From the NCBI GenBank assembly GCA_902552755.1, contig CACDHV010000007.1, positions 1 through 49,289 on the forward strand: a DNA stretch of 49,289 nucleotides. Direction: 5' to 3'. Under the pieces are notes generated by a model. That model had not been told where the DNA came from. It saw only the letters and a list, made by a program, of their open reading frames with translations, and made no database searches. Position 1 is the stretch's first letter. Every line of letters begins with the position of its first letter. Below are positions 1 to 49,289 of this stretch, in pieces. The position numbers and the translations under genes are program-made. The DNA comes from an uncultured Pelagibacteraceae bacterium (lineage in GTDB: Bacteria; Pseudomonadota; Alphaproteobacteria; Pelagibacterales; Pelagibacteraceae).

Positions 1-300
1 GCTGTTAAAGGTCAGTGGGGAAGAAGAAAAAATACTATAAGAGCTGCAAGACAGGCTATGGAAAAAGCCATGCAGTATGCTTACAGAGATAGACGAAATA
101 AAAAAAGAGACTTTAAATCACTATGGATTTCAAGAATCAATGCTGGTGTGAGATTAGAAGGATTAACTTATTCTAAATTCATAAATGGCCTAAACAAAAC
201 AGGCATTAAAATAGATAGAAAAATACTAGCTGAAATAGCTTACGATAATCCAGAAGCATTCAAAACTATTGTTAAAAAAGCTCAAGCAGCATTAAATTAA
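1..300 (+). CDS. rplT: 50S ribosomal protein L20 (C-terminal part, cut by window start)
   Basis: L20 is an early-assembly protein of the large ribosomal subunit that binds 23S rRNA. The open frame runs from base 1 without a start codon. It reads [11 protein letters not shown], then [29 protein letters not shown] and [11 protein letters not shown], which are hallmark L20 segments. The visible 99 residues are most of a protein usually about 118 residues long, so only the extreme N-terminus is missing. It precedes pheS by 43 bp, matching the common infC-rpmI-rplT-pheS-pheT order. The internal ATG at 58 is not the real start. Confidence 0.97.
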
Positions 301-343
301 TTTTCATTGTTGTTTTTCTAGTGTTAACAAATATTCTACGAAT

Positions 344-1411
344 ATGTCCGATATAAAAAAAATTAAAGATGAATACTTAAATAAATTAGATACTGATTTA
401 AATATTGAAGGAGTAAATCAAATTAAAACAGAATTATTTGGTAAAAATGGACAGATTTCAAATTTTTTTAAAACATTAGGATCTTTACAAACTGATGAAA
501 GAAAAAAATTTGCATCAGAGTTAAATTCAATAAAAGACGAACTACAAGAAAAAATAAATTTTAAACTTCATGAAATTGAAATAAAAGAGATTAACTCTAA
601 ACTTGAAAACGAAAAAATAGATGTAACCTTACCTGAAAGAGAAATCAATCAAGGAAAAATACATCCTGTTTCCCAAGTAATAGATGAAATATCTTCAATA
701 TTTTCTGAAATTGGCTTTACTGTTGAAGAGGGTCCAGATATAGAGAACGAGCATTATAACTTTACAGCATTAAATACACCTGACAACCATCCAGCGAGAG
801 ATATGCATGATACTTTTTATTTAGATAATAATAAAGAATTGTTGCTAAGAACTCATACTTCTCCAGTTCAAGTTAGAACAATGTTAAATGGGAAACCTCC
901 ATTTAAAATTATAGCTCCAGGAAGAACATATAGATCTGATAGTGATCAAACTCATTCTCCTATGTTCCATCAAGTTGAAGGACTTCATATTGATAAAAAT
1001 ATAAATATGGGCCATCTAAAAGGCTGCTTAAATTATTTTATAAAATCATTCTTTGAAGTTGATAAAATCAAAATGAGATTTAGACCAAGTCATTTTCCTT
1101 TTACTGAGCCATCTGCAGAAGTTGATATTGGTTATGAATTAAAAGATGGAAAAATAGTGATTGGTGACGGAGACAAATGGCTAGAAATTCTTGGTTGTGG
1201 GATGGTTCACCCCAATGTACTTAAAAATGTAAAAGTAAATCCTGAGGAATATCAAGGTTATGCTTTTGGTATCGGGATTGATAGACTTGGAATGCTCAAG
1301 TATGGTATAAATGATTTAAGAGCCTTTTTCGAGACTGACTATAGATGGCTTAACCATTTTGGTTTTGATCCATTAGATGTACCATCCAATTACAGAGGCC
1401 TTAGCAGATGA
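344..1411 (+). CDS. pheS: Phenylalanyl-tRNA synthetase alpha subunit
   Basis: Catalytic subunit of the (alpha-beta)2 class II enzyme that charges tRNA-Phe in the cytoplasm. The first about 90 residues form the coiled-coil tRNA-binding arm. The class II core follows, with RTHTSPVQ (about residues 169-176), the motif 2 segment FHQVEGL (about 208-214) and the motif 3 segment GIGIDRL near the C-terminus. At 355 residues it is normal length (E. coli 327). The ATG at 344 gives a full N-terminal arm. Its stop overlaps the pheT start by 4 bp (ATGA), implying translational coupling. Confidence 0.98.
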
Positions 1412-3816
1412 AATTTACAGTAGATTGGCTAAAAGACCATCTTGATACAAAAAAAAATGACAATGAGTTAATTGAAAAATTAACAGATGTTGGCCTTGAA
1501 GTTGAGAGTTTTGATAACTTAAGTTCAGATTTAGAAAGTTTCAAAGTAGCAAAAATTATAAATGCCGAAAAGCATCCCAATGCAGACAGACTTAGAATAT
1601 GTGATGTTGATATTGGTGAGAAAAATACTGTTAAAGTTGTATGTGGTGCTCCAAATGCAAAAAAAAATCTTTTGACTGTTTATGCAGGTCCTGGATCAAT
1701 AATTCCAAAAAATAATATGAAACTTACAGTTAGTAAAATTAGAGGAGTAACTTCTTATGGGATGTTATGTTCAGAGTCTGAGTTGAATTTATCACAAGAA
1801 AGTGACGGAATAACAGAACTAAAATCAAGCCACTATTCAGATAAAATAGGAAAAAATTTTTTTAAAAATAATACAGAAAAAGTTGTTGATTTATCTATAA
1901 CGCCCAATCGTCCTGATTGTCTTGGTGTCAGAGGTGTGGCTAGAGATCTCGCGGCTGCTGGGGCTGGTAAATTAAAAAAAATTTCACTTAAAGATATTAA
2001 AAAAAATGGATCTCAAAAAATTAAAGTTTCAATCACAAAAGATAAAAATCAAGGTTGTACTGTATTTGGTAGCTGTTTAATTGAGGGTGTTTCCAATCAA
2101 GAGAGTCCACAATGGCTGAAAGAAAAAATTGTATCACTTGGTCAAAAGCCAATTTCAGCAATTGTTGATATTACCAATTATGTGATGTTAGATTTGAATA
2201 GGCCTCTTCACGCATATGATGCAGATAAAATTGATAAGCAAATTATAGTAAGAAATTCAAAAAAAGGTGAAACTTTTAAAGCTCTTGATAATAAGGAGTA
2301 TAAATTGGATGATGATATGTGTGTCATTTCTGATAATTCTGGAGTTTTAGGTTTAGGAGGAATTATTGGAGGTACACGCTCTGGTACAGAAATTGATACC
2401 AAAAATATTTTGTTAGAGTCTGCATATTTTCTTCCAAGCTCTATTCGAAAAACATCTAAATTACTTAATATTGATACAGATGCAAAATTTAGATTTGAAA
2501 GGGGGATTGATCCTCAATCAATCGAGATAGGCCTAACAAAAGCTGCACAACTTATTTCAGAAATTTGTGGAGGTAAAATAAGTAAATTTGATATTCAAAA
2601 AACAGCCAAGCATGAAAAAAACAAAATTAAATTCAATATCTCTTTATTTGAAAAAATAACTGGTTTTAAAGTAAAAGATAAAGAAATAATTGAAATTTTA
2701 ACTGATCTAGGATTTGAAATTTCTAGGAAGAAATTTGAATTGGATTTAAAGATCCCTACTTGGAGACCTGATATAACTCAACCAATTGATATAGTTGAGG
2801 AAATAGTAAGAATTAAAGGATATAGTAACATAGAAACCTTAGAGCCTGAAAAAACCAGAATAAAAGATACATTAAATAAACAGCAAAAACTCTTTCACTT
2901 TCTACAACGCTCTGTAGCATCAAAAGGTTATTTTGAAACCGTAACCTGGTCGTTTACAGACTCGAAAATAAACACTCTTTTTAGAGAAAATCTTAAAGAA
3001 ATAAAAATAGTAAATCCAATTAGTTCAGATTTAGATGTTTTAAGAAATTCAATCTTTTCAAATTTGTCTTTTTACTTGAAGAAAAATTTAGATAGAGGTT
3101 TTAAAGATATTTCTCTGTTTGAAATTGGACCAATTTTTAAGGATAGTAAACCAGGACAACAACTAACAGTAATTGGAGCAATAAAATCAGGAAAAATATC
3201 AAGACTAAACTGGAAAGAAAAAGAAAGGTTAGTCGATATCTTTGATGCTAAAAAGGATGTAATTCAGACACTGGTTGAAGCAGGGTATAACAAGCAAAGT
3301 TTTTTTATAAGAGATAAATCTCCTTCATATTATCATCCAGGTAAAGCTGGCTCAGTCTATCTCGATAAGGATGATATTGAACCTGTTGCTTACTTTGGAG
3401 AAATACATCCAAATATTATTAAAAAGCTAGATATAAAAACTGAAGGGTTAGTTGGTTTTGAAATTTATCTAGATTATTTAAAAGACAATAAAGTAAAACT
3501 TAAAGACCAAAAATCAAATTTTGAGTACTCAGACTATCAAAAATCAGAAAGAGATTTTGCCTTTTTGGTAGATAAAAATTATAAAGCGCAAGATCTAATT
3601 GAAATTATATCTTCAGTAGATAAAAATTTGATAAGGTCAATTAAAATTTTTGATGTTTATGAAGGTGAAAATATTCCTAATGACAAAAAGTCGATAGCTC
3701 TTAATGTAACAATTCAGTCATCTCAAAAAACATTAGAGGAGAGTGATCTTGAAAAAATTAATAAATTAATTATTTCAACTGTTGAAAGTAAGTCTGGAGC
3801 AAAAATTAGGTCTTAG
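1408..3816 (+). CDS. pheT: Phenylalanyl-tRNA synthetase beta subunit
   Basis: Partner of PheS. It carries the anticodon-binding and editing domains of phenylalanyl-tRNA synthetase. Domain order is recognisable: an N-terminal EMAP-type tRNA-binding domain ([11 protein letters not shown] near residue 50 and VCGAPN near 90), the B3/B4 editing domain ([13 protein letters not shown] and [10 protein letters not shown]), the B5 domain, and a C-terminal ferredoxin-fold anticodon-binding domain ([10 protein letters not shown]). The 802 residues match the family (E. coli 795). It overlaps pheS by 4 bp, and the next gene, lepA, starts on the base after its stop codon. Confidence 0.98.
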
Positions 3817-5628
3817 ATGTCTACTGAAATTGATAATATAAGAAATTTTGCAATAATTGCTCATATTGATCATGGAAAATCAACTATAGCAGATAGAATT
3901 ATACACAGATGTGGTGGTCTAACAGATAGAGAAATGAAAGCCCAAGTTCTTGATTCAATGGATATTGAAAGAGAGAGGGGCATCACTATCAAAGCACAAA
4001 CAGTAAAATTAAATTATAAATCTAAAGATGGAAAAAGTTATATTCTTAACATTATAGATACTCCTGGCCATGTTGATTTTAGTTATGAAGTTAGTAGATC
4101 TCTATATGCTTGTGAAGGTTCAATATTAATTGTTGATAGCACGCAAGGTGTTGAGGCGCAAACATTAGCAAATGTGTATCAGGCTCTCGATATTAACCAC
4201 GAAATTATTCCAGTGCTAAATAAAATTGATTTACCGGCATCTGACATTGATAGAACGAATAAACAAATTGAAGATGTTATAGGTATTGATACATCTAATG
4301 CTGTACCATGTTCTGGTAAAACTGGCGAAGGTATTGATGACATATTGGAGCAAATTATTCATACTTTGCCAGGTCCAAAAGGTGAAAAAGACCAAAAATT
4401 AAAGTGTTTATTGGTAGATAGTTGGTATGACACTTATTTAGGAGTAGTGATTTTGGTAAGAGTAATCGATGGTAAAATCAAAAATAATATGAAAATTAAA
4501 ATGATGTCTACTAATCAGGAGTATTTTGTTGAAAAGGTTGGAGTGTTTACACCTAAACCAAAAGACATAAATGAATTAAATTCTGGAGAAATTGGATTTA
4601 TAACAACAGGTATAAAAATTTTATCAGAAACTAAAGTTGGAGATACAATCTGTGATGCTTCCAAACCATTATCTGAGTCATTGCCTGGTTTCAAACCAAG
4701 TAAACCTGTAGTTTTTTGTGGATTATTTCCTGTCGATAGCTCTGAGTATCAAAAATTAAAAGATGGATTAGCTAAATTAAAATTAAATGACTCAAGCTTT
4801 TCTTTTGAGCCCGAATCTTCATCTGCTTTAGGTTTAGGTTTTAGATGTGGTTTTTTAGGTCTATTACATTTAGAAATCGTTACAGAAAGACTAGAAAGAG
4901 AATTTGATATTAATCTATTAACCACAACGCCCGGTGTCGTATATAAGATCCATAAGCAAAATGGAAAAATAGAAGATTTACAAAATCCATCAAGTTTGCC
5001 TGATCCAAGTTTGATAAAATTTATCGAAGAGCCATGGATAAAAGCTACGATTATTACTCCAGATCAGTATCTTGGTCCAATTATAAAAATATGTCAGGAT
5101 AAAAGAGGAATCCAAACAAATCTAAGTTACTCCGGGAATAGAGCTGTTATAAATTATGAATTACCATTAAATGAAGTGGTTTTTGATTTTAATGATAGGT
5201 TGAAATCGATGACAAGTGGATACGCTAGTTTTGATTATGAAATAATAGGTCATAGAGAAGGAGATCTTGTTAAAATGGGCATTCTGGTTAATGCAGAACC
5301 AGTAGATGCTTTAGCTATGATGATTCATAAAGACTTTGCTCAAAAAACAGGAAGAGAGGTATGTGAAAAATTAAAAGACTTAATTCCAAGACATAATTTT
5401 ATGATTCCAGTTCAAGCAGCAATAGGAGGAAAAATTATTGCAAGAGAGACAATTAAAGGTTTTAAAAAAGATGTTTTAACAAAAATACATGGTGGAGGTG
5501 CAACAGATAGAAAAAGAAAGTTACTTGAAAAACAAAAAAAAGGAAAAGCAAGGGCTAAACAATTTGGAAAGGTTGAAATACCACAAGAGGCTTTTATAGG
5601 TGTATTAAAAATAAATAAAGAAAAGTAG
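3817..5628 (+). CDS. lepA: Elongation factor 4 (LepA) GTPase
   Basis: Ribosome-bound translational GTPase related to EF-G, involved in back-translocation and initiation efficiency. The G domain has the P-loop AHIDHGKST (residues 15-23), DTPGHVDF and NKIDLP. The EF4-specific C-terminal domain is complete and ends in a basic tail. At 603 residues it matches the family (E. coli 599). It starts directly after the pheT stop with no spacer, so it is probably co-transcribed with pheST. It converges on the next gene with a single base between the two stop codons. Confidence 0.98.
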
Positions 5629-5629
5629 A

Positions 5630-6847
5630 TTAATTAATTACCTCCTTTATGAGTGGATCAGAATAGATTTTTTCTTTATAATAATTGGATAATTTCTTAC
5701 ATTCATTAAGATAAAACTCATAACTTTTTGAAATTTTATATATACTATCAGCATATTCTTCAATTGTATTTGCTTCTAAGAAACTTTTATATTTTAAATC
5801 ATTTTTAATTAACAAGGCTGATTTTGGTATTATGATTGGTATCTCATGAGTTATACAAGAATAAAATAAACCAGATCCTACAAAATTTAACTTATCTGCA
5901 TCATATAAAATTGGCATTATATTTATTTCTTTTAACAATTTTCTATATTCATAATAATCTAGATAACCGTAGACTATTTTTATACCTCTATTAAATTTTG
6001 ATAATTCAATTATCTCTTTTTTGTACTTTTCTGTTTCAGGATAAATTTTCTCAGAAAACTGGATAATAATATTTATATTTTGAATTTTTTTTAAAACTAA
6101 CCTTATCAAATCGGGTAATTTATTAAATCCTTTGTCGACTCTTGACTCACCAAGAAATCCTATTGTGAAGATGGAATTATTATATCTTTTATAAAAATCA
6201 TAAATTTGAGTAAAATTTTTTATATCGTAGTCTGATCTTTCCATTATATATTTTTTTATTGTTTCTACTTCTGTAAAAATTTTAACATTAAAATCTTTTT
6301 TTTTTAGCTCATCAACAAAGTAGTAGAAATTTTTTAATCCATTTTTTTTTGGTGGATATAATATTCTTAAAATAATTTTTGGCCTCTCATTAAAAAAAAA
6401 TAAAAGAAAATTGATTAATTCAACTTCTTTTGGTCTACAACTTTGAATAATAATTACATCATCATTAGTTAAGTTTTGACTTAAAAAAAAATTATAAGCC
6501 TTTAAATTAAAAAAAAATGGAATAGTAAAATAATTTTTTATAATAGCATTTAAGAAACGAAAAATTTTTTTTTGTTTTGTAAAAATAAATAAATACTTAA
6601 AAAAAAATATAAAATTTCTAAATAATAATTTAAGATTACTATTTTTCTTACTACTAAATAAATTATAAATTTTTACCTTTTCTGGTACATAAAGATTTTT
6701 TTTTTCAAATTTCTCATTTAGTAACCAGTTAATATCAAATTTGTGATTATCTTTAAAAAAAAGTGTTGATTCTATTAAGTTATCAAGATGATGGCCTACA
6801 CCATGTGTAAGTAAAGTTTCAATAAAAAATATTCTTTTTTTACTCAT
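5630..6847 (-). CDS. Putative GT-B fold glycosyltransferase (surface glycan)
   Basis: Probably a group 1 / GT4-like glycosyltransferase for surface polysaccharide. The N-terminal half has the pattern MSKKRIFFIETL...GVGHHLDN typical of the acceptor domain. The C-terminal half begins GFLGESRVDKGF (about residue 230) and ends with a donor-sugar segment around FVGSGLFYSCITHEIPIIIPK. No transmembrane segment is convincing. Specificity cannot be read from the sequence. It is exceptionally rich in Lys, Phe, Ile and Asn and in A/T homopolymers even for this window. It is divergently arranged from the epimerase gene and convergent with lepA (1 bp gap). Confidence 0.7.
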   Translation of the reverse strand: MSKKRIFFIETLLTHGVGHHLDNLIESTLFFKDNHKFDINWLLNEKFEKKNLYVPEKVKIYNLFSSKKNSNLKLLFRNFIFFFKYLFIFTKQKKIFRFLNAIIKNYFTIPFFFNLKAYNFFLSQNLTNDDVIIIQSCRPKEVELINFLLFFFNERPKIILRILYPPKKNGLKNFYYFVDELKKKDFNVKIFTEVETIKKYIMERSDYDIKNFTQIYDFYKRYNNSIFTIGFLGESRVDKGFNKLPDLIRLVLKKIQNINIIIQFSEKIYPETEKYKKEIIELSKFNRGIKIVYGYLDYYEYRKLLKEINIMPILYDADKLNFVGSGLFYSCITHEIPIIIPKSALLIKNDLKYKSFLEANTIEEYADSIYKISKSYEFYLNECKKLSNYYKEKIYSDPLIKEVIN

Positions 6848-6883
6848 AAGTTTAATTTATTAGTATATGTGTTTTTAATCATA

Positions 6884-7729
6884 ATGAAAAAAAAAATTTT
6901 AATTCTTGGATCTGAAGGCCAGATAGGATTACACTTAAAATCTTATTTAAAAAGTAAAAATTATAATGTTATGAGTTTTGATATTGTAGAAAAAAATAAT
7001 CAAGATTTAAGAAAATTTAATAATAAGTTGTTAATTTCTAAAATTAAAAAATCAGATTTTATTTATTTTCTAGCCTTTGATGTAGGAGGATCAAGATATT
7101 TAAAAAAATATCAAAATACTTTTGAATTTTTATCTAACAATATAAGGATCATGGAAAATACATTTACGCTGGTAAAAAAATTTAAAAAGCCTTTTTTATT
7201 TGCAAGCAGTCAAATGTCAAATATGACATATTCCAATTATGGTATTTTAAAAAATTTAGGTGAAAAGTACTCTCAAATATTAGATGGTTTAGTTGTTAAG
7301 TTTTGGAATGTTTATGGAATTGAACATGATTCAAATAAGTCTCATGTAATTACAGATTTTATTTTAAAAGGTATTAAGAAAAAAAAAATTAATATGCTTA
7401 CCGACGGTCAAGAAGTTAGAGATTTTTTGTATGCAGAGGATTGTTGTATTGGCTTAGAAAAAATAATGCTTAAGTATAAAGAAATCAAAAGATTAAAAAA
7501 AAGTATTGATTTAACATCCACCAAATACGTAAAAATTATTTATGTTGCAAATATTATTAAAAAATTACTTCTTAAAAAAAATATAAAAATTAAGATAATT
7601 CCATCAAAATTGAAAGATAGCGTACAATTAAATAAAAAAAATAAAGCTGACAGATATTTTTTTAAATTTTGGAAACCTAAATTTAGTCTAGAAGAAGGAA
7701 TATCAAAAATCATAGATAATTATATCTAA
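6884..7729 (+). CDS. NAD(P)-dependent sugar epimerase/dehydratase (extended SDR)
   Basis: Member of the extended short-chain dehydrogenase family that modifies nucleotide sugars. The N-terminus KKKILILGSEGQIG contains the Rossmann GxxGxxG motif. A Ser in FASSQM and YGILK supply the Ser and YxxxK catalytic elements, and GQEVRDFLYAED is the typical family segment. The ATG at 6884 puts the Rossmann motif at the usual place near residue 8. A GTG at 6869 would add five hydrophobic residues and is less likely. About 281 residues. It lies between two glycosyltransferases, which supports a role in making a sugar donor; the exact reaction is unknown. Confidence 0.78.
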   Translation: MKKKILILGSEGQIGLHLKSYLKSKNYNVMSFDIVEKNNQDLRKFNNKLLISKIKKSDFIYFLAFDVGGSRYLKKYQNTFEFLSNNIRIMENTFTLVKKFKKPFLFASSQMSNMTYSNYGILKNLGEKYSQILDGLVVKFWNVYGIEHDSNKSHVITDFILKGIKKKKINMLTDGQEVRDFLYAEDCCIGLEKIMLKYKEIKRLKKSIDLTSTKYVKIIYVANIIKKLLLKKNIKIKIIPSKLKDSVQLNKKNKADRYFFKFWKPKFSLEEGISKIIDNYI

Positions 7730-7734
7730 TTAAA

Positions 7735-8667
7735 ATGTCAAAAAAAATTGATGAATTATGCACTGTTGTTTTGCCGACTTTTTTTCCTGGGGACGAAATC
7801 TTTGAAAACATTAAAAGTATTCCACCAGAACTTAATATTTTAATTATAGATAATAGCTATAACAACAATTTAAAACATAAAATTAAACATTATTCGAATT
7901 GTATATATTTTAATATTGGCGATGTTGGGTTAGGAAAAACTTTTAATTATGCTTTAGAAAAAGTAAAAACTCCTTACATGTTATTAACTCAACCTGATGT
8001 AGTTTTAAGAAAAGATTGTATTAAAAACTTAATTATTGGTTTAGAAAAATATAAAAATGCAGGAATGGTTGTCCCGATTGTTTATGACAATTATAATTAT
8101 AGTAAATATGACTTTTATGATCTTAAATATTCAAAACAAAAAAAAGAATTTTTGTATAAAAAGAAAAAAAAACAAGTTAGTCAGTTACCCAGTGGTGATT
8201 TTTGTGTAGATGCGGTAAATGCAACTACTATGTTGATTAAGGTAGATGCATTAAATAAAATCGGTGGGTGGGATAATAATATATATGTGTATTTAGAAGA
8301 TATAGATATATGTCTAAGACTTACCTTAAATGGATTTAATATTATTAAAATTTCAAATGCGATTGTTGATCATAAGGGGTGGAGTTCACATTTTGACGAG
8401 ATAAGACCGTCAATGAACATAAGTAGAGTATGGCATTTTACTTGGTCATCCCTATATTTTGATAATAAATTCTGTAGAAAATCTATGGTATTAAAAAAAA
8501 TAGCAAAATTAATAATTTTATGTTTAGTAAAAAATATTTTTAATTTGTTATTATTTAGAATTAACAAATTTAAGGTTAACAATATTAAGTTATCAGCTTG
8601 TTTTGCATTTTTATTTAATAAAGGTTCATATTTTAGGGTAGAACATAAATTTAAAAATGAACTTTGA
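7735..8667 (+). CDS. Family 2 glycosyltransferase (rhamnosyltransferase-like)
   Basis: GT-A fold transferase expected to add a sugar to a lipid-linked or surface glycan. The N-terminus [13 protein letters not shown] is the nucleotide-binding strand. The acidic motif in [12 protein letters not shown] (about residue 88) sits at the DXD position. [19 protein letters not shown] (about residues 180-198) is the acceptor/catalytic ED.D.C.R motif seen in WbbL-type rhamnosyltransferases. The C-terminal segment around 250-270 is hydrophobic and may attach to the membrane. It begins 5 bp after the epimerase gene, so the pair is an operon, and it ends 4 bp before tRNA-Ser. Confidence 0.82.
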
Positions 8668-8671
8668 TTTT

Positions 8672-8761
8672 GGAGAGGTGGCCGAGTGGTTGAAGGCGCA
8701 CGCTTGGAAAGCGTGTATAGGGGAAACTCTATCATGGGTTCGAATCCCATTCTCTCCGCCA
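8672..8761 (+). tRNA. tRNA-Ser (anticodon GGA)
   Basis: Full cloverleaf with the long variable arm expected of class II tRNA-Ser. Acceptor GGAGAGG pairs with TCTCTCC, the discriminator is G and CCA is encoded. The anticodon loop is TTGGAAA with GGA at 8706-8708, closed by CACGC/GCGTG. The T arm has GTTCGAATC. It lies 4 bp after the GT2 gene and borders the glycan block. Confidence 0.97.
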
Positions 8762-8826
8762 TTTGTAACGCCCAAAAAAAGCTTATTTTTAAAAATAATT
8801 GAGAAACATAAAATATAATAAAATAT

Positions 8827-8858
8827 TAACTAATAAGTGTTGATAATACTAACTAATA
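8827..8858 (+). repeat. Short direct repeat in the tRNA-Ser to gyrB spacer
   Basis: TAACTAATA occurs at 8827-8835 and again at 8850-8858, 23 bp apart (about two helical turns). The rest of this 171 bp spacer is almost pure A/T and includes a 16 bp palindrome at 8783-8798. It could be part of a gyrB control region, but in such AT-rich DNA the repeat may be chance. Confidence 0.3.
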
Positions 8859-8926
8859 TGAGTTTATTATTTTATTAGATTTTATTTAAAATTTTAAAAA
8901 TGTTATAAAAGACTATTTCCAAATAA

Positions 8927-10990
<2,064 letters not shown>

Positions 10991-10993
10991 TTG

Positions 10994-12271
10994 ATGGAGT
11001 TAAGTAATACTTCTAAATCATCACCTCTAAATAAAACTACTTATGTAAATCTTAGATGGATTGGTGTTTTTGGACAATTTATTACTATTAATTCGGTTGC
11101 ATTTCTTTTTAAGTTTGAGTTTGATTTTTTACTAGCAAACTTTGTTGTACTAGCTGGAGCATTAAGCAATATTTTTTTACTTTATTATTTTAAAAAAAAC
11201 CAATTGGTAGAAAAAGTTTCTTTAACTTTTTTAATTTTAGATATTTTACAATTAAGCTTTTTACTTTATTTAACAGGAGGTACTATAAATCCATTCTCTA
11301 TTTTTCTTTTAATTCCTTGTATTTTTGCATCAAACAGTTTGAATATAAAATCAAATATTTTACTTATCATACTAACAATTATCTCAATTATAATATTAAC
11401 TTTTTTTCATAATGAATTACCATCACCACTAAATAAATATGTTTTTAGTAATTATTATTACTATTCAGTTCCCATCGCATTAATTATTGCACTGATTTTC
11501 TTAAGTTTTTTTGCTTTAACTTTTGGAAATGAGTCAAAAGTTAGGAAGCATGCTCTTGACAAAATCCAAGAAGTAATTTCAAAAGAACAAGAACTAGTCT
11601 CATTGGGTGGTCAAGCAGCCGCTGCGGCTCACTCTTTAGGTACGCCGTTGTCGACAATTAAAATTATATCTCAAGATTTATTTAATAATTTTAAAAATAA
11701 TAAAGATATTAATAAAGATCTTGAATTACTTTTAAGTCAAGTTAATAGGTGTAATGAAATTTTAAAAAAATTATCATTAAATCCAAATATAGAAGATGAT
11801 TTTATAGGTAAAGATATTAGCTTAGAAATTTATGTTAAAGAAATAGTAAATTCTTTTAAAGAAATATCTGACAAAAATTTTATAATTAATATTGAACAAA
11901 ATTATAATTCTATTGATATACAAAAATCAATTGAAATTGTATATGGAATAAGAAATTTTATAGGAAATGCTAATAAATTTTCAAAAAAAAATATTTTCAT
12001 CACAGTAACAAGTGATAGTCAAAATTCTTCAATATCAATTGAGGATGATGGTCCTGGATTCCCTAAAGATATTTTAACTAAAATTGGAGAACCCTACATC
12101 AAATCCTTGCAATCAAAAAATAAATCTAAAGCAGGGTTAGGTTTAGGAATATTTATAGGAAAAACTTTACTAGAAAAAAATAAAGCAAAGCTTTTAATTA
12201 GAAATTCAGAGACAAGAGGTGGAGCTGAAATTAAAATTGAGTGGCTTAATAAAGATTTAATTAGTATTTAG
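10994..12271 (+). CDS. regB: RegB/PrrB/ActS-type redox sensor histidine kinase
   Basis: Membrane sensor kinase that in alphaproteobacteria signals redox state to RegA. The N-terminal half has about six hydrophobic segments, including the family quinone-site motif GGTINPF (about residues 95-101). The dimerisation box [15 protein letters not shown] has the phospho-acceptor at about His213. The redox cysteine is present (NRC, about residue 253). ATP-binding motifs are DDGPGFP and GLGLGIF. The residue after the His is Ser where RegB normally has Glu. The ATG at 10994 is preferred to an adjacent TTG. No response regulator is adjacent. Its stop overlaps the cobT stop by 4 bp. Confidence 0.88.
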
Positions 12272-14061
12272 TGAAGTTTTTTATTTTCAAATAATCCACT
12301 TAGTTGATCAATCATAACATCCCCTAGTTCTTGTACATCTGAGATTTTTATAGCTTTTTTATAATATCGGGATACATCATGACCAATTCCAATAGCTAAT
12401 ATTTCTACTTCACTTTTGTTTTCAATAAATTTAACAATTTTTTTCAAATTTTTTTCTAAAAAATCTCCTGAATTAACTGATAATGTTGAATCATCGACTG
12501 GTGCTCCATCTGAAATAACCATAAGGATTTTTCTTTCCTCTTTTCTTTTTTTTAATCTATTAAATGCCCATGTTATAGCTTCACCATCAATATTTTCTTT
12601 TAATAAACCCTCTTTTAGCATCAATCCCAAATTCTTTTTTGATTGTCTCCAATGAGAGTCTGCACCTTTGTAAATTATGTGTCTTAAATCATTAAGTCTT
12701 CCAGGATTTTTCATTTTACCCAATCTATTCCACTCTTGGCGACTTTTACCACCTTTCCAATTTTTCGTCGTAAAACCGAGTATTTCAACTTTAACCGAAC
12801 ATCTTTCCAAGGTTCTAGATAAAATATCAGCACATATTGCAGCTATTGTTATTGGTCTTCCTCTCATTGACCCGGAGTTGTCAATTAAAAGTGTCACAAT
12901 TGTATCTTTAAAGTCTAGATCTTTTTCTTTTTTAAATGACAATGAATTATATGGATCAATGATAATTCTAGGTAATTTTGAACTATCTAACAATCCCTCT
13001 TCTAGATCAAATTCCCATGATCGATTTTGTTTTGCCATTAATTGTCTTTGTAATTTATTTGCTAACTTAGTAATTAAATCTTGAAAACTTGTAAGCTGTT
13101 GGTCCAGATTTTTTCTTAGTTTTTGAATTTCTTCAGCAGTGTCCAAACTTTCTGCTTTAGCAACTTCATCAAATTCAGTAGTAAATATTTTGTATTCTTT
13201 ATCGCTTATACTTAAATTTTTTTTTTGTATAATATTTTCTGACTCGGCGTCCTCGTTATTTTCACTACCAAGCTGATCTTCAAGTCTAAATTCATTTACG
13301 TCATCCTCGCTATCCATTCCTTGGCTTATATTTTCATCTTCGCTTGTTTTGCTAGAATCATTATTCTCATTTTCCTCATTGTTGTTTGAATTATTTTGAT
13401 TTTGCGTATCATCATTTTCATCATTTTCTTTTTCAGTTGTGTCATCATTTTCAAATATATCCATACTTTCTAAAATTTCAGAAAACTTAGCATTATACAC
13501 TTCTTGATTTTCTAGATTTTGGTTTAAAAATTCAAAATGTTTATCTATTGACTTATTAAAATCTTTCTCCCAAAATTTAAGAATTTCTTTATTTTCTGGG
13601 TATAATTCGACATTAAAAAATTTGTTTGTCATATAAATTTCAAAAGCATCAACAATATTTGTATCTTCTTTTTTTGTTATTTTTTCTTGCTTAAGATGTT
13701 GAAGTCTATTTTTATAATTTTCTTTAAAATTTTTGGAAATTCCTTTTAGCATCTCTGAACCAAGTAGTTCATATCTCACCTTTTCTGCTAGCTGGTAGAG
13801 TGTTCTGCAAGAGGGATTTTGTGGATTGTTTTTATCCAATAATTTTCTGTCTGAAAATCTTCTTTTTAAAGCCTCAGAGTCTGTTTCAGCCCTTAGTTTC
13901 TTAAATTGATTTTTATCATTAATATTGTCAATTTCCCCAATATCATAAACTTTTTCGTCATTTTTTTTATTTTTGACAACCTTATAGTCATCTGAAATCA
14001 CTTTGTAAGTTGATTGAAGGGCTTGTTTGAATTTTTCTTTAATACTATCTTCTTTGTTCAT
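12268..14061 (-). CDS. cobT: CobT-like VWA-domain protein (cobaltochelatase subunit family)
   Basis: Homologue of CobT, which together with AAA+ CobS drives metal insertion by CobN in aerobic B12 synthesis. Order: a basic N-terminal region, a long very acidic low-complexity stretch (about residues 190-290), and a C-terminal von Willebrand A domain with the MIDAS DNSGSM (starting about Asp394) and [10 protein letters not shown]. 597 residues. The ATG at 14061 overlaps the cobS stop by one base (TGATG), so the two are coupled. No cobN or other B12 gene is in the window, so the chelatase function is inferred from family only; a CobST chaperone for another target is possible. Confidence 0.88.
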
Positions 14062-15035
14062 CAAATTTGAATATTGATCATTGACTCCGGTAGCTCATCC
14101 CCAAAACATCTTTGATAATATTCAGCAATAGTGTTTTTTTCAGCATCATCACATTTGTTTAAAAATGTTACTCTAAATGCATATCCGATATCTTTGAAAA
14201 TTTCAGAATTTTCTGCCCAATGTAAAACTGTTCTAGGACTCATTACTGTAGATATATCACCTGCCATAAATCCTTTTCTTGTAAGTGAAGCAACTTTTAT
14301 CATGTTTGAAACTTGCTCTTTACCTTTAGGATTATTTAAATTTTTGTTCTTACCTAATATAATTTCCATTTCTTTATCTAAACTAAGATAGTTTAATGTA
14401 GATACAATATTCCATCTATCCATTTGCCCCTGATTAATTTGTTGTGTCCCGTGATATAATCCGGTTGTATCACCTAGTCCCACAGTATTTGTTGTTGCAA
14501 AAAGCCTAAAAAATTTATTTTGTTTAATTACTTTATTTTTATCTAATAGAGTAAAGCTACCTTCTGACTCAAGTACTCTCTGAATAACGAACATTACATC
14601 TGGTCTTCCAGCGTCATATTCGTCAAAAACTAAGGCCACAGGATTTTGAATTGACCAAGGTAATATGCCTTCTTTAAATTCAGTTACCTGTTTACCATCT
14701 TTTATTACAATTGAGTCTTTACCTATTAAGTCAATCCTACTTACATGACTATCGAGATTAATTCTTATGCAAGGCCAGTTTAATCTAGCAGCAATTTGTT
14801 CGATGTGAGTTGATTTTCCAGTTCCATGGTATCCTTGAATTAAAACTCTTTTGTTAAAAGAAAATCCTGACAAAATAGCTAATGTTGTATCTTTATCGAA
14901 CTTATAAGTTTTGTCGATTTCAGGGACGTACTCACTTGATTTTGAAAATGCATCAACTTCCATGTCACTTTCGATACCAAAAGTTTGCTTAATAGATAAC
15001 TTAATGTCAGGGGTATGGTTAATATTTGGTGTCAA
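14061..15035 (-). CDS. cobS: CobS-like MoxR-type AAA+ ATPase
   Basis: ATPase partner of CobT. Walker A is GYHGTGKST (residues 68-76) and Walker B is ALVFDEYD (134-141). The family segments [25 protein letters not shown] and VMSPRTV are all present. 324 residues, normal for CobS. The start is a TTG at 15035: it keeps the conserved N-terminus [16 protein letters not shown] and has AAGGA five bases upstream, and no ATG gives this. It overlaps the dnaJ-like gene by 17 bp and cobT by 1 bp, forming a three-gene operon. Confidence 0.9.
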
Positions 15036-15552
15036 TTTTGTCCTTATATGTATTTTTTAATTGAGTGTAAGCCAAAGTTATTACTTTAAGCTTATCTTCA
15101 AATTTTTTATTCCCAGAATTCATATCAGGGTGAAATTTTTTGACAAGCTTTTTAAATTTTTCTTGAACTTTTTCCCATTTTAATCCAACACTAATCCCTA
15201 ATATATTAAAGGCTTTTAAATCATTGTTATTAAATTTAAATTTATTCATATTATTAAAATCATTATTAAATTTAAATTTATCCATCTCATCTTTTAAGGC
15301 ATTACTCCAAAGAACTTTGAAGAAATTATCAGATGAACTAAAACTTTGTGTTGGTTTGTGCCAAGTCATGTCAGACCTTAAAAAATCAATTACTTGTTGA
15401 TCACTCATACCTGTAAAATAATTCCAACTTTTATTAAATTCTTTAACATGGTTTAAACATAGTAATCTATAATCTTTGCTATTATCTTTTTCTTTAGGCG
15501 CTTTAAAAAGACCTTCTTCTGAACAATTATTCCAATCACAAATATATTTCAT
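15019..15552 (-). CDS. DnaJ-domain protein upstream of cobST
   Basis: Small J-domain co-chaperone family of alphaproteobacteria. The N-terminal half has Cys5, Cys10 and CLNH (about residues 32-35), a possible metal site, followed by WNYFTGMSDQQV, which is family-typical. The C-terminal J domain (about 112-175) contains the HPD motif in KKFHPDMN. 177 residues. The linker before the J domain contains two copies of a KFKFNN segment caused by a direct repeat in the DNA. It heads the cobS-cobT operon and is divergent from bolA with a 20 bp gap. It probably recruits Hsp70 to a client in this pathway; the client is unknown. Confidence 0.85.
   Translation of the reverse strand: MKYICDWNNCSEEGLFKAPKEKDNSKDYRLLCLNHVKEFNKSWNYFTGMSDQQVIDFLRSDMTWHKPTQSFSSSDNFFKVLWSNALKDEMDKFKFNNDFNNMNKFKFNNNDLKAFNILGISVGLKWEKVQEKFKKLVKKFHPDMNSGNKKFEDKLKVITLAYTQLKNTYKDKIDTKY
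15221..15285. repeat. Imperfect direct repeat inside the dnaJ-like gene
   Basis: A stretch of about 26-29 bp containing TTAAATTTAAATTTAT occurs at 15221-15249 and again at 15260-15285. On the coding strand it encodes two KFKFNN-type segments in the linker before the J domain. This looks like a small in-frame tandem duplication. Confidence 0.7.
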
Positions 15553-15572
15553 GATGTATAATACTTTATAAA

Positions 15573-15833
15573 ATGAATATTAATCAACTAATTGAAACTG
15601 TAAAAAAAAAAATTTTGTCGCAGGATTGTATTACAAAAGTTTATATTGAGGATAAGTCATTCCTACATAAAAATCACAAATCTAACGAAAATGGAAAATT
15701 TCATATTGTTCTTACGATTGAGTCAGATGAGTTAAAGAATAAAAGTAAGATATATTCAACAAGGTTTATTTATAAAATTTTAGATACTGAATTAAAAAAA
15801 TATATTCATTCCTTGCAAATCAAATTACTTTAA
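15573..15833 (+). CDS. bolA: BolA family protein
   Basis: Small stress/iron-sulfur trafficking protein that usually works with a monothiol glutaredoxin. The class II KH-like fold is visible: GKFHIVLTIESDELK (about residues 42-56) followed by RFIYKILDTELKKYIHSLQIKL, matching the BolA C-terminal half with its conserved His. 86 residues, normal length. It is divergent from the dnaJ-cobS-cobT operon, an arrangement common in alphaproteobacteria. Its last 9 bp overlap the 3' end of aroB on the other strand. Confidence 0.9.
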   Translation: MNINQLIETVKKKILSQDCITKVYIEDKSFLHKNHKSNENGKFHIVLTIESDELKNKSKIYSTRFIYKILDTELKKYIHSLQIKLL

Positions 15834-16928
15834 ACTGCTAGATATATATTTTTTTAAATTTGAAGGATTAATCTGAAAGTCAGTTATTATCTTTCCAAAA
15901 TCTTTTATTAAAATTAAGTTAATGTTATTTGAATTATTTTTCTTATCACTTCTCATATAATTTATAATTTTAGAAACATGTTTTTTTTTAATTAATTTTT
16001 CAATTTTTGGTTTCATCTCAATTTTATTAATATGATTTAAGATGATATTAGATTTTTGTTTCGATAAAATTTTTTTTTTAAAACTAAATTCAACTGCATT
16101 TTTAATGCCTAAAACTACAGCTTCTCCATGATTTAATTTTTTAGAAAAACCTAAAGTCGACTCATAAGAATGAGCAAAGGTATGACCTAAATTTAATACC
16201 TTTCTATAGTTTTTCTCGTTCTCATCTTTTTCTACAACTCTTTTTTTTAAATTACAGCTTTTGATTATAGATCTTTCAATGAAAGGTGATTCTAATTTTA
16301 AAATTTTTTTTAAATTTTTGTCTAAATAGAGAAAATTATTAAAATTATCTATAATGCTACTTTTTAATATTTCAGCATATCCACAAATAATTTCTCTTTC
16401 TGGTAAAGAAGCTAAAATATTCATATCAGAAACAACTAAATCAGGTTGATAAAAACTTCCAATCAAATTTTTTCCAAATTTATTATTTACTCCTGTTTTA
16501 CCACCTATCGATGAATCTACTTGAGACAGCAAAGTTGAGGGAATATTTACAAATTTTATCCCTCTTTTAAATGTACTAGATGCAAATCCAACTATATCTC
16601 CAATAATTCCTCCACCAAAAGAAATAACACAATCTTCTCTATTAAACCTCTTTTCAAACATAACTTTATGAATTTTATTAATTGTTCGGTAATTTTTATT
16701 TTTTTCTGATGCCTTTATTTCTATTTTAAAAAGTTTATTTGTTTTTAACTTTTTGTATAAAAGTCTTTTAAACTTGTAAGGAATATTATTGTCTGTAACT
16801 ATTAAACATTTATCAAATTTCAGATTATTAGTTTTTAAAATTTTATCAATTTTGTCTATTAAACCTCTCCCAATTATAATTGAGTAGTTCTTAGTGTTTG
16901 TTTTAATCGAAATTTTATTTGTATCCAT
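15825..16928 (-). CDS. aroB: 3-Dehydroquinate synthase
   Basis: Second step of the shikimate pathway: converts DAHP to 3-dehydroquinate using NAD and a divalent metal. Motifs seen: FGGGIIGDIVGF, NIPSTLLSQVDSSIGGKTGVN, and metal ligands in ICGYAEILK (Glu), LNLGHTFAHSYE (His) and LNHGEAV (His). 367 residues (E. coli 362). The ATG at 16928 overlaps aroK by 14 bp; aroK-aroB is a standard operon in this group. Confidence 0.97.
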   Translation of the reverse strand: MDTNKISIKTNTKNYSIIIGRGLIDKIDKILKTNNLKFDKCLIVTDNNIPYKFKRLLYKKLKTNKLFKIEIKASEKNKNYRTINKIHKVMFEKRFNREDCVISFGGGIIGDIVGFASSTFKRGIKFVNIPSTLLSQVDSSIGGKTGVNNKFGKNLIGSFYQPDLVVSDMNILASLPEREIICGYAEILKSSIIDNFNNFLYLDKNLKKILKLESPFIERSIIKSCNLKKRVVEKDENEKNYRKVLNLGHTFAHSYESTLGFSKKLNHGEAVVLGIKNAVEFSFKKKILSKQKSNIILNHINKIEMKPKIEKLIKKKHVSKIINYMRSDKKNNSNNINLILIKDFGKIITDFQINPSNLKKYISSSLK

Positions 16929-17427
16929 AAATATCTAATATCTTATTTATAATTTCAACTTTGTCTAATTTATCACAATTAATCCTGTGACTCGATAAGC
17001 TATAAAATTTTGATCTTTCTTTTATTAAATTATTAATTTGACCCTTAGTAAGATTTATTGCCAATGGTCTTTTCTTGCTCTTATAAATCCTATTTATTAT
17101 TGTTTCATTTTTCCAGTCTAGCCAAAAAGATAAACAATTTTTATTACACATTTTTCTTATTGAGGTATTTATAAAACCTCCTCCACCTAAAGATATTACA
17201 GAATTTTTTGAATTAAGAAATTTTAAAGATATTTTTTCTTCAATTTTCCGAAAATAATTTTCTCCGAATTTGGTAAAAATTTCAGATATTTTATAACCCT
17301 CAGTTTCTTCAATTTTTTGATCAATATCAATAAATGTTAAGTTTAATTTTTTTGACAAAATTTTGCCAATTGATGATTTTCCAGATCCCATCATTCCAAT
17401 TAACACAATATTTTTATTTGATTTCAT
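16915..17427 (-). CDS. aroK: Shikimate kinase
   Basis: Phosphorylates shikimate at O3. The Walker A loop GMMGSGKSS is at residues 11-19. The shikimate-binding Asp is in FIDIDQKIEE, and SLGGGGF and the lid Arg in KKRPLA are present. 170 residues (E. coli 173). It is first of the aroK-aroB pair and divergent from a small membrane-protein gene 55 bp away, so the promoters of both should lie in that gap. Confidence 0.96.
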   Translation of the reverse strand: MKSNKNIVLIGMMGSGKSSIGKILSKKLNLTFIDIDQKIEETEGYKISEIFTKFGENYFRKIEEKISLKFLNSKNSVISLGGGGFINTSIRKMCNKNCLSFWLDWKNETIINRIYKSKKRPLAINLTKGQINNLIKERSKFYSLSSHRINCDKLDKVEIINKILDIYGYK

Positions 17428-17482
17428 GAGTTTCTATATTGAAAAAACACAAATATGTCTTATTTTGAAATTATTAAATTAT

Positions 17483-17665
17483 ATGCAATTTACAAAAAAT
17501 ACAAGTAAAGACAAAATTTTTAGCTTAGGGACAATTTTAAAAATTATAATAGCCATTTTCATAATTGTATTTGGCATTATTGTGATTAACCAGATTAATT
17601 TGCCCGCTCCAGACAAACAAATTGAAAAAATTTTACCAAATGAAAATTTCAAAACAATTAAGTAA
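17483..17665 (+). CDS. Small single-span membrane protein, function unknown
   Basis: 60 residues. A basic N-terminal 18 residues are followed by one clear transmembrane helix (LKIIIAIFIIVFGIIVINQI, about residues 19-38) and a short polar tail. The ATG at 17483 is chosen because it begins just ahead of the membrane helix; the frame is open further upstream, but that part overlaps aroK antisense and is poor protein sequence. Its 3' end overlaps the start of the next exported protein by 26 bp in a different frame, so the two are likely co-translated. Not recognised as a named family. Confidence 0.6.
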   Translation: MQFTKNTSKDKIFSLGTILKIIIAIFIIVFGIIVINQINLPAPDKQIEKILPNENFKTIK

Positions 17666-19376
17666 GATTTTAATTTCTGGTTCTTTTTTTTTGTTTGTTC
17701 TATCTGTCCAGGCTCAGGAAATTAAAGAGTTTTGGCCAGAAATAGAAAAAAAAAAAACTACAAATACTCAATCAACAAGTAATGTAGGTACATCTAGTAA
17801 CACAGACCAGCCTGAAGGAGTAAAATTAAAACTTTCTGATGAGAATATTGTAGTAGATCAAAATTTAGACAATTCTAAAATTTTGTTGGCTGGACTATTT
17901 GACCCTGATGATAACGATCTAAACCTTGATATGTGGTCAAAAACAGATGGAATAAAAATTAAAAAGTTACTGGAAAAAATACAGTCTAAAAATTTATCAA
18001 GTTTCTCTGAAAGGTTAATGGATGTAGCATTATTAACAAACTCATATATTCCAAATCAAAACTTTTCATTACATGAATTTGAAAATTACACACTTGATCA
18101 TCTAATTAAAAAAAAAGATTTTAATTTAGTTGAGGAGTTTATTCAAAAAAATTCGTCAATAAAAGATAAAGAAAGACTCATAAAACATGTTGCTGATTAT
18201 TATTTGTCATTAAACGAAATAGAAAATTCATGCTCTGCTATTGATGGTTTAAGTTTAATAACCGACGAATACTTAATATATTATAAAATATATTGTTTAA
18301 TAATTCAGAACAAAAAAGACGAGGCTCAGCTGTTGTTTGATCTTAACTCTGAGCTAGATCCTTTGGATGACTTTTTTGTTAAAAAGTTTGAAGTATTAAT
18401 GGGATATGAGGACAATAATTTTATATTGTCTGATGAAAATGTTCTTTATTTTCATTTATCTCACAAAACAGATAAGAAATTTTTATACTATCCATCCGTA
18501 GAGTCCGAAGAATTTATATGGAAATATTTGTCTAACTCGAAATTACTCAAAGATCTAAATGATTTTAATCTCAGTGATACTGATCAGGTAAAGTTTTTAG
18601 AGAAAGCAACTAGTGAAGGTATTTTTGATGAAAAAGAGTTATTGAATTTGTATAAAAAATTCCAATTTGAGATTGATGATCTTATAAATTATGAAAATGC
18701 AGTGAAAAATTTAACGGATTATGAAGGAAGAGCTCTAATGTATCAGAGGTTTTTACTAACAGATAATCTCGAAAATAAACTTTCATTATTATCAAAATTA
18801 AACAATTCGTTTGTAAACTCAAATTTTAAAAAATCATTTGATGATGAGCTATCTAAGTTATTAAAAAAAATGGATAAAAAAGAAATTCCTTTAAAGTTTT
18901 CTGACTTCTACCAAACTAATTTAATTACCGAAGAAAACAAAAAAAATAAAATTAAGTTTAATAATGAAATTTTTCATCAATCAAAAGTATTAAATTATTT
19001 TTTGAATAAGCAAAGCTTACCTAAAACACAAAAATTAACTGATAATTTATTGTCAAAAATGAAAAAAGATAAAAATTACTCTTTCGACTTTAAAGATGTT
19101 GTATTAATGCAGTCATTAAGATCAGATGGAATTAAAATAGATCAAATTGATGAACTCTCTCAGTATAAATCTGAATTAAATTCTGAAATTGACAAAATGA
19201 TAGAGAATGAGGAGTCGGGTATGATACTATTAAAATTAGTTGAGATCATTGGAGAAAAAGAATTGAATGAATTAAATAGTGAGTCACTAAATTTTATTAT
19301 AGAAATTATGAATAGAACAAAATTAATTAGCTTAAGAAACGAACTATTGTTGGAAATTCTTCCATTAAAAGTTTAA
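17640..19376 (+). CDS. Exported helical protein of unknown function
   Basis: 578 residues from the ATG at 17640. MKISKQLSKI followed by a hydrophobic core and VQAQ gives a Sec signal peptide cleaved near residue 26; starting at TTG 17622 would add six residues ahead of it. After a Thr/Ser/Asn linker (about 40-65) the rest looks all-helical and acidic, resembling an irregular helical-repeat scaffold, with no transmembrane segment and no catalytic motif I can name. Placed between the small membrane protein and def, with 16 bp to def. A periplasmic or envelope-associated scaffold is a guess. Confidence 0.75.
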   Translation: MKISKQLSKILISGSFFLFVLSVQAQEIKEFWPEIEKKKTTNTQSTSNVGTSSNTDQPEGVKLKLSDENIVVDQNLDNSKILLAGLFDPDDNDLNLDMWSKTDGIKIKKLLEKIQSKNLSSFSERLMDVALLTNSYIPNQNFSLHEFENYTLDHLIKKKDFNLVEEFIQKNSSIKDKERLIKHVADYYLSLNEIENSCSAIDGLSLITDEYLIYYKIYCLIIQNKKDEAQLLFDLNSELDPLDDFFVKKFEVLMGYEDNNFILSDENVLYFHLSHKTDKKFLYYPSVESEEFIWKYLSNSKLLKDLNDFNLSDTDQVKFLEKATSEGIFDEKELLNLYKKFQFEIDDLINYENAVKNLTDYEGRALMYQRFLLTDNLENKLSLLSKLNNSFVNSNFKKSFDDELSKLLKKMDKKEIPLKFSDFYQTNLITEENKKNKIKFNNEIFHQSKVLNYFLNKQSLPKTQKLTDNLLSKMKKDKNYSFDFKDVVLMQSLRSDGIKIDQIDELSQYKSELNSEIDKMIENEESGMILLKLVEIIGEKELNELNSESLNFIIEIMNRTKLISLRNELLLEILPLKV

Positions 19377-19392
19377 AATACTTTGATCAATC

Positions 19393-19914
19393 ATGGCAAT
19401 AAAAACTATTATAACAGAACCTAACGAAATTTTAAGACAAGTCTCAAAACCAGTATTAACAGTGGGTAATGGAGAAAGAAAATTAATGGATGATATGTTG
19501 GAAACAATGTATGCAGCTAATGGTATTGGTTTAGCAGCAATTCAAATTGGCATTCCCAAAAGAATTATAGTGATGGATATTTCAAAAGATGGAAAGAAAA
19601 ATCCAATGTATTTTGTAAATCCTATAATTAAAAACAAGGATAAGGAAAAAACAACATATGAAGAGGGATGTTTATCTGTCCCTGATTATTTTGCGGAAGT
19701 TGACAGACCTAAATATTGTGAGGTTGAATACTTAGATTATAATGGTGAAAATAAAACTTTAGAAGCTGATGGACTCCTTGCAACCTGTATACAGCATGAA
19801 ATGGATCATCTTGAAGGAATTCTATTCATAGATTATTTATCAAAATTAAAAAAAACAATGATTGTTAAAAAATTATCAAAAAAAAAAAATCCTCCTGATA
19901 GAATTATTGTTTAA
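19393..19914 (+). CDS. def: Peptide deformylase
   Basis: Removes the formyl group from nascent N-termini. All three motifs are present: GIGLAAIQ (residues 44-51), EGCLSVP (91-97, metal-binding Cys) and QHEMDH (134-139, HExxH). 173 residues. Its stop overlaps the fmt start by one base (TAATG), the classic def-fmt pair. Confidence 0.98.
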   Translation: MAIKTIITEPNEILRQVSKPVLTVGNGERKLMDDMLETMYAANGIGLAAIQIGIPKRIIVMDISKDGKKNPMYFVNPIIKNKDKEKTTYEEGCLSVPDYFAEVDRPKYCEVEYLDYNGENKTLEADGLLATCIQHEMDHLEGILFIDYLSKLKKTMIVKKLSKKKNPPDRIIV

Positions 19915-20834
19915 TGAGCAAAAAAATTGCTTTCATGGGTACACCCACTATTTCTGGGCAAATACTCAAATCATTGTATCAAAATGGTTTTGATATCGAG
20001 GTTGTTTATACTCAACCACCCGTAGCATCAAATAGAGGGCACAGATTAAATAAGTCACCCGTTCATATAATGGCTGAAATATTAAATATTCCTGTTAGAA
20101 CTCCAACTGCACTAGATAATGCTGAAGAAAAAAACTTTCTTAATAAACAAAATATAAGTTTGGGTATCGTTGTTGCTTATGGGCAAATTCTTAAAAAAAA
20201 CATTTTAGAAATTCCAAAATATGGATGGATAAATATTCATTATTCACTTTTACCAAAATTACGAGGCGCGGCTCCCATTCAAAGAGCAATTATGGACAAT
20301 GAAACGTCAACAGGTATTTCTATAATGAAAATAAATGAGGGTTTAGACTCTGGTCCCGTTTGTAATCAATATTCCATAAATATTTTAGAAAATGAAAATA
20401 GTGAGGATTTATCTCAAAGATTAAGTAATTTAGCATCTGAAAAAATACTACAAAATATTGATGATATATTTGACAACAAAGCACATTTTAAAGAACAAGA
20501 TCATAGCAAATCTACGTATGCAAAAAAAATTAAAAAAGCAGAAGGAAAAATAAATTGGGAGGACAGTAATTTAAAAATCATAGGAAAAATTAATGGTCTA
20601 TATCCTAATCCAGGAGGTTGGTTTGAATTTAAAGGGGAAAGATACAAGATACTAAAAGCAGAAAAATCAATTTTAAGTGGAAAATCAGGTTATGTTTTAT
20701 CAGATAATTTTGAAGTTGGTTGTGGTAAAAATTCAATAAAGATCATTGAGATACAAAGACAAGGTAAAACAGTTCAAAAAACTAAGGAATTTCTGCGCGG
20801 TAGCCAAATTACTAAAGGCACTGATTTGAATTAA
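19914..20834 (+). CDS. fmt: Methionyl-tRNA formyltransferase
   Basis: Formylates initiator Met-tRNA. N-terminal formyltransferase domain with AFMGTPTIS, the catalytic segment NIHYSLLPKLRGAAPIQ (Asn, His), and GLDSGPV containing the catalytic Asp. C-terminal OB-like domain with INGLYPNPGGWF. 306 residues (E. coli 315). Coupled to def by a 1 bp overlap; truA follows after 2 bp. Confidence 0.98.
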   Translation: MSKKIAFMGTPTISGQILKSLYQNGFDIEVVYTQPPVASNRGHRLNKSPVHIMAEILNIPVRTPTALDNAEEKNFLNKQNISLGIVVAYGQILKKNILEIPKYGWINIHYSLLPKLRGAAPIQRAIMDNETSTGISIMKINEGLDSGPVCNQYSINILENENSEDLSQRLSNLASEKILQNIDDIFDNKAHFKEQDHSKSTYAKKIKKAEGKINWEDSNLKIIGKINGLYPNPGGWFEFKGERYKILKAEKSILSGKSGYVLSDNFEVGCGKNSIKIIEIQRQGKTVQKTKEFLRGSQITKGTDLN

Positions 20835-20836
20835 AC

Positions 20837-21577
20837 ATGTTCAGATATCAAATTCTAATCGAATATGTTGGATCCTCTTTCATAGGTTGGCAGGTACAAA
20901 CAAAAGGCAAAACTATACAAGGATTAACTCAAAAAAAAATTTCATATCTTTTAAATGAAAAAATTACACTTATTGGCTCGGGAAGGACAGATACAGGTGT
21001 ACATGCAATTGAGCAATCTGCACATTTTGATGTCACCAAAAAAATTCAAAATTTAAATCAATTTTTAAAATCAATTAATTTTTTTTTAAATAAATACGAA
21101 ATAGCAATTTTAAAAATAAAAAGAAAAAATATGAAATTTCATGCACGTTTTTCTGCGAAAGAAAGAGTTTATAAATATGTTATTTTCAATCAATTAAGTA
21201 AACCGATCCTTCAAAATAAGCGAGGTTGGTTTGTTATTAAAAACCTCGAATTAGAGGAAATGAAAAAAGCAGCAAAAAAGTTAATTGGATCTCATGATTT
21301 TTCAACTTTTAGAGCATCTGGATGTAATGCAAAGAGCCCAATAAGATCAATTAAATCAGTTAAAATTAAAAAGACAAAAAACAAAATTGAACTAGAGTTT
21401 AGATCTCAATCATTTTTAAAACAACAAGTTAGATCAATGGTTGGTTGTTTAAAATATGTTGGTGAAAAAAAGTGGACATTAAAAAAATTTACTAGTGTAA
21501 TTAAATCAAAAAATAGAAATTTATGCGCGCCACCAGCACCAGCAGAAGGATTATTTTTGAAAAAAGTTTTATACTAA
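20837..21577 (+). CDS. truA: tRNA pseudouridine38-40 synthase
   Basis: Isomerises uridines 38-40 in the anticodon stem-loop. The catalytic Asp lies in GSGRTDTGVHA (about residue 52), and the family segment VRSMVGCLKYVGEKKW lies near the C-terminus. 246 residues, slightly short. Last gene of the def-fmt-truA run. Its stop (TAA) overlaps the SET gene stop on the opposite strand by 4 bp. Confidence 0.97.
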   Translation: MFRYQILIEYVGSSFIGWQVQTKGKTIQGLTQKKISYLLNEKITLIGSGRTDTGVHAIEQSAHFDVTKKIQNLNQFLKSINFFLNKYEIAILKIKRKNMKFHARFSAKERVYKYVIFNQLSKPILQNKRGWFVIKNLELEEMKKAAKKLIGSHDFSTFRASGCNAKSPIRSIKSVKIKKTKNKIELEFRSQSFLKQQVRSMVGCLKYVGEKKWTLKKFTSVIKSKNRNLCAPPAPAEGLFLKKVLY

Positions 21578-22047
21578 TTTTTCTTATTACCCATTGAGAA
21601 TTTTTTATTAATTCTCCATCTTGACTCTGCTCTTACAATATAGCCACAACAATTTTTTGACTTACATTTACAAGGAAATTGTTTATAATCTTTGTCATAA
21701 CCAAATCCATAGTCACAAGTTAATTCCTCACCTTTTTTAATATCTTTTATAGCCTTAACCCAAATTTTAAGCCCCTTACCATCGTAATCACAATTATTTT
21801 CACATGAGTGATTTATTAGACCAGCTGTATTCCATGAGAAATCCCCATCGAGATCATATTTTTTATTTACTGTAAATAAATATATTGGCTTACTGTTATC
21901 GTATTTGTCAGAATTCTCAGTTTGTTTTTTGGTAATTAATTTACCAATGTAATCTATTATTTTTTCACCTTCTTTTATATCTCTTGTTGCGTAGAGGCCT
22001 TTACCTTTCTTATCAATATCAGACTTTTTAATCTTATATGGTTTCAT
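21574..22047 (-). CDS. SET-domain protein (putative protein lysine methyltransferase)
   Basis: 157 residues forming essentially one SET domain. N-terminal GKGLYATRDIKEGE is the first SET strand-turn, with AdoMet-site NHSC (79-82) and EELTCDYGF (107-115). A post-SET zinc cluster is present at KCKSKNC (Cys126, Cys128, Cys133). These are the motifs of eukaryotic-type histone/protein lysine methyltransferases, so an AdoMet-dependent lysine methyltransferase is likely; the substrate is unknown. It is 31 bp downstream of an HDAC-family gene in the same orientation. Confidence 0.85.
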   Translation of the reverse strand: MKPYKIKKSDIDKKGKGLYATRDIKEGEKIIDYIGKLITKKQTENSDKYDNSKPIYLFTVNKKYDLDGDFSWNTAGLINHSCENNCDYDGKGLKIWVKAIKDIKKGEELTCDYGFGYDKDYKQFPCKCKSKNCCGYIVRAESRWRINKKFSMGNKKN

Positions 22048-22078
22048 ATGATTGTGTTTAGTGCTTAAAAAAATATTA

Positions 22079-23008
22079 TCAATTAAATTCTAACAACGCA
22101 TCAACATGTCTTTGAGTACTATTTTGTAAGGCTTTAATATCATAACCACCTTCAAGAATTGAAACGACCCTACCATTACAAAAAGATTTAGAATATTCTA
22201 AAGTCCTTTTGGTAATTTTATAAAAATCCTCAGTACATAATTTAATTTGTGCTAACGGATCATCAATATGTGCATCAAAACCCGCAGAAAATAACAAAAA
22301 TTCAGGTTTGAACTGTTTTATTTTAGTTAAAACATTTTCATATGCATTTAAATATACTTCAGATGTTGTTCCAGCTTCTAGTGGAATATTTAATACATTA
22401 TTAAATTTTCCATTTTCTTTATTTGAACCTGAGCCGGGATAATAAGGGTATTGGTGAGTAGAAACATATAATACCTTTTCATTATCATAAAAAATATCTT
22501 GAGTTCCATTACCATGGTGAACATCAAAATCAATTATTGCAATTTTTTTGTATTTATACTTTTCAATTAAGTAATTAGCACCAACTGCTACGTTATTATA
22601 GATACAAAATCCCATAGCTTTTTCTCTTTCTGCATGATGACCCGGAGGTCTTACAGCACAAAAAGCATTCTTAAATTCTTTGTTTTGTACTCCATCTATT
22701 GCTGTAATAATTGAACCTACTGCATCTTTAGTAGCATCTTTACTACCAGGGGAAACAATTGTATCACCATCTAAAAATACTAAACCCTTTTTTGGAAAAG
22801 ACTGTTTTATATGATTAATATACTCTTTTGAATGGGTTTTATTTAAAAAAAATTCGTCAAATTTATTTGGTTTTTTCCATATAAGATTTTTGTTATCTAC
22901 TTTTCTAAAGTTATCAATTATAGCAGTAACTCTATCAATTTTTTCTGGATGGCCATTACCAGTATTATGGTTTTTATAAGTATCTGAAGTGATTAGACCG
23001 GTCTTCAC
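22079..23008 (-). CDS. Histone deacetylase family amidohydrolase
   Basis: Zinc amidohydrolase of the HDAC/AcuC/polyamine deacetylase superfamily. Active-site elements: RPPGHHAE (tandem His124-125), the zinc ligands Asp162 and His164 in DFDVHHGNGTQ and Asp245 in SAGFDAH, and EGGYD near the C-terminus. 309 residues. The start is GTG at 23008, overlapping the dapE stop by 4 bp (GTGA). The substrate (acetylated protein, polyamine or small amide) cannot be decided from sequence. Neighbours are dapE upstream and a SET-domain gene downstream. Confidence 0.92.
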   Translation of the reverse strand: MKTGLITSDTYKNHNTGNGHPEKIDRVTAIIDNFRKVDNKNLIWKKPNKFDEFFLNKTHSKEYINHIKQSFPKKGLVFLDGDTIVSPGSKDATKDAVGSIITAIDGVQNKEFKNAFCAVRPPGHHAEREKAMGFCIYNNVAVGANYLIEKYKYKKIAIIDFDVHHGNGTQDIFYDNEKVLYVSTHQYPYYPGSGSNKENGKFNNVLNIPLEAGTTSEVYLNAYENVLTKIKQFKPEFLLFSAGFDAHIDDPLAQIKLCTEDFYKITKRTLEYSKSFCNGRVVSILEGGYDIKALQNSTQRHVDALLEFN

Positions 23009-24162
23009 TTAAAATAATTTTTTAAAACTTTTGAATATATTAAACTCAATGTTTTTAAATCAGTTAGTGAGACAGCCTCATCAACTTTATGCATAGTTTT
23101 TCCTACTAAGCCAAATTCTAAACAAGGAGCTATTTCCCTAATAAACCTTGCATCAGATGTGCCTCCAGTAGTTGAAAGTTTAGGCTTTATTTTAGTAACT
23201 TTTTTAATAATACTTTGTATCATAAATGTTGTACTATTAGGCTTTGTAAGAAAAGCTTCACCTGAAACACTGTAATCAATTTTATATTTAGATTTAGTTT
23301 TTTTACATACTTTTTTTAAAATTTTATTAATTTTTTTTTTAATCGAATTTGAAGTATGCATATTATTAAATCTTATATTAAATGAGGCATATGCAAGACC
23401 TGGAATTACATTGTCTGCAGTATTATTTATATTAATTTTCGTAATTTCAAGATTTGTTGGTTGAAAATCCTTTGTGCCTTTGTCAAATCGTATATCTTTT
23501 AGTTCTTTAAGTATTCTAACTAAGGCAGTCGAAGGGTTATTTGCTCTATGAGGATAAGCTACATGCCCTTGAACTCCTGTAATTGTTAATCGACCGTTCA
23601 TACTTCCTCTTCGACCAATTTTAATCATTTCACCTAATTTATTAGGATTAGTTGGCTCTCCAACCAAGCAAAAATCTATTTTCTCTCGTTTCTTTTTTAA
23701 ATAATCTACAACTTTCTTGGTTCCATTAATGGCAACACCTTCCTCATCTCCAGTAATTAAAAGACTTATCGATCCATTAAATCCTCTATTTTTTTCAACA
23801 AAAACGCTTATAGCAGACACAAATGCAGCTATAGAGCTTTTCATATCATTTGCACCCCTTCCAATTAAATGTCCTTTCTTAATTGTTGGTTTAAATGGAT
23901 TTACTGTCCAATCTCTTAAATTTCCAGCTGGAACAACATCAAGATGTCCTGCATAACAAAAATTAGGACTTTTGCTTCCTAATCTTGCATATATATTTTT
24001 AACCGGAGCAATTCCTTTTTCTTTGAACTCAAGAATTTTAGTTTTAAAGCCAAGTTTTTTCAATTTTTTTTCTAAAAATTTCATTATTCCAGCATCTGTA
24101 GGAGTTACAGTTGGAAATCTAATTAGCTCTTTAGCTAATTGAAGTTCATTTATAATTTTCAT
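23005..24162 (-). CDS. dapE: Succinyl-diaminopimelate desuccinylase
   Basis: Hydrolyses N-succinyl-LL-diaminopimelate in lysine and peptidoglycan-precursor synthesis. M20 dinuclear zinc peptidase: His73 in AGHLDVVP, Asp106 in GRGANDMKSS, the Glu pair in TGDEEG (about 140-141), GEPT, and the C-terminal His in GKTMHKVDE. 385 residues (E. coli 375). Lies 5 bp after dapD and overlaps the HDAC gene by 4 bp. Confidence 0.97.
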   Translation of the reverse strand: MKIINELQLAKELIRFPTVTPTDAGIMKFLEKKLKKLGFKTKILEFKEKGIAPVKNIYARLGSKSPNFCYAGHLDVVPAGNLRDWTVNPFKPTIKKGHLIGRGANDMKSSIAAFVSAISVFVEKNRGFNGSISLLITGDEEGVAINGTKKVVDYLKKKREKIDFCLVGEPTNPNKLGEMIKIGRRGSMNGRLTITGVQGHVAYPHRANNPSTALVRILKELKDIRFDKGTKDFQPTNLEITKININNTADNVIPGLAYASFNIRFNNMHTSNSIKKKINKILKKVCKKTKSKYKIDYSVSGEAFLTKPNSTTFMIQSIIKKVTKIKPKLSTTGGTSDARFIREIAPCLEFGLVGKTMHKVDEAVSLTDLKTLSLIYSKVLKNYFK

Positions 24163-24167
24163 CTAAA

Positions 24168-24995
24168 CTATTCTCTCAGGAGATCGTTAATTGAAGTTTT
24201 AGATCTTGTCTTCTCATCTACTTGCTTAATTATTACAGCACAATATAGCGAAGGTGCAGTTGGGTTATTTTTATCAGGAAGTGAACCTGGTACTACAACT
24301 GAATAAGGAGGAATTTTTCCATAAGTAATTTCTCCAGTTTTTCTATTAACAATTTTTGTAGATTGTCCTATGTACATACCCATACTCAGTACGGATCCTT
24401 CTCCTACAATTACGCCTTCTACAACTTCAGACATCGCACCTAAAAAAACATTATCCTCAATAATAGTTGGCAGAGCTTGCGCAGGTTCTAAAACTCCACC
24501 CACACCTGAACCTGCTGATATATGGCAATTTTTTCCAATTTGGCTACAGCTTCCTGCTCTTGCAAATGTATCAATCATTGTTCCTTCATCTATGTATGCC
24601 CCAATGTTAACGTAGCATGGCATTAAAACTGCGTTCTTTCCGACAAAACTTCCTTTTCTTACTGGAGAGTTAGGCACCATTCTAAAACCCGCTTTCTCAT
24701 GATCTTCTTTTGTCCATCCTGCAGTCTTACCTTTTAGAAGATGAGCTTTATCATACCAACTACTATATGGACCGTTCAAATTCTCCATTGGATATAATCT
24801 AAAACTTAACATGATTGCTTTTTTCAAATGTTGATGAGTTATCCATTCACCATTTTTTTTTTCAGCAACTCGTGACTTTCCACTATCTAAGTCATCAATA
24901 ACTTGATTTATTGTATCTTTTAAAGACTGATCTGAAGAAGGATTTATTTGATCCCTTTTTTCCCAAGCTTCATTTATTAAGTTTTCTATACTCAT
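24168..24995 (-). CDS. dapD: Tetrahydrodipicolinate N-succinyltransferase
   Basis: Succinylates tetrahydrodipicolinate in the succinylase branch of lysine/DAP synthesis. Left-handed beta-helix hexapeptide repeats are visible from about residue 105 (NIGAYIDEG, IGKNCHIS, VGGVLEP, IEDNVFLGAMSEVVEGVIVGEG). 275 residues, equal to E. coli (274). Between the HAD gene (3 bp) and dapE (5 bp) in one operon. Confidence 0.98.
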   Translation of the reverse strand: MSIENLINEAWEKRDQINPSSDQSLKDTINQVIDDLDSGKSRVAEKKNGEWITHQHLKKAIMLSFRLYPMENLNGPYSSWYDKAHLLKGKTAGWTKEDHEKAGFRMVPNSPVRKGSFVGKNAVLMPCYVNIGAYIDEGTMIDTFARAGSCSQIGKNCHISAGSGVGGVLEPAQALPTIIEDNVFLGAMSEVVEGVIVGEGSVLSMGMYIGQSTKIVNRKTGEITYGKIPPYSVVVPGSLPDKNNPTAPSLYCAVIIKQVDEKTRSKTSINDLLRE

Positions 24996-24998
24996 AAT

Positions 24999-25661
24999 TT
25001 ATGAGTTTTTTAATATCCTTATTTCTTTTAAAAATAAAGAGAGATTTTCTATTTTATAGTCAATATAGTCTTTATCAGATTCTTTTTTACCCCAATATTC
25101 ATTATTGATTAGCCAAACTGTCGTAGCTCCTCTTTCTTTTCCAATTGACAAGTTTTTTGCAATATCTTCAATATAAATTGTTTCTTTTGGGTCAATATCA
25201 AATTTTTTTACCATCAGATCGAATGCTTTCGCTGCAGGTTTTGGATTATATTCCGCATCAACTATATCAAATACGTCTTCAAATAGATCATCAATCCCTA
25301 AATGTGTAGCTATATTACTAACATGCTCACTAGAACCATTGGTAAAAACAAACTTTCTTAAATCCAATTTTTCTATTTCACCTCTCAAAACAACATCCTT
25401 TTCCATAAAAGATAGGTCAATGTCATGAACAAAATTTAAAAACTCTTTAGGAGGAATATCGTGATGAATCATTAATCCATTAAGACTTGTATTATATTTA
25501 TGAAAATATTCAGTTTGTAATTTTTTAGCTTCGACTAAGTTAATTTTTAATTTTTCAGAAATGTATTGTGTCATTCTTTTGCTTACTTGACCAAATACTG
25601 CCTCTAAATCTTGATAAAGAACTCCATCACAATCGAATAAAATATTTTTTATATTTTTCAT
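24999..25661 (-). CDS. HAD-family pyrimidine 5'-nucleotidase-like hydrolase
   Basis: Haloacid dehalogenase superfamily phosphatase resembling the pyrimidine 5'-nucleotidase (Sdt1-like) group commonly found beside dapD in alphaproteobacteria. Motif I FDCDGVLY (residues 9-16), motif II FTNGSS, motif III Lys in YNPKP, motif IV IEDIAKN. An all-helical cap lies between motifs I and II. 220 residues. ATG overlaps the argB stop by 4 bp (ATGA). The substrate is inferred from family only. Confidence 0.88.
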   Translation of the reverse strand: MKNIKNILFDCDGVLYQDLEAVFGQVSKRMTQYISEKLKINLVEAKKLQTEYFHKYNTSLNGLMIHHDIPPKEFLNFVHDIDLSFMEKDVVLRGEIEKLDLRKFVFTNGSSEHVSNIATHLGIDDLFEDVFDIVDAEYNPKPAAKAFDLMVKKFDIDPKETIYIEDIAKNLSIGKERGATTVWLINNEYWGKKESDKDYIDYKIENLSLFLKEIRILKNS

Positions 25662-26506
25662 TTTCTTATTAATGTACCAGCACCTTTGTCTGAGAATAAC
25701 TCAAAAAGAATTGAATGTTTTTTTCTTCCATCAATAATTCCGACACCTGTAACTCCATTCATTACTGCATCTAAGCAAGTGTTGATTTTAGGAATCATGC
25801 CCTCTGTTATAATTTCATTATTTATCATCTCTAAGATTTCTGAGGATGTAATTTCCGTAATGAGTTTTTTTTCTTTATCTTGTACACCTTCAACATTGGT
25901 CATTAATAATAATCTTTTACATTTCAAAGATTTAGCTATAGCACCAGCTGCTGTATCTCCGTTAATATTAAATGTTTGATTATTTTTACCTAATCCTAAA
26001 GGTGATATAATTGGAACTGAATTTACCTTAATTATATCTTTTATAATATTTGTATTTATTTTATTTGGTTTTCCAACAAAACCAAGCTCCTCTGCTTCTG
26101 GAATAACCTCAATAACATTATTTTTTTTTGTGTTTAATGAGATTGCTTTTGAACCTTTTTCAATTAAAGAATTAACAATATCTTCATTAAAATCAATAAG
26201 GACATCTTCAACAATATTTATAATTTTTTCGTCTGTAACTCTTAAACCTCTGATAAATTTTGACTGTATATTTGATTTTTCCAATTCTCTTTTAATTCTA
26301 GGGCCACCTCCGTGAACTATTATTATGGATAATCCTAACTTATTGAGAATACTTATATCTGAAATAAAATTGTTAAAAATATTTCTATCAATAAAAACAT
26401 TTCCTCCATATTTAATAACTATTAATTCATTTTTATATTTATCTATGTATTTTTTAACCTCTTCGATGGAAGGACCATCTTTTGGTACTATTTTTTCTAT
26501 TTCCAT
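25658..26506 (-). CDS. argB: Acetylglutamate kinase
   Basis: Second step of arginine synthesis, phosphorylating N-acetylglutamate. Amino-acid kinase fold with VIKYGGNVF (about 33-41), IIVHGGGPRI, the segment NINGDTAAGAIA, and GMIPKINTCLDAV near the C-terminus. 282 residues, with an N-terminal extension typical of the arginine-inhibited hexameric type. Between yidC (5 bp) and the HAD gene. In many alphaproteobacteria the GTPase gene engB lies between yidC and argB; here it does not. Confidence 0.97.
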   Translation of the reverse strand: MEIEKIVPKDGPSIEEVKKYIDKYKNELIVIKYGGNVFIDRNIFNNFISDISILNKLGLSIIIVHGGGPRIKRELEKSNIQSKFIRGLRVTDEKIINIVEDVLIDFNEDIVNSLIEKGSKAISLNTKKNNVIEVIPEAEELGFVGKPNKINTNIIKDIIKVNSVPIISPLGLGKNNQTFNINGDTAAGAIAKSLKCKRLLLMTNVEGVQDKEKKLITEITSSEILEMINNEIITEGMIPKINTCLDAVMNGVTGVGIIDGRKKHSILFELFSDKGAGTLIRK

Positions 26507-26511
26507 TTCTA

Positions 26512-28194
26512 TTAAACAGTTTTGACAGTCGTTCTTTTTATTATTATGTACTGTTGTGCCATTGTTAAAATGTTATTTATAGTCCAGTAAATAACTAGTC
26601 CTGCTGGGAAAGGTGCTAGTATTACTGTCAAAAATAAAGGAAAGAACATAAATATTTTTGCTTGAACAGGATCGGGAGGTGTTGGATTTAATTTTTGCTG
26701 CATCCACATTGAAACACCCATTAAGCATGGCCATACACCTATTAGTAAAAATGAAGGTGGATCCCATGGAATTAGTCCAAATAAATTAAATATGGATGTA
26801 GGATCTCTTTCACTTAAATCTTTTATCCAGCCAAAAAATGGCTGATGTCTCATCTCAATAGTTACAAACAAAACTTTATAAATTGCAAAGAAAAAAGGTA
26901 TCTGTATAAAAATTGGAAGACACCCACTTATCGGATTAACTTTTTCTCTTTTGTATAATGCCATCATCTCTTGTTGGAGTTTCATTTTATCTTCTTTATG
27001 CAACTCTTTTAGTCTTGTCATTTCTGGCTGAAGAACTTTCATTTTAGCCATTGACCTAAATGAGTAATTTGCAAGTGGAAAAAATGCTAATCTTATGCAA
27101 GCAGTTATCATTATAATTGCTATTCCAAAATTGCCAGCTAGATTAAAGAAATATTGAATTGCAAAGAATAAAGGTTTCACAATAAAGTAAAACCAGCCCC
27201 AATCTATTGCTAAATCAAACTTATTAATATTCTCACTTTCTGCGTATCCATCAACAACGTTTACTTCTTTTGCGGCAATTATTACTCTAATTGAGTTACT
27301 TTTTGTCTCGTTTGCACCAACTTCTGTTGCATTAGTCTCAATAAAATTTGCTCTGAATTTATTTTTGTAATCAAAATCAGATCTAAAACTTTTATCTTTT
27401 TCTGGTATAAGACTAGTAAGCCAATATTTATCAGTTATACCTAGCCATCCAGATTGTGCATTCTTAGAATATTTTTTTTCCTCAATATCATCATAATCTT
27501 CTTCAACTAGTTGATCATCAAAAACTCCAATTAACCCTTCATGCAAAATATAAAAATTAGTTACATCTGGGGCTATATTTCTTATTATTTGTCCATATGG
27601 ATAAAAATTATAAGTTTTATCTGAATTGTTAATAATTGTTTGAGTAATATTGAAAAGATATTGATTATCTAAACTTATTTCTTTTACGAATTTAATATTT
27701 TGATTATTAGTCCAACTTAATTTAACTGGAGAATTAGGTGTAAGTTTTTTATTGCCTTCAATATTCCATACAGATTTTGAGTTTGGCAAGTCAATGTTTT
27801 TACTAGTTGTTGCCCAACCAGTCTCTACATAATACCCATTATTAGACTGTTTAGGATTTAATAAGATTACATTATCATCTCCATTTAAAGTATTTGTATA
27901 ATTTTTAAAAGTTAAGTCGTCTATTGAGGACCCAATTAATGAAATTGAGCCTTTAATTTTGTCATTTTCAAAAAGAACTCTCTCGTTTTCTTTTAAAGCA
28001 TCATTTCTAGATATTTTAATTGTTTCTTCATCCTGAACTAATGATGGTGCATCCGTTGAGGAATTTTCACTGGTAATATTTTTGTCATTTGGAATATCTT
28101 TTTGGTCTACTACTGCTGGAGCGAAAAATAGACTATAAAGTATTATTACAGCTGCACTTAGAGATATTGCGGCAATTACATTTTTGGTATCCAT
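26512..28194 (-). CDS. yidC: Membrane protein insertase YidC
   Basis: Inserts and folds inner-membrane proteins alone or with SecYEG. N-terminal transmembrane helix (about residues 6-27), a large periplasmic domain (about 60-340), then the conserved membrane core with FPLANYSFRSMAKMK, NPISGCLPIFIQIPFFFAIYKVL and FPAGLVIYWTINNIL. 560 residues (E. coli 548). Part of the rpmH-rnpA-yidD-yidC run; yidD ends 3 bp upstream. Confidence 0.98.
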   Translation of the reverse strand: MDTKNVIAAISLSAAVIILYSLFFAPAVVDQKDIPNDKNITSENSSTDAPSLVQDEETIKISRNDALKENERVLFENDKIKGSISLIGSSIDDLTFKNYTNTLNGDDNVILLNPKQSNNGYYVETGWATTSKNIDLPNSKSVWNIEGNKKLTPNSPVKLSWTNNQNIKFVKEISLDNQYLFNITQTIINNSDKTYNFYPYGQIIRNIAPDVTNFYILHEGLIGVFDDQLVEEDYDDIEEKKYSKNAQSGWLGITDKYWLTSLIPEKDKSFRSDFDYKNKFRANFIETNATEVGANETKSNSIRVIIAAKEVNVVDGYAESENINKFDLAIDWGWFYFIVKPLFFAIQYFFNLAGNFGIAIIMITACIRLAFFPLANYSFRSMAKMKVLQPEMTRLKELHKEDKMKLQQEMMALYKREKVNPISGCLPIFIQIPFFFAIYKVLFVTIEMRHQPFFGWIKDLSERDPTSIFNLFGLIPWDPPSFLLIGVWPCLMGVSMWMQQKLNPTPPDPVQAKIFMFFPLFLTVILAPFPAGLVIYWTINNILTMAQQYIIIKRTTVKTV

Positions 28195-28197
28195 AAA

Positions 28198-28440
28198 TTA
28201 CTTTTTCTTTTTAACTGGATCAAATCCCTCTCCACCACCCAAAATTTTTATTGGATGACAACTAAGTATTCTTTTAAATCCATTAATACTTCCTTTTAAA
28301 ATTCCATTCTCTTTAAGGTTTTCAATAAAATAATTAGAACATGTTGGAAGATATCTACAATTATTACCTATATATGGAGATATCAGTATTTGATAAAACC
28401 TAATAATCTTGATCATTAAAAATTTAATAAAATTTGTCAT
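28198..28440 (-). CDS. yidD: Membrane protein insertion efficiency factor YidD
   Basis: Small membrane-associated factor assisting YidC. An amphipathic/hydrophobic N-terminus is followed by the family signature CRYLPTCSNYF (about 29-39), then LKGSINGFKRILSCHP and GFDPVKKK. 80 residues (E. coli 85). Start overlaps the rnpA stop by 4 bp (ATGA). Confidence 0.96.
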   Translation of the reverse strand: MTNFIKFLMIKIIRFYQILISPYIGNNCRYLPTCSNYFIENLKENGILKGSINGFKRILSCHPIKILGGGEGFDPVKKKK

Positions 28441-28778
28441 TTAATTTTTTTAAAGTCTTCTATTGTTGCGTTTTTTATTGTTTCATAAGGATCTTTGCTA
28501 ACAGATATTCTTGCAATCAATAAATAACAATAATTTAAATTAATATTAATTGATTTCAAAGCTTCGTTCATAATATTTCTTAGTCTTCTTTTAATTCTAT
28601 TTCTTGTTACTGCATTTCCGATTTTCTTTTTGGCTACAAAACTAATATTTAATCTATTATTATTTTTATCAGAAAGTTTTTTAAAGAAAATTGTTAAGTA
28701 TTTGTTAGAAATTTTATTTCCGCTCAGAATAGACTTAAAATCCTCATTTTTAGAAAGGCTAACAATCTTGTTTTTCAT
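28437..28778 (-). CDS. rnpA: Ribonuclease P protein component
   Basis: Protein subunit of RNase P, which trims tRNA 5' ends. The RNR motif GNAVTRNRIKRRLRNI (about residues 53-68) is intact, preceded by SFVAKKKIG. 113 residues (E. coli 119). Its ATG overlaps the rpmH stop by one base (TAATG). Confidence 0.97.
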   Translation of the reverse strand: MKNKIVSLSKNEDFKSILSGNKISNKYLTIFFKKLSDKNNNRLNISFVAKKKIGNAVTRNRIKRRLRNIMNEALKSININLNYCYLLIARISVSKDPYETIKNATIEDFKKIK

Positions 28779-28915
28779 TAAGCGTTTGTTAATTTTTTTC
28801 TTCCTTTGGCTCTTCTTCTTTTTAATACTTTTCTCCCGCCCTTTGTCTTTTTTTTAGCTCTAAAGCCAACAGCCTTTTTTCTTTTTCTATTGCTTGGTTG
28901 ATATGTACGTTTCAT
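28778..28915 (-). CDS. rpmH: 50S ribosomal protein L34
   Basis: 45-residue basic protein starting [13 protein letters not shown], with [26 protein letters not shown] and ending TNA, diagnostic of L34. First gene of the rpmH-rnpA-yidD-yidC operon. The 82 bp between its start and the divergent membrane-protein gene must hold its promoter: a run of alternating TATATATA lies at about 28954-28967. Confidence 0.98.
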
Positions 28916-28997
28916 TGTTGTTAAATTAATGTTAAATTTCGGTAGTTATACAAATATATATATATAAGTACAGCGATTTTTAATAAGTTAAAAATCA

Positions 28998-29711
28998 ATG
29001 AATAGAGAAAAAAAAATTAAACTATTTTTAGGCTCTGCCTACATTTTGATAGTATTTGTTTTTTTAATGATTTTTTTTAATAACTTTTCCTTTCAGGATT
29101 TTTCAAGTTATGAATTAATAAGACAAAATAGAGAAGCTTTAGATAATATTAAAAATAGTAATATTATTTTATCAAGTATTATTTTTTTAATAGGCACCAT
29201 AGTCTGGGTTCTCTTGTTAGGATTTGGATCGCCAGTATTTCTAGCTGGGGGTTTTATATTTGGAAAGTGGTTAGGAACTGTACTTATAGTACTTGGATTA
29301 TCAAGTGGTGCAACACTTCTTTATATGTTTGCAAATTATTTTTTAAAAAATTTAGTAGAAGAAAAATTTTCGTCTCGTTTTAGTAATTTGACTGAGAAAT
29401 TTAAAAAAAATGAATTTGTTTTTTTTCTAATTTATAGATTTATAGGTGGAATTCCTTTTTTTATATCAAATATATTACCAACAATTTTTAATGTTAAGCT
29501 TAAAAATTTTTTTCTTGGATCAATAATTGGAATGACACCACAATTATTTGTTGGAGCATCTCTTGGCGCTGGTTTGAGTAAGATTTTAGAGGAAAATTCC
29601 GAGGCACCAAGTTTTTTAGAATTAATTTTTTCCCCAGATATTTATTTACCAATTCTTGGAATTTTATTTTTAGTTTTAATTGGTCTTTTTTTAAAAAAAA
29701 AATTTTATTAA
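28998..29711 (+). CDS. TVP38/TMEM64 (DedA superfamily) membrane protein
   Basis: Integral inner-membrane protein with about six hydrophobic segments. Core motif LLLGFGSPVFLAGGFIFGKWLGT (about residues 73-95) and YRFIGGIPFFISNILPTIFNVK plus the reentrant segment SIIGMTPQLFVGASLGAG match the SNARE-associated/VTT domain, proposed lipid scramblases or transporters. 237 residues. Divergent from rpmH; its stop is 9 bp from the 3' end of tRNA-Thr on the other strand. Confidence 0.88.
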   Translation: MNREKKIKLFLGSAYILIVFVFLMIFFNNFSFQDFSSYELIRQNREALDNIKNSNIILSSIIFLIGTIVWVLLLGFGSPVFLAGGFIFGKWLGTVLIVLGLSSGATLLYMFANYFLKNLVEEKFSSRFSNLTEKFKKNEFVFFLIYRFIGGIPFFISNILPTIFNVKLKNFFLGSIIGMTPQLFVGASLGAGLSKILEENSEAPSFLELIFSPDIYLPILGILFLVLIGLFLKKKFY

Positions 29712-29720
29712 AAATAACAA

Positions 29721-29794
29721 TGGTGCCCCCATCCAGAATTGAACTGGAAACTCATCCTTACCATGGATGTGTTATACCATTTAACTATAGGGGC
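29721..29794 (-). tRNA. tRNA-Thr (anticodon GGT)
   Basis: Complete cloverleaf on the minus strand: acceptor GCCCCTA pairs with TGGGGGC, discriminator A, CCA encoded (29721-29723). Anticodon stem CATCC/GGATG closes the loop ATGGTAA, giving GGT. T arm has GTTCAATTC. It is a lone minus-strand gene between plus-strand neighbours. Confidence 0.97.
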
Positions 29795-29888
29795 AATATT
29801 TAGTTAAATTAGTGTATAAATTTAATTATTTCAAATTATTGCCTTAATTTTTTTTGAAAATAAGCTATATCTATCTTAGGAAAATGTT

Positions 29889-30086
29889 ATGGGAATTCAC
29901 TACACATATGGAGCTAACAAAAATGCAAAGCTCATGGAAAAAAAAGCAAAAAGAGAAAAAAAGCTTGCAGAAAAAAGAGCTAAGAAGCAGGTGAAAACTG
30001 CCCCGATTAAAGTTGAAGAAGATAAAACCATTCCTCTTGATCAGGTAATAACTCTTGATCATCTTACAAATCCTGACAAAAAATAA
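29889..30086 (+). CDS. Small charged protein, function unknown
   Basis: 65 residues. MGIHYTYGANKNAKLMEKK leads into a Lys/Glu/Ala-rich helix (about residues 15-37) and a mixed tail containing TIPLDQVITLDHL. The basic helix suggests RNA, DNA or ribosome contact, but this is a guess. It is preferred over the antisense frame because it ends 3 bp before another small plus-strand ORF and the dcd-murA operon. Not recognised as a named family. Confidence 0.6.
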   Translation: MGIHYTYGANKNAKLMEKKAKREKKLAEKRAKKQVKTAPIKVEEDKTIPLDQVITLDHLTNPDKK

Positions 30087-30089
30087 ATA

Positions 30090-30194
30090 ATGAGTTCAAA
30101 AAAGAATAATTTTAGTAAACTTGAACTTGCTTTAAGAAAAAATTTAAAAAAAAGAAAAGAATTTCAAAAAAAAACTAAGAAAAAAAATAAATAA
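30090..30194 (+). CDS. Lysine-rich microprotein (34 aa)
   Basis: ATG at 30090 to TAA at 30192-30194. The 34 residues include 13 Lys and 2 Arg, with an amphipathic core [19 protein letters not shown]. Its TAA overlaps the dcd ATG by one base (TAATG), the same coupling used by real gene pairs throughout the window, which argues that it is translated. The core resembles short ALRxNLKxRK-type proteins seen in alphaproteobacteria (from memory, not searched). Function unknown. Confidence 0.6.
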
Positions 30195-30748
30195 TGTCAG
30201 TTCAATCTGATAAATGGATTATTCAAATGGCCAGAGAAAATGATATGATCTCTCCTTTTGAAGACAAACAAGTTAGAGGAGACAAAATATCATTTGGTGT
30301 ATCATCATATGGTTATGATGCTAGAGTATCTGATGAATTTAAAATTTTCACTAATGTAAACTCAGAAATTGTTGATCCAAAAAACTTTAAATCTTCAAAT
30401 TTTATAACAAAAAACTCATCTGAATGTATAATACCACCAAATTCTTTCGTATTAGCGAGAACAGTGGAATACTTTAAGATACCTAAAAACGTTTTGGTCA
30501 TATGTTTAGGAAAATCTACATACGCAAGGTGTGGAATAATTGTAAATGTTACACCTCTTGAGCCAGGTTGGGAAGGACACGTAACATTAGAATTTTCTAA
30601 TACAACACCATTACCAGCAAAAATTTATGCTAATGAGGGAGTTGCTCAATTTGTTTTTATAAAGGGCAATGAGGATCCAGCTGTTTCATATGCAGATAGA
30701 AATGGTAAATATCAGGGTCAAAAGGGAGTTACACTTCCAAAAATATAA
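30194..30748 (+). CDS. dcd: dCTP deaminase
   Basis: Deaminates dCTP to dUTP for thymidylate synthesis. Trimeric dUTPase-like fold with [12 protein letters not shown] (about 35-46), [26 protein letters not shown] (about 112-137, containing the catalytic Glu region) and a Gln-rich C-terminus [13 protein letters not shown]. 184 residues (E. coli 193). Coupled to the preceding microprotein by a 1 bp overlap; murA follows after 2 bp. Confidence 0.97.
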
Positions 30749-30750
30749 TA

Positions 30751-32013
30751 ATGGACAAATTTATTGTTAAAGGCCCTTGCAAAATAAAGGGTGAAATTTC
30801 AATTTCTGGATCAAAAAATGCTGCCTTACCAATTTTAGCATCAACTATCTTATTTGAAAAAGAGGTCATAATAAAAAATTTACCTCGCGTTAAAGATATA
30901 GATACAATGATTAACCTTCTAAAATCTCTTGGATCAGTAATTCAATTTAGTAAAAATAAAAAAAATGTTAAAATAACAAAGAAAAAAAAACAAAATTATC
31001 TCGCAACATATTCACTTGTTAGAACTATGAGAGCTGGAATATTAGTTTTAGGTGCACTTGTTGCTAAACATCAAAAGTCCGTTGCTTCTTTGCCAGGTGG
31101 ATGCTTAATAGGAGCAAGACCTGTAAATTACCACCTGAATGCACTCAAAAAACTTGGAATGAAATATGAGATTAAAAAAGGTTATATCCACGCACACACG
31201 AGAGGAAAACTAAAAGGTGCAAAAATTAGATTTTCAAAGATTAGTGTTGGAGCAACTGAAAATACAATTATAGCTGCATGTTTAGCTAATGGAATTACCA
31301 TACTTAGAAATTGTGCCATCGAGCCAGAAATAATTGATTTAATCAATTTTTTAAAATCAGGTGGTGCAAAAATAAAATTTATAGGTAAACGTACTTTGAA
31401 GATAGAAGGTATTAAATCTTTAGAAAGTACAAGTTATTCTGTGATGTCAGACCGAATAGAAACAGGAACTTTTTGTATAGCAGCATGTTTAACTGAAGGG
31501 AATTTAAAAATAAATAATTTTGATCCAAAAATTATAAAAACAGAATTATCCTTATTAAAAAAAATTGGAGCCAAAATTAAAGTAGCTAAAAAAAAAATTC
31601 ATATAACTGGTCCAAAAAAAATCAAAAATTTAACCAATTTAGTTACTAAAGAGTATCCAAACTTTCCTACAGATTTGCAAGCACAGTTTATGGTTCTACT
31701 TTGTAAGGCTAAAGGTAAAAGTTCAATAACTGAGAGTATTTTCGAAAATAGATTTATGCATGTAGCTGAATTAAGAAGGTTAGGTGCTGAGATTATAGTA
31801 AAAAAAAATAAGGCCTTTATTTCGGGTAATACTAATTTTCAAGCAGCTGAATTAATGTCAAGCGATCTTAGAGCTTCAGTAGCGTTAGTTTTAGCTGCAA
31901 TAGTTGCTAAAGGATCATCTATAATTAATAGAATTTATCACCTTGATAGGGGATATGAAAATATAGAGCACAAACTTAGAAAAGTCGGGGTAAATATTCG
32001 AAGGGTCAATTGA
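30751..32013 (+). CDS. murA: UDP-N-acetylglucosamine 1-carboxyvinyltransferase
   Basis: First committed step of peptidoglycan synthesis. N-terminal SGSKNAALPILA (about 19-30); the catalytic loop SLPGGCLIGARPV carries the fosfomycin-target Cys118; SSDLRASVALVLAA is near the C-terminus. 420 residues (E. coli 419). Its TGA overlaps the next ATG by one base. The murA-DUF2948-hisD-infA order is typical of alphaproteobacteria. Confidence 0.98.
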   Translation: MDKFIVKGPCKIKGEISISGSKNAALPILASTILFEKEVIIKNLPRVKDIDTMINLLKSLGSVIQFSKNKKNVKITKKKKQNYLATYSLVRTMRAGILVLGALVAKHQKSVASLPGGCLIGARPVNYHLNALKKLGMKYEIKKGYIHAHTRGKLKGAKIRFSKISVGATENTIIAACLANGITILRNCAIEPEIIDLINFLKSGGAKIKFIGKRTLKIEGIKSLESTSYSVMSDRIETGTFCIAACLTEGNLKINNFDPKIIKTELSLLKKIGAKIKVAKKKIHITGPKKIKNLTNLVTKEYPNFPTDLQAQFMVLLCKAKGKSSITESIFENRFMHVAELRRLGAEIIVKKNKAFISGNTNFQAAELMSSDLRASVALVLAAIVAKGSSIINRIYHLDRGYENIEHKLRKVGVNIRRVN

Positions 32014-32420
32014 TGGATAATCAGTACTTAAAAAAGATAATTGCACAAACTCCTGAAGACCTTCAAATTATTTCAGCTTGCTGTTCCGAGGGGAAAGTTA
32101 ATATTGATGATGTTAAATATTTAGCTTCTAATAAGATTTTTTTGATTTCAATAGCAAGATTTAGCAAAGAAGAGGAAAACAAAAATAAATTAATAAATAG
32201 TATTATTAAATTTGAATTTATTAATTCATCAAAATCAAAGAATATAGACCAAAAAGACACTAATCTTACGTTAGAATTATTAACAATTGATATTTTTAAG
32301 AAAGAGGAGAATTTTGAAATAATTATGTTATTTTCAAAAAATAGAATTATAACTCTTGCCGCTGAAGTAATTGAGGTAACACTTGAGGATCAAAAAATAG
32401 TAAATGATAAAAGTAATTAA
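32013..32420 (+). CDS. DUF2948 family protein
   Basis: 135 residues from the ATG at 32013 (a TTG at 32010 would add one residue). Segments EDLQIISACCSEGKV, LASNKIFLISIARFSKE and LFSKNRIITLAAEVIEVTLED fit the DUF2948 proteins encoded between murA and hisD in alphaproteobacteria. Soluble, no catalytic motif recognised. It overlaps murA by 1 bp and hisD by 17 bp. Function unknown. Confidence 0.75.
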   Translation: MDNQYLKKIIAQTPEDLQIISACCSEGKVNIDDVKYLASNKIFLISIARFSKEEENKNKLINSIIKFEFINSSKSKNIDQKDTNLTLELLTIDIFKKEENFEIIMLFSKNRIITLAAEVIEVTLEDQKIVNDKSN

Positions 32421-33669
32421 CTGTAATAAAAAAAACTACTTAAATAACTTAACAAAATTTTTAGATTTAAGGAGATTTGAAAAAAGAATTGAAAGCAAAA
32501 TTATATCTAAAATTTTAAAAGATATAAAAAAAAATAAAAATAAAAGTCTTTTAAATTACGAGAAAAAATTTAGCAAAAATAGTCAAATTAAACCAAGTAT
32601 TAAGCAAATTAACAAAGCAATTAAATCTTTAGATCCAACAGTTAAAAGAGCTATAGATTTTGCTTATAAACGTATACTCAAATTCCATAATTTACAAAAA
32701 ACTAAAGATATTTTTTATAAAGATAATCTAAATAATAAAATTGAATATAAATATGTACCAATTCAATCGGTTGGCATTTATGTTCCAGCAAACTTACCAT
32801 CTACATTATTGATGAATGCCATCCCAGCAAAAATTGCAGGTGTTAAAAGAATTGTACTAGCGAATCCAAAAAATAAAGGAAAATTAAACCCTGCAGTTTT
32901 ATATGCTGCAAAAAAGGTAGGAATAAAAGAAATTTATTCAATGGGAGGTGCACAAGCTATTGGCAGTTTAACTTATATTCAAAAAGTAAATAAAATTGTT
33001 GGACCTGGCAATATCTTTGTTGCTGGTGCTAAAAGACAAGTTTTTGGAGATGTAGGTATCGAGGGAATGATTGCAGGTCCATCTGAGATTACAGTGTTAG
33101 CAGATAGTAAAACTAATTTGAATCAAGTTACTACATCTATGATTGGGCAAGCAGAACATGACCCAAATTCTCAATGTATATTAATCACAAAAAATTCTAA
33201 TTTGATCAAAAAATTTAAGAAAGATTTAGAATTAAAATTAAAAGATATTCCAAGAAAAAGTATTGCATCTAAAAGTATTAAAAATAATGGACTAATTTTA
33301 AAAGTAAATAATGATAGACAAATTATTGAAGCAATTAATGAGATAGCTCCTGAACACTTAGAAATAAATGTTAGCAATTATAAAAAGTATAAAGATAAAA
33401 TTTTTAACGCAGGAAGTATTTGTATAGGTAAATACTCTCCTATGGCATTAAGCGATTATGCTGTTGGGACAAATCATGTATTACCAACTAATTCGTCAGC
33501 TAAATTTTCATCAGGGTTAAGTTTAAGTGAATTTTATAAAAAAATTAGCCTAATAACTCTTTCAAAAAAAGGTGTTGAGAAAATAGGAGAATACGCTACA
33601 CATCTCGCTGAGTATGAAGAATTAAAAGGTCATGCTTTGAGTATAAAATCTAGAATAAATAAGGAGTAA
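32404..33669 (+). CDS. hisD: Histidinol dehydrogenase
   Basis: Last two steps of histidine synthesis, zinc- and NAD-dependent. YVPIQSVGIYVPAN (about 117-130), GGAQAIGSLTY, GPGNIFVAGAKRQVFG, the zinc/substrate segment GQAEHDPNSQ (His/Gln) and EIAPEHLE with catalytic Glu-His. 421 residues (E. coli 434). The final codons AAT AAG GAG supply the Shine-Dalgarno AAGGAG for infA. Confidence 0.98.
   Translation: MIKVINCNKKNYLNNLTKFLDLRRFEKRIESKIISKILKDIKKNKNKSLLNYEKKFSKNSQIKPSIKQINKAIKSLDPTVKRAIDFAYKRILKFHNLQKTKDIFYKDNLNNKIEYKYVPIQSVGIYVPANLPSTLLMNAIPAKIAGVKRIVLANPKNKGKLNPAVLYAAKKVGIKEIYSMGGAQAIGSLTYIQKVNKIVGPGNIFVAGAKRQVFGDVGIEGMIAGPSEITVLADSKTNLNQVTTSMIGQAEHDPNSQCILITKNSNLIKKFKKDLELKLKDIPRKSIASKSIKNNGLILKVNNDRQIIEAINEIAPEHLEINVSNYKKYKDKIFNAGSICIGKYSPMALSDYAVGTNHVLPTNSSAKFSSGLSLSEFYKKISLITLSKKGVEKIGEYATHLAEYEELKGHALSIKSRINKE
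33661..33666 (+). promoter_or_regulatory. Shine-Dalgarno for infA inside hisD
   Basis: AAGGAG, formed by the last two sense codons of hisD, lies 9 bases before the TTG start of infA. It is one of the few strong ribosome sites in the window and decides the infA start. Confidence 0.8.
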
Positions 33670-33675
33670 CAAAAT

Positions 33676-33891
33676 TTGTCGAAACAAGATTTATTGGAAT
33701 TTAAAGGTAAAGTCATCGATTTATTACCTAACGCCATGTTCCGAGTAAAGCTTGAAAATGATCATATTGTTACAGCTCACACAGCTGGAAAGTTGAGGAA
33801 GAATAGGATTAGAGTTCTCCAAGGTGATAATGTAACAGTTGAAGTTACGCCTTATGATTTGACAAAAGGAAGAATTATTTTTAGGTTTTAA
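33676..33891 (+). CDS. infA: Translation initiation factor IF-1
   Basis: OB-fold factor that occupies the ribosomal A site during initiation. [27 protein letters not shown] and [12 protein letters not shown] are the IF-1 signature. 71 residues. The start is TTG at 33676, supported by AAGGAG at 33661-33666; no ATG keeps the conserved N-terminus. tRNA-Phe begins 5 bp after its stop, so the mRNA and tRNA may share a transcript. Confidence 0.97.
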
Positions 33892-33896
33892 ATAAT

Positions 33897-33972
33897 GGCT
33901 TCGTAGCTCAGTTGGTAGAGCAGAGCCCTGAAAAGGCTTGTGTCGCTGGTTCGAGTCCCGCCGAAGCCACCA
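33897..33972 (+). tRNA. tRNA-Phe (anticodon GAA)
   Basis: 76 nt cloverleaf: acceptor GGCTTCG/CGAAGCC, discriminator A, encoded CCA (33970-33972). Anticodon stem GAGCC/GGCTT closes loop CTGAAAA, giving GAA. T loop GTTCGAGTC. Five bases downstream of infA. Confidence 0.97.
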
Positions 33973-34038
33973 TTTTTGAAATAAAACATTGTAGCAAAAA
34001 CGCTTGCATTCAATTTTAAAATCTAATAACTATCCCGC

Positions 34039-34055
34039 TAGCTAAAGTTTAGCTA
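34039..34055. promoter_or_regulatory. Perfect 17 bp palindrome upstream of the cold-shock gene
   Basis: TAGCTAAAGTTTAGCTA: two 8 bp arms symmetric around a central G. It ends 7 bp before a perfect TATAAT, covering the -35/spacer zone of the predicted cold-shock promoter. This placement suits a repressor operator. As RNA it would form only a short hairpin, so a DNA site is the more likely reading. Confidence 0.5.
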
Positions 34056-34062
34056 AATTTAA

Positions 34063-34068
34063 TATAAT
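34063..34068 (+). promoter_or_regulatory. -10 element of the cold-shock gene promoter
   Basis: Consensus TATAAT, 23 bases before the ATG of the cold-shock gene. The -35 region is poor (within the palindrome at 34039-34055). Predicted transcript start about 34075, giving a very short leader. Confidence 0.5.
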
Positions 34069-34090
34069 AAAGAAAGAGTAAAAGAAAAGT

Positions 34091-34303
34091 ATGAGTACAT
34101 TAAAAGGAAAAGTAAAGTGGTTCAACGGTAAGAAGGGCTACGGGTTTATAGAAAGAGAAGACGGAGAAAAAGATTGTTTCGTTCATGCAAGCGCAGTTCG
34201 TGAAGCAGGACTTCGTTTTTTGAATGAGAACGACGCTGTAGAATTTGAAATTCAGGACGGAGATAAAGGTCCAAGCGCAGTGAATTTAAAGAAAACTTCT
34301 TAA
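34091..34303 (+). CDS. Cold-shock domain protein (CspA family)
   Basis: Single OB-fold RNA chaperone that melts mRNA structure. [19 protein letters not shown] contains RNP1 (KGYGFIE), and DCFVHASAV contains RNP2. 70 residues, normal length. Monocistronic: flanked by tRNA-Phe 118 bp upstream and tRNA-His 231 bp downstream, with its own TATAAT and two inverted repeats after the stop. Confidence 0.96.
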
Positions 34304-34323
34304 AATTTATTTCATTTAAAATT

Positions 34324-34370
34324 TTGTATAGGAATAAAAGTAGGTAAACCCTATGAATATTCCTATACAA
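34324..34370. repeat. 12 bp perfect inverted repeat 3' of the cold-shock gene
   Basis: TTGTATAGGAAT (34324-34335) and ATTCCTATACAA (34359-34370) are exact reverse complements with a 23-base loop. The loop itself holds TAGG (34341-34344) and CCTA (34350-34353), so a nested or alternative hairpin is possible. It starts 20 bp after the stop codon. There is no T-run after it, so it is not a textbook intrinsic terminator. Confidence 0.75.
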
Positions 34371-34379
34371 TACACACTT

Positions 34380-34399
34380 GCATTTTAAGTTTAAAATGC
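34380..34399. repeat. Second inverted repeat 3' of the cold-shock gene
   Basis: GCATTTTAA (34380-34388) mirrored by TTAAAATGC (34391-34399), giving a stem of about 7 bp with a small loop. Follows the larger repeat by 9 bp. The rest of the spacer to tRNA-His (34400-34534) shows no gene, only A/T-rich sequence and a GCTGGCTTGCAGC element near 34463. Confidence 0.5.
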
Positions 34400-34518
34400 T
34401 ATTCAACCGTCATGATTAAAAATAGTAAAATTTTCGTATTTCACAAAAGACATCATTTTCATGCTGGCTTGCAGCTAGCTATTTAACTATTTTAAAATTT
34501 AAATTTAACTCTAATTAG

Positions 34519-34526
34519 TATAAAAT
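34519..34526 (+). promoter_or_regulatory. Possible -10 for the tRNA-His-hisS-hisZ-hisG transcript
   Basis: TATAAAAT ends 8 bases before the mature tRNA-His 5' end. No clear -35 is visible. It is the only promoter-like element close to the tRNA and would drive the downstream histidine genes from the same start. Confidence 0.35.
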
Positions 34527-34534
34527 AACAACAG

Positions 34535-34609
34535 GCCCTGGTGGTGAAATGGTTATCACGAAAGTTTGTGGAACTTTAGTTTTTGGTTCAATTCCAAGCC
34601 AGGGTACCA
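34535..34609 (+). tRNA. tRNA-His (anticodon GTG), non-canonical acceptor end
   Basis: Acceptor GCCCTGG pairs with CCAGGGT, so the first pair is G1-U72; the discriminator at 34606 is A and CCA is encoded (34607-34609). D stem GTGA/TCAC. Anticodon stem AAAGT/ACTTT closes loop TTGTGGA, giving GTG. T stem TTTGG/CCAAG. Most bacterial tRNA-His have G-1 paired with C73; here a G exists at 34534, but position 73 is A. The CCA ends 4 bases before the hisS ATG. Confidence 0.95.
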
Positions 34610-34613
34610 AAAA

Positions 34614-36008
34614 ATGAATAAAGAAAATAAATTAATACCTGGGCTACCGCCGGGATTTGAAGATCGTTGGGACAAGAAACTTATTCTCAAAAAAAAGCTG
34701 TTAACAGTAATTGAGAATAATTTTATTAAGTTTGGTGCAGAACCGCTTGAAACACCATCGTTTGAAGTAAGCGAAAATATAGGATCTTTTCTAGCAGAAG
34801 ATGAAGCTAATTCTATGTCTGATGTATTTTCATTTAAAGATGGAGAGAAAAATATTACGCTTCGATATGACTTATCTAGCCCTCTAGCAAGATTTGTTGC
34901 ACAAAATAATCAAGAGTTACCATCAATTTATAAAAGATATGCTATTCAAAATGTATTTCGTAACGAAAAGGCAGGCAATGGAAGATATAGAGAATTTTTA
35001 CAGGCAGATTTTGACATTGTAGGAAATGTTAATTCATCACAAGCTAACGCTGAACTTTGTAATTTAATATCATTAACACTTTTAGAATGTGGATTACTGA
35101 AAGATCAGTTTACAATCAATGTAAGTAACAGAAAAATAGTTCAAGGCTTACTAGATGAATTACAAATAACTGAGGAAAAACAATTAAAAGTTATTAGGGC
35201 AATTGATAAACTTGATAAGCCTGGATTTGGATTAAAAGGTGTAGAGGACCTTTTGAGAAAGGAAAGAAAAGATACTAGTGGTGCTATTACAAAAGGTGCA
35301 GACTTAAATGATAAGCAGGTTTCTCAAATATTAGATTATTTAAAAATTAAAGATTTAAATGAACTAAAACAAAAATTAAAAAACTCATTATCACAAGAAG
35401 GAATAAAAGAATTAGAAGACTTTTTTGAGGTCCTTGGATATGGATCAAACTTAGATCAAGTCAAAACCAACTTCACAATTGTCAGAGGCTTGGCGTATTA
35501 CTCTGATTTCATCGTTGAAACTAATTTAAATTTTAAAGTTACAAATAATAAAGGTAAAGAGGTAGATATTGGCAGTATTTGTTCGGGTGGAGCTTATGCA
35601 AAACTTATATCAAGATTTAAAGGGGTTGATATTCCAGGTACAGGTATAAGTTTTGGAGTAGATAGACTTTTATTTGCACTATTGCAGCTAGAACAAATCG
35701 AATTAGACGATCAAAAACCAGTTTTAGTGTGTGTGATGGATCAAAAATACTTAAAAAACTACTACGAAATTTTAGATCTTTTAAGAAAAAACAATATTAA
35801 TTCAGAAATATTTTTAGATAATAAAAAAAATCTTGGTAAGCAGCTTACTTTTGCAAACAAACGCCAATTACCAGTTGCGGTAATCTGTGGAGAAAATGAA
35901 TTTAAAGATAATACAGTGACCATTAAAAATTTAAAGGGTGTAAAGGGTGAGAACAACAAAACAATTCCCAAGAAAGATTTAATCGATGAAGTCAAAAAAC
36001 TTATCTGA
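34614..36008 (+). CDS. hisS: Histidyl-tRNA synthetase
   Basis: Charges tRNA-His. Class II core: motif 1 region near GAEPLETP (about 41-48), motif 2 NVFRNEKAGNGRYREFLQADFDIVG (Arg116), the histidine motif RGLAYY (from about Arg291, usually RGLDYY), GSICSGGAYAKL (usually GGRYDGL), and motif 3 GTGISFGVDRL. A C-terminal anticodon domain follows (PVLVCVMDQ). 464 residues from ATG 34614; earlier in-frame starts fall inside the tRNA and are rejected. The only SD-like bases (AGGG, 34601-34604) are inside the tRNA acceptor stem. hisZ overlaps the end by 23 bp. Confidence 0.95.
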   Translation: MNKENKLIPGLPPGFEDRWDKKLILKKKLLTVIENNFIKFGAEPLETPSFEVSENIGSFLAEDEANSMSDVFSFKDGEKNITLRYDLSSPLARFVAQNNQELPSIYKRYAIQNVFRNEKAGNGRYREFLQADFDIVGNVNSSQANAELCNLISLTLLECGLLKDQFTINVSNRKIVQGLLDELQITEEKQLKVIRAIDKLDKPGFGLKGVEDLLRKERKDTSGAITKGADLNDKQVSQILDYLKIKDLNELKQKLKNSLSQEGIKELEDFFEVLGYGSNLDQVKTNFTIVRGLAYYSDFIVETNLNFKVTNNKGKEVDIGSICSGGAYAKLISRFKGVDIPGTGISFGVDRLLFALLQLEQIELDDQKPVLVCVMDQKYLKNYYEILDLLRKNNINSEIFLDNKKNLGKQLTFANKRQLPVAVICGENEFKDNTVTIKNLKGVKGENNKTIPKKDLIDEVKKLI

Positions 36009-37035
36009 AAATATACTCAAATCTTTAAAATCAAGTGGATTTGATTATATAGATTTAGACACAGTAATTCCAACCAATTTAATTCTCGAGAGATCTGGGG
36101 AGTCATTTAGAAGTTTAATTTTTTCATTTATGGATCAGAATGGAAAGGAAATTTGTTTAAGACCTGACTTAACCATTGCTTCATGCATTAAATATCTAAA
36201 TCAAAAAAAAAAGAGATCTTCAAAAGTATTTTATAATGGTCAAGCATTCAGAAAAGTTCAGAAAAAAAATGAAAAAATTATAAGAGAACAAATAGGTTTT
36301 GAGATAATAGGATCAAAAAATGAAAAGAGAGATGATAAGCAAATAATAAATACTGGTATTAAAGTTTTAAATAAATTTAGATATAAGTCTGGGAGTATAA
36401 CAATTGGAAATGTAGAAATTTTTCACTTATTGATAAACAAATTAGATATTCCAAAAAGGTGGAAATTTAGATTGCAAAGACATTTTTGGAGAGAGACTTA
36501 TTTTAATGAATTATTAAGACGTTTAGAGACTAATTCAGATGTTGATGAAACTATCGTTGAGTTAGATAAAAAAAGATATTTTAAAATGTTTAAACAAAAT
36601 CAAAATAGAAATATAGCAGGACGTTCCCTTAAAGAAATACTGATCAGATTTGACAACAAAATTAAAGACCCTAGAAGACAAGTAAAAGGTCAAAATGTAG
36701 TAAAGATTATAAGAGATTATTTAAAAATTAATTGCAAAATGAGTAGTGCAGCAATTACTCTTAATACTTTTTTTAAAAAAAATAAAATAAATCTTATTGT
36801 TGCAAAAAATTATTTTCCAATCACAAAAGATAAAGTTTCAAAATTAAATGTAAATTTTTCATCTTCTTTTGGAAGACATCTGGAATATTACACTGGTATG
36901 GTATTTAAAATTACAATAAATTCAAACTCTAGAAAAATTCAGGTTAATGGGGGTCGTTATGACAATCTTATTTCTGATTTAGGATCTTCAAAAAAGATCC
37001 CAGCAGTTGGAGGTGCAATAAGTCTAAATGATTAA
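35986..37035 (+). CDS. hisZ: ATP phosphoribosyltransferase regulatory subunit
   Basis: HisRS-like paralogue without aminoacylation activity that pairs with short-form HisG. The class II core is visible: ICLRPDLTIASCIKYL (about 59-74), YNGQAFRKVQ, REQIGFEIIG, and SSSFGRHLEYYTGMVF near the C-terminus with GGRYDNL. No C-terminal anticodon domain. 349 residues. Position between hisS and a short hisG supports HisZ over a second synthetase. It overlaps hisS by 23 bp and hisG by 8 bp. Confidence 0.92.
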   Translation: MKSKNLSENILKSLKSSGFDYIDLDTVIPTNLILERSGESFRSLIFSFMDQNGKEICLRPDLTIASCIKYLNQKKKRSSKVFYNGQAFRKVQKKNEKIIREQIGFEIIGSKNEKRDDKQIINTGIKVLNKFRYKSGSITIGNVEIFHLLINKLDIPKRWKFRLQRHFWRETYFNELLRRLETNSDVDETIVELDKKRYFKMFKQNQNRNIAGRSLKEILIRFDNKIKDPRRQVKGQNVVKIIRDYLKINCKMSSAAITLNTFFKKNKINLIVAKNYFPITKDKVSKLNVNFSSSFGRHLEYYTGMVFKITINSNSRKIQVNGGRYDNLISDLGSSKKIPAVGGAISLND

Positions 37036-37705
37036 AATTGGTATTCCAAGCAAGGGTCGATTAAGAAAAGATACTCTAAATATATTTAAAAGTAAAAAGC
37101 TCAAAATTCTATCAGAAAGAGGCGATAGGGATCTATTTGGATATATAAAAGGAAATAAAAATATTAAAATTATTTATCTTCACGCAAGAGAAATTATAGA
37201 AAGATTGGGTGATGGATCTCTAGATATCGGTTTTTCAGGATATGATTTGTTAAAAGAATCTGAATTAAGTATACAAAATAAAGTTACTATTGCAAAAAAG
37301 CTAGAATACGGACATGCAGTTTTAGTATTAGCGGTGCCTGACGAGTGGATTGATATTCAGACTCTTGCTGATTTAGAAGAAATTTCTTTTGATTTTAAAG
37401 ATAAAAAGAAAAGTAGAATGAGAGTTGCAACAAAATATCCAAATTTAACAAGAGAGTTTTTATTTTCAAAAGGTGTAACTCAATTTAAACTAGTTCCATC
37501 TCTTGGCGCAACTGAAGTATATCCATTCACTGGTTCGTCAGAAATTCTATCAGATATAACTAGTACAGGAGAAACTTTACGTGCAAATAATTTAAGAGTC
37601 TTAAAAGATGGAAATATTCTTAAAAGCACTGCAATTTTAATGTTTAATAAAAAATTGAGTAGCAAAAAAGGTTTGAAGAAAATTTTAAACATACTTAGCT
37701 CTTAG
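37028..37705 (+). CDS. hisG: ATP phosphoribosyltransferase, short form
   Basis: First step of histidine synthesis, joining ATP and PRPP. IGIPSKGRLRKDT (about 3-15), LGDGSLDIGFSGYDLL, RVATKYPNLTREF and LGATEVYPFTGSSEILSDITSTGETLRANNL (PRPP site) are diagnostic. 225 residues: the short type that needs HisZ, which is encoded directly upstream with an 8 bp overlap. Confidence 0.97.
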   Translation: MIKIGIPSKGRLRKDTLNIFKSKKLKILSERGDRDLFGYIKGNKNIKIIYLHAREIIERLGDGSLDIGFSGYDLLKESELSIQNKVTIAKKLEYGHAVLVLAVPDEWIDIQTLADLEEISFDFKDKKKSRMRVATKYPNLTREFLFSKGVTQFKLVPSLGATEVYPFTGSSEILSDITSTGETLRANNLRVLKDGNILKSTAILMFNKKLSSKKGLKKILNILSS

Positions 37706-37747
37706 CTTTAGGTTGATTTAAATTAATTCACGTATATCTTACGAATC

Positions 37748-38848
37748 ATGGATACTATAATTTTAATTTTGCTTTCTTTATCGCTTATTAGTTCTGCAAT
37801 AATTATCTATTTAAATTTTAAATTGAAGAATGAATCTCAAGATGAGGAGGAAAATCAGGAGATTGTTAGACTTAATCAAGAAATTATTAATCTGAAGGAA
37901 TCACTTAATACAACTATTAATAGCACTATGAGCTCAATGGCAAGTTCTTTCAATAGTCTTTCATCAGGAGTTACTAAAGATATGACAAATGCTTTAACTC
38001 AAGTAGATCAAAAAGTAGCTTCTTTCAATACTCAAGTTGAAAACTTAAATGAAAGTCAAAAGGGTATTAATCAAATATTGGCAGGAGTTAAAAAATACGG
38101 AACTTTAGCTGAATTTAGTTTGGGTTCTCTGATTAAGGATTTATTGCCAGCATCTCAATATTCTTCAAATGTAAAAATGAAAGAGGATACGAGTGAAAAT
38201 GTTGAATTTGCAATTAAACTTCAAGATGGGATTTTGGTACCTGTTGACAGCCACTTCCCAGTCGAAAGATTTAAGGCTATCCAAGATGCTCATCAGGAAG
38301 ATGATAAAAAAGCAATGGCTGATGCAAGAACTAAACTTGCTAGAGCTTTTAAAGAAAAAGCAAAAAGTGTGAACGATAAATATATCGTACCGCCAAAAAC
38401 GACAGATTTTGCGATTGTTTATGCACCAACTGAAAGTTTATTTTTAGAATTAGCTAATTATCAAGATCCATCTACAAAAGAATTATTAACTCAAGAAATA
38501 ATGAAAAAATACAAAGTAACTATCATGGGCCCTAACAATTTATCTGGTTACTTACAATCACTTCATATGGGCTTTCAAAGCTTACGAATTAAGAAACATG
38601 CCTCTGAAATATATGATCATTTAAAAAAGATTAGTACTAGATTTAATATGCATTTTAATAATGTTTTAGTTTTAAGGAAAAAATTAGAAGAAGCAATGTC
38701 TGTTGTCGATAGTTTTGGCAAAGATGCTAGAGCAATAAACAGAAGTATTGATTCTATTAAAAATCCTAATGATGACGATGATCCAGATCCAAGTTCTCCG
38801 TCTCCAATTTCTGGTTATGGTCAGGATGAAAAACGAAAAGTTTCTTAA
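37748..38848 (+). CDS. rmuC: RmuC-family DNA recombination protein
   Basis: Predicted nuclease-related protein that limits DNA inversions and rearrangements. One N-terminal membrane helix (about residues 2-22), a coiled-coil region (about 30-110), then the RmuC core: YGTLAEFSLGSLIKDLLPASQY, VPVDSHFPVERFKAI, TDFAIVYAPTESLFLELA and GPNNLSGYLQSLHMGFQSLRI. A Pro/Asp/Ser tail ends it. 366 residues. Starts 42 bp after hisG; a nuclease gene follows 11 bp later. Confidence 0.93.
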   Translation: MDTIILILLSLSLISSAIIIYLNFKLKNESQDEEENQEIVRLNQEIINLKESLNTTINSTMSSMASSFNSLSSGVTKDMTNALTQVDQKVASFNTQVENLNESQKGINQILAGVKKYGTLAEFSLGSLIKDLLPASQYSSNVKMKEDTSENVEFAIKLQDGILVPVDSHFPVERFKAIQDAHQEDDKKAMADARTKLARAFKEKAKSVNDKYIVPPKTTDFAIVYAPTESLFLELANYQDPSTKELLTQEIMKKYKVTIMGPNNLSGYLQSLHMGFQSLRIKKHASEIYDHLKKISTRFNMHFNNVLVLRKKLEEAMSVVDSFGKDARAINRSIDSIKNPNDDDDPDPSSPSPISGYGQDEKRKVS

Positions 38849-38859
38849 AGCCTTAATGA

Positions 38860-39546
38860 ATGAAATGGAGTAATAAATTTATTTATCCAAATTCTACAAG
38901 ATCAATTGAGGATGGTTATAGAAAATATTCTTTAGGTAACGAAAGACTACCAAGTGTTACTACAATATTAAGTGCTACTAAATCCGAAGAGGAAAAGGCA
39001 GCTATCAAAAATTGGCAGGAGCGGGTAGGCTTTAAGGAAGCAAATAGAATTAAAACTGAAGCTTCTTCGAGAGGAACATCAATGCACTCTTATATTGAAG
39101 ATTACTTAAGAGGCAGGATTAATGAAAGCTTTTTTGAAAGTAATGAACAATACAAAAATATGGCCAAAGAAATAATTGAAAAAGGTGTAAATAATAAATT
39201 AGATGAAATTTATGGTATGGAAGAAACTATTTATTATCCAGAGCAATATGCAGGAACTGCAGATTTAATTGGAATTTATCAAGGAAAAGATGTCATAATA
39301 GATTTCAAGCAGAGTAATAAACCTAAAAAAACAGATTTTATTCAAGATTATTTCTTACAACTTGGAGCATATACTTTGGCTCATGATGTAGTACATGGAA
39401 CAAAAATGAAAGCAGGGATAATTTTACTCTGTACAAAAGATATTCTATTTCAAGAATTTAAAATTGAAGGCGCAGAATTAGAGATGTATCAAAATTTATT
39501 TATGAGTAGGGTCAAAAAATTTTACGAGATGAATAATATAGCTTGA
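38860..39546 (+). CDS. PD-(D/E)XK nuclease, MGME1-like exonuclease
   Basis: 228 residues. GTSMHSYIEDYL (His76), Asp135 in YAGTADLIGIYQGKDVIIDFKQSNKPK, Asp148-x-Lys150, and Gln167 in YFLQLGAYTLA make a complete PD-(D/E)XK active site. The strand YQGKDVIIDFKQSNKPK closely resembles the core of MGME1, the mitochondrial genome maintenance exonuclease, and related phage exonucleases. Predicted single-strand exonuclease. Between rmuC (11 bp) and an exonuclease I homologue (124 bp), so a role in DNA end processing is inferred. Confidence 0.82.
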   Translation: MKWSNKFIYPNSTRSIEDGYRKYSLGNERLPSVTTILSATKSEEEKAAIKNWQERVGFKEANRIKTEASSRGTSMHSYIEDYLRGRINESFFESNEQYKNMAKEIIEKGVNNKLDEIYGMEETIYYPEQYAGTADLIGIYQGKDVIIDFKQSNKPKKTDFIQDYFLQLGAYTLAHDVVHGTKMKAGIILLCTKDILFQEFKIEGAELEMYQNLFMSRVKKFYEMNNIA

Positions 39547-39601
39547 CTTTAACCAACCAATACATACAACAAAGGAAACTAACTAGAAGCTACTTGTTTA
39601 G

Positions 39602-39655
39602 ATGCAAAGGTTTAGTCTTAAAAAACTTTCCAAAAACCCATCAAAACATAGCTAA
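39602..39655 (+). other. Possible 17-codon upstream ORF before the exonuclease I gene
   Basis: ATG at 39602 to TAA at 39653-39655 encodes a short basic peptide (starting MQRFSLKKL). It ends 15 bases before the exonuclease ATG. The 124 bp spacer around it is less AT-monotonous than others and holds a GAGG ribosome site (39659-39662) for the next gene. Translation of the short ORF is unproven. Confidence 0.25.
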
Positions 39656-39670
39656 TTTGAGGTCTACAAT

Positions 39671-41104
39671 ATGAATTTAGCAATTTGGGACATAGAATCA
39701 TCAAGTGCCAGCACTGACTTTGGTAGCATCATAGAAATTGGTGGAATACTATTTAACGAGAACTTTAAAGAAAAAGATAGATTTAATCTTCGATGCAGAC
39801 TTCATGAAACTGAGATTTTTCAAGCAGCAGCTTTAATAGTTAACAAGACATCAATTAAACAACTTACTCAAACAAATCTAAGTCATTATCAAATGCTTGG
39901 ACAGGTTGAAAAAATTTTTAAGAAATGGAGTCCTGCTATTTTCTTGGGATGGAGTTCGCTAAATTTTGATGAGGAGATGATAAGAAAAGAATTTTTCAAA
40001 AGTATTAGGTATCCTTATTTGACAAATTCCGCTCCTAATACAAGACACGATGGAATAAATATTGCAAGAGCTGCATATGCAGTAGATCCAACAGTTTTAG
40101 AAACTGAAATTAATGAAAAAAATAATCCTGTTTTTAAACTAGCATCTTTAGCTCAAATGCAAGGTATAGATGCAAGTGATGCTCACTCTGCACTAGCTGA
40201 TGCAGAACTTACTGCAAAAGTATTGAAAATTGTTAAAGAAAAACAAGAACATACTTGGGAAAGTTTTTTAAGTACGGCAAATAAATCTAATACTGAAACT
40301 ATAATAAAAAAAGGAGAAATTATAACTTTAAACGAATATTATTATGGAAAGTCCAGACTTCATTTAGTTGTACCGTTACATGCAAAACATTGTATGCATC
40401 CTATTTATCAAGGATGGTATTACACAATAGATCTTAGAACAGAAATTCAACCATTGATTAATAAATCTATAAATGAATTAAAAACCGAGATGAAAAAAAC
40501 ACCTAAGTTTTTAAGAACAGTTAGATCAAATAAAGCACCAATAATAATTGATGCAAAATATGGTTTGAATATTGAGCCATATAACAAACTAGATAAAAAC
40601 GTAATTAAAAAAAGAGCAGAGTTTGTTCAAAATAACGAACAGTTTTCGCAAAATATTTTAATTGCTCTTCGTGAAGTTGCAGAAGAAAAAGAACAATCAA
40701 AATCTCAAGAAGATATATATGCAGAGGAAAGTATTTATTCAAAATTTACATCAAATAAAGATACTGCTTTGTTCCCAAGTTGGCATGAAGCACCGTGGAA
40801 AGAGAAATTAAATTTATTAGATAAGTTTGACGATGATAGATTGGTTAGTTTTGGTAAAAAAATCATTTTCCAAGAAGCTCCAGAGATCCTTCCAGATTCT
40901 TTGTATAAGTCTATAAGAAGAGATATAGCTAAAAGAATATTAAGTGAAAAAAAAGAAAAATGGTGGACAATTCCAACTTTATATAACGAGATTGATACTT
41001 TAAGAGAAAAATACACCAATGAAAATGATAACGAAAAATTAGCTCTCTTAGATGAGTTTAATTCTTACGCAATGTCTATTCAAAAAAAGTACGAGAATGT
41101 TTAA
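39671..41104 (+). CDS. sbcB: Exodeoxyribonuclease I homologue (DEDDh)
   Basis: 3'-5' single-strand DNA exonuclease. ExoI motif Asp7/Glu9 (WDIES), ExoII Asp100 (WSSLNFDEE), ExoIII His172/Asp177 (DAHSALADAE), with the preceding FKLASLAQMQGID aligning to the E. coli ExoI segment. Residues about 200-477 match the ExoI SH3-like and C-terminal helical domains, ending in a long helix as in E. coli. 477 residues versus 475. GAGG at 39659-39662 precedes the ATG. Third in a row after rmuC and the MGME1-like nuclease. Confidence 0.9.
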   Translation: MNLAIWDIESSSASTDFGSIIEIGGILFNENFKEKDRFNLRCRLHETEIFQAAALIVNKTSIKQLTQTNLSHYQMLGQVEKIFKKWSPAIFLGWSSLNFDEEMIRKEFFKSIRYPYLTNSAPNTRHDGINIARAAYAVDPTVLETEINEKNNPVFKLASLAQMQGIDASDAHSALADAELTAKVLKIVKEKQEHTWESFLSTANKSNTETIIKKGEIITLNEYYYGKSRLHLVVPLHAKHCMHPIYQGWYYTIDLRTEIQPLINKSINELKTEMKKTPKFLRTVRSNKAPIIIDAKYGLNIEPYNKLDKNVIKKRAEFVQNNEQFSQNILIALREVAEEKEQSKSQEDIYAEESIYSKFTSNKDTALFPSWHEAPWKEKLNLLDKFDDDRLVSFGKKIIFQEAPEILPDSLYKSIRRDIAKRILSEKKEKWWTIPTLYNEIDTLREKYTNENDNEKLALLDEFNSYAMSIQKKYENV

Positions 41105-41170
41105 TGTATAAAATTCAATTTATGCATTTTTAACTATTGAATAAATAAAATTAATTTATATAAAACTCAT

Positions 41171-41488
41171 ATGGCAACAGTAAAATCTACAGATGAAAGT
41201 TTTGATCAGTTAGTTAAAGATAATAAGATATTAATCTGTGATTTTTGGGCTGAATGGTGCGGCCCATGCCATATGGTGGCTCCCAGCTTGGAAGAAATTT
41301 CAAATGAAATGTCTGACCAATTATCTGTAGCAAAACATAACATTGATGAAGAGCCAAATACGCCAACAAAATATGGTGTACGAGGAATCCCTACTATGAT
41401 TTTAATGAAAGACGGAAATCATGTTTCAACTAAGGTTGGAGCGGTTCCAAAAAGTGAAATTGTTTCTTGGATAAAAGAAAATATCTAA
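41171..41488 (+). CDS. trxA: Thioredoxin
   Basis: Cytoplasmic disulfide reductant. Active site WCGPC (Cys30, Cys33) and the cis-Pro in GIPTMILMKDG. 105 residues (E. coli 109). The 66 bp upstream gap contains TTGAAT and a TATATAAA close to the start, a possible promoter. Its TAA overlaps the folC stop by 4 bp on the opposite strand. Confidence 0.97.
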   Translation: MATVKSTDESFDQLVKDNKILICDFWAEWCGPCHMVAPSLEEISNEMSDQLSVAKHNIDEEPNTPTKYGVRGIPTMILMKDGNHVSTKVGAVPKSEIVSWIKENI

Positions 41489-42749
41489 TTTAAGCTTAAA
41501 ATTTCTCCAGCAAGATATAGTGAACCTAAGCAGAGTATAATAGTATTTTTATTTTTTGATAAGGATTTTATACTTTCTTCAATACCATTAGAAAGTTTCA
41601 AATTTAATTTTAAATTATTTAACTTTTTTCTAAAATCTTCCTTTGAAATTGCACCATCTTGATTAGGAATATCGATTAAGGTAATTGAATTTACAATATT
41701 TTCAAAAGCTTTTATAAATTCTGAATGTTCTTTATCTTCCATCATACCCACGATTATATTTACTTCTTCATTTTGATTTTTAATCCAATTAGCAATAGAT
41801 AAACTTGCGCTAATGTTGTGACCACCATCTATTACTAGTTTATTATTTCCAGCAATATTTTTTAATTTGCCAGACTTTATCTCTTCAAGTCTTGCTTTTA
41901 ATGAAATATTTTTGACACCATTTAAAATATATTCATCTTTAATATTAAAAATCTTTCTAGATGCAGCAATTGAAGTACTAACATTATATAATTGATGATC
42001 TCCAAGAATACTTGGTTCAGGTAATATTAATTGTCCTAACTGATCTTGATATTGAATAAATCCATTTTCGGATTTTGCAATATTAAAATCTTTATCAAAA
42101 AAATATTTATTTGATGTATTATTTTCTAATGATTTTTCTATTTTATCTCTTATTTCATTATTGACTTGCTTATTAATAAATATATTTGAGTTTAAAAGTT
42201 TAGCTGTTTTTTCATATATTACTCCTTCAATTGATTTATTTTCAAGCCATTGAAAGTGATCATTATGAATGACACCAATGAGTGTCATTAAATTTTCCTT
42301 AAAAACATTTGTGCTATCAAATTGATGAAATAATCCTGCTTCTATAATATTAATATTATCTTTGAAATTTTCAGCATATTTTAGAAATGCACAAGTTAAA
42401 ATTTCAAATAATGTTGCATTGTCATCTCCTAAAGTCTTTTCAACACCAGTCAGCAATTCTATTAAATCTTCTTCATTTATCTCTTTATCATCAAAAATGT
42501 ATCTTTCCGTATAAGAGAGTAGGTGTGGAGAAGTATAAAGATTAGTTTTATATCCAGCTTGGTTTAGTATTGACTTAAGACTATAGCACATACTTGCTTT
42601 AGCGTTAGTTCCAACAACTGTGATGACATTTTTTAATTTATCTTGGGATTACCCAGTTTTTTTAAAAGATTAAAAGTTCTTCCTAAAGATAAGTCTAGCT
42701 TTTTCTTATGATGCTTCTCTAGTTTGGATATTAGTTTCTGAAGTTTCAT
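41485..42749 (-). pseudogene. folC: Folylpolyglutamate/dihydrofolate synthase with an apparent frameshift
   Basis: FolC family (Mur-ligase-like) gene in its usual alphaproteobacterial place after accD. A first frame opens at ATG 42749 inside accD and encodes about 35 family-like residues (ending DLSLGRTFNLLKKLGNP) but stops at 42633. The family sequence resumes in the neighbouring frame at about 42645 (QDKLKNVITVVGTNAKASMCYSLKS) and continues to 41485, with LYTSPHLLSY, FDSTNVF, GDHQLYN and VIDGGHN. Restoring one base near 42643 joins them. Starting at ATG 42591 would lose the P-loop. The P-loop reads GTNAKAS instead of GTNGKGS. This could be a real mutation or a base lost in sequencing. Confidence 0.8.
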
Positions 42750-43635
42750 TTAAATTTTCTAAATGTATATCAGAATTTTTTCTGAGTAATATCGATAGAA
42801 GGTTTCCCACTTCTTTTTGTATATCTTTTCTATGAACAACTCTATCAACAAAGCCATGTTTCTCTACAAATTCAGCTGTTTGAAAATCAGAACTTAATTC
42901 TTCCTTTACAGTAGCTTGAATTACCCTTTTTCCTGCAAAAGCGATTAGGCACCCAGGTTCTGCCAAATGAATATCTCCTAACATTGCAAAAGAAGCAGTT
43001 ATTCCACCAGCAGTAGGATCAGTAAAACATACTATGTAAGGTAAATTATTATTTTTAAGTTCATTTATTGCGAGAGTTGTTCTAGTCATATTTGCTAAAG
43101 CAATTGTTGACTCGAACATTCTTTGTCCACCTCCACAAGGAAAAAATAAATAAGGCGTTTGATTATCTATTGCATGTTGCACTCCATAAATTATTGCTTC
43201 TCCCTCAGCAGCTCCAACAGAGCCTCCAATAAAATCAAAGTTTATTGCACCTGCTGTTACTTCTATTCCATTTATTTTTCCTTTTGCAATCATAACTGCA
43301 CAATTTTGGTTTGTCTTCTTCCTCGCAATCCTAAGTCTATCTTTGTAAGATTTTGTATCAACCCAATTCAATGGATCTTCTGTAGGTATTGGTGATTCTA
43401 AAATTTGATAGGCATTCTTACCAAAAACTATATCGAACCTTTGTCTACAACTAATTCTATGATGCTTTCCACAAAGATTACAAACCCATAAATTATTCTC
43501 TAAGTCTTTCTTTAATATTGGACCTTTGCAACAACTAGTCCAATCTGAATTTGCTATATCTTCCTTCGAAGGTCTTTTTCGAAGTACCTTCTTTATTTTT
43601 TCCCCAAAATTTATAGCCTTTGTCAGCCAATTCAT
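42706..43635 (-). CDS. accD: Acetyl-CoA carboxylase carboxyltransferase beta subunit
   Basis: Transfers carboxyl from biotin to acetyl-CoA with AccA, first step of fatty-acid synthesis. Core: FIGGSVGAAEGEAII, PCGGGQRMFES (usually SGGARMQEG), TDPTAGGITASFAMLGDIHLAEPGCLIAFAGKRVI. The N-terminal zinc ribbon is irregular: Cys35-Cys36 adjacent and Cys52/Cys55, rather than two CxxC pairs. 309 residues (E. coli 304). ATG overlaps the trpA stop by 4 bp; folC begins inside its 3' end. Confidence 0.95.
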   Translation of the reverse strand: MNWLTKAINFGEKIKKVLRKRPSKEDIANSDWTSCCKGPILKKDLENNLWVCNLCGKHHRISCRQRFDIVFGKNAYQILESPIPTEDPLNWVDTKSYKDRLRIARKKTNQNCAVMIAKGKINGIEVTAGAINFDFIGGSVGAAEGEAIIYGVQHAIDNQTPYLFFPCGGGQRMFESTIALANMTRTTLAINELKNNNLPYIVCFTDPTAGGITASFAMLGDIHLAEPGCLIAFAGKRVIQATVKEELSSDFQTAEFVEKHGFVDRVVHRKDIQKEVGNLLSILLRKNSDIHLENLNETSETNIQTREAS

Positions 43636-44432
43636 GATATTTTATTTCTTAGTTTACTAACCATCTTACTTACATTTATGACAGGATTTTGTCTATTGTT
43701 TAAACTTCTAGTAATTTCTTTACAAATTTGACTACCAACAACAAGTCCATCTGTATTTTTAAAATTTGATACATTTTTTTCAGTTATTCCAAAACCAATA
43801 ACACAATTTTTTTTAGGACTTATTTTTTTTATTTTATCGTAATTAGCTAATATTTTTTTTGGTGAAACTTTAAGCTTTCCTCCCGTGGTGGATAACATAC
43901 TTATATAATAAATCATATCATGAGAGTCTTTTGTAATACTTTTAAGTCTTTTATTTGATGTTGTGGGAGATAATAATTGGATAAAATTAATTGAATTTTT
44001 TTTACATCTCTTTGAAAAAATTTTGTTTTCTGGCCATGGTAAATCAACAACAATTAAACCATTAACACCTGATTTTTTACATTTATTTAAAAAATTATTT
44101 TCACCATATTGAAAGATCATATTATAATAACCCATAAATATGACCGGTTTTGGATTTTTGCTTTTTTTAAATTCACTGACAATTTTAAAAATATCATTCA
44201 TCTTAATACCATTTTTGATTGCTCTATAAGCACTAGTTTGAATTTGACCCCCATCTGCAACTGGTGTGTTATGAGGTATACCAACTTCTAAAATATCTGC
44301 ATAATTTGAAATTGCTTTTAAAATATTTAAAGACTGTTTCTTTGAGCTATCACCAGCAACAGTATAAGTAAGTAGTGCTGGTCTTTTCTCTTTTTTTGCT
44401 TTTTTAAATGCAATACTAATTGGATTTAACAT
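43632..44432 (-). CDS. trpA: Tryptophan synthase alpha subunit (divergent active-site motif)
   Basis: Cleaves indole-3-glycerol phosphate to indole. The catalytic pair Glu49 and Asp60 is kept (LEVGIPHNTPVADG), but the intervening PFSDP is HNTP. The usual GVTG phosphate-side loop reads STTGGKL after YYISM. MGYYNMIFQYG, GLIVVDLP and GFGIT are normal. 266 residues (E. coli 268). Overlaps trpB by 17 bp and accD by 4 bp. Confidence 0.93.
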   Translation of the reverse strand: MLNPISIAFKKAKKEKRPALLTYTVAGDSSKKQSLNILKAISNYADILEVGIPHNTPVADGGQIQTSAYRAIKNGIKMNDIFKIVSEFKKSKNPKPVIFMGYYNMIFQYGENNFLNKCKKSGVNGLIVVDLPWPENKIFSKRCKKNSINFIQLLSPTTSNKRLKSITKDSHDMIYYISMLSTTGGKLKVSPKKILANYDKIKKISPKKNCVIGFGITEKNVSNFKNTDGLVVGSQICKEITRSLNNRQNPVINVSKMVSKLRNKIS

Positions 44433-45660
44433 ATTTTTTTCCCAATTTTTTTTCTAAAATTCCACGGTCCTTGTATGCATCTCCACAACTATTAATAATT
44501 ACTATTGTATCCTTACTAAATCTTTTTGCTTCTTTGATTGCTATTGAGAATGCGTGACTTGGTTCAAGCGAAGGTCTTAAATTTTCATATTTTGTAACTA
44601 TTTGGTAAGCTTTTAAAGCTTCTTCATCACTAGCGGCTGTATACCTTGCGCGCTTGGTATCTTTTAAAAAGCAATGAAGTGGAGAAATTCCCGGATAATC
44701 AAGACCTGCGGAAATTGACTCAGTTTCTTCAATCTGACCATCTCTATTTTGATTTACATATTGAGCTGCACCATGAAGTATACCGATTTTTGAACCATAA
44801 GTTAAAGGAGCTGCATGCCTTTTACTTTTGGTTGGTCCTCCTGCTTCAACCCCAATAAACTCAACTTGTTTTTTGTCATAATCCATAAATTCATTCCAAA
44901 AACCAAAACTTGAGGAACCTCCTCCTACACAATTATATAGTTTAAGTTTTTTAGGAACATCACCAAATTCATTTATTAATTGCACTTTTAGTTCTCTTGA
45001 GATTTGACTGGTACTCCATCCGCATATTCGAACAAAAATTGCAGGTCCCACCGTACTACCCACACACATTGCAGTTGTATCGCAATTAGCAACCCAATAT
45101 CTCATACATTCAGATACAGCATCTACAAGTGTTTGGCTTCCTGAATATACAGGAATTACGTCTGCACCATTTTCCTTCATTGCTTTAACATTTGGTTGTT
45201 GTCTTTTAATATCTTTTGCACCCATAAATATTTTACATTTCAAACCAAATTTCTTAGCTGCCATACTTAACATTTTACCAGCGTAGCCAGCGCCGGTGTC
45301 GCCAATTATTACTTTCTTTCCAGACCTTTTAGCCATTAAACAATGTACAGTTGCATTATAAATTTTGTGGGCCCCTCCATTAGCATCAGATACAACTTTT
45401 GACCAAATCTGTGCTCCATCAACATATTTTGTTAAATTATTTAACTTGATAAATCGTGTGGGTGTCCCGATCCAATTTTTGAAATACCTATCTCTTTCTT
45501 TTATAAAGTTTTTGTCATTTTTTAATTTATTAAATTGTATTTCAAGATCTTCTATAGGTTTTTTAAGTGTTTCAGGCACAAAATTTCCACCAAATTTTCC
45601 ACCCCAAAAACCAAGTCTGTCTCCTTGATCTATGACTGGAATTCCTTTTTTAAGTTTCAT
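44416..45660 (-). CDS. trpB: Tryptophan synthase beta subunit (divergent active site)
   Basis: PLP enzyme condensing indole and serine. The PLP Lys99 is in GGAHKIYN, the phosphate loop is VGGGSSSFG, and ESISAGLDYPGISP with the Asp of the inter-subunit switch is intact. However, ETGAGQHG is DTGAGYAG (catalytic Glu to Asp121), GSVVGPHPYP is GSTVGPAIFV, and the pyridine-nitrogen segment SGRGDKD is CGDAYKD. 414 residues. The ATG at 45660 is preferred to TTG 45666. Flanked by trpF and trpA, with 11 and 17 bp overlaps. Confidence 0.92.
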   Translation of the reverse strand: MKLKKGIPVIDQGDRLGFWGGKFGGNFVPETLKKPIEDLEIQFNKLKNDKNFIKERDRYFKNWIGTPTRFIKLNNLTKYVDGAQIWSKVVSDANGGAHKIYNATVHCLMAKRSGKKVIIGDTGAGYAGKMLSMAAKKFGLKCKIFMGAKDIKRQQPNVKAMKENGADVIPVYSGSQTLVDAVSECMRYWVANCDTTAMCVGSTVGPAIFVRICGWSTSQISRELKVQLINEFGDVPKKLKLYNCVGGGSSSFGFWNEFMDYDKKQVEFIGVEAGGPTKSKRHAAPLTYGSKIGILHGAAQYVNQNRDGQIEETESISAGLDYPGISPLHCFLKDTKRARYTAASDEEALKAYQIVTKYENLRPSLEPSHAFSIAIKEAKRFSKDTIVIINSCGDAYKDRGILEKKLGKKYVKSN

Positions 45661-46273
45661 TTTCAATTTTAAAATTTAATAGTTTATTAATTTTTTCTAA
45701 ATCTTTTTTACCATCTTCGTTTTCTAAAGAACCACTTAGATCTATAAAGTAATCTTTATTTTTAAAATTTGGAATATCTTCTATTTTTATATTTCCAGCA
45801 ATCATTTTATTTACTGAATTAGGTATAGAATTTAATAATTCATGATTAAATCCAATTGACTTCTCATAACCTTTACCATCAAAAAGAATAAAATCTGAAA
45901 TTTCATCATAATCTTTATATTTATCAACATCTTTTTGACTTTGAATTGTTAAAGCAGTAATTATTTTAATTTCATATTTTTCCTTTATTATTCTTGTCTT
46001 TTCGGGATTTACATCATACAGCTGATAAAAATCGAAATTAAGTTCTTTAATTTGTTCTAATATTTGAACATCTGGATTAACAAGCACAGAAACAAAATTT
46101 GTATTTCCTCTTTTAATACTAACCAAGTTTTTTAATTTTTCATATTCAACATACCTTTTGCTCTTCTTGTAATTGGTTATAAAACCTACAAACTTGGGAG
46201 GAAATTGATGATTTAAGATATGACTTAATGTCTCAAGATCAGAGACCCCACAAATTTTTATTCCTTTAACCAT
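45650..46273 (-). CDS. trpF: Phosphoribosylanthranilate isomerase
   Basis: Third step from chorismate to tryptophan. KICGVSD (catalytic Cys8) at the N-terminus, QLYD where QLHG is usual, the catalytic Asp in FILFDGKG, and IAGNIKIEDI and IDLSGSLENEDGKKD in place of LAGGLxxxNV and VDVSSGVE. 207 residues. Divergent, but position ahead of trpB-trpA settles the call. One-base overlap with pyrF (TAATG). Confidence 0.88.
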   Translation of the reverse strand: MVKGIKICGVSDLETLSHILNHQFPPKFVGFITNYKKSKRYVEYEKLKNLVSIKRGNTNFVSVLVNPDVQILEQIKELNFDFYQLYDVNPEKTRIIKEKYEIKIITALTIQSQKDVDKYKDYDEISDFILFDGKGYEKSIGFNHELLNSIPNSVNKMIAGNIKIEDIPNFKNKDYFIDLSGSLENEDGKKDLEKINKLLNFKIENET

Positions 46274-46944
46274 TATTTTAAATGATTTATTAAATTTTGA
46301 AGATTATTTTTAATATTTCCTTTAGTAATTGGCCTTCCAATCACTAACCAATCACTTCCATTTTTATAAGCTTGTTTAGGAGTTAAGGTTCTTTTCTGGT
46401 CATCTACTTTAGAATTAAATCTTATACCTGGAGTTATTATTTCTTTTTTAAATATTTTCTTAACTAGATTTACTTCCATAGGGCTGCATACAATAGCATC
46501 CAATTTTGCTTTTTTAGCTAATTTAGCCTGCTTAATTACAATACTTTTTACCACTTTGTTGTATCCAATTTCGCTTAATAATTTATTATCAAGTGATGTA
46601 AGAATTGTCACTCCAACTATTTTTGTTTTTCCAGAAACTTTTTTTGCTTCTTTTAATGCATTAAGGCCAGAGCTTATATGTATTGTGATATAGTTAAATT
46701 TTAAATCACTAATAGCTTTAACAGCAGATGAGCATGTATTTGGTATATCTGCAAATTTATAATCTCCAAATGTAATTTTATTTTTTAATTTTGATATAAA
46801 ATTTCTACCGCCCTTTGAATTTAAAAATTCTAACCCAAATTTATAACCAATTTTTAATTTTGAATTTTGTGTTTTTTTAATAATTTGCTCAACTTTTTTT
46901 ATGTTATTACTATCACAAGCAATAAATACTTTATTCTTTTTCAT
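46273..46944 (-). CDS. pyrF: Orotidine 5'-phosphate decarboxylase
   Basis: Last step of UMP synthesis. Catalytic Asp-x-Lys-xx-Asp in GDYKFADIPNTC (about 71-82); KIVGVTILTS; TPGIRF; and the phosphate loop WLVIGRPITKG near the C-terminus. 223 residues (E. coli 245). Its insertion between ihfB and trpF differs from the plain ihfB-trpF order of many relatives. Overlaps ihfB by 14 bp. Confidence 0.96.
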   Translation of the reverse strand: MKKNKVFIACDSNNIKKVEQIIKKTQNSKLKIGYKFGLEFLNSKGGRNFISKLKNKITFGDYKFADIPNTCSSAVKAISDLKFNYITIHISSGLNALKEAKKVSGKTKIVGVTILTSLDNKLLSEIGYNKVVKSIVIKQAKLAKKAKLDAIVCSPMEVNLVKKIFKKEIITPGIRFNSKVDDQKRTLTPKQAYKNGSDWLVIGRPITKGNIKNNLQNLINHLK

Positions 46945-47221
46945 TAGCTTTTTTTGCCCAATCCTTTGACATTTTAAATAATATAGATTTTTTTTGTGGA
47001 GTATTTACTTTTTCATTAGTTTTTGGATTTCGAGAAATTCTTGCCTTTTGAATTCTAGGCTCAATTGAAAAAACTTCTCTAAGTTCTACACGTTCACCCC
47101 GTTTTAGAGCTTCTTGAATTTCATAAATTATGATGTCAAACAATTTTGTCAGATCTTTCTTTAAAAAATTTGGATAATTTTTAGAAAGTTCTTTAATTAA
47201 GTCTGATTTTACTACTGACAA
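46931..47221 (-). CDS. ihfB: Integration host factor beta subunit
   Basis: DNA-bending nucleoid protein, partner of IhfA. DLIKELSKNYP, the basic beta-arm RNPKTNEKVNTPQKKSILFKMSK with the conserved Pro that intercalates, and RGERVELREVFSI. 96 residues (E. coli 94). Start is TTG at 47221; no ATG or GTG is available upstream in frame before the rpsA stop. Follows rpsA by 3 bp, the standard rpsA-ihfB pair. Confidence 0.93.
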   Translation of the reverse strand: MSVVKSDLIKELSKNYPNFLKKDLTKLFDIIIYEIQEALKRGERVELREVFSIEPRIQKARISRNPKTNEKVNTPQKKSILFKMSKDWAKKANEKE

Positions 47222-47224
47222 TTT

Positions 47225-48967
47225 TTACTCAGTATCCTTTTTTTTCTTTTTATCATCTAATTGCTCAGAAAGAGACGAAAAGGGGAGATTTTTTCCACTT
47301 AATGGACTTGAATGTTCTTTTATAGCTTTAGCGTTCATTATTTCTTCAAGTAATTTTATACTAAAAGAAGCTTTTCTTTTTTCAAAATTTAGTTCAGATA
47401 TTGCAGCATCTATTCTTTCACCTCCAACAAATCTAGATGGTCTTGCATCAGATGCACTCATTGCAATTTGCGATTTTTTGATCAAAAATTCAATATCACA
47501 ACCTTCAGGTTTTACTATTAAACCCTTGTTATTAGACGATATTACTTTTACTGTAACTGCATCGTTAACTTTTTTTTGTTCAAACCAATCAAATGGGTCT
47601 TTCTGCAGTTGTTTTAGGCCAACTCTAACTTTTTGGTCAGCCTTTTTAATTTCAAGTATCCTTACTTTTAATTTGTCACCTTTTCTATATTTTTGTAATT
47701 CCTCGTCTGGTTTACCACTGTAAGAAATATCATTTGAATGTAAAAAACCATCGATATCATATTCTCCTAATTTAAGATAGATAGCGTATTCGTTAATATT
47801 GTTTATAACCCCCTCTATATCAGAGCCAATTGGATATTCATTTTCTAGTTTAGAGTATGGATTTTCTTGTGTTAGCCTATGAGAAATAGCAACTCTTCTT
47901 TTATCTTTATCAATTTCTGTTATTACACAATCTATTTGGTCCCCAACATTAAAAATTTTCTTTGGAGAGATATTTTTTTTTGTCCAACTTATCTCACTAC
48001 TATGTAAAAGTGTGCTTAGTCCTGGTTCCAATTCACAGAAACATCCGTAATCAGTTATTTTTACTACTTTTACCTTATATTGACTTCCAATTTGATAATT
48101 TGAAATATGTTCAAATGGATCTGGCGAAAGTTGTTTTATGGAACAACCTACTTGCAATTTATCCATATCTATTGAAATTACTTTTAAATCGTGTTTTTCA
48201 CCAACATTAAAAATTTCATCAGGATGGTTTACTCTACTGTAGCTGATCTCTTGAAGATGGCATAAAGTATCAAGTGTCCCATCTGGTGTAGTCACCTCAA
48301 AAAAGCAACCAAATGATGAATATCCTTTTACAACAGCGTCTTTAATAATATCACCTACTTTAAAATTTTCTAAAATTTTAACTTTGTCCTCTTTTTTATT
48401 TGAGGATACAACTTGTCTTCGCGAAACAACGCTATTTCCTCTTACCATATCAAGTTTTATAAGAGCAAACTTTTGCTCAACTCCTATTAGATGGTCAATA
48501 TTTTTAATTGGCTTGTCTGAGATTTGAGAGCCCGGACAAAACATGAGTGAACCAGTTTCAATATGTTCAACTATAACACCACCCTTAGTTTTTTGCGTAA
48601 TTTTTCCATTTATCAATTCATTATTTTCATAACACTTAACTAATTTATTCCATCCCTTAATTTTTTTAGCTTTTTGGGCAGATACGATGACATCACCATT
48701 TTTATCCTCAATTTTTTCAAGTAGAACTGAAATAGTTGAACCCTCTTTTATTTCATTATCAAAACCAATCATTTTCATTTCATTTACGTCAATTACTGGC
48801 TCACTTTTTAAACCAGGTATAAAAAGAAAAATGTATTTGTTTGTAATCTTCGTTATTTTACCTTCAATTATTTTTCCTTCTTCGATCTTATTTTTTGATA
48901 ATTGGCTATTTAGTAACTCTTCAAATTGTTTTGAAGCAGGAGATGATAGGTCTTTATAAATTTCCAT
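47225..48967 (-). CDS. rpsA: 30S ribosomal protein S1
   Basis: mRNA-binding ribosomal protein made of six S1 OB-fold domains, visible as repeated segments such as GVIVEHIETGSLMFCPGSQ, SFGCFFEVTTPDGTLDTLCHL, DYGCFCELEPGLSTLLHSSE and YAIYLKLGEYDIDGFLHSND. 580 residues (E. coli 557). It matters for translating leaders that lack Shine-Dalgarno sites, which are common here. Its ATG overlaps the cmk stop by one base. Confidence 0.97.
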   Translation of the reverse strand: MEIYKDLSSPASKQFEELLNSQLSKNKIEEGKIIEGKITKITNKYIFLFIPGLKSEPVIDVNEMKMIGFDNEIKEGSTISVLLEKIEDKNGDVIVSAQKAKKIKGWNKLVKCYENNELINGKITQKTKGGVIVEHIETGSLMFCPGSQISDKPIKNIDHLIGVEQKFALIKLDMVRGNSVVSRRQVVSSNKKEDKVKILENFKVGDIIKDAVVKGYSSFGCFFEVTTPDGTLDTLCHLQEISYSRVNHPDEIFNVGEKHDLKVISIDMDKLQVGCSIKQLSPDPFEHISNYQIGSQYKVKVVKITDYGCFCELEPGLSTLLHSSEISWTKKNISPKKIFNVGDQIDCVITEIDKDKRRVAISHRLTQENPYSKLENEYPIGSDIEGVINNINEYAIYLKLGEYDIDGFLHSNDISYSGKPDEELQKYRKGDKLKVRILEIKKADQKVRVGLKQLQKDPFDWFEQKKVNDAVTVKVISSNNKGLIVKPEGCDIEFLIKKSQIAMSASDARPSRFVGGERIDAAISELNFEKRKASFSIKLLEEIMNAKAIKEHSSPLSGKNLPFSSLSEQLDDKKKKKDTE

Positions 48968-49289
48968 TAATTATTTAACTTTTTGTCCATTATTGCTTTA
49001 ATTTTTTTAAAGCAGGCTTTCTTACTTAATTTAGTAGTATTAATCAAGATAGAATCTTTCGTTTTTTTTAGTGGACCATGTTTCCTCTTTTGGTCTGATT
49101 TATCTCTAATTCTAAGGGTTTTAAGTACCTCTCTATAGGTGATTTTTTTTTTTAAATCTCTGTACTCTTTAAATCGCCTTTTTGCCCTAATTTTGATGTC
49201 AGCAGTAATAAAAAACTTAAACATTGCATCTCTAACTTGTACAGTAATTATATCCCTCCCATCTAAAACTGATCCATTATATTTTTTAG
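48967..49289 (-). CDS. cmk: Cytidylate kinase (C-terminal part, cut by window end)
   Basis: Phosphorylates CMP and dCMP. The frame is open to the window edge and reads KKYNGSVLDGRDIITVQVRD, then FKFFITADIKIRAKRRFKEYRDL, matching the cmk DGRDIGTVV and FVTAxxExRAxRR segments. Only about 107 C-terminal residues are present; the P-loop half lies outside. cmk-rpsA is a conserved pair, here with TAATG overlap. The ATG at 49224 is internal. Confidence 0.93.
   Translation of the reverse strand, partial: KKYNGSVLDGRDIITVQVRDAMFKFFITADIKIRAKRRFKEYRDLKKKITYREVLKTLRIRDKSDQKRKHGPLKKTKDSILINTTKLSKKACFKKIKAIMDKKLNN

What the first reader, a model, noticed from the sequence alone, without database searches (positions are those of the whole stretch)
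34535..34640. tRNA-His lies 4 nt before hisS, whose only SD-like bases are inside the tRNA acceptor stem
The encoded CCA ends at 34609 and the hisS ATG is at 34614. The only purine-rich ribosome site (AGGG, 34601-34604) is part of the tRNA 3' acceptor strand. If tRNA processing cuts after CCA, the remaining hisS mRNA would begin AAAA-AUG, nearly leaderless. If it does not cut, the SD is buried in the acceptor stem. One RNA could thus be either a tRNA or an efficient hisS leader, linking tRNA-His maturation to synthetase output and to hisZ-hisG downstream. The coupling is inference; the geometry is seen directly.
Basis: partly seen in the sequence, partly recalled or inferred. Interest (0 to 1): 0.7.

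Follow-up and report, generated by a model that had tools for sequence, protein, structure and literature searches.

The report
Histidine-codon leader switch in SAR11
In SAR11 ocean bacteria the histidine tRNA gene and the gene of the enzyme that loads it sit side by side (4 bases apart here) behind a tiny reading frame packed with histidine codons that likely works as a histidine-shortage switch for both, and that enzyme itself contains no histidine.

Summary
The geometry is real: tRNA-His (34535-34609), AAAA, hisS ATG at 34614. In Pelagibacteraceae tRNA-His directly precedes hisS in 172 of 174 loci by ARAGORN or cmscan; 144 of 153 distinct stretches have a 3-7 nt gap. The ribosome-site argument fails: the acceptor strand with AGGG (CCAGGGT) occurs in 64 of 153, SD motifs are hardly commoner before this window's genes (4 of 42) than in controls (8 of 126), and 5 of 25 tRNAs of this genome lie 3-7 nt before an ATG frame.

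His-rich leader and hairpin recur across the family with different arms; the sister family has a His-rich leader before hisS in 11 of 11 loci, without the tRNA between. HisRS has no histidine in 132 of 132 distinct Pelagibacterales proteins (6.4 expected in this one).

Best reading: a predicted histidine leader-peptide attenuator of tRNA-His–hisS–hisZ–hisG that senses charged tRNA-His. Termination at the hairpin is unproven, and a tRNA-proximal promoter may bypass it. The 4-nt seam is mostly genome compaction.

The parts
34091..34303 (+). upstream cold-shock protein gene (neighbour, not part of the unit)
   Evidence: PF00313, 93.3 bits against cut-off 27
34324..34370 (+). inverted repeat TTGTATAGGAATA...TATTCCTATACAA after the cold-shock gene, possibly its terminator; separates it from the leader
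   Evidence: read; other lineages have a different hairpin at this place; function inferred
34378..34383 (+). TTGCAT, possible -35 of a promoter for the leader (uncertain)
   Evidence: by eye from the alignment of 49 representatives; the promoter scan did not report it
34412..34486 (+). His-rich leader frame MIKNSKIFVFHKRHHFHAGLQLAI, stop included
   Evidence: 3 of 20000 dinucleotide shuffles of the region hold a frame as His-rich
34442..34462 (+). His core, codons 11-17 (H K R H H F H)
34463..34479 (+). hairpin GCTGGCT-TGC-AGCTAGC directly after the last His codon, -8.2 kcal/mol
   Evidence: formed in the fold of 34404-34534
34480..34494 (+). T-rich tail TATTTAACTATTTTA after the hairpin
   Evidence: no terminator by the strict scan
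34519..34524 (+). TATAAA in a block conserved across the family just before the tRNA, possible tRNA-proximal promoter
   Evidence: scan match TTTAAA-17-TAAAAT at 34498-34526 is not above shuffles (1 found, mean 2.2)
34535..34609 (+). tRNA-His(GTG), G1:U72, A73, encoded CCA
34610..34613 (+). 4-nt spacer AAAA
   Evidence: AAAA in 114 of 153 distinct stretches
34614..36008 (+). hisS, HisRS of 464 aa with no histidine residue
   Evidence: TIGR00442 over cut-off; His count
35986..37035 (+). hisZ, overlaps hisS
   Evidence: best model NF008953, 351.6 bits, below its cut-off of 384; PF13393 over cut-off
37028..37705 (+). hisG, overlaps hisZ
   Evidence: TIGR00070, 180 bits against 75.75

Best explanation
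tRNA-His, hisS, hisZ and hisG of SAR11 lie in a row behind a short reading frame rich in histidine codons whose last His codon directly abuts a conserved hairpin, and this leader likely acts as a ribosome-sensing attenuator that would raise tRNA-His and HisRS when charged tRNA-His runs short. Shown by sequence: the gene order, the short seam, the His-rich leader frame and hairpin across the family, a His-rich leader before hisS in the sister family too, and a HisRS without histidine. Inferred: the leader is transcribed and translated; with charged tRNA-His in supply the ribosome clears the His codons, the hairpin forms behind RNA polymerase and fewer transcripts go on; with charged tRNA-His short the ribosome stalls on the His codons, covers the 5' arm of the hairpin, and transcription runs on into tRNA-His and hisS-hisZ-hisG. 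A HisRS without histidine could then be made during the shortage. The 4-nt seam would be where tRNA 3' maturation frees a nearly leaderless hisS message; it fits a compact genome without clear SD use, and no separate switch is needed there.
For: Leader frame of the window: 4 His in 7 codons; 3 of 20000 shuffles match it. In 169 family loci, 83 have a frame with 4 His in 7 codons, 25 with 3 in 7, 55 with 2 in 6, 6 none; in 347 random places of the same loci the counts are 2, 3, 27, 315. CAY triplets in the leader frame 424, other frames 70 and 115, over 127 distinct leaders (the frame was chosen for His). A hairpin starts 1-3 nt from the start of the last His codon in 63 of 71 distinct 48-mers, with arms that change together between lineages, and this place folds best of its region in 128 of 141 distinct regions. 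The 12 nt after it are 56% T, region 34%. Sister family: His-rich leader in 11 of 11 loci, followed by another strong hairpin. HisRS without His in 145 of 145 loci, 132 distinct proteins, while HisZ, HisG and HisD keep some. Order hisS-hisZ-hisG in 108 of 113 family loci, the other 5 showing hisS-hisZ in the fetched stretch, and in 11 of 11 sister-family loci.
Against: No RNA or protein data. The strict scan finds no terminator in the window (0 found) and some lineages have weak T tails (3-5 of 12). No competing anti-terminator was found; the leader RNA as a whole folds no better than its shuffles (z -0.03). A conserved TATAAA block just before the tRNA may be a promoter that bypasses the leader. 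No promoter for the leader was found by the scan. Codon-position variation in the leader is only weakly coding-like. L132 keeps a single His. In 6 of 71 48-mers no such hairpin was found and in 2 it starts 8 nt on. No Rfam match to a His leader. One of 27 other alphaproteobacterial HisRS (L217) also has no His, and it shows no such leader, so the two features need not be linked.
Confidence: 0.68

Rival explanations
1. tRNA-His and hisS are run from a constitutive tRNA-proximal promoter; their 4-nt spacing is ordinary genome compaction, and the leader with its hairpin ends upstream as a separate RNA or acts on a small share of transcripts only.
For: Conserved TATAAA block just before the tRNA; 5 of 25 tRNAs of this genome lie 3-7 nt before an ATG frame; no SD enrichment in the window.
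Against: It does not explain why a His-codon run, and not another residue, is kept before this tRNA-hisS unit in one family and before hisS in the sister family. The promoter-like match itself is not above shuffles.
Confidence: 0.2
2. One reading: one RNA is either tRNA or hisS message, through processing at the seam, or through HisRS binding the still attached tRNA and covering its own start codon.
Against: The SD-like bases are not conserved; 9 of 153 distinct stretches have gaps of 23-48 nt; similar seams occur before other genes of this genome.
Confidence: 0.08
3. The small frame makes a short His-rich peptide with its own role (for instance metal binding) and is next to hisS by chance of operon history.
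For: A His-rich core kept in many lineages with different wording.
Against: The part before the core varies at all three codon positions about equally; the hairpin sits on the last His codon; the leader is before hisS in two families.
Confidence: 0.04

Closest known systems
his operon leader peptide attenuator (hisL) of enterobacteria (recalled)
   Same: Short frame with a run of His codons before histidine genes and a hairpin at its end.
   Different: Here it precedes a tRNA gene and its synthetase; fewer His codons; no competing anti-terminator or strict terminator found; no Rfam His-leader match.
pheST leader attenuation in E. coli (recalled)
   Same: A synthetase operon governed by a leader peptide of its own amino acid.
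   Different: No tRNA gene between leader and synthetase in that case; different amino acid and organism.
Predicted His leader peptides before hisS* and hisZ in Bacillus (PMC2965389, passages seen)
   Same: His-codon leader before a hisS paralogue and hisZ, predicted by comparison.
   Different: Firmicutes, no tRNA-His gene in the unit; the passages seen do not mention a SAR11 hisS.
Derived A73 tRNA-His/HisRS pair of alphaproteobacteria (PMC3937112, passages seen)
   Same: A73, G1:U72 and no fixed G at -1 here; the paper reports the derived tRNA-His/HisRS traits in 7 of 8 SAR11 strains.
   Different: The words operon, synteny and adjacent do not occur in its main text; leader and gene adjacency are not treated under those words.
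tRNA-mRNA operons such as tRNA genes before tufB in E. coli (recalled)
   Same: tRNA directly followed by a coding gene.
   Different: Here the gene is the tRNA's own synthetase and a His leader lies in front.

Membership tests
His leader-peptide attenuators (hisL kind) | short translated-looking frame with clustered His codons before histidine genes | tested here: met
   163 of 169 family loci hold a frame with at least 2 His in 6 codons, 108 of them 3 or more in 7; random places 32 of 347. Translation itself not tested.
His leader-peptide attenuators (hisL kind) | intrinsic terminator after the leader | tested here: inconclusive
   hairpin at the last His codon in 63 of 71 distinct 48-mers, T-rich after it, but 0 terminators by the strict scan in the window
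His leader-peptide attenuators (hisL kind) | competing anti-terminator structure | tested here: inconclusive
   none apparent in the folds of the window; no systematic search for alternative structures was made
His leader-peptide attenuators (hisL kind) | match to the Rfam His leader family | tested here: not met
   cmscan of the window and, with E up to 10, of 34300-34640 gives no His leader hit
His leader-peptide attenuators (hisL kind) | expression rises when charged tRNA-His is short | not testable with these tools
   needs RNA or reporter data
T-box leader | match to RF00230 at its gathering score | tested here: not met
   9.9 bits against 93
Derived A73 tRNA-His of alphaproteobacteria | A73 and no templated G-1:C73 pair | tested here: met
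   A at 34606, G1:U72; the base before the tRNA is G, A or T among the 78 loci with an ARAGORN tRNA-His
tRNA-mRNA operon | tRNA and downstream gene on one transcript | tested here: inconclusive
   4 nt leave no room for a promoter or terminator; no RNA data

The most novel reading that the evidence does not exclude
A closed histidine circuit on one RNA in a minimal genome: an attenuated transcript carries what is likely the only tRNA-His and, 4 nt later, its synthetase. Cutting in the A-rich seam makes each transcript either a tRNA or a HisRS message but not both; HisRS, itself free of histidine, can bind the tRNA still attached to its own message and shut off the start codon; and the His leader upstream reads the resulting charging level, so tRNA supply, enzyme supply and charging are balanced on one molecule.
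Probability: 0.13. Interest if true: 0.82.

Novelty: new variant of a known kind. Interest (0 to 1): 0.58.

Why it matters
SAR11 is among the most abundant bacteria and is known for few protein regulators (recalled). A leader that senses charged tRNA-His and sets the supply of the tRNA itself, its synthetase and the first step of histidine synthesis would be a cheap control loop and would put a tRNA gene under amino-acid attenuation. The absence of histidine from every sampled HisRS of the order is a simple sign that this enzyme may be kept makeable when histidine is short. Both claims can be tested with RNA ends and ribosome profiles from a cultured strain.

Tried and rejected
Shine-Dalgarno switch in the acceptor stem: rejected as the main reading. 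T-box: rejected. A hisS start further downstream: rejected, since HisRS aligns from the ATG at 34614 in relatives. A pairing AAAAUAGU/ACUAUUUU in the window fold is not kept in L041 by eye and was dropped. Leader or tRNA adjacency outside the order: of 27 class-level loci compared, 0 have a tRNA in the fetched flank; 8 have a frame with 3 or more His, with the His scattered, which I take as chance. The cold-shock gene in the synteny patterns came from a wrongly framed query and is not used. One search listed 82 rows because window and L001 are the same place; L001 was dropped from later counts. Loci L002-L081 and L082-L110 come from two collections and may hold the same species, so distinct stretches (153) and distinct proteins (132) are given. 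Literature: 10 searches listed no paper that I could recognise as describing a His leader before SAR11 hisS or a HisRS without histidine; the library holds open-licence papers only and I read passages, no whole paper.

Full report
WHAT WAS CHECKED. The window lies in a SAR11 genome (G000:C7; the 80 best relatives in genome contigs are titled Pelagibacteraceae, Pelagibacterales or Pelagibacter). tRNA-His(GTG) is at 34535-34609, its CCA at 34607-34609, then AAAA, then the hisS ATG at 34614. hisZ and hisG follow, each overlapping the gene before it (the best HisZ model scores below its NCBIfam cut-off).

IS THE SEAM CONSERVED? Yes, within the family. In 80 genome-contig loci HisRS aligns from the same ATG; ARAGORN finds tRNA-His exactly 4 nt upstream in 78 and cmscan confirms the other two. 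Over 174 loci 172 are confirmed by ARAGORN or cmscan; L138 has a tRNA-His-like sequence without either hit, and L162 is cut by a contig end. Of 153 distinct stretches 122 have a gap of 4, 18 of 5, 1 of 3, 1 of 6, 2 of 7, and 9 of 23-48. Some long spacers look like small hairpins, with GGAG or AGGA in the loop in L160 and L144 (by eye).

IS THE SEAM SPECIAL? Less than it looks. In this genome 5 of 25 distinct tRNAs have an ATG frame of at least 60 codons starting 3-7 nt after the tRNA. SD motifs are hardly commoner before this window's genes than in controls: 4 of 42 against 8 of 126, and mean anti-SD pairing is weaker than in the controls (starts were taken as first ATG, which blurs the signal). 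The acceptor strand with AGGG occurs in 64 of 153 distinct stretches. The switch built on that ribosome site is not supported.

WHAT LIES UPSTREAM. Between the cold-shock gene and the tRNA is a 24-codon frame, 34412-34486, MIKNSKIFVFHKRHHFHAGLQLAI, with 4 His in 7 codons. Of 20000 dinucleotide shuffles of the region 3 gave a frame that rich. Two other frames that rich exist in the whole window (13386-13490 +, 8177-8224 -), so richness alone is not proof; recurrence is the stronger point. In 169 loci, 83 have a frame with 4 His in 7 codons, 25 with 3 in 7, 55 with 2 in 6, and 6 none by that rule; 347 random places in the same loci gave 2, 3, 27 and 315. The cores vary in wording but not in theme: HKRHHFHAG, THRHHFHAG, VHTHFHAG, STHRICFHSL, HTHHHTHAKH. 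L132 keeps one His only (sequence printed). Over 127 distinct leaders the leader frame holds 424 CAY triplets against 70 and 115 in the other frames, though the frame was chosen for His. Codon-position variation is only weakly coding-like (58 distinct leaders).

THE HAIRPIN. In 63 of 71 distinct 48-mers a hairpin of 5-9 bp starts 1-3 nt from the start of the last His codon; in 2 it starts 8 nt on, and 6 gave none by that rule. Arms change together between lineages (GCTGGC:GCTAGC, ATAGCC:GGCTAT, GCAAGC:GCTTGC, ATGGCT:AGCCAT, GCTAAGC:GCTTAGC). The place is the best-folding 24-mer of its region in 128 of 141 distinct regions, and the 12 nt after it are 56% T against 34% for the region. But the strict terminator scan finds none in the window, some tails are weak, and the folds of the window show no clear competing structure. 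A ribosome held at the His codons would cover the 5' arm; this is geometry plus recalled ribosome footprints, not a result.

SISTER FAMILY. In the other family of the order, 11 of 11 loci with HisRS have a His-rich leader (such as MFNFKHHHYHI) about 91-104 nt before hisS; 0 of 11 have a tRNA-His in between, and 3 have tRNA-His about 1.4 kb upstream. A strong hairpin follows the leader stop, again with differing arms (for L205, L207 and L208 the script missed or mischose the frame, and their hairpins were read by eye). So a His leader before hisS exists with and without the tRNA. At class level 0 of 27 loci compared show a tRNA in the fetched flank, and none shows a leader that I find convincing.

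HISRS WITHOUT HISTIDINE. The window's HisRS has 0 His in 464 residues; 6.4 are expected from the 1.39% in 44 frames of the window, where one other protein of 35 with at least 200 residues also has none. In one search, 114 of 114 family and 11 of 11 sister-family HisRS have none, as have 20 of 20 more divergent ones: 145 loci, 132 distinct proteins, none with His. HisZ (2-4), HisG (1-3) and HisD (5-9) of family loci contain it. Among 27 other alphaproteobacterial HisRS the count is 0-10, one at 0 (L217), counted from the first aligned residue. The proteins are related, so these are not 132 independent cases, but identity to the window falls to about 37%.

MECHANISM. I read the locus as a predicted His leader-peptide attenuator that controls tRNA-His–hisS–hisZ–hisG. 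Direct: order, leader frame, hairpin, HisRS without His. Inferred: transcription from before the leader, stalling, hairpin-dependent termination, induction on shortage. Main doubt: a conserved TATAAA block just before the tRNA may be a second promoter, in which case the leader controls part of the transcripts only; the scan match there is not above shuffles. For the seam: RNase E is over cut-off in 8 of 8 single-contig relatives, RNase Z in 0 of 8 (weak matches in 7), RNase PH in 3 of 8. If 3' maturation relies on RNase E, cuts may fall near the hisS start; that keeps an either/or reading open but untested.

LITERATURE. PMC2965389 (passages) predicts His leaders before hisS* and hisZ in Bacillus. 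PMC2704228 (passages) searched Pelagibacter intergenic regions for structured RNAs; its table is headed as having tRNA- and rRNA-bearing regions removed, and no word of its main text begins with 'his'. PMC3937112 (passages) reports the A73 tRNA-His type in 7 of 8 SAR11 strains. Ten searches listed nothing that I recognised as a SAR11 hisS leader or a HisRS without histidine; the library is limited to open-licence papers.

Noticed in passing
tRNA-His before hisS in relatives, e.g. L059, L076, L115, L127, L129, L138, L141, L150, L151, L163 (first member of each class): Elbow swap: loci with T-loop G at position 55 (18 of 172, 10 classes) have D-loop A18 G19, while 153 of 172 with T55 have G18 G19; L153 could not be assigned. 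Suggests that the G18-U55 contact was replaced by A18-G55 several times in this tRNA (positions numbered by me, duplicates included).
   Followed up: partly
genome G005 (single contig, 99% complete), L260 and one search places: Of 32 Rfam tRNAs, 31 were typed by ARAGORN and none is tRNA-His; the remaining one is the A18/G55 tRNA-His before hisS, so this odd tRNA is likely the only tRNA-His there.
   Followed up: partly
L153, 368-438: A very diverged tRNA-His (cmscan 45.0 bits, missed by ARAGORN) with no GG in the D-loop and a GCCA end, 48 nt before hisS.
   Followed up: no
L140, L142, L143, L144, L148, L150, L159, L160: Lineages with 23-29 nt between tRNA-His and hisS; several spacers look like small hairpins, two with GGAG or AGGA in the loop.
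   Followed up: no
L201-L211: Sister-family leaders are followed by a strong hairpin and a conserved C-rich stretch (such as ACCCCC or AACCCC) whose role is unclear.
   Followed up: no
window 13386-13490 (+) and 8177-8224 (-): Two other short frames with 4 His in 7 codons, both with TTG-type starts; probably chance.
   Followed up: no
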